From a virus: a stretch of 22,413 nucleotides of DNA. Under the pieces are notes generated by a model. The model saw nothing but the letters and a program-made list of their open reading frames with translations. It made no database searches and was not told where the DNA came from. The stretch lies in IMG/VR virus record IMGVR_UViG_3300017733_001791, positions 1-22,413 of that record; one strand, written 5' to 3'. The position numbers and the translations under genes are program-made. This document shows, piece by piece, positions 1-22,413 of the stretch; the stretch's first letter is position 1, and the number at the start of each line of letters is the position of its first letter.

Positions 1-284
1 CACGACTGGCAGAGATCGAACGTTCTATGAGCGCCTTCAACAAGAGCCGAGGCCACGCGGGTAAGACCATCCGCGCCGACGCCAACGACATCGATCCGGC
101 GAGGCTGAAGCGCCTCGCAGAGATTCGATACAGCGCCATGTATACGAGCGGTCGCGGCCACACCCAGGAAGCCAAGACGCTCAAGCATGCACTAGACACG
201 CACGACACGACCGGAACGCCGCTGAGCCGTGTGTTCGCTCAGCTTGGCTTCGACGCTTCGAAGCTGATTCCGTCCAACATCTAA
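1..284 (+). CDS. Hypothetical protein, C-terminal part (runs off left edge)
   Basis: The reading frame is open from position 3 without a stop, so the ATG at 27 may be internal and the gene probably begins outside the window. The visible 93 residues are basic and mostly helical in character. Two copies of a short motif are seen: RLAEIERS near the start and RLAEIRYS about 30 residues later, each followed by a RGH triplet, which suggests an internal duplication. It ends 24 bp before the tail-assembly chaperone and on the same strand, so it is probably the last product of the tail operon part lying upstream. I do not recognise the family; a tail or accessory structural role is inference from position only. 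Confidence 0.6.
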   Translation, partial: RLAEIERSMSAFNKSRGHAGKTIRADANDIDPARLKRLAEIRYSAMYTSGRGHTQEAKTLKHALDTHDTTGTPLSRVFAQLGFDASKLIPSNI

Positions 285-308
285 TCTGGCCGACAAGGAT
301 ACACACGT

Positions 309-641
309 ATGACTGCTACCGAGACCTTCACGCTGTCCCGACCGCTCGCCACACACAACGGAGAAGTTACAAGCTTTACGCTCCGGGAGCCGACCGCTGG
401 CGCGTTTATTGACTATGGCGAGCCCTTCAAGATTAGGCGTCGGAAGGGTGAGGACGGAGAAGACAGCAGCGAGTTCGAATATGACTCCAAGGTGTTTGCG
501 CGGTTCCTCACGGATATGATCGCCGAGAAGGGGATCGACGACCTCATTCTGAAGGGTCTCAACGCTCGCGATTTTTATCAGCTACGGGTCGTCGCCACCA
601 ACATCATTCTGTTGGGAGTGCAGGACGAGCGCCCTATCTGA
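309..641 (+). CDS. Tail assembly chaperone (P2 gpE / Mu gp41-like)
   Basis: This 110-residue protein starts at ATG 309 behind a good AAGGA ribosome site at about 294. The pattern of an early threonine-rich strand, then 'SFTLREPTAGAFIDYG' at residues 22-37 and a helical C-terminus ending in NIILLGV, is that of the E/gp41/gp14 family of tail assembly chaperones, which coat the tape measure during tail-tube polymerisation. The position directly before the tape measure is the classical one. In P2, Mu and lambda the upstream chaperone is extended by a programmed -1 frameshift; here the -1 frame is open across the stop and encodes a gpE'-like tail (see 614-787). Family assignment is from pattern and context. 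Confidence 0.85.
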   Translation: MTATETFTLSRPLATHNGEVTSFTLREPTAGAFIDYGEPFKIRRRKGEDGEDSSEFEYDSKVFARFLTDMIAEKGIDDLILKGLNARDFYQLRVVATNIILLGVQDERPI

Positions 642-787
642 CCGTCCGACGCGCGGTCGCGCTTATGATACGCGACTTCGGAGTGCAGCCTTCCGAGCTG
701 CACTCCATGCCCGTAGGACGGCTTACTACTCACATTAAGATGCAGGCGGAGCTGACCAAGCTCCGCGAGAAGAACAACGGGAGATAG
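614..787 (+). CDS. Chaperone C-terminal extension in the -1 frame (gpE'-like)
   Basis: Between the chaperone stop (639-641) and the tape-measure start there is no conventional gene, but the -1 frame is open through the stop and ends at TAG 785-787. It reads ..YLTVRRAVALMIRDFGVQ, then PSELHSMPVGRL, then a charged helical end. The 'DFG-x-x-P-S-E-L-x-x-M-P-V-x-x-L' pattern is that of the P2 gpE'/Mu gp42 extension. Expression is most likely by -1 frameshifting from the chaperone into this frame, giving a fusion. No perfect X-XXY-YYZ heptamer is visible; GGGAGTG at 614-620, in the right phase, is the nearest to lambda's site. An ATG at 665 lacks a ribosome site, so separate translation of a 40-residue protein is less likely. 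The left coordinate is the candidate slip site, not a start codon. Confidence 0.6.
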   Translation, partial: GSAGRAPYLTVRRAVALMIRDFGVQPSELHSMPVGRLTTHIKMQAELTKLREKNNGR

Positions 788-793
788 CTTCTG

Positions 794-3079
794 ATGAGCA
801 ATCCCAGCGTAACGGCGACGATCAGCGCAAACGATCAGGCGTCGCCGAAGCTGCGCGAACTACTTGAGCTAACGAAAAAGCTCGATCAGACGGCCAAAGG
901 CCTCTTCAGAGACAACGGCGGCACAGCGAACCTCGCGAACCAATTCCGGCAAGCCAACACTGCGGCTCAGCAACACCTCAATACGCTGGAAAAAATCCAC
1001 AAGGTGCAAGCCGCAATCGGTGCGACGGTTGCCGGTGTGGTGGGCGCTAAGGCATTTCAGTTCGCTAAGTCCGCCGTATCCGATTACATCCCGTATGAAC
1101 GGGACGTTCGTTACCAGCGGGCAATTCAGCACTACAGCATTTCGGACATGGCGCTGTTGGAGAAGCAGAGGATCGAAGCCGCAACCGTTTACGGATTGAA
1201 GCCCGAAGACACTCTGCACGCGCAACAGGCCTTCGTCACCCGAAACTTCTCTGCGCCGATCACCGAGGCGGCCACGAAGCAAGCCATCGTTCTGGCGAAA
1301 GCGCTGAACGTGAAGACGGAGGAAGCCGCCAAGATAGTCGAGGGCTTCACGTTCGGCCAAGGGATACATCTGCACAGCGCGGCCGACGCGTCGCGCGAGA
1401 TTAGGCGGTCGACCGACTTAGCTGCCATCGCGTCTAAGGCCGGTGCCATGACGCCGGAGGATATTCAGCAGTTCGGCAAGTTCGGTATCGGCATGTCGAC
1501 CGCTGCGGGCATCCGCGCCGAACAGGCCCTTGCGGCTGCGATGACGCTCAAGAGAGCGAACGTGGGCGGCGACGAGTCGGGTGTGTTCATGCGTGCCATA
1601 TCCGCCCGCTTGCTCGCACCGACGAAGCAGGCTTTCGAAGCGTTCGCCCATATGGGTATCAATTATGCCGACTACGCCCCCCAGGGCGCTGTCAGCACGG
1701 ACGCTATCGACGCTTCATTGCGTCGCCGGTACGGGAAGGGCCTTTCCGACGCTGGCAAGACAAGCCTTAACACAGCGCTCAGCGACGAGTCGCGGAATGT
1801 GCTTGGGAGCCGTGAAGACTTCTCTGCGGCCGTACGAGAGGCCGTTGAGGCCAGCGGCGAAAAGCTATCCAAGATGGACCAGAAGCATTTGGTCGACACG
1901 GCTCTTCGTCAGTACGACTTGTCGAAAGGATCGCTACGGGGCGGCGAGCTGTTTGACGCGATCCTGCAAAAGGCGACCGCACGGGACATGCAGGCCTTGG
2001 TCGGGGACAAGCAGGGCGGCCGGGCCGTGATGCTGCTCAACGCGCTCGGGCAGTATCAGGAGTATCTCGAAAAGCTGAACCATGGCGACGGGTTTGCGCA
2101 GAACATTGCGAACGAACGCATGCAGGGTTTGGCGGCTGCTGCCGACCGGCTTACCGCCTCGCTTGACGCGGCTGAGAAGCAAATGGTCAAGGCGAACGAG
2201 GGTTGGCTTACTCCGCTTGCGGAAGCGGGCGCTAGGCTGGCAGGCTTCACGGCTGGGCTCTCAGACGCTCAGAAGCAGGCTATCAGCGTGGCGGCGGGGC
2301 TCGCTTCGTTATCCGGCCTGACGGCGGCAGGCGCTACTATCGTGTCAGTTCTGTCGAGCTTCACGGGGCTGGCAGCGAGCGCCAACGTGGCTTCAGCGGC
2401 GTTAACCCGGATGGCGGGGGGCAGCGCCGTGGGGGCAGCCGCAACGGCTGCCGGGGGCGTCGCGGCCGGTTCACGTGTGGCGGCTGGGCTCGGGCTTGCG
2501 TCCAAGGCGTTCGGACTAACCGCCATTGTCGCGGGAACCATCCCGCTAGTGTACGGGCTGACGAATGATGAGACCCAAGGTGTTACGCGCGACCATACCC
2601 GAGCAGCGCGAGCACGGGAGGCGATCAGGGCGGATGCGCAGGCGCGCATGGTCCGGGAGCTGGAGCGGGGTGGCGGGGCTGAGTTTGAAGACTTGCTCAC
2701 TGGCTCGAGTCCGTTTGACCAGTATCAGCCGACTGCCTGGCCGAAGCGTCGGGGCGCGACTAGCGATTATCTTCGTCAGCTCGGCGCGTCGGACGACGGG
2801 ACGAGCAGCCGTTCCGGCTGGCAGGACTCGATCCAGCCTATCGGGAAGTCTGAAGGCTTTAAGGATGTCAGCGTACAGGGCACCGTGTCCGGCGAGGCGG
2901 AGCTGCACGTCAACATCAGCGGGGAAGTGCGGCCCACGTCTTACCTTGAAGGCATCATCCAGCGGGCGGAGGCTGTTGGGCGCGTGAACCTCAACGGCCA
3001 ACTCGGCACAAGCATGCAAGGCCCCGGCGACAACAGCACCAAGCCCGCAGCGGCAAACGCTCTTACAGGGACGAAATGA
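794..3079 (+). CDS. Tail tape measure protein
   Basis: This 761-residue protein sets tail length by spanning the tube during assembly. It starts at ATG 794 behind GGGAG at 779. The N-terminal 70 residues are polar and helical, then a short hydrophobic stretch (about 73-90) leads into the TP901-type tape-measure core, with long helical, Gln/Ala-rich segments and motifs such as TRNFSAPITEAATKQ. Residues about 500-590 are a long Ala/Gly-rich hydrophobic region, typical of tape measures that insert into the host membrane. The C-terminal 100 residues turn to beta-type sequence (DVSVQGTVSGEAELHVNISG). The size implies a short to medium tail. It overlaps the next gene by ATGA, so translation is coupled. 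Confidence 0.9.
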   Translation: MSNPSVTATISANDQASPKLRELLELTKKLDQTAKGLFRDNGGTANLANQFRQANTAAQQHLNTLEKIHKVQAAIGATVAGVVGAKAFQFAKSAVSDYIPYERDVRYQRAIQHYSISDMALLEKQRIEAATVYGLKPEDTLHAQQAFVTRNFSAPITEAATKQAIVLAKALNVKTEEAAKIVEGFTFGQGIHLHSAADASREIRRSTDLAAIASKAGAMTPEDIQQFGKFGIGMSTAAGIRAEQALAAAMTLKRANVGGDESGVFMRAISARLLAPTKQAFEAFAHMGINYADYAPQGAVSTDAIDASLRRRYGKGLSDAGKTSLNTALSDESRNVLGSREDFSAAVREAVEASGEKLSKMDQKHLVDTALRQYDLSKGSLRGGELFDAILQKATARDMQALVGDKQGGRAVMLLNALGQYQEYLEKLNHGDGFAQNIANERMQGLAAAADRLTASLDAAEKQMVKANEGWLTPLAEAGARLAGFTAGLSDAQKQAISVAAGLASLSGLTAAGATIVSVLSSFTGLAASANVASAALTRMAGGSAVGAAATAAGGVAAGSRVAAGLGLASKAFGLTAIVAGTIPLVYGLTNDETQGVTRDHTRAARAREAIRADAQARMVRELERGGGAEFEDLLTGSSPFDQYQPTAWPKRRGATSDYLRQLGASDDGTSSRSGWQDSIQPIGKSEGFKDVSVQGTVSGEAELHVNISGEVRPTSYLEGIIQRAEAVGRVNLNGQLGTSMQGPGDNSTKPAAANALTGTK

Positions 3080-3549
3080 TGACACTATTTCCGGAGGCTG
3101 ACGCTTGGCGCGTCGGCATGCAGGACGTTGCGAAGGCGATTGAAGACGAGATGGGCGAGCTTGTTACGGTTACGCCAACTCGTTCGGGTGGGGTAAATTT
3201 CCCGCGCATACCTGAGCCCGAAAAAGCGCTGATCGTGAAGGCCGTTTTCACCGCGAAGGCAGAGCTTGTAACGATGGGGCCGGGAAGACAACACGGCGGC
3301 TACAATGTGTCGCCTCTTATATCGACGCGTAAGCCAGTCTTCCAGTTTCGGTACGGCGTGCTGCCGTGGCCAATAGAGCAGGGGTATCGGATACTCTTGC
3401 ATCGGACGCGCGAGCTGTTTGAAGCAACGGACGTGCAGCCTGATAGCGTTTCGAGCGTCGTCGTGTCCGTCACGCAATTGGGGCGGGCCAAAGACGACAC
3501 GGTCGACTGCGCTGACGATCCTCGCTTACCCAGGAACGTATATCCGTGA
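3076..3549 (+). CDS. Putative tail-associated structural protein, unknown family
   Basis: The start codon overlaps the tape-measure stop (ATGA), so this 157-residue protein is translationally coupled to it. The sequence is a small helical N-terminus followed by alternating strands (VFTAKAELVTMGPG, then a PVFQFRYGVLPW segment, then SSVVVSVTQLGRA at the end), which suggests a compact beta-rich fold. The slot right after the tape measure is commonly held by tail-tip or baseplate hub proteins (gpU- or Dit-like), but no family signature is clear to me. It in turn overlaps the next gene by GTGA. Confidence 0.75.
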   Translation: MMTLFPEADAWRVGMQDVAKAIEDEMGELVTVTPTRSGGVNFPRIPEPEKALIVKAVFTAKAELVTMGPGRQHGGYNVSPLISTRKPVFQFRYGVLPWPIEQGYRILLHRTRELFEATDVQPDSVSSVVVSVTQLGRAKDDTVDCADDPRLPRNVYP

Positions 3550-3869
3550 GCAACGTCATCAAGCTTCAGTTCGCGCCGCGCACAGCGGCCGTTGAAACTG
3601 ATATGCCCGATGTCCTTGTTACAGGACTGGCGAAGCTGAGAGCCTGCAAGGACGCTATCGACGTGTTGCGGCTCACCGATGCGTTGCCTGATGTCTTGTT
3701 ACCCCATCTTGCATGGGCGGCATCGCGCCGACAGGACGTACCGTCGCGCCACGTCCAAGTCCTTGTGAAGTGCTGTGGGGAGCAGGCTCTTGAACGCTCG
3801 CTGGGCCATGCGCGCTTAAGACAACTGAAGCGGCGCTTTCCGGTGAGCGAGCCGTTCGAGCCGCTGTAA
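3546..3869 (+). CDS. Hypothetical protein following tail gene
   Basis: This 107-residue protein uses a GTG start overlapping the previous stop (GTGA), with AGGAA about 10 bases upstream supporting that choice over the later ATG at 3603. It is predicted helical, with a Leu-rich centre (LRLTDALPDVLLPHLAWAA) and a basic end with HARLRQLKRRF. There is no membrane segment or signal peptide. The tight coupling to the tape-measure operon suggests a structural or assembly role, but I do not recognise it. A 143-bp structured gap follows, so it is probably the last gene of this translational unit. Confidence 0.65.
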   Translation: MSNVIKLQFAPRTAAVETDMPDVLVTGLAKLRACKDAIDVLRLTDALPDVLLPHLAWAASRRQDVPSRHVQVLVKCCGEQALERSLGHARLRQLKRRFPVSEPFEPL

Positions 3870-4012
3870 GTTCGTCAGGACTGTCAGCCGTTTCGCCTGA
3901 CGCATATCCTGTTGCGTCCTTACAAGTGTTCTGACAGGTTCACTGAGCCGAAGGGAAATCATCACCACCGGAGGGCCTGCGCCAACAGGCTCTCCACCCA
4001 AAGGCAGGGGCC
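3870..4012 (+). promoter_or_regulatory. Structured gap: two hairpins before a small gene
   Basis: The gap holds a 7-bp inverted repeat CGTCAGG (3873-3879) / CCTGACG (3896-3902) just after the preceding stop, and a second hairpin with a 10-bp stem including one G-T pair, GGAGGGCCTG (3970-3979) / CAGGCTCTCC (3986-3995), just before the ribosome site of the next gene. The first could end transcription of the tail operon, although no T-run follows. The second could control translation of the downstream gene. Confidence 0.5.
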
Positions 4013-4267
4013 ATGCAAACAATCGCAATCCGACGTTACGACAACTACGATCCGGCCACGCAAAGCGCTCAACCGCTTGTTGATCGAATGGTCCGCAAGC
4101 CGTGCGGCTCATTTGCTCTGATTGAAGGGCCGGAAAGGCCGGGCGATCCCGAAGTGGAAAAGCCCTACAGCCTTGAACATGTGTTTGAGTGGCTCCGGGA
4201 GTTTCCGTGGCAGATCGAACGTACGGTGATTGTCAACGAAGCGGCGAAGCAGTGCCCGGCGATCTAG
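4013..4267 (+). CDS. Hypothetical small protein
   Basis: This 84-residue protein has a good ribosome site (AAAGG with GGGG before ATG 4013). Visible are a basic N-terminus (IAIRRYDNYDP), a central acidic Pro-rich stretch and a helix with two Trp (EHVFEWLREFPWQIERT). No membrane segment, metal-binding cysteine pattern or known motif is seen. It overlaps the next gene by about 16 bases if that gene uses its GTG. The position, between tail genes and cargo and directly after a hairpin leader, would fit a small early regulatory or host-interaction protein, but this is not shown by the sequence. Confidence 0.55.
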   Translation: MQTIAIRRYDNYDPATQSAQPLVDRMVRKPCGSFALIEGPERPGDPEVEKPYSLEHVFEWLREFPWQIERTVIVNEAAKQCPAI

Positions 4268-4497
4268 AGCGCCTTATGGAGCTGGTGGTAACGAGGCATG
4301 TATGGGGGCGGAGTCTAAGCGCGGAGCAAATGCAGGAGACGCTTGCTTCTGCTCTCGATGAGAGCCGCCGTCATCTAGTCACTGTACGCAAGGCGAAGAG
4401 CGGTCGTTTAGAGATCGAGTTCAGCCCTGAACTCGGAGACGTGGGGCGCGCCTTTATCGAGGCGTCCACCAGCGCTCCGACTACCCGACCAAGCTAA
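4252..4497 (+). CDS. Hypothetical small protein
   Basis: The frame is open through the preceding gene, so the start is uncertain. I choose GTG 4252 (81 residues), which follows a purine-rich AAGCGGCGAAG and would be translationally coupled; ATG 4276 (73 residues) is the alternative and has no visible ribosome site. The protein is a helical N-terminal half (LERLMELVVTRHVWG, then SAEQMQETLASALDES) and a beta/charged second half (VRKAKSGRLEIEFSPELGD). Its stop TAA abuts the ATG of the HTH gene at 4498, so the two form one unit. Function unknown. Confidence 0.5.
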   Translation: MPGDLERLMELVVTRHVWGRSLSAEQMQETLASALDESRRHLVTVRKAKSGRLEIEFSPELGDVGRAFIEASTSAPTTRPS

Positions 4498-4770
4498 ATG
4501 TTGCTCCCCGATCAGATCGCGCCCCGCGGCCTCACAAAGACCGATGCAGCCGCTTACTGCGGCTGTTCTGAGGACGCCTTCGACACATGGGTAAAGAAGG
4601 GCATTGTGCCGGGGGCGATCCCCGGCACGCAGCGTTGGGACCGCAAGGCGATAGATTGGTACCTAGACCGGGCCTCTGGTCTCCCGAGCCATACGACGGC
4701 CAGCGCGGCGGACGATGCGCTGGCAGCCTGGCAGGCTTCCAGACGGAGGGCTGTCAGCGTGACGCGATGA
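4498..4770 (+). CDS. Excisionase/AlpA-like helix-turn-helix protein
   Basis: This 90-residue protein starts immediately after the preceding stop (TAA-ATG). Residues 12-55 read as the small winged-helix 'HTH_17' type seen in excisionases and AlpA regulators: LTKTDAAAYCGCSEDAF forms the helix-turn-helix, followed by DTWVKKGIVPGAIPGTQRW as the wing and DRKAIDWYLDR as the closing helix. The C-terminal 35 residues are Ala-rich and basic. Such proteins bend DNA to direct excision or regulate promoters. It is separated from the integrase by the cargo block, so either role is possible. It converges on the leftward Ntn-hydrolase-like gene with a 20-bp gap. Confidence 0.75.
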   Translation: MLLPDQIAPRGLTKTDAAAYCGCSEDAFDTWVKKGIVPGAIPGTQRWDRKAIDWYLDRASGLPSHTTASAADDALAAWQASRRRAVSVTR

Positions 4771-4790
4771 GATTTGCCGCGACCCGCGAA

Positions 4791-5900
4791 CTAAGCGCTC
4801 GGGGCGGTCGATGGCTTTATCTCACCCTGCTGATAGGAGCGAATCTGCTCTCGCATCCAGTCGCCAAGCGATTTTCTAAAAGCTATATCCACTCGGGACC
4901 CTTGCATATCGACGTGAAATGGGCGAGGGCCGTTTGCACAAAAGCGGACGTTCGTCATGCTCCATAGGGATTCGCCTGCGCGGCAATAGGAAAAATGCGT
5001 ACACAAACGATCATACTCGAAATTGCCGAGCAACGGCTTGCGAAGCACTCCGTCTGAGATTAGCGGACGAATAACAACCGTGTCGTCCTGCGCAACAGAA
5101 AATATTCGCCTGTCGCTAGTCTGTTCGCAATCGAGGGCGACGCACTCCAAGTCAGGCCCGTTATATCGGTTTAGTAGCAACCGTGGTACCCAGGTCAATC
5201 CGGCTTCGGGATTTGCCTCATCGTATCTGAAATGAACGAAGGCTATTTTATCTAGTTTCACAAACGCATCGGCCGCGCGATAGCACACTTCGATAGTTCC
5301 TCCCCATCGTTCGAGGAGGGTTTGTTGCGTGTATAGCTCTCTGCCTAACGACTGTGATGCGACCGCCAGGGCATCCCCCAAGACTTCCGAGATAGTATTA
5401 GCTGACGGGTCGGTGATTGGATCAACACTATCCAACTGGGCAATCGTGCTCTTGAAGTAATCTGCTCCGGTTCCGGCAACGCGCACATTTTCGAATCGTC
5501 TCAGATTGGCTGCTTCAGCGCCCGCCCATATGTAGCTGATTTGGGGACCTTCGGAGACCATCGCGATGCAACTGAAATTCTGGTCAACGTTCGCAAGGAT
5601 AATCTTGTTTATTTCACTCGCGGAAGTGCCGAACTGATCTACGTGAGACTTGATCTCCCTTGCCAGTCCATAAGCCTGCACAAGCGGACCTGACCACGCG
5701 AACACCACCGAGTTAGTTATGATGTTCACCTTCTGGCGTAGTCCCGCCACGGACACTCCGAACGTATCCAGTAGCTGCGCGCTCAACGGCCCCGGTGCCG
5801 GTAATCTCGACGTAGCGGATTGCTTTGCAAAATCTGTGAGTAGGGCGTCCCCACATAGAAGAGGGACATTCGCTCGACTGAAGCCAAAAATGAGTGTCAT
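4791..5900 (-). CDS. Proteasome-like Ntn-hydrolase candidate (cargo)
   Basis: This is a 369-residue cytosolic protein with no signal or membrane segment. The N-terminus MTLIFGFSR..PLLCGD resembles proteasome beta/HslV/Anbu-type Ntn hydrolases, where Met removal exposes a catalytic Thr1. Counting Thr2 as 1, the Asp of CGDALLTD falls exactly at 17, as in proteasomes. Lys57, in RQKVNIITNSVVFAWSG, matches the 'K-hydrophobic strand-(A/S)G' signature but is displaced by a roughly 23-residue insertion relative to proteasome Lys33. The remaining 300 residues are longer than a bare proteasome subunit and unrecognised. The family call is inference from this pattern. The gene points left, is 110 bp from the upstream small gene and lies in AT-richer cargo. 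A lysogenic-conversion or defence role is suggested by location only. Confidence 0.6.
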   Translation of the reverse strand: MTLIFGFSRANVPLLCGDALLTDFAKQSATSRLPAPGPLSAQLLDTFGVSVAGLRQKVNIITNSVVFAWSGPLVQAYGLAREIKSHVDQFGTSASEINKIILANVDQNFSCIAMVSEGPQISYIWAGAEAANLRRFENVRVAGTGADYFKSTIAQLDSVDPITDPSANTISEVLGDALAVASQSLGRELYTQQTLLERWGGTIEVCYRAADAFVKLDKIAFVHFRYDEANPEAGLTWVPRLLLNRYNGPDLECVALDCEQTSDRRIFSVAQDDTVVIRPLISDGVLRKPLLGNFEYDRLCTHFSYCRAGESLWSMTNVRFCANGPRPFHVDMQGSRVDIAFRKSLGDWMREQIRSYQQGEIKPSTAPSA

Positions 5901-6009
5901 CTCAAACGTTGGTCTGTGGGACAGTAGTTCAACAGCGCCTTCACGGCCTCGCGCGCGTCACCGCCGCAAGCCGCAGTTGCATGATCGCCGGCCGTTTTCA
6001 CGCTTTTGC

Positions 6010-6396
6010 CTATCCCCGTGGTACCCGCTGCAGCGTCAGCTGCTTGGGCCTGTGATTGCTTCGTTTTTTGACTATCCGGTACTTGTGTCGGATATCGTCA
6101 AGTAACCCATCAACTTCATTTTGGATTCGTAAGGTAGGTTCGGCGCTGATCGCTATCGCGGTAACATGCCCATCATCGTGGACCACCACGGTAGCAACTC
6201 GGCCCATGCCTTTGATCAACTCTTCTGCTTCGCGCTCGCTGATTTCTGGCTTCGTTTCCATTTCGACAGTTTTCCCAGTGGCCGCGTCGACGTTCCAAAA
6301 GGCACCGAGCGTCAAACGTGCCGATTTAAACGCTCTTTCTCTTAGCCCGCTTTTGAAGGTAAATTGCAGCCTTCTCTCGTAGACGGGCACCATCAC
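6010..6396 (-). CDS. Hypothetical small protein of cargo block
   Basis: At most 128 residues. The ATG at 6396 would overlap the upstream gene by 71 bp and has no clear ribosome site. A TTG at 6315, 10 bp after the upstream stop, is an alternative start giving 101 residues, beginning LTLGAFWNVDAATGKTVEM. The core is alpha/beta: a helix EREAEELIKGMGRV, strands ATVVVHDDGHVTAIAIS, then a helix IQNEVDGLLDDIRHKY and a basic C-terminus. No family recognised. The base composition is AT-rich (24 of 60 G+C in 6061-6120), unlike the structural genes. It lies between the membrane-protein gene and the Ntn-hydrolase-like gene, all leftward, suggesting one operon. Confidence 0.55.
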   Translation of the reverse strand: MMVPVYERRLQFTFKSGLRERAFKSARLTLGAFWNVDAATGKTVEMETKPEISEREAEELIKGMGRVATVVVHDDGHVTAIAISAEPTLRIQNEVDGLLDDIRHKYRIVKKRSNHRPKQLTLQRVPRG

Positions 6397-6868
6397 TTAA
6401 GTAAAGATAGTCTGCGGCTTTTGCTATACGCCACGGTTCGATGTGGCTCACTTTCAAACCCCGCTGTTTCATTGCGGCTTTCACCTCTTCCTTCGCAAGA
6501 TACCTGCAGATGGTTCGTAGCTCAGGAGAGATCGTAGGTTGCAGATCGTCAGTTGGATGATCCTTGTTTGCCCAATATGAAGGTTCCTCCATTGCACGCA
6601 GCGTACTCGCTTCCCGCTCAACTCGCTCGATCCACCATCTGTTTCGATCTTCCGCAATCTGACGAGAAAACAACCAAAGAAAAAGGACAACGATTAGGAA
6701 CGCGGCGATACGTAGCCCTACCGCCGTTTCCTTAAACCAAAACATCGGGTTGAACTGCAGCACGTCGAGCAAAATAACAAGCGGTGCCGCAACTACTGGA
6801 AAAACAAAGCAGAGCACCGCGAAGATAGTGACGGGCGCTCCAAGCCGCTCGTATAGAAATCGTTTCAC
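6326..6868 (-). CDS. Two-helix membrane protein (cargo)
   Basis: This 180-residue protein starts at GTG 6868, about 30 nt after a predicted extended -10 promoter (6907-6912, minus strand). Two membrane segments are visible, at about residues 11-35 (VTIFAVLCFVFPVVAAPLVI) and 49-68 (GLRIAAFLIVVLFLWLF), with a short positive N-terminus. The remaining 110 residues are a charged cytoplasmic domain with helices around RNRWWIERVEREASTL and ICRYLAKEEVKAAMKQRG and a very basic end (QKRAKRKSV). It is the first gene of the leftward cargo operon. A phage-encoded membrane anchor next to two soluble proteins is a layout seen in exclusion and defence modules, but no specific function can be named. Confidence 0.65.
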   Translation of the reverse strand: MKRFLYERLGAPVTIFAVLCFVFPVVAAPLVILLDVLQFNPMFWFKETAVGLRIAAFLIVVLFLWLFSRQIAEDRNRWWIERVEREASTLRAMEEPSYWANKDHPTDDLQPTISPELRTICRYLAKEEVKAAMKQRGLKVSHIEPWRIAKAADYLYLSDGARLREKAAIYLQKRAKRKSV

Positions 6869-6906
6869 AATGATCTCAAGGAACTGCCTGCAAAAACCTT
6901 GATCCG

Positions 6907-6912
6907 ATTATA
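6907..6912 (-). promoter_or_regulatory. Predicted extended -10 promoter of the leftward cargo operon
   Basis: On the minus strand the sequence TGATATAAT gives a perfect -10 hexamer with the TG extension. No good -35 is seen: TTGTGG lies 20 bp away, which is normal for extended -10 promoters. Transcription would begin near 6900, leaving a leader of about 32 nt before GTG 6868. The promoter lies in the divergent gap between the membrane-protein gene and the PIN-like gene. Confidence 0.55.
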
Positions 6913-7058
6913 TCATTACGTTGCCCAAATCGCCACAATCGGGGAGTTTGGAGCATTTCGCTTTTTTCCGACAGGGCTTGTGGCGGAAATTCGCTGGCCC
7001 GACTATATTCAGCTCGCTTTCGCTATGCCGTTTTATGACCTGGGATTTCCCCCTCATG

Positions 7059-8195
7059 GACCTGAACAACGCAGCGATGTCGGTATCGTTTTGTCCGGAG
7101 ACGGGCGAGCCGATGGTTCGCGTTCAAGAGTCCCCACGTGACGATGGACGCTCCGGCAGATCGGTTACGTTCGCGGGCGGAAGCCTCCGTCCGCTCGGGT
7201 ACGCGGAACTGCTTCAAGCCAATCCCGGCAACACAATATCTATTCCAATTGACCTGGACGACGCTCGGCTTCTCGATACCAACATCGAAGGCTTGGATGA
7301 AAGCGTAAAGTACACGGCAAAGGCACCAGTGTTTGAGAGCCACTTCACTTCGCGAGCGATTGGCCTTGTCAAGGGTGGTTGGTTGCCGCCCGCTCTTGCC
7401 GCGAGCAACAACACCACCATTTTGATAGACAGAAACATCGTTTCACAAATTGTTGGCCGCTTCGACGGCGGCAGAGCGGTGGGCAGTGATCCCGACTTTC
7501 TGGACTTATTTGCTGATCGGCCGCTCAAGATCAGTCCTGTACTATTCGCTATGGAAGGCAATACGCGAGCCACTCCTACACCGGAGCAAGTGCGGGGCCA
7601 ACTCGACGAATTCATAGCGAAGTTTCGGGCCGCGCTTCCGGCGACGAAGTTAGTTGTCGACTCTAACGTTGAAAAAGGCATCCTCGGGTCGATTGAAGAC
7701 ACACGAGCAGGTTTTGCAAAAAGACAGAAATTCCTAATGAGCGTGGCTCCGCGCCTTGTCGCTCCGGTCGCTAGAGCGAAAGTTCCCGCGCGAAGGGATG
7801 AGGTACTGAGTATAGCCGATCAATGTGGGGTTGCGCGCGGTTCACTCGTTGTGCTCGCTGCTTTGAGCGTGGTGTTTGTTGCCAACGGGGCCAGTCCTGC
7901 AAAGAGACTGCTGAAAATCAGGGCCGAATATCGTGATGAGGACGCCTATAACGCGTTGGTCGACCTGCGCTCGCTTGAGATGCTGATTTATGTGTTCGCA
8001 CGTCTCCCGGACTTGCCAGCGATGCTATGCACGGCAGACAAGGACCTGGCCCTCTTCTGGGTGGGGATTCAGGCGTCAAATTTCGAGAAAAAGGGCGCTG
8101 GGGTTAGCTGTGACTTGTTACCAATAGACGCGCTGTTGCCCGGCTTCGCCAATGAATGGCCGAACATATCGGGAGGTTCGCAGTTAGCCGATTAA
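7059..8195 (+). CDS. PIN-like domain candidate nuclease (cargo)
   Basis: A 378-residue protein from ATG 7059. The frame extends upstream to TTG 6921 and ATG 7035, but none has a strong ribosome site and the upstream part has coding-unlike composition; a weak TATATT at 7004-7009 also argues for a start after 7030. Acidic residues are spaced as in PIN-fold RNases: Asp124 in TTILIDRNIVSQ, Glu166 in VLFAMEGNT, Asp302 in YNALVDLRSLEML and Asp327 in LCTADKDLALFW. The C-terminal CTADKDL strand-helix is especially PIN-like. The N-terminal 110 residues are unrecognised. No antitoxin-sized partner is adjacent. The stop overlaps the integrase stop tail to tail (TTAA). PIN assignment is inference; this could also be a different Rossmann-like fold. 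Confidence 0.6.
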   Translation, partial: DLNNAAMSVSFCPETGEPMVRVQESPRDDGRSGRSVTFAGGSLRPLGYAELLQANPGNTISIPIDLDDARLLDTNIEGLDESVKYTAKAPVFESHFTSRAIGLVKGGWLPPALAASNNTTILIDRNIVSQIVGRFDGGRAVGSDPDFLDLFADRPLKISPVLFAMEGNTRATPTPEQVRGQLDEFIAKFRAALPATKLVVDSNVEKGILGSIEDTRAGFAKRQKFLMSVAPRLVAPVARAKVPARRDEVLSIADQCGVARGSLVVLAALSVVFVANGASPAKRLLKIRAEYRDEDAYNALVDLRSLEMLIYVFARLPDLPAMLCTADKDLALFWVGIQASNFEKKGAGVSCDLLPIDALLPGFANEWPNISGGSQLAD

Positions 8196-9472
8196 GACTT
8201 TGCTTCTCCTACCGGCAGTGTCGCGGCTTCAATTGCCAAGACTGCCTCGCGTTTCTCCTCGAACATATGCCAGCGCGCGTACACGCCGGTAACGCCTTTA
8301 TCGTTGTGATTCAAAAGAGCCTTAACGTAGTCGACCGGCAGCCGAGCCGCCTGCACGATTGTCGCGGCCGTTCTCCGAAGGTCGTGAGGCGTGAAGGCTG
8401 CCAGCTCTTCGTCTTCAAGCAAACGACGAACTGCCTGACTCATTGAGTGGCGCGCAAGCACACCGACGCTCTCGAAGCGGCTGGCAAACACGGGCCTATC
8501 CTCTTTGTCCTCACCCTCATCCGGCTTGCCAAGCTCCAAGGCCGCTTCGATCAACTTTACCGCCGTTGGGGAGAGGGGGACCGTATGCTCCGCCTTCTTA
8601 TTCTTCGTCCGCACAGCCGGAATGATCCAATGCGGCTTGTCGCCATTCAGGCCGTGAAGCTCGGAACGCATCATGCCCGCGACTTCGCCGGGACGCTGGG
8701 CCGTCAGCAATACGACTTTCAGAGCCAGACGCGTCCCGTCCGTGATGCCTGCTTTCTCATCGTCGAGGATGGCAAAAAAGGCCTTCAGTTCGTCGAGCGT
8801 CAGCACGCGATCCTTCTCGACTTCCTTGCCGCCGACCTTCTTCATGCCGTGCAGGAAGTTTTCGGTCAGAATCTCCCGGTCGTTCGCGTAACCCCACATG
8901 GTGCGGATGACAGACTGCGTCCGGTTGGCCGATGAGGGCGAGGCCTTGGCAATCTCTTCGAGGTGCTCCCTGATCTCGCCACGCGTGAGGGAGCCGACTG
9001 CGCGCTTCCCGAATTTGGCCTTCGGGCGCTTCAGATACCCTTCGTCGTTTTTCCAACTGCTCTTGCGCGGCGTTCCGGTGCGAGGGTCGATAGCCTTAAT
9101 GTGCTCGACGTACTGGTCGCACAGCTCGCCGAACGTCACCACGTCCTTGCGGTGCTCGACTAGCTGACGCTCTTGGGCGGCCTTGGGGTCCTCGCCCTGG
9201 CCGTTCCTGGCTTCTTCGCGGTCCCGGGCCTCCCGGGCGAGCTTCAGACTGAGGGCCGGGGCCTTGGCACCGTACAGCCCCAGCGTCACGCGGCGCATGC
9301 CCCCCTTGGCGCGGGAGCGGTAGGCGAACGTCCAACGGGCGACGCCGGTCGGTGGACAGCGCAGCACCAAGCCACCCCCGTCGCTCAGTTCGATTCGTTT
9401 GCCGGTGTCCTTGGCCTCCGCAATGGCCTTGTCGACCGCTTTTGCGGCGAGCTTGTTTCGACCCCTAGCCAC
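8192..9472 (-). CDS. int: Site-specific tyrosine recombinase, DUF4102 type (integrase)
   Basis: This 426-residue integrase starts at GTG 9472 behind a strong GGAGG 6-11 bases upstream. Order: an N-terminal DUF4102 arm-binding domain (about 5-100, with LSDGGGLVLRCPPTG and WTFAYRSRAKGG), a SAM-like core-binding domain (about 110-205, starting TFGELCDQYVEHI) and the catalytic domain. Visible active-site residues are Arg260 (TAQRPGEV), His363 and Arg366 (TPHDLRRTAA), His389 (LLNHND) and Tyr398 (GVYARWH), so the enzyme looks intact. It lies next to its attP, whose core is a tRNA-Pro 3' end, the usual target of this family. One pair of arm-type repeats lies 16-35 bases upstream of its start codon and could let Int or an accessory protein repress its own transcription. 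Confidence 0.95.
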   Translation of the reverse strand: MARGRNKLAAKAVDKAIAEAKDTGKRIELSDGGGLVLRCPPTGVARWTFAYRSRAKGGMRRVTLGLYGAKAPALSLKLAREARDREEARNGQGEDPKAAQERQLVEHRKDVVTFGELCDQYVEHIKAIDPRTGTPRKSSWKNDEGYLKRPKAKFGKRAVGSLTRGEIREHLEEIAKASPSSANRTQSVIRTMWGYANDREILTENFLHGMKKVGGKEVEKDRVLTLDELKAFFAILDDEKAGITDGTRLALKVVLLTAQRPGEVAGMMRSELHGLNGDKPHWIIPAVRTKNKKAEHTVPLSPTAVKLIEAALELGKPDEGEDKEDRPVFASRFESVGVLARHSMSQAVRRLLEDEELAAFTPHDLRRTAATIVQAARLPVDYVKALLNHNDKGVTGVYARWHMFEEKREAVLAIEAATLPVGEAKS

Positions 9473-9487
9473 CGACTGCCCTCCGAT

Positions 9488-9506
9488 GTTTCCCCGGTGT
9501 TTCCTA
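9488..9506 (-). repeat. Paired arm-type repeat 1 (attP, P arm, inverted)
   Basis: Read on the minus strand this is AGGAAAC, 4 bases, GGGAAAC, with the units 11 bp apart. It matches the P'-arm pair (9815-9833) at 17 of 19 positions and lies inside the int leader. Confidence 0.7.
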
Positions 9507-9567
9507 CCGCGAGCTTCGGGGGTAGCGCCCTAGTCTGTAGCGGTTGCCGGAACGGCCTTATAGCCGA

Positions 9568-9588
9568 TTTGGGAAACTTTTGGGAAAC
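9568..9588 (+). repeat. Paired arm-type repeat 2 (attP, P arm)
   Basis: Two exact copies of TTTGGGAAAC start at 9568 and 9579, 11 bp apart, with the same GGGAAAC unit and spacing as the other two pairs. The 11-bp period places both units on one face of the helix, typical of integrase arm-binding sites. Confidence 0.7.
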
Positions 9589-9721
9589 ATCGGCGGGGGA
9601 TTGGCCGGTTACCGCCGGTAACTATCGATAGCTCTTGGTATGAGCTAAGTCACTGATATCGCGCTGCTAATGGTATAAGCCGACACGTCTTGAGCTTTCG
9701 CGATATTCCGGCTTGGAATCA

Positions 9722-9766
9722 CTGGGAGACTAGGGGTCGGAGGTTCAAATCCTCTCGCTCCGACCA
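9722..9766 (+). other. attP core: 3' half of tRNA-Pro(GGG)
   Basis: CTGGGAG is an anticodon loop with anticodon GGG (9724-9726). It is followed by the anticodon 3' stem ACTAG, variable bases, the T arm (GGAGG, loop TTCAAAT, CCTCT), acceptor strand CGCTCCG, discriminator A and the encoded CCA. The 5' half is absent: AATCA precedes the loop instead of the CTAGT needed to pair, and no CGGAGCG lies upstream. It is therefore the phage copy of the 3' end, which rebuilds the host tRNA on integration. Identity begins at or near the anticodon loop, marking the left limit of the strand-exchange region. Confidence 0.85.
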
Positions 9767-9770
9767 ACAA

Positions 9771-9783
9771 AATCAAAGACTTA
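9771..9783 (+). promoter_or_regulatory. Consensus IHF-binding site in attP
   Basis: AATCAAAGACTTA matches the IHF consensus WATCAANNNNTTR at every specified position. It lies 5 bases after the core and 31 bases before the P'-arm repeats, the same relative place as the H' site of lambda attP. Confidence 0.65.
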
Positions 9784-9814
9784 GCCGGAAGTCTTCTTTC
9801 TCGAAAATCGGCCC

Positions 9815-9833
9815 GAGGAAACACCTGGGAAAC
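9815..9833 (+). repeat. Paired arm-type repeat 3 (attP, P' arm)
   Basis: GAGGAAAC at 9815-9822 and TGGGAAAC at 9826-9833 are 11 bp apart. The unit is inverted relative to pair 1 across the core. With the core and the IHF site it completes a lambda-like attP. Confidence 0.7.
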
Positions 9834-10266
9834 AAGGGCGGGGCAGGGGGGTCTACCGGCCGCAAATTTTTCGCGAGTCGGGGAAAAAGGCTTGAGGCCT
9901 CACGACCCAGCACTATCTCAATTCAGCACGGCACAGCTAGGCGCGTCACGGCTCTCTAGAGGGCAATTTAATCGACAGGGCGCGATAGCTCGGCGTACAG
10001 AGACTCAAGCACATTGAAAAGCGCACCGCCAAATTAAGGGTATGAGGCGGGTGGTAGGGGCAGCATGTTCAGGCACAGGCGTGTGTCTAGCTGACCCCAA
10101 GCACCGAAGAAAAACGGTGGCTTGCCTTCCGGGCAAGTTGCAGATTTCCCCCGCACGGGGCAGAGCTGCGGTTTCGCGACACACGCCTACTAGTCATGAC
10201 CCGAGCTGCGGCGCGGGACCCGAAAACAGCCTGACTTTCAAACCCTGTTTTCCGGGAGCTTTGCCC
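9834..10266 (+). other. Non-coding leader between attP and the early operon
   Basis: No convincing gene is seen. The first half is plain sequence, with no confident promoter hexamers. The second half is rich in dyads: an 11-bp perfect inverted repeat AGGCGTGTGTC (10077-10087) / GACACACGCCT (10178-10188) encloses CTTGCC/GGCAAG (10121-10137), CACCG/CGGTG (10102-10119) and CCCC/GGGG (10149-10160). GAGCTGCGG occurs twice, near 10163 and 10203. This looks like a structured RNA leader or an early-promoter control region. Confidence 0.5.
10219..10256 (+). promoter_or_regulatory. Hairpin masking the ribosome site of the first early gene
   Basis: CCCG-AAAACAG (10219-10229) pairs with CTGTTTT, a one-base bulge, then CGGG (10245-10256), giving 11 pairs around a 15-nt loop. 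The 3' arm contains the first bases of the GGGAG ribosome site (10254-10258) of the gene starting at 10267, so folding should lower its translation. An alternative reading is a transcription attenuator, but no T-run follows. Confidence 0.5.
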
Positions 10267-10500
10267 ATGACTACCGCTGCGCGGCACGCAGAGCGTGCCA
10301 CGATTCCCTATGACTTCCCTCATCCCGCCCGCCTTGGTGGCCGCGACCTTTTCATCGAGGTTCTCGGCGGTCCGTCCGTGACGACCTTCAATCGGTGGCT
10401 GAGCGGCGGCAAGATTCCCCAACCTCGTAAGTTGGGGCATCTGAACCGCTGGCTTGAAACCGAGATGGCGGCTGTCCGCGACGCGGGGGTCACACGATGA
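10267..10500 (+). CDS. Small HTH regulator-like protein (early)
   Basis: A 77-residue protein. ATG 10267 follows GGGAG at good spacing; the frame is open further upstream but that part is structured leader. The segment GGPSVTTFNRWLSGGKIPQP, then a closing helix KLGHLNRWLETEM, has the shape of an AlpA/excisionase-type winged helix-turn-helix. It is the first gene after attP on the early side, where phages often place a cro-like or excision/control protein, and its ribosome site is partly masked by a hairpin. It overlaps the next start by ATGA. The regulator role is inferred from fold pattern and position. Confidence 0.7.
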   Translation: MTTAARHAERATIPYDFPHPARLGGRDLFIEVLGGPSVTTFNRWLSGGKIPQPRKLGHLNRWLETEMAAVRDAGVTR

Positions 10501-10754
10501 TTTCCGACCTCGACACGCTCACGCGCCTGGTCCGCCGCCACGTCGACGGCCTTCCGCTGCCCTCGCATATCGTTCGCGGCAACATCGCCATTCCGTTGGC
10601 CTCATGGCTTGCGAGCCTGTCAACCGACCGCCGTCCCGCGCCCACCCTAGTTTCAGCTCTGATCGGGCATTCAGCCGAACGGCCCTATGTGTCCGAGATC
10701 GCCATGACGTTGGCCGCTCGGATCGCCGAACAGACACCCGCAGACCAGAACTGA
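10497..10754 (+). CDS. Hypothetical small early protein
   Basis: An 85-residue protein coupled to the preceding gene by an ATGA overlap. It reads as mainly helical with a basic N-terminal segment (LTRLVRRHVDGLPLPSHIVRGN) and an Ala-rich end (SEIAMTLAARIAEQTPADQ). No DNA-binding motif, cysteine pattern or membrane segment is seen and I do not recognise the family. Tight coupling with the HTH gene suggests a joint regulatory role, without direct support. An 80-bp gap with two hairpins follows (CCTCT/AGAGG at 10784-10798 and CGTCGC/GCGACG at 10805-10819). Confidence 0.6.
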   Translation: MISDLDTLTRLVRRHVDGLPLPSHIVRGNIAIPLASWLASLSTDRRPAPTLVSALIGHSAERPYVSEIAMTLAARIAEQTPADQN

Positions 10755-10833
10755 ACAAGCCATTACGCCGTAACGTCGCGAAGCCTCTCAGTCAGAGGGC
10801 ACAGCGTCGCGCGGCGACGGGGAACTATCTTCC

Positions 10834-11997
10834 ATGAACTACTCTTCACCTGCCTCGCTGTTTGATGACCGCGAAGCTCTCGCACACGATGGCGAGACCG
10901 AACTTAACGAACCGCTCCGTGCAAACGTCGCCTTGACGCGTCTCGAAGCTGCGGGAGACGCCTGGCTAGCCGAACGCGGATTTGACCACAATGCAAACGA
11001 GCTGACGCCTGACGGCGAGCCCGTCGCAAGCACATGCCTCATGTCGCAGGGCAAGCGCGTAAGCGAAGGGCGGGGCGCACAGCCGCGCCCCGAGTTCGTA
11101 AGCGAGGCCGCTCTGCATAACGGGGCACGCTTGCACGGCGACCCGGAAGTTTCAATTGACACGAAGCGACGGCATCGGGTGCGATTCTATCGGTATTGTG
11201 TGGGGCTCACCAAACCCTGCGCAGAAGATGCGTGTCGTTACAAGCGGATTGAAGACGGGCTCCAATTGCTCAGTGATGCGAAGTCCGATTTTGAGATTGA
11301 CGTTATCGTGGGTGCTATTCGCCGCGACTGCAAGATTCTCGGCGCAGCCACGCCTTCGGGGCTCGCGGTGATCCTTGGTTGCAGCACGTCGACCGTCTAC
11401 ACGCGGATGAAAGACGCTAGCCTGGAAGCTGCAATCGTGGCGATTGCTGCGGAGAAAGAACGGGCTATCTCGGAAGCGCGCAAATCCCGCAACCTGAAGC
11501 TAGACGTTCGCTTGGCCACGAAAGGCACGGTGTTCGACAGCCCGGCTTGGCATCGGGAGATTGAGAAGCTCTACGTCAGTTTGCGCTTCGAGATCGTCAA
11601 CGCGCTTACGCGTGAAACGACGCTAAGCCGTCTGGACTCGCAGAAAGGGAGTGATCGCGCGCTCAAGATGATCCCGCAAAGCCGCCTCGAACTGCTCGAC
11701 GAATTGGGCGTGCTGACCCCGGAGGTCTGCCGGATGTTGGGCACGTTGAGCGAGACTGATCGCGACGATTGGATAGCGCAGCGTGACGCCGAAGACCTAG
11801 CAGAGCTTTGCGGCGATGCGGACCAGAGGCGGAGAGCGACAAGCCGATACGACTCCCAGAAGTACGTGAAGAAAATCAAAGCGTACCTGGCGGCGAATGG
11901 GCGCAATCCTGACGGTCCCGTCATGCCGAAGCCGAACACGCCGACCACTGCCGCGCGCAAAAGCACGAAGCGGACTGCGACAAAGAAGGCTGCTTGA
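10834..11997 (+). CDS. Putative DNA-binding early protein with Lys-rich tail
   Basis: A 387-residue protein starting at ATG 10834 after GGGGAA. The N-terminal 100 residues are acidic to neutral and low in structure. Residues about 110-135 are basic with Cys (RFYRYCVGLTKPCAEDACRY). A helix-turn-helix is likely at about 174-196 (PSGLAVILGCSTSTVYTRM). The middle is charged and helical, and the end is Lys/Arg/Thr-rich (RKSTKRTATKKAA), as in many DNA-binding proteins. It lies 2 bp before the primase-polymerase gene in the same operon and upstream of the iteron array, so an origin-binding or replication-initiator role is a reasonable guess. No named family recognised. Confidence 0.65.
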   Translation: MNYSSPASLFDDREALAHDGETELNEPLRANVALTRLEAAGDAWLAERGFDHNANELTPDGEPVASTCLMSQGKRVSEGRGAQPRPEFVSEAALHNGARLHGDPEVSIDTKRRHRVRFYRYCVGLTKPCAEDACRYKRIEDGLQLLSDAKSDFEIDVIVGAIRRDCKILGAATPSGLAVILGCSTSTVYTRMKDASLEAAIVAIAAEKERAISEARKSRNLKLDVRLATKGTVFDSPAWHREIEKLYVSLRFEIVNALTRETTLSRLDSQKGSDRALKMIPQSRLELLDELGVLTPEVCRMLGTLSETDRDDWIAQRDAEDLAELCGDADQRRRATSRYDSQKYVKKIKAYLAANGRNPDGPVMPKPNTPTTAARKSTKRTATKKAA

Positions 11998-11999
11998 GT

Positions 12000-14273
12000 A
12001 TGAGCAATTCGCCTATGGGTGCAAACGTCGTCAAGTTGCATGTCAATCAGGACAACGCACGCCGCTTGCCCACCAATCAGGACGACGCGCGCCGCGTACA
12101 GAACAAGCACAATGCGATGTTCCTCGCGCGCAACGGCATCCCCGTGTTTCCGTCGAATGGGAAAATCCCGCTCGTAAAGTTGTATAACCGTAGAGATACG
12201 GAGATCAGCCGTGAGGATCGCGAAGCCGCTATCGAGCAGGCGCGCGAGGAAGGGAACAAGCAGCTCACCGTGTTCGTCGGCGCGACAACCGATCCCGACA
12301 TCGTCAAGCGCATGTGGCGGCACCCCAACCAAGACGCCGTTCCGTCCGTCGCGTGCGGGCCTGCGCGCCTGGTCGTGATCGACGCCGACACCAAGTTCAA
12401 CGGTCCCGAGCTGATCGGCAAGCTCTTCGACGAGCACGGCGGCGTGCCCGAAGGCACGCCCATTATCACCACGCAATCGGGTGGTAAGCACTACGTGTTC
12501 AGCGACCCGGACAATGCATTCACGAACAGCGCTGGTGCGCTCAAGAAGCAATACGGCTGCGACGTGCGGGGGCGAGGGGGACAATTCATTGCCCCGGGCG
12601 CTTGGCGCGAAGACGGCAAGCGCTACGGCGATCAAGCCGCGCTCAAAGCGTTCGTCGACGCTTACGCCAGCAACAGCATTCCGCCGCTCCCGGATTATAT
12701 CGTTGAGCTGATTGGTACGCCGTCCTCTGAATCTGGGGAGGACATTCCCGTCACCAAAGAGCGGGAAATCATCAAGCAACTCGACGAGGCCGACGTTCCG
12801 GAGTGGGAAGAGCTGTGCTCTCCGCTCGGAGACTACGACTTCGACAAGCTGAAAGCTGACAATAGCGAGTTCAACTCGCTTTACGTGGAGCCGGGCTCTG
12901 ATTGCTCCGACAATCGCTTCAAGGCTGCCCGTCACGTTATGCGCGAATGGCCCGAAATGCCTGTAGAGCATCTCGCGTCGTTCTTCTCGGCATGGGATGG
13001 CGCTGGCGACTTCGTCGACGGCAAGCCGCGATCCGGCGAATACGATAACCGGCAAACCGCTCGCGAGTGGCTGAAGAACCAGGGTCTCAGCAAGGCGTCT
13101 ACCGGCGAAGCGTTCGGCGCAGTCGTCGACGAGGACGAACCGAGCGTTAAGCCTGGCAGTCCCACAAGACTCGCGTATCTCGACGACCTCCTAGCGAGCG
13201 GATTGCCCCGTCTCGATTGGGCCGTAAAACACGTTGTGCCGTTGGCGACAACCGGCTTCGTTGTGGGCGGTTGGGGCAGCGGTAAGACCGCGCTGCTCTT
13301 GGACATCGCGTTGCGCATCGCGCATGGCATCTCATTTGCCGGACGAAAGGTGACGAAGGGAGCGGTGATCTATTGCGGACTGGAAAACTCGGCTGAAGTA
13401 GAGCGACGCATCCACGCTTGGCGCGGCGAAGCGGGAGATTCCGCGCGTGACGGTGCCTTTGCTCTGCATCGCGGGCCGCTCAGCCTATATCAAGCGGACG
13501 GGAAACCGACGAAGGACGAGCGCGAGTTGGTAAAGCACGCAGCTGCGGTAGAGCGCCGTTTCGGCATGCCTGTAAGCCTGATCGTGATCGATACGCTCGC
13601 TCAAGCTATCATGCCGGGCGACGACAACAGCGCGCAGGATGCGGGCGTCTATACGGCCGCCGCGCAGCGCATTTGCAACGCCACGGGCGCTTGCGTGGTC
13701 ACGCTCGCGCATCCTCCGAAGAACGGGGCGAGCGTTCGCGGTAGCGGCGCATTTGAAGCGAACACTGACTTCGTGTTTCTCGTGTCGAAGGATGAGAGAG
13801 GAAGCGGCCGGATGAAAGCGGGGAGCAAGTTTCGTGTCGGTGACCCCCGCAAGATCGATTTCACATTCCGCCTGCGCGGTGTGACGGTTGGCACTGATGA
13901 GGACGGCGACCCTATCGAAACCGTGGTGGCGTCGGTCGGTGTTGACCTGGCAGTGACGGACCCGGAAGAGGACGACGACGCTCCGGCGATCAAACCGTCT
14001 GACAGACTTGACGACCGGATGCAGCGCGTTCTGAACGTCTTTGAGGCCGAAGCCACGCGCCAGAAGGCCGACGATGAGCCCGTGACGGCCGTTCGGAAGC
14101 TGATCGAGTTGCAGTCCGGTGAGATCGAAAACGCAGTGAATGCGAGCCGCAGGGCGGACGGACTCGAGCCGCTCGGCCGCTCGACCGTGCGGGACCACAT
14201 TCGTTCGGCCGTTGAGGCTGGCAGCCTTGAAGTCGTGGGGACGAAGGCGCGACCGCTTTACCGGCTCCGGTAG
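12000..14273 (+). CDS. Primase-polymerase / RepA-like helicase fusion
   Basis: A 757-residue replication protein. I prefer ATG 12000 over an upstream in-frame TTG at 11994; GAAGG lies about 9 bases before it. The N-terminal part (about 35-235) is a prim-pol domain: Asp128 and Asp130 in LVVIDADTK, His164 in TQSGGKHYVF, and CDVRGRGGQFIAPG. A middle linker holds an acidic segment. From about 415 a RecA-fold hexameric helicase (AAA_25/RepA type) begins, with Walker A GGWGSGKT at 423-430, Walker B with Asp531 in SLIVIDTLAQ, and the conserved TLAHPPKNG. The C-terminal 90 residues look like a winged-helix tail. The N-terminus carries a short tandem repeat (NQDNARR.., NQDDARR..). It would prime and unwind phage DNA, probably at the adjacent repeat array. 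Confidence 0.9.
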   Translation: MSNSPMGANVVKLHVNQDNARRLPTNQDDARRVQNKHNAMFLARNGIPVFPSNGKIPLVKLYNRRDTEISREDREAAIEQAREEGNKQLTVFVGATTDPDIVKRMWRHPNQDAVPSVACGPARLVVIDADTKFNGPELIGKLFDEHGGVPEGTPIITTQSGGKHYVFSDPDNAFTNSAGALKKQYGCDVRGRGGQFIAPGAWREDGKRYGDQAALKAFVDAYASNSIPPLPDYIVELIGTPSSESGEDIPVTKEREIIKQLDEADVPEWEELCSPLGDYDFDKLKADNSEFNSLYVEPGSDCSDNRFKAARHVMREWPEMPVEHLASFFSAWDGAGDFVDGKPRSGEYDNRQTAREWLKNQGLSKASTGEAFGAVVDEDEPSVKPGSPTRLAYLDDLLASGLPRLDWAVKHVVPLATTGFVVGGWGSGKTALLLDIALRIAHGISFAGRKVTKGAVIYCGLENSAEVERRIHAWRGEAGDSARDGAFALHRGPLSLYQADGKPTKDERELVKHAAAVERRFGMPVSLIVIDTLAQAIMPGDDNSAQDAGVYTAAAQRICNATGACVVTLAHPPKNGASVRGSGAFEANTDFVFLVSKDERGSGRMKAGSKFRVGDPRKIDFTFRLRGVTVGTDEDGDPIETVVASVGVDLAVTDPEEDDDAPAIKPSDRLDDRMQRVLNVFEAEATRQKADDEPVTAVRKLIELQSGEIENAVNASRRADGLEPLGRSTVRDHIRSAVEAGSLEVVGTKARPLYRLR

Positions 14274-14284
14274 AGCGATACCCG

Positions 14285-14453
14285 ACTGGCGGATTGCACC
14301 CATCCGCCAGTTTCCGCCAGTTGATCCGCCAGTCTGATCCGCCACTTTCCGCCAGTTCGTCCGCCAGTCTATCGGCCTGAATGCATTGGAAAAATCGGCG
14401 ACTGGCGGAAAGTGGCGGAAACTGGCGGATCGCAAATCCCTCAACTGGCGGAT
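14285..14453. repeat. Eleven-copy 10-bp repeat array (probable origin iterons)
   Basis: The unit is WTCCGCCAGT or its complement ACTGGCGGAW. Copies read forward at 14302, 14312, 14324, 14337 (one variant, CCACT), 14347 and 14359, and in reverse at 14285, 14401, 14411 (variant, AGTGG), 14421 and 14444. Spacing is 10-13 bp, about one helical turn, and the two blocks face each other across an AT-richer 32-bp spacer (14369-14400). The array begins 11 bp after the helicase gene stop. This is the form of iterons bound by a replication initiator, although a multi-site operator is also possible. Confidence 0.8.
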
Positions 14454-14863
14454 ACCCCATCCCCCCTTAAGGGGGATGGGTCCGTCAGAGGATCAGCCAG
14501 ACAGACAATCAGTGAGGCTCAGCGAAATGATAGACGGGGCCTGACTGCCTCTTGGACAGTCGGCGTTACGGCTAGAGAGATCAATCGCTTAGAGGACGGA
14601 TTCCGGCTTTTGCGCGATTCTCGTCAGGCGCGCACCCTACTGTAGGGCCACTTTAGTCGCCCGGCCTTCCGAGCCCGCTTGCAGTCTCCCCGTCTGCAAA
14701 CGACGCGGCTCTGGTGGGACGGTGCGGCTCCGAACAGTTGGCCCTCTCGCAAGCCGCCCCCGCGTGGAGGGGTGTCCGATAAGGGGCGGCTTGCCTGACC
14801 CCCTTTCATCTCTGCCCGTCGCTTCGCCACGGGCGGGGTTGCGTCTCACAAAGGATTATCGCC
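14454..14863 (+). other. Non-coding stretch with several strong hairpins
   Basis: No convincing gene is seen. It starts with the hairpin at 14456-14480, then has TTGCAG (14679-14684) / CTGCAA (14694-14699), a 12-bp perfect inverted repeat GCAAGCCGCCCC (14749-14760) / GGGGCGGCTTGC (14783-14794) with a 22-nt loop, and GCCCGT/ACGGGC (14814-14834) just before the ribosome site of the next gene. It may continue the origin region or be a structured leader RNA. Confidence 0.55.
14456..14480 (+). terminator. Strong hairpin next to repeat array (terminator or ori stem-loop)
   Basis: CCCATCCCCC (14456-14465) and GGGGGATGGG (14471-14480) form a perfect 10-bp stem with loop CTTAA. No T-run follows, so it is not a classical intrinsic terminator. 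It could end the replication operon by another route or act as a single-strand initiation or primase-loading stem-loop beside the iterons. Confidence 0.55.
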
Positions 14864-15301
14864 ATGACTCATCCTGATCCCGTCTCAGGCGGCCTCGCTG
14901 CGGGCCTGAAGCTCCGTCTCGCTGCGGGCGACAAGCTCCGCCTTTCAGACTCCGAGCCCTTAAGATTCGATGGCACCACCGAAGGCGACATGATCACCGT
15001 CGACCTTGAAGCGCTGCGAGCTGCCGAACGACTTCGCATCGTGAAGGCTCTCGAACGGCAGAATGACCTGGCCGAGACCAATCTGTTGGTGCAAGAGCGC
15101 ATCGCCGATGCCGCTGGACGCCAAGCCGAAGCTTTCGAGATCATCGCGGCGCTATTCGCTTCGACCATCGGCGTGGGTAACGTCACCTGCGGCCATGAGT
15201 CAGGCGTGACGCAATCCGTGCATTTCCTCCGCACCGGCTCGGGTCGCGAAGACTTCCGCTGTGACACCGACAGCATCGCAAATACAGACGATTCCGATTG
15301 A
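14864..15301 (+). CDS. Hypothetical protein
   Basis: A 145-residue protein; ATG 14864 follows AAAGGA at good spacing and sits just after the last leader hairpin. The N-terminus repeats LAAGLKLRLAAGDKLRLSD, a small internal duplication of xAAGxKLRL. A central helix (VDLEALRAAERLRIVKALE, then NDLAETNLLVQERIADAAGRQAEAF) looks like a coiled coil, and the end is polar and acidic. No family recognised. The position between the origin-like region and the packaging genes is typical of small accessory genes of unknown role. Confidence 0.6.
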   Translation: MTHPDPVSGGLAAGLKLRLAAGDKLRLSDSEPLRFDGTTEGDMITVDLEALRAAERLRIVKALERQNDLAETNLLVQERIADAAGRQAEAFEIIAALFASTIGVGNVTCGHESGVTQSVHFLRTGSGREDFRCDTDSIANTDDSD

Positions 15302-15388
15302 GGCGCACACACTGCGGGGTGTTTGCGCTTCAGCGCGCTGCACAGATGGTCCTCTAGTGCAGCGCGCATCCCCGATCAAAGGTACGAC
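15302..15388 (+). promoter_or_regulatory. Leader with an 11-bp perfect hairpin
   Basis: GCGCGCTGCAC (15333-15343) and GTGCAGCGCGC (15357-15367) form an 11-bp stem with a 13-nt loop that ends 11 bases before the AAAGG ribosome site of the next gene. Just before it, GCGCA and ACAC (from 15303) can pair with GTGT and TGCGC (to 15328) in a second, imperfect stem. It could be a terminator for the preceding gene or a leader structure for the next. Confidence 0.5.
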
Positions 15389-15580
15389 ATGAACAACTTC
15401 CTGCAACTGGCACTGACGGGCTTTGAAGTCATGCGCAACGCACGTGCGCAGCAAGCGGCGAGCGACATGGAGCTTAGCCGTATCGCTAGACAGCGCGCCA
15501 ACGCGGCGCGAAAGCCGGACGTGGTCTTCATAAGCGAAGTAGCGCCGCGAAGGGTGGTCCCGTCGCTATGGCTGAACTGA
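15389..15580 (+). CDS. Hypothetical small protein
   Basis: A 63-residue protein from ATG 15389, supported by AAAGG 7-11 bases upstream; the longer frame from 15323 would run through the hairpin and is rejected. It is one long predicted amphipathic helix (LQLALTGFEVMRNARAQQAAS, split here as LQLALTGFEVM and RNARAQQAAS) followed by a basic stretch (RIARQRANAARKP) and a short hydrophobic end. It overlaps the gpZ-like gene by 13 bp, so the two are probably co-translated. Function unknown; a structural-assembly partner is possible. Confidence 0.6.
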   Translation: MNNFLQLALTGFEVMRNARAQQAASDMELSRIARQRANAARKPDVVFISEVAPRRVVPSLWLN

Positions 15581-16173
15581 CGGTAAAGCTCGATGCGACC
15601 GGGTTGGAACGCTGGGCGGAAGAGCTTTCCATGCGCGGCTTGCGAAACTCCGTGCGCCGTGCAGTCGACCAATCGGCGCGATACGCCCGTAAAGTCACGA
15701 TACCAGTGATTGCCGCTGACATCGGCGTTAGCAAATCAAAGATCGCCGCAGCAACTCCAAAAGTCGTCACGACCAAAGCCGGTGACTTGTCGGCGCGCTG
15801 GACCGTGACGAAAATGCGGATTGGCATCGCGGACACAACCGGCGCGACGATATCGAAAGCGGGCGGCTTGCACGCGAGCACGCACCGTGTAACGGGCGGC
15901 GGTTCAGCTCATTTGGATATCGCCAAGGCGTTCATGATCCGCATGTCAAACGGTGCCCGGTTCGTGGCGTTCCGCAAGGGCCGCGAGAGGCTGCCGATTA
16001 AAGGGGTGTACGCCGAACACCCCGCCACCGCTCTAAGTCAGAGCGGCGCAGCCGCGCGCAGCATGTGGGAGAAGACGGCAGGCACAGAGCTTGCGGTTCG
16101 CTTGTCTCGCGAGATTCAGCGCCAGTTCTACAATGAGAAGCTGTCTGCGGCGACTCCAGACATCGCAGACTGA
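15568..16173 (+). CDS. Minor tail protein Z-like (tail completion)
   Basis: A 201-residue protein whose pattern fits prophage minor tail protein Z: a start with ELTVKLDATGLERWAEEL, a basic helix (RNSVRRAVDQSARYARKVT), the segment DIGVSKSKI, a strand-rich middle ending in FVAFRKGRERLPIKGVYAEHP, and a final helix with AVRLSREIQRQFYNE. In lambda, gpZ is needed for tail completion and for positioning DNA in the connector. It normally sits among tail genes downstream of the head genes; here it lies upstream of the terminase. The start at ATG 15568 overlaps the previous gene. The family call rests on pattern memory and is moderately secure. Confidence 0.7.
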   Translation: MAELTVKLDATGLERWAEELSMRGLRNSVRRAVDQSARYARKVTIPVIAADIGVSKSKIAAATPKVVTTKAGDLSARWTVTKMRIGIADTTGATISKAGGLHASTHRVTGGGSAHLDIAKAFMIRMSNGARFVAFRKGRERLPIKGVYAEHPATALSQSGAAARSMWEKTAGTELAVRLSREIQRQFYNEKLSAATPDIAD

Positions 16174-16465
16174 TCCAACACCGATACCGCCCAGCGCGCG
16201 GGAGCGACATCGTGGCTTGCCGACACGTGATGTCGTCGCAGTGCGGGCGGCTCAGCGCGCCACGCTCAGCCCGGATAGATAGGCGATCATCCGCGCGAGC
16301 GTGGCGCGCACCCAAAGTAGTGCCCCAACAGCGTGCCATTGGCCCGCTCGGGACCGCGCCAGAGCGCTTTGGGTCCCAGGAACCGCACCCCGCTGCCCGG
16401 TCGCGGGCCACGGCCGCGCTATTTTCATTCGAGCCGGTGCAAAATCGATAGCAGAGAAAGGCAAG
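16174..16465. other. Non-coding structured stretch; candidate cos/packaging site
   Basis: No gene is supported in these 292 bp directly upstream of the small terminase. It contains CGACATC (16205-16211) / GATGTCG (16229-16235) and a 13-bp perfect inverted repeat GCGCGCCACGCTC (16255-16267) / GAGCGTGGCGCGC (16297-16309) with a 29-nt spacer. In lambdoid phages, cos and the small-terminase binding sites lie just before the small-terminase gene, so this is the natural place to look. A late promoter may also lie here, but no clear hexamers are visible. Confidence 0.45.
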
Positions 16466-16969
16466 ATGGGCCGTCCGCAAGGCAATATCTCGCGCGTAGC
16501 TGACGCGCTCAAAATCGATCAGGCCTCCGTGCGCCGCGCTGTGGTCGCGGCCGGGCATGATCCCAAGACCGTAAGCTATGACGAAGCTCTGAAGCTGGCT
16601 CAAAGCATCGCAGACCCGGTGAGGGTGGTAGGGCATCAAGCCACGCGCGTTTCGAGTAATCCCGCTCTGACCGATGCCCGTATTCGCCATGAGCAGTTGA
16701 AGGCCCGGAAGCTCGAAATAGAAAATGCTGAAGCGGAAGGCCGGCTCATCTCACGCGAGGCCGTCACGCAAACCGGCATCCGCCTTATCGCCGAAGTTCG
16801 AACCGCGTTACTTTCGCTTGGCCCGCGCATAGCGGACAAGGTAGCGGGAAAGACTGACACGAAAGAGATCGCACGCGCCGTCACCCAGGAGGTGAGGGAC
16901 GTGCTTGGCGTGCTCTCCGACAGCGACCGCTTCCTAGTCGCGCTTGAGGACGAAACGGCGCTCTCATAA
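16466..16969 (+). CDS. Terminase small subunit (Nu1-like)
   Basis: A 167-residue protein. ATG 16466 has AAAGG at 16457-16461; the frame is open upstream to 16301 but that part overlaps the perfect inverted repeat and is low-complexity. The N-terminus MGRPQGNISRVADALKIDQ followed by a helix is a DNA-binding helix-turn-helix. The second half (ARIRHEQLKARKLEIENAE, then AEGRLISREAV) matches the coiled 'LKxxKLExExAxxxGxLI' region of Nu1-type small subunits, which bind the packaging site and recruit the large subunit. It is followed after 22 bp by the large subunit. Confidence 0.85.
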   Translation: MGRPQGNISRVADALKIDQASVRRAVVAAGHDPKTVSYDEALKLAQSIADPVRVVGHQATRVSSNPALTDARIRHEQLKARKLEIENAEAEGRLISREAVTQTGIRLIAEVRTALLSLGPRIADKVAGKTDTKEIARAVTQEVRDVLGVLSDSDRFLVALEDETALS

Positions 16970-16991
16970 CCCTGAAAGAAACTTTATCGCC

Positions 16992-18800
16992 ATGCCTGAC
17001 ACCGCACTGGCGCAGGCGTGGCTCCGCGCATGGGCCGCGCCGCCCATTATCGCGCCGACCGCATTCGCCGAGCGCGAGATCATTCTTCCGAGTTCAGCCA
17101 ACGCCAGACCCGGGCCTTTGCGTCTGGCACCTTACCAGCGTGAACCGCTCGACCACTTTGCCGAGGATGACGCGGACATCGTTGTCTTGGAATGGGCGAG
17201 TCAGACGGGCAAGTCGACCGTCGTCAATGCGATTCTCGGCCGCATTATCGTCTGCGATCCCGGTCCGGCGCTGCACGTCAGCCCGACAGGAGATCGCAGT
17301 AAGGAATACGTCCGCGAGCGGTTAGACCCTCTCATTGCTTCGTCACCTGCACTCCGCGCACTTGTCGGAACGGGTATGGTTACGCGCAAGGGAAGCGCGG
17401 CCGGTGCTGACAGCACGTCGCTCAAGACCTTCCCTGGCGGCTCGCTCGCCTTCGCTTCATCCTTCAAGGCTGACGAGCTTGCAGCCCGTGCTATCAAGCA
17501 CCTGCTACTGGACGAGGTCGACCGCTTTGCGATTTCAGCGGGGGTGGGCGAGGGCGATCCGGTAGCGTTGGCGCTGAAGCGTACCCGGACCTTCGAGGCA
17601 AATGGCCGTCGCGTTCTAATCGTTTCGACACCGACCACCCGTGCGGGTTCGCGCGTAGACGCGTGGTTCAAACGCGGCGACCAGCGTAGGTGGTTTGTTG
17701 CCTGTCCGGATTGCGCTCACGAAGGACCGCTAGACTTCGCCGAAATCAAATGGACAACCGGCAAGCCCGAGACGGCTCACCATGTCTGCCCGGACTGCGG
17801 CGTTGTTCACGACGAACCAACGCGCCGCGCCATGATCGAAGGCGGGAGATGGGTAGCAACAGCTACTGGCGAGAAGGGCATTCGATCCTACCACCTGACT
17901 GAACTTTCATCGCTGTTCAGCTCAATGGCGTCGGTCGTTCAGCAGTACGAGGCCGCGACGACACCCGAAGCTAAGCAAGTATTCTACAACACCGTACTTG
18001 CGCAAGCGTTCGACGCTGCGACCGAAGTCGAATTGTCGTCATCTGAACTGCAACAGCGCGCGGAACAAATCGCGCCGCCATACGCCGCGAGCCTCCTGTT
18101 CGTGTCTGCCGGTGTGGACGTGCAGTCTGATCGCCTCGAAGTGACGTTCTTAGGTCACCACGCCGATCAGACGTACAGTGTTCTTAATCATCTCAAGCTG
18201 ATGGGCGACACAAGCGGCAATGCCGTGTGGGAGCAACTTGACGCGACGATGGGAACGACGTTCGCAACGGCGGACGGTCGCAAGCTATCGGTAGCAATTC
18301 ATGCCGTGGATTCCGGCTTCAACGCCGATCAAGTGGTCAAGTACGTCCTGGCGCAGCGGCGGAAATCCCGCGCGGCCTTTGCGGTAAAAGGCGCAAGCGG
18401 ATTCGACAGGCCCGTGCTTGCTCGCGGCGGAAAGCTCAAAGGGCTTCTCCCGCTGTGGATTGTGGGCGTCGACGCTGCGAAGCTCAGTGTGCAAAAGCAG
18501 CTCGCCATTCAAGACGCGTCGACCGGCTTTGTTCGCCTGCCAAATCATCTGGACGACGATTATTTTGCCGGTCTCGCGTCGGAGGAACTCCGCGTTCGCT
18601 ACGTTCGAGGCGCACCGAAATACGAGTACCACAGAACAGTGAAGCGGAATGAGCCGCTCGACTGCCTTGTGTACGCAACAGCCATTGCAAGGCACCCACT
18701 CGCGCAGACGGCCGCGAAGTCGCCTGCTCCCACTCAACCCAAGCCATCCCTAGAAGAGTCGGCAAAGCGGATTGCCGCGCTCTCCCAACCTATGAGGTAA
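16992..18800 (+). CDS. Terminase large subunit, GpA family
   Basis: A 602-residue packaging motor and DNA-cutting enzyme. I choose ATG 16992 over the in-frame TTG at 16944. The ATPase domain has Walker A WASQTGKS (about 68-75) and Walker B LLLDEVD (Asp174, Glu175). Two CPDC pairs (Cys238/241 and Cys266/269) form the zinc-binding insertion typical of GpA relatives. The nuclease half has Asp376 (SAGVDVQSDRLEV) and Asp440 (AIHAVDSGF), expected metal ligands of the RNase-H-like fold. GpA-type terminases usually cut at a fixed cos site, which supports searching the upstream gap for cos. The gene looks intact, and its stop overlaps the ribosome site of the next gene. Confidence 0.95.
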   Translation: MPDTALAQAWLRAWAAPPIIAPTAFAEREIILPSSANARPGPLRLAPYQREPLDHFAEDDADIVVLEWASQTGKSTVVNAILGRIIVCDPGPALHVSPTGDRSKEYVRERLDPLIASSPALRALVGTGMVTRKGSAAGADSTSLKTFPGGSLAFASSFKADELAARAIKHLLLDEVDRFAISAGVGEGDPVALALKRTRTFEANGRRVLIVSTPTTRAGSRVDAWFKRGDQRRWFVACPDCAHEGPLDFAEIKWTTGKPETAHHVCPDCGVVHDEPTRRAMIEGGRWVATATGEKGIRSYHLTELSSLFSSMASVVQQYEAATTPEAKQVFYNTVLAQAFDAATEVELSSSELQQRAEQIAPPYAASLLFVSAGVDVQSDRLEVTFLGHHADQTYSVLNHLKLMGDTSGNAVWEQLDATMGTTFATADGRKLSVAIHAVDSGFNADQVVKYVLAQRRKSRAAFAVKGASGFDRPVLARGGKLKGLLPLWIVGVDAAKLSVQKQLAIQDASTGFVRLPNHLDDDYFAGLASEELRVRYVRGAPKYEYHRTVKRNEPLDCLVYATAIARHPLAQTAAKSPAPTQPKPSLEESAKRIAALSQPMR

Positions 18801-18807
18801 CTACACG

Positions 18808-19173
18808 ATGCGTGAAGTTAAGAAGCCCGCCGCAGTCACCGGGGCTGCAAACGCCGCAATCGCGATTGAGCGCGCGCGGATCAGAGACATTCTGGAAAGT
18901 GCTGAAGCAAAACGCAATCCGGCTATGGCGCAAAAACTCGCACTCGATGCCGCACTAGACGTCGAGACCGCGAAGAGCATCCTGGCGGAAGTCCCGCCCG
19001 CTAATCCCTTTCTCGCCGCTATGGAGCTTCATGGCCCGACTGGCTTGAGCTCAGCCACGGTAGACATCACCAACGATCCGAAAGCCGCTCGCCTAGCCGA
19101 AATCCGGCAAAGCGCGAGGGCGATTAACAACGCCAACCGCAAGGCGCAGGGTCTTCCTCTGTTGAAGGACTGA
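18808..19173 (+). CDS. Small head protein with protease-tail/scaffold-like motif
   Basis: A 121-residue protein; the ribosome site GAGG overlaps the terminase stop. In lambda-like phages this slot holds gpW, but the sequence is not gpW-like. Residues 22-64 (RARIRDILESAEAKRNPAMA, then ALDAALDVETAKSILAEVPP) resemble the helical motif often found at the C-terminus of phage S49 capsid proteases and of their scaffold partners (I-x-x-I-L..A..R..LA..L..D..V..A..I-L). The rest is polar, ending in a basic helix. This may be a detached scaffold/assembly segment or an unrelated joining protein. The motif resemblance is inference and needs a profile search. Confidence 0.6.
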   Translation: MREVKKPAAVTGAANAAIAIERARIRDILESAEAKRNPAMAQKLALDAALDVETAKSILAEVPPANPFLAAMELHGPTGLSSATVDITNDPKAARLAEIRQSARAINNANRKAQGLPLLKD

Positions 19174-19178
19174 GCAGC

Positions 19179-20906
19179 ATGCCCAACACTAAAAAGCAAA
19201 AAGGAACCGTGCGTTCGGTTCGGGCTTCACGCCCTTCAAATTCTACCGGGCAGGCCTTGAAAGGCGGAGCTGCCGATCTGGTAACCAAGGCTACAGCGCT
19301 TGTGCCAATTAACACCGCATCGCCCCAGATGGGAATTATGGACGGGACGGACGGCAAACCGTCGCTCGTTTGGGCGCGTTATGATGCGCGCCCGTTCACG
19401 GCCGGTAGCCTGGGCGGCTGGCAACCGTACTACGGAACGCCGGGCTCGGAGATTAGCCGCGAGCGGTCGTTAGTCGCTTCGATCAATCTCGACCTGCTGT
19501 TCTCGAATTCGGTCATAGCGACCCTTGTCGAGGGCTTTGCAACGTACGCGGTCGGGAATGGGCTCACGCTGTCGTCACGTCCGAACGCTGACGCGCTCGG
19601 CATTTCCCAGGACGAAGCTCGCGCGCTGGCGCATCAAATTGAAACCGGATGGACGGCATGGGCTGCAAACCCAACCGAGTGTGACGCGGTCGGTCGACAT
19701 AACCTGCATCAACTTGCCACAGCGGGGTTCAAGAGCTGGTTGCTGACGGGTGAGACGCTATTCGCTCTCGACTGGCAGACTGCGAAAGGTGCGACCACGC
19801 GGACGAAAGTCAATATGCTTGACGTCCGTCAGCTTGACCAGACCATCACCCGCGTTGCGGAAGGCAACAGCGGGGGCAGTATCATGCAGGGTGTTCAGTT
19901 CGATAAGAACGGAAGGGTTGAGGGCTATTGGGTTCGGCCCTTTGTGCTTGGCAACTTCAGCGCCGCGCCCCAAGCGGTATTCGTCCCGGCTCGCACGCCG
20001 TGGGGCCGCACACGCGTCGCACATGTCTTCGATTTGATTGTAGCGGGTCAAATTCGCGGCATCTCGCCGCTGGCACCCGCCCTTACACCTGCCCATGCCA
20101 AGTCGACACGGCGAGAGTTTGAGTTGGTGCAAGCTCTAGTGCAATCCATGGTCGCGATGACAATCGAATCCGATCTTGATCGTGCTACAGCACTCAGGTC
20201 GCTCGCGACCAACGATCCGTTTGACGGACCCGCGCCCGTTGGCATTTCTCCGGCAGAATGGGCTGCCGAGCGCGCAGCGTACTATGAGACAGTGAAGATA
20301 AACTTGCAGCCGGGCACCGTGACTCACATGATGAAGGGCGACAAGCTTGTGATGCATCGTTCACAGGCACCGAACTCGACATACGACGCGTTCGATAAGT
20401 CGCTTTCACGTGAAGCCGCGAAGGCTGCCGGATCGAGCTATGAAGATGTCAGCGGCGATTATTCGAGCACGAATTTTAGCGCCGCGCGCATGGGGTCAGA
20501 ACTGCCCTGGCGCATTAATCTCCGCAGACGTGCCTCAACCGTTGAACCTTTGTATCGCGCGGCATTCGTCGCGTGGTTGGAAGAGGCTTGCGAGACGGGT
20601 CGCATTAAGCTGCCAAAAAGCGCTCCCGCATTCTGGGAGGCTCCCGACGCCTACAGCAACGCTGTTTGGCGTGGGTCGTCCAAGCCGGTCGCGGACCCGC
20701 TAAAGGCTGCGCAGGCTGACATTCTTGAAGTTGAGAATGGTCTGTCGACGCTTGAGGCAAAGCTAGGCGAGCGCGGTTTGGACTTCGAGGAAGTTCTGGC
20801 GCAGCGCAAAAGCGAGCGCGAGCAAATTGAAGCGGCGGGCTTGCGATATCCTGTGCCGAAGAACCGAGACGACTGGAAACCCGAAGACGATCCGGCCCTG
20901 CAATGA
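19179..20906 (+). CDS. Portal protein, lambda gpB family
   Basis: A 575-residue portal subunit that forms the dodecameric DNA channel at one capsid vertex. ATG 19179 follows AAGGA. After a basic, disordered N-terminus come family segments: ARYDARPFTAG, SRERSLVASINLDLLFSNSVI, GFKSWLLTGETLFALDW, then DVRQLDQT, IRGISPLAPALTPA and SSYEDVSGDYSSTNFSAAR near the C-terminal third, the last being a strong signature of lambda-type portals. The C-terminal 120 residues are helical and acidic. It overlaps the protease start by ATGA, so portal and protease production are coupled. Confidence 0.92.
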   Translation: MPNTKKQKGTVRSVRASRPSNSTGQALKGGAADLVTKATALVPINTASPQMGIMDGTDGKPSLVWARYDARPFTAGSLGGWQPYYGTPGSEISRERSLVASINLDLLFSNSVIATLVEGFATYAVGNGLTLSSRPNADALGISQDEARALAHQIETGWTAWAANPTECDAVGRHNLHQLATAGFKSWLLTGETLFALDWQTAKGATTRTKVNMLDVRQLDQTITRVAEGNSGGSIMQGVQFDKNGRVEGYWVRPFVLGNFSAAPQAVFVPARTPWGRTRVAHVFDLIVAGQIRGISPLAPALTPAHAKSTRREFELVQALVQSMVAMTIESDLDRATALRSLATNDPFDGPAPVGISPAEWAAERAAYYETVKINLQPGTVTHMMKGDKLVMHRSQAPNSTYDAFDKSLSREAAKAAGSSYEDVSGDYSSTNFSAARMGSELPWRINLRRRASTVEPLYRAAFVAWLEEACETGRIKLPKSAPAFWEAPDAYSNAVWRGSSKPVADPLKAAQADILEVENGLSTLEAKLGERGLDFEEVLAQRKSEREQIEAAGLRYPVPKNRDDWKPEDDPALQ

Positions 20907-21775
20907 CGCATCTAGCACATATCGCGACACGTCTAATCAACGTTCCGCTGCTCATCACACCGGAGTACGGGAGTGTTGTGACTTCCGTGTTGGCGGATCG
21001 TATCGGGGTGCATAGTAAGGTCTCGGACGAACTCATAAAGAGCTACGTCCGGCCGAACAGTAGCCAAACCCTGGACGAGCGCAACGGCATCGTTACGCTT
21101 CCGATTGTCGGCGGCTTAATCCATCGCGGCGGCGAGCTGGAAGCTATGTCCGGCATGCAGAGTTACACCCGCTTGCATAACCGGCTGGAAGCACTGTTCG
21201 CCAGCGATGACGTGCGGGGCATCCTACTAGATATCGACAGTGGCGGCGGCGAAGCTGCGGGTCTCGCCGAATTGGTCGACTGGCTGCCAAAAGCCTCGAA
21301 GCAGGCTGGCAAGCCGGTGTGGGGCATCGCGAACACCTCAGCGGGAAGCGCGGCCTATTGGCTCGCTTCTGCAACGGGAAGGCTGTTCGCATCCCACCAC
21401 TCGCGCGTTGGATCAATCGGCGTGTACGTACAACACGTCGATATGTCCAAGGCTGTCGAGAAGCGTGGTTTGGTTGTGTCGTTCATCTATGCGGGCGATC
21501 ATAAGATTGATGGTAACCCTTTCGGGCCTTTGCCAGACGGCGTTCGGGCATCAATCCAATCAAGCGTTGATCGGCTTTATAGCGATTTTGTCAGCGCCGT
21601 GGCGACCAATCGCGGGTTGGATGAAAAGGTAGTGCGGGCCACGCAGGCGAAAGTCTATGGGGCTGAAGACGCTCAGGCTATCGGGCTTGTCGACGGCATT
21701 GGTGGGCTCGGAAGCGTGCTGACTGCCTTCGCTGAGTATCTCAGGCCGTCCCAGGTGGGCTACAGGCCGAACTAG
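20903..21775 (+). CDS. S49 (SppA/ClpP-fold) capsid assembly protease
   Basis: A 290-residue protease of the lambda gpC type, which processes scaffold and head proteins during capsid maturation. The core has GILLDIDSGGGEAAG (about 106-120), the nucleophile Ser149 in NTSAGSAAYWLAS, and the expected general-base Lys201 in IYAGDHKIDGNPFGPL. The catalytic dyad therefore appears intact. The protein ends soon after the domain (VDGIGGLGSVLTAFAEYLR), so it lacks the long C-terminal scaffold extension found in gpC; similar helical motifs are instead seen in the separate genes at 18808 and 22081. The start overlaps the portal stop. Confidence 0.92.
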   Translation: MTHLAHIATRLINVPLLITPEYGSVVTSVLADRIGVHSKVSDELIKSYVRPNSSQTLDERNGIVTLPIVGGLIHRGGELEAMSGMQSYTRLHNRLEALFASDDVRGILLDIDSGGGEAAGLAELVDWLPKASKQAGKPVWGIANTSAGSAAYWLASATGRLFASHHSRVGSIGVYVQHVDMSKAVEKRGLVVSFIYAGDHKIDGNPFGPLPDGVRASIQSSVDRLYSDFVSAVATNRGLDEKVVRATQAKVYGAEDAQAIGLVDGIGGLGSVLTAFAEYLRPSQVGYRPN

Positions 21776-21788
21776 AAGGTTCACCAAT

Positions 21789-22076
21789 ATGACTGACTAC
21801 ACTCCCAACGGGGGCAATGTCCCCGTTGTCGATAACCCGTGCGCCATGCTCCCGGCCTTGCGCGCGGCCTACTACCAGCTACTAGCCGGGCAGGCGAGGG
21901 CACAGGTCCGCAACGGCGACATGTGGACGACTTGGCACCGGTCGGATGCAAAGACGCTAGAGCGCGAGATCCGACGCCTCGAAGTCATCTGTGAAACAGG
22001 GATGAATGTGGGGCGCGCAGTTCGCGTCGGGCCTTATGTCCCCATGAACGCGCCGCACAGGCGCCTGAGGTACTGA
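21789..22076 (+). CDS. gpW-like head-tail joining protein
   Basis: A 95-residue protein; ATG 21789 follows GAAGG. Residues 20-72 (MLPALRAAYYQLLAGQARAQ, then VRNGDMWTTWHRSDAKTLER, EIRRLE) fit the lambda gpW fold: helix, beta hairpin, helix, with conserved L-x-x-L-x-x-G and a closing E-I-x-x-L-E helix. gpW plugs the portal after packaging and makes the site to which tails bind. In lambda it is encoded between the terminase and the portal; here it follows the protease, a rearranged order. An extra 20 basic residues follow the second helix. Confidence 0.8.
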   Translation: MTDYTPNGGNVPVVDNPCAMLPALRAAYYQLLAGQARAQVRNGDMWTTWHRSDAKTLEREIRRLEVICETGMNVGRAVRVGPYVPMNAPHRRLRY

Positions 22077-22080
22077 CATC

Positions 22081-22413
22081 ATGAAGATCGCTATTCCTCT
22101 CAAGCATGACCCTGACACGGTTCTGCTCGACGATGGCCGGAAGGTCTCTCGCGTGAAGGCCACACGCGAGGGCTATCTAGTGGACGGCCCCAGCGGCGAG
22201 GCAAATTCGAAGCTACACGCCGTTGCATCCTGGCGGCTCGCTATTGAGTGCCTCCCGGAAGCCCGCGAACGGCCGTCCGCTGTCGCCGCGCTTCTCGCCA
22301 ATCGGAATCCCGAAACCCTTTCTGTCGACGCGGCAAGATCGATCTTGCGTGGACTGGCGACAGAACTCATCGACACCACGGAAGAGACCATGACTACCGA
22401 CACTGATCCGCGC
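22081..22413 (+). CDS. Putative head scaffold/assembly protein, cut by right edge
   Basis: From ATG 22081 (GAGG about 10 bases upstream, overlapping the end of the previous gene) the frame is open for 111 codons to the window end with no stop. The N-terminal 55 residues look like a small beta domain (MKIAIPLKHDPDTVLLDDG). Residues about 62-93 (ARERPSAVAALLANRNPETL, then SVDAARSILRGL) again resemble the helical motif of S49-protease tails and scaffolds. The last visible residues are Thr/Asp-rich (TEETMTTDTDPR), a likely linker. The position right after protease and gpW, before the expected capsid gene, suits a scaffold or decoration protein. Only the N-terminal part is seen. Confidence 0.65.
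   Translation, partial: MKIAIPLKHDPDTVLLDDGRKVSRVKATREGYLVDGPSGEANSKLHAVASWRLAIECLPEARERPSAVAALLANRNPETLSVDAARSILRGLATELIDTTEETMTTDTDPR

What the first reader, a model, noticed from the sequence alone, without database searches (positions are those of the whole stretch)
4791..8195. AT-rich cargo block: proteasome-like protein, small protein, membrane protein and divergent PIN-like protein
Between the tail-side genes and the integrase, a classic slot for phage cargo, sits a block with its own promoter, opposite orientation and clearly lower GC (24/60 in 6061-6120). The leftward group joins a two-helix membrane protein, a small alpha/beta protein and a 369-residue protein with a proteasome-like N-terminus. 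A divergent gene encodes a PIN-like candidate nuclease. A peptidase-like protein, membrane anchor and nuclease together would fit superinfection exclusion or defence. I know of no described system with this composition; seen here are the genes and motifs, while the system is inference.
Basis: partly seen in the sequence, partly recalled or inferred. Interest (0 to 1): 0.75.

Follow-up and report, generated by a model that had tools for sequence, protein, structure and literature searches.

The report
Lone proteasome relative beside defence-linked nuclease
A phage genome carries, in one cargo slot, a lone and very divergent relative of the proteasome and, next to it, a probable nuclease that elsewhere sits among anti-phage genes; the two almost certainly do not form one system, because in the relatives examined neither is found next to the other.

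Summary
The genes are real; the four-gene system is not supported. Gene A (4791-5900, -) belongs to a rare family (nine distinct members found here, 16-23% identical to A) in which T2, D18, K57 and G71, equivalent to proteasome Thr1, Asp17, Lys33 and the oxyanion-hole glycine, are conserved in all nine. Its profile finds HslV (E 5e-6 in one genome), beats every column shuffle in an HslV profile comparison, and 17 of its 19 PDB matches are proteasome subunits and one is HslV. So A is a divergent proteasome-like Ntn protein with a ~150-residue C-terminal extension. It has no Pfam, NCBIfam or PHROG name and occurs without B, C or D at every other site. Gene D (7056-8195, +) belongs to an unnamed family of >45 loci in proteobacterial genomes, plasmids and prophages, with four conserved acidic residues in PIN order, often co-translated with or near defence genes (Mokosh, Lamassu-like, Shedu, RES, Mrr, type IIG R-M). 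A, B and C are absent from all D loci. The PIN assignment is plausible but unproven. B and C have no relatives. Best reading: independent accessory genes dropped into the int-tail cargo slot; D probably defence, A a stand-alone Thr-Ntn enzyme of unknown target.

The parts
4791..5900 (-). Gene A, 369 aa: proteasome-like Ntn-hydrolase homologue. Core about residues 2-216 (catalytic T2, D18, K57; G71; G143-x-G145; G200-G201) plus about 150-residue C-terminal extension
6010..6396 (-). Gene B, up to 128 aa, no relatives, weak coding signal, start uncertain (overlaps C by 71 nt)
6326..6868 (-). Gene C, 180 aa, two N-terminal transmembrane segments (about residues 8-40 and 45-73), no relatives found
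7056..8195 (+). Gene D, 379 aa (an upstream TTG at 6921 would give 424): N-terminal beta-rich domain (about 1-110), PIN-like core (about 117-167 and 294-346, acids D125, E167, D303, D328) interrupted by a helical insertion (about 176-290)
8192..9472 (-). tyrosine integrase, convergent with D; neighbour that marks the cargo slot
   Evidence: recognised from the sequence; not scanned against a library
4498..4770 (+). HTH/excisionase-like small protein, other border of the cargo slot

Best explanation
The block is a cargo slot of a temperate phage that has collected independent accessory genes, not one four-gene system. Gene A is a stand-alone, divergent proteasome-like protein. Removal of Met1 would expose Thr2 as the N-terminal nucleophile, with K57 and D18 completing the Thr-Lys-Asp triad and G71 the oxyanion hole; the C-terminal extension probably selects the substrate. 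It would cut (or, like connectase, join) a specific host or phage protein without an AAA+ unfoldase. Gene D is a predicted PIN-like metal-dependent ribonuclease with an N-terminal beta domain, from a family that elsewhere is co-translated with or lies beside anti-phage genes; the likeliest role is a single-protein or accessory defence nuclease that the prophage uses against competing phages. Shown here: gene structure, homology, conserved catalytic positions, independent mobility. Inferred: catalysis, substrates, defence role, any link between C, B and A.
For: A: nine-member family with T2, D18, P34, K57, W69, G71, G143, G145, G200 invariant. Profile of the family finds HslV (next to hslU, L057) at E 5.1e-6 in one genome. 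HHalign of the family against HslV gives P 8.3e-5, score 38.0, against a maximum of 21.1 in 200 column shuffles and 11.4 reversed, in the right register (T2 on Thr1, GD on GD17, K57 on Lys33, G-T/S-G on GSG). 18 of 19 PDB matches at E up to 1 are proteasome (17) or HslV (1), best 0.023. A homologues stand as low-GC genes (36-51% against 50-74% around them) among unrelated housekeeping genes in five chromosomal loci. D: 38 GTDB loci, 10 plasmids, 5 viral contigs; D125, E167, D303 invariant and D328 nearly so in 32 sequences; model pLDDT 89.8; VapC, Rrp44, HARP and Utp24 PIN domains among structural matches at Z 2.5-4.6; 4-bp overlap with the upstream gene in 9 loci, 5 different partners; MkoB, LmuB-like, SduA, type IIG R-M, RES, Mrr neighbours. 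Independence.
Against: No confident fold for A: the single-sequence AlphaFold model failed (pLDDT 35), and its relatives came from sources that the tool does not admit. The position before G200 (Ser169 in the proteasome, inferred) is W/Y/F/S in the family, so catalytic competence is not proved. Each single PDB E-value is marginal. Anbu gives no match. D has no significant Foldseek match (best E 0.09), PIN rows are mixed with HUP-fold rows of equal Z and a PIN profile gives no sequence match. D's defence neighbours were hand-picked, so enrichment was not measured. The window's host genome is not held, so a local operon of C, B and A cannot be excluded.
Confidence: 0.72

Rival explanations
1. 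The four genes are one new defence or superinfection-exclusion system: C anchors the complex at the membrane, A is a protease that activates or degrades, D is the nuclease effector.
For: Shared low GC and position in one slot; divergent gap of 187 nt between C and D; C has two transmembrane segments.
Against: A, B and C absent from all D loci; D, B and C absent from all A loci; A occurs alone in chromosomes.
Confidence: 0.06
2. C, B and A form a three-gene unit (membrane protein, small protein, proteasome-like enzyme), and only D is foreign to it.
For: Same strand, C and B overlap by up to 71 nt, B and A 109 nt apart; similar low GC.
Against: No other A locus has a relative of B or C; B and C have no relatives in plasmids or IMG/VR; the 109-nt gap has backbone GC of 61%.
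Confidence: 0.2
3. A is a catalytically dead or non-peptidase member of the fold, for example a scaffold, inhibitor or protein ligase.
For: Proteasome-like homologues include the ligase connectase and many uncharacterised forms (PMC8665760); the Ser169-equivalent position is not kept.
Against: T2, D18, K57 and the glycines are kept in 9 of 9 members at 16-23% identity to A, which is what selection for catalysis looks like.
Confidence: 0.25
4. D is not a nuclease of the PIN fold but another Rossmann-like (for example HUP-type) enzyme.
For: Cyclodipeptide synthase and tyrosyl-tRNA synthetase rows have equal or higher Z; no PIN sequence match.
Against: Four conserved acids in PIN order after strand 1, a mid helix, a late helix and a T-x-D turn; the VapC row runs from model 119 on chain residue 1, which would put D125 on catalytic Asp7 (inference).
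Confidence: 0.2

Closest known systems
HslV (ClpQ), bacterial proteasome-like peptidase
   Same: Met-Thr start without propeptide, GD17, K33, G-x-A-G, GSG motifs in register
   Different: A is twice as long, has a ~23-residue longer D17-K33 segment with an invariant proline and a C-terminal extension, and no hslU beside it
Proteasome-like homologues of Fuchs, Alva and Lupas 2021 (PMC8665760), especially those with a C-terminal domain (RPC, DAH)
   Same: Divergent, scattered, some phage-borne, no AAA+ partner, same triad; DAH also occurs in Proteobacteria, Cyanobacteria and phages
PIN-domain defence proteins, e.g. one-gene system DS-3 of DefensePredictor (PMC13092281)
   Same: Single gene without antitoxin, PIN core split by other structure
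   Different: Relation of sequence unknown; D's relatives were not found in E. coli by DNA search
Mokosh, Lamassu and Shedu defence systems
   Same: D homologues lie next to MkoB, LmuB-like and SduA genes
   Different: D itself matches no PADLOC model convincingly and occurs without them

Membership tests
Proteasome-like family (Ntn hydrolases) | N-terminal Thr (or Ser) nucleophile directly after Met or propeptide | tested here: met
   T2 in 9 of 9 members
Proteasome-like family (Ntn hydrolases) | Asp17 and Lys33 of the triad | tested here: met
   D18 and K57 in 9 of 9, aligned on Asp17/Lys33 of HslV
Proteasome-like family (Ntn hydrolases) | Oxyanion-hole glycine after the Lys33 strand | tested here: met
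   G71 in 9 of 9
Proteasome-like family (Ntn hydrolases) | Detectable sequence homology to proteasome subunits or HslV | tested here: met
   E 5e-6 to HslV in one genome; HHalign P 8e-5, above all 200 shuffles; PDB list
Proteasome-like family (Ntn hydrolases) | Four-layer alpha-beta-beta-alpha fold | tested here: inconclusive
   single-sequence model failed, pLDDT 35
HslV | about 175 residues and hslU next to it | tested here: not met
   369 aa; no hslU at any A locus
PF00227 Proteasome (Pfam) | Model match over cut-off | tested here: not met
   no match for any of six members
Fuchs et al. subfamilies (DAH, RPC and others) | Clustering with the published representatives | not testable with these tools
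   representative sequences not held
PIN-like nucleases | Four acidic residues in order D, E, D, D | tested here: met
   D125, E167, D303 invariant and D328 at least 90% in 32 sequences
PIN-like nucleases | PIN fold | tested here: inconclusive
   PIN rows at Z 2.5-4.6 among other Rossmann-like rows; Foldseek not significant
PIN-like nucleases | Sequence profile match to PIN | tested here: not met
   Pfam none; HHalign to ten PF01850-type proteins P 0.06, wrong register
Known anti-phage defence systems (PADLOC 2.0) | Model match of A, B, C or D | tested here: not met
Proposed four-gene system | Conserved co-occurrence of the genes | tested here: not met

The most novel reading that the evidence does not exclude
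Gene A represents a mobile, single-gene proteasome-derived enzyme family that works without any unfoldase and protects its carrier (phage, plasmid or island) by processing one specific protein of an incoming phage or of the host, which would be the first immunity or counter-immunity function for a stand-alone proteasome relative.
Probability: 0.2. Interest if true: 0.78.

Novelty: new member of a known kind. Interest (0 to 1): 0.45.

Why it matters
Fuchs and colleagues listed 22 proteasome-like subfamilies and found no genomic context that hints at a function (PMC8665760). A family that moves as a single low-GC gene onto phages, plasmids (once inside a type I restriction locus) and chromosomes offers such a hint and a small experimental target. 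Gene D's family is an unannotated, widely shared companion of diverse defence genes and a good candidate for direct phage tests.

Tried and rejected
Sequence libraries Pfam, PHROGs, NCBIfam, PADLOC and phmmer of single proteins against PDB gave nothing convincing for A-D. IMG/VR scans for A, B (95) and C (94) and a GTDB pattern scan for A (38) found nothing. AlphaFold of A alone failed. Weak hit G695 is not an A relative: wrong region, 189-aa frame with a stop. Hit G416 turned out to be true HslV and was used as evidence. Foldseek of D against PDB and BFVD gave no significant match. DNA search of two D relatives in E. coli found none. Considered and dropped: that the ~200-aa genes upstream of D in several plasmids are a fixed partner; they belong to different families.

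Full report
What is in the sequence. The window is a 22.4-kb virus record. Tail genes run rightwards to about 4.8 kb, an integrase runs leftwards from 9472 to 8192, and a tRNA-3'-end-like sequence (about 9722-9767), the likely attP, lies beyond it. Between them lie three leftward genes (C 6868-6326, B 6396-6010, A 5900-4791) and one rightward gene (D 7056-8195). Their GC is 50-55% against 60-62% in the flanks, and 54 of the 55 lowest-GC 60-mers lie in the block. The claim of an own promoter has no support from the scan.

Gene A. No library names it. tblastn against plasmids found two distant relatives, in Oscillatoria (E 2e-9; the gene lies between hsdS and hsdR of a type I restriction locus) and in Candidatus Tenderia (regions). 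Profile searches of about 1,480 proteobacterial genomes (samples partly overlapping) added six distinct sequences (G012, G150, G561, G1219, G1270, G1286) and met the Tenderia copy again (G916), so the family is rare, about one genome in 200. Members are 16-23% identical to A, yet T2, D18, P34, K57, W69, G71, G143, G145 and G200 are identical in all nine; one member (G012) was used only to residue 200 because its frame breaks there. This is the proteasome pattern: Thr1, Asp17, Lys33, the oxyanion glycine and the GSG turn (active-site positions after PMC8665760, and HslV itself).

Homology of A to HslV was tested in three ways. The five-member profile picked HslV out of one genome at E 5.1e-6, with hslU next to it. 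HHalign of the nine-member family against 13 HslV sequences gave score 38.0 and P 8.3e-5, with a maximum of 21.1 in 200 column shuffles, 11.4 for the reversed profile and 16.8 for the unrelated D profile, and aligned the catalytic residues in register. hmmsearch against 177,635 PDB sequences returned 19 matches at E up to 1, of which 17 are proteasome subunits and one HslV, best E 0.023. Each is modest alone; together they make homology to the proteasome-like family secure. The fold itself was not shown, since the single-sequence AlphaFold model failed.

Context of A. In five chromosomal loci A relatives stand among unrelated, mostly housekeeping genes, at 36-51% GC against 50-74% around them; in G561 the relative follows a TerB/DnaJ-like gene. 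In G012 it follows a ParB-like gene. None of the A loci has B, C or D nearby. So A moves alone. B and C have no detectable relative; C is a two-span membrane protein and B is only marginally coding.

Gene D. D relatives are common: 10 plasmids, 5 viral contigs and 38 loci in Alpha-, Beta- and Gammaproteobacteria. In 32 aligned sequences D125, E167, N299 and D303 are invariant and D328 nearly so. The AlphaFold model is good (pLDDT 89.8) and shows a beta-rich N-terminal domain, then strand 1 ending in D125, helices up to E167, a helical insertion, a helix with D303, and a strand ending at the T-x-D328 turn, which is PIN order. VIA-align lists VapC, Rrp44, HARP and Utp24 PIN domains over residues 114-341 at Z 2.5-4.6, but also HUP-fold enzymes at the same level. 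Foldseek is not significant and a PIN profile does not align. PIN is the best hypothesis, not a settled fact.

Context of D. Neighbours vary, but D overlaps the upstream gene by 4 bp in nine loci with five different partners, among them Mokosh MkoB, a RES toxin-like gene and a DUF1810 gene, and lies beside LmuB-like ATPases, an HNH protein, an Mrr endonuclease, a type IIG R-M gene and Shedu. In three loci D is fused to the N-terminal domain of a gene that is its separate neighbour in a fourth. In two viral contigs D lies near tail genes (tape measure in L010, baseplate in L012), the same kind of slot as here. These neighbours were hand-picked, so this is an association by example, not a measured enrichment. 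A PIN protein with a split core and no antitoxin has been shown to defend E. coli (DS-3, PMC13092281), a useful precedent for how D could work.

Is it one system? They do not. The common low GC shows shared foreign origin or a shared slot, not shared function. A local C-B-A unit remains possible.

Verdict. Independent accessory genes in a phage cargo slot. [quoted passage not shown] whether it is one of the 22 published subfamilies could not be tested. D is an uncharacterised, probably nucleolytic, defence-associated family. The described four-gene system is very unlikely.

Noticed in passing
window 9722-9767: A tRNA 3'-half sequence (gactaggggtcggaggttcaaatcctctcgctccgacca) next to the integrase, with phage genes on both sides, looks like an attP; it suggests the record is the excised or circular phage rather than an integrated prophage.
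   Followed up: no
L005 5998-7179 (Oscillatoria plasmid NC_019763.1): The A relative lies inside a type I restriction locus, between hsdS and hsdR, 5 kb from a ThiF-type E1-like enzyme and a DUF6527 gene.
   Followed up: no
L003 5917-7062, L023, L024: A D homologue is co-translated (4-bp overlap) with a Mokosh MkoB-like gene behind a large AAA-domain gene in Aminobacter and Sinorhizobium.
   Followed up: partly
L031 9725-11137, L032, L034 9638-11113: D homologues fused in frame to the N-terminal ~55-residue domain of the gene that precedes D as a separate gene in L025.
   Followed up: partly
L016, L017, L019: D homologues directly downstream of (in L016 and L017 overlapping by 4 bp) a RES-domain gene in Sphingobium and Novosphingobium.
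   Followed up: partly
L059 7119-8161: The Mesorhizobium MAG copy of A is split by a frame change near residue 200, either a sequencing error or a dead gene; a convergent protein with an apparent HNH-type end and a ParB-like gene flank it.
   Followed up: no
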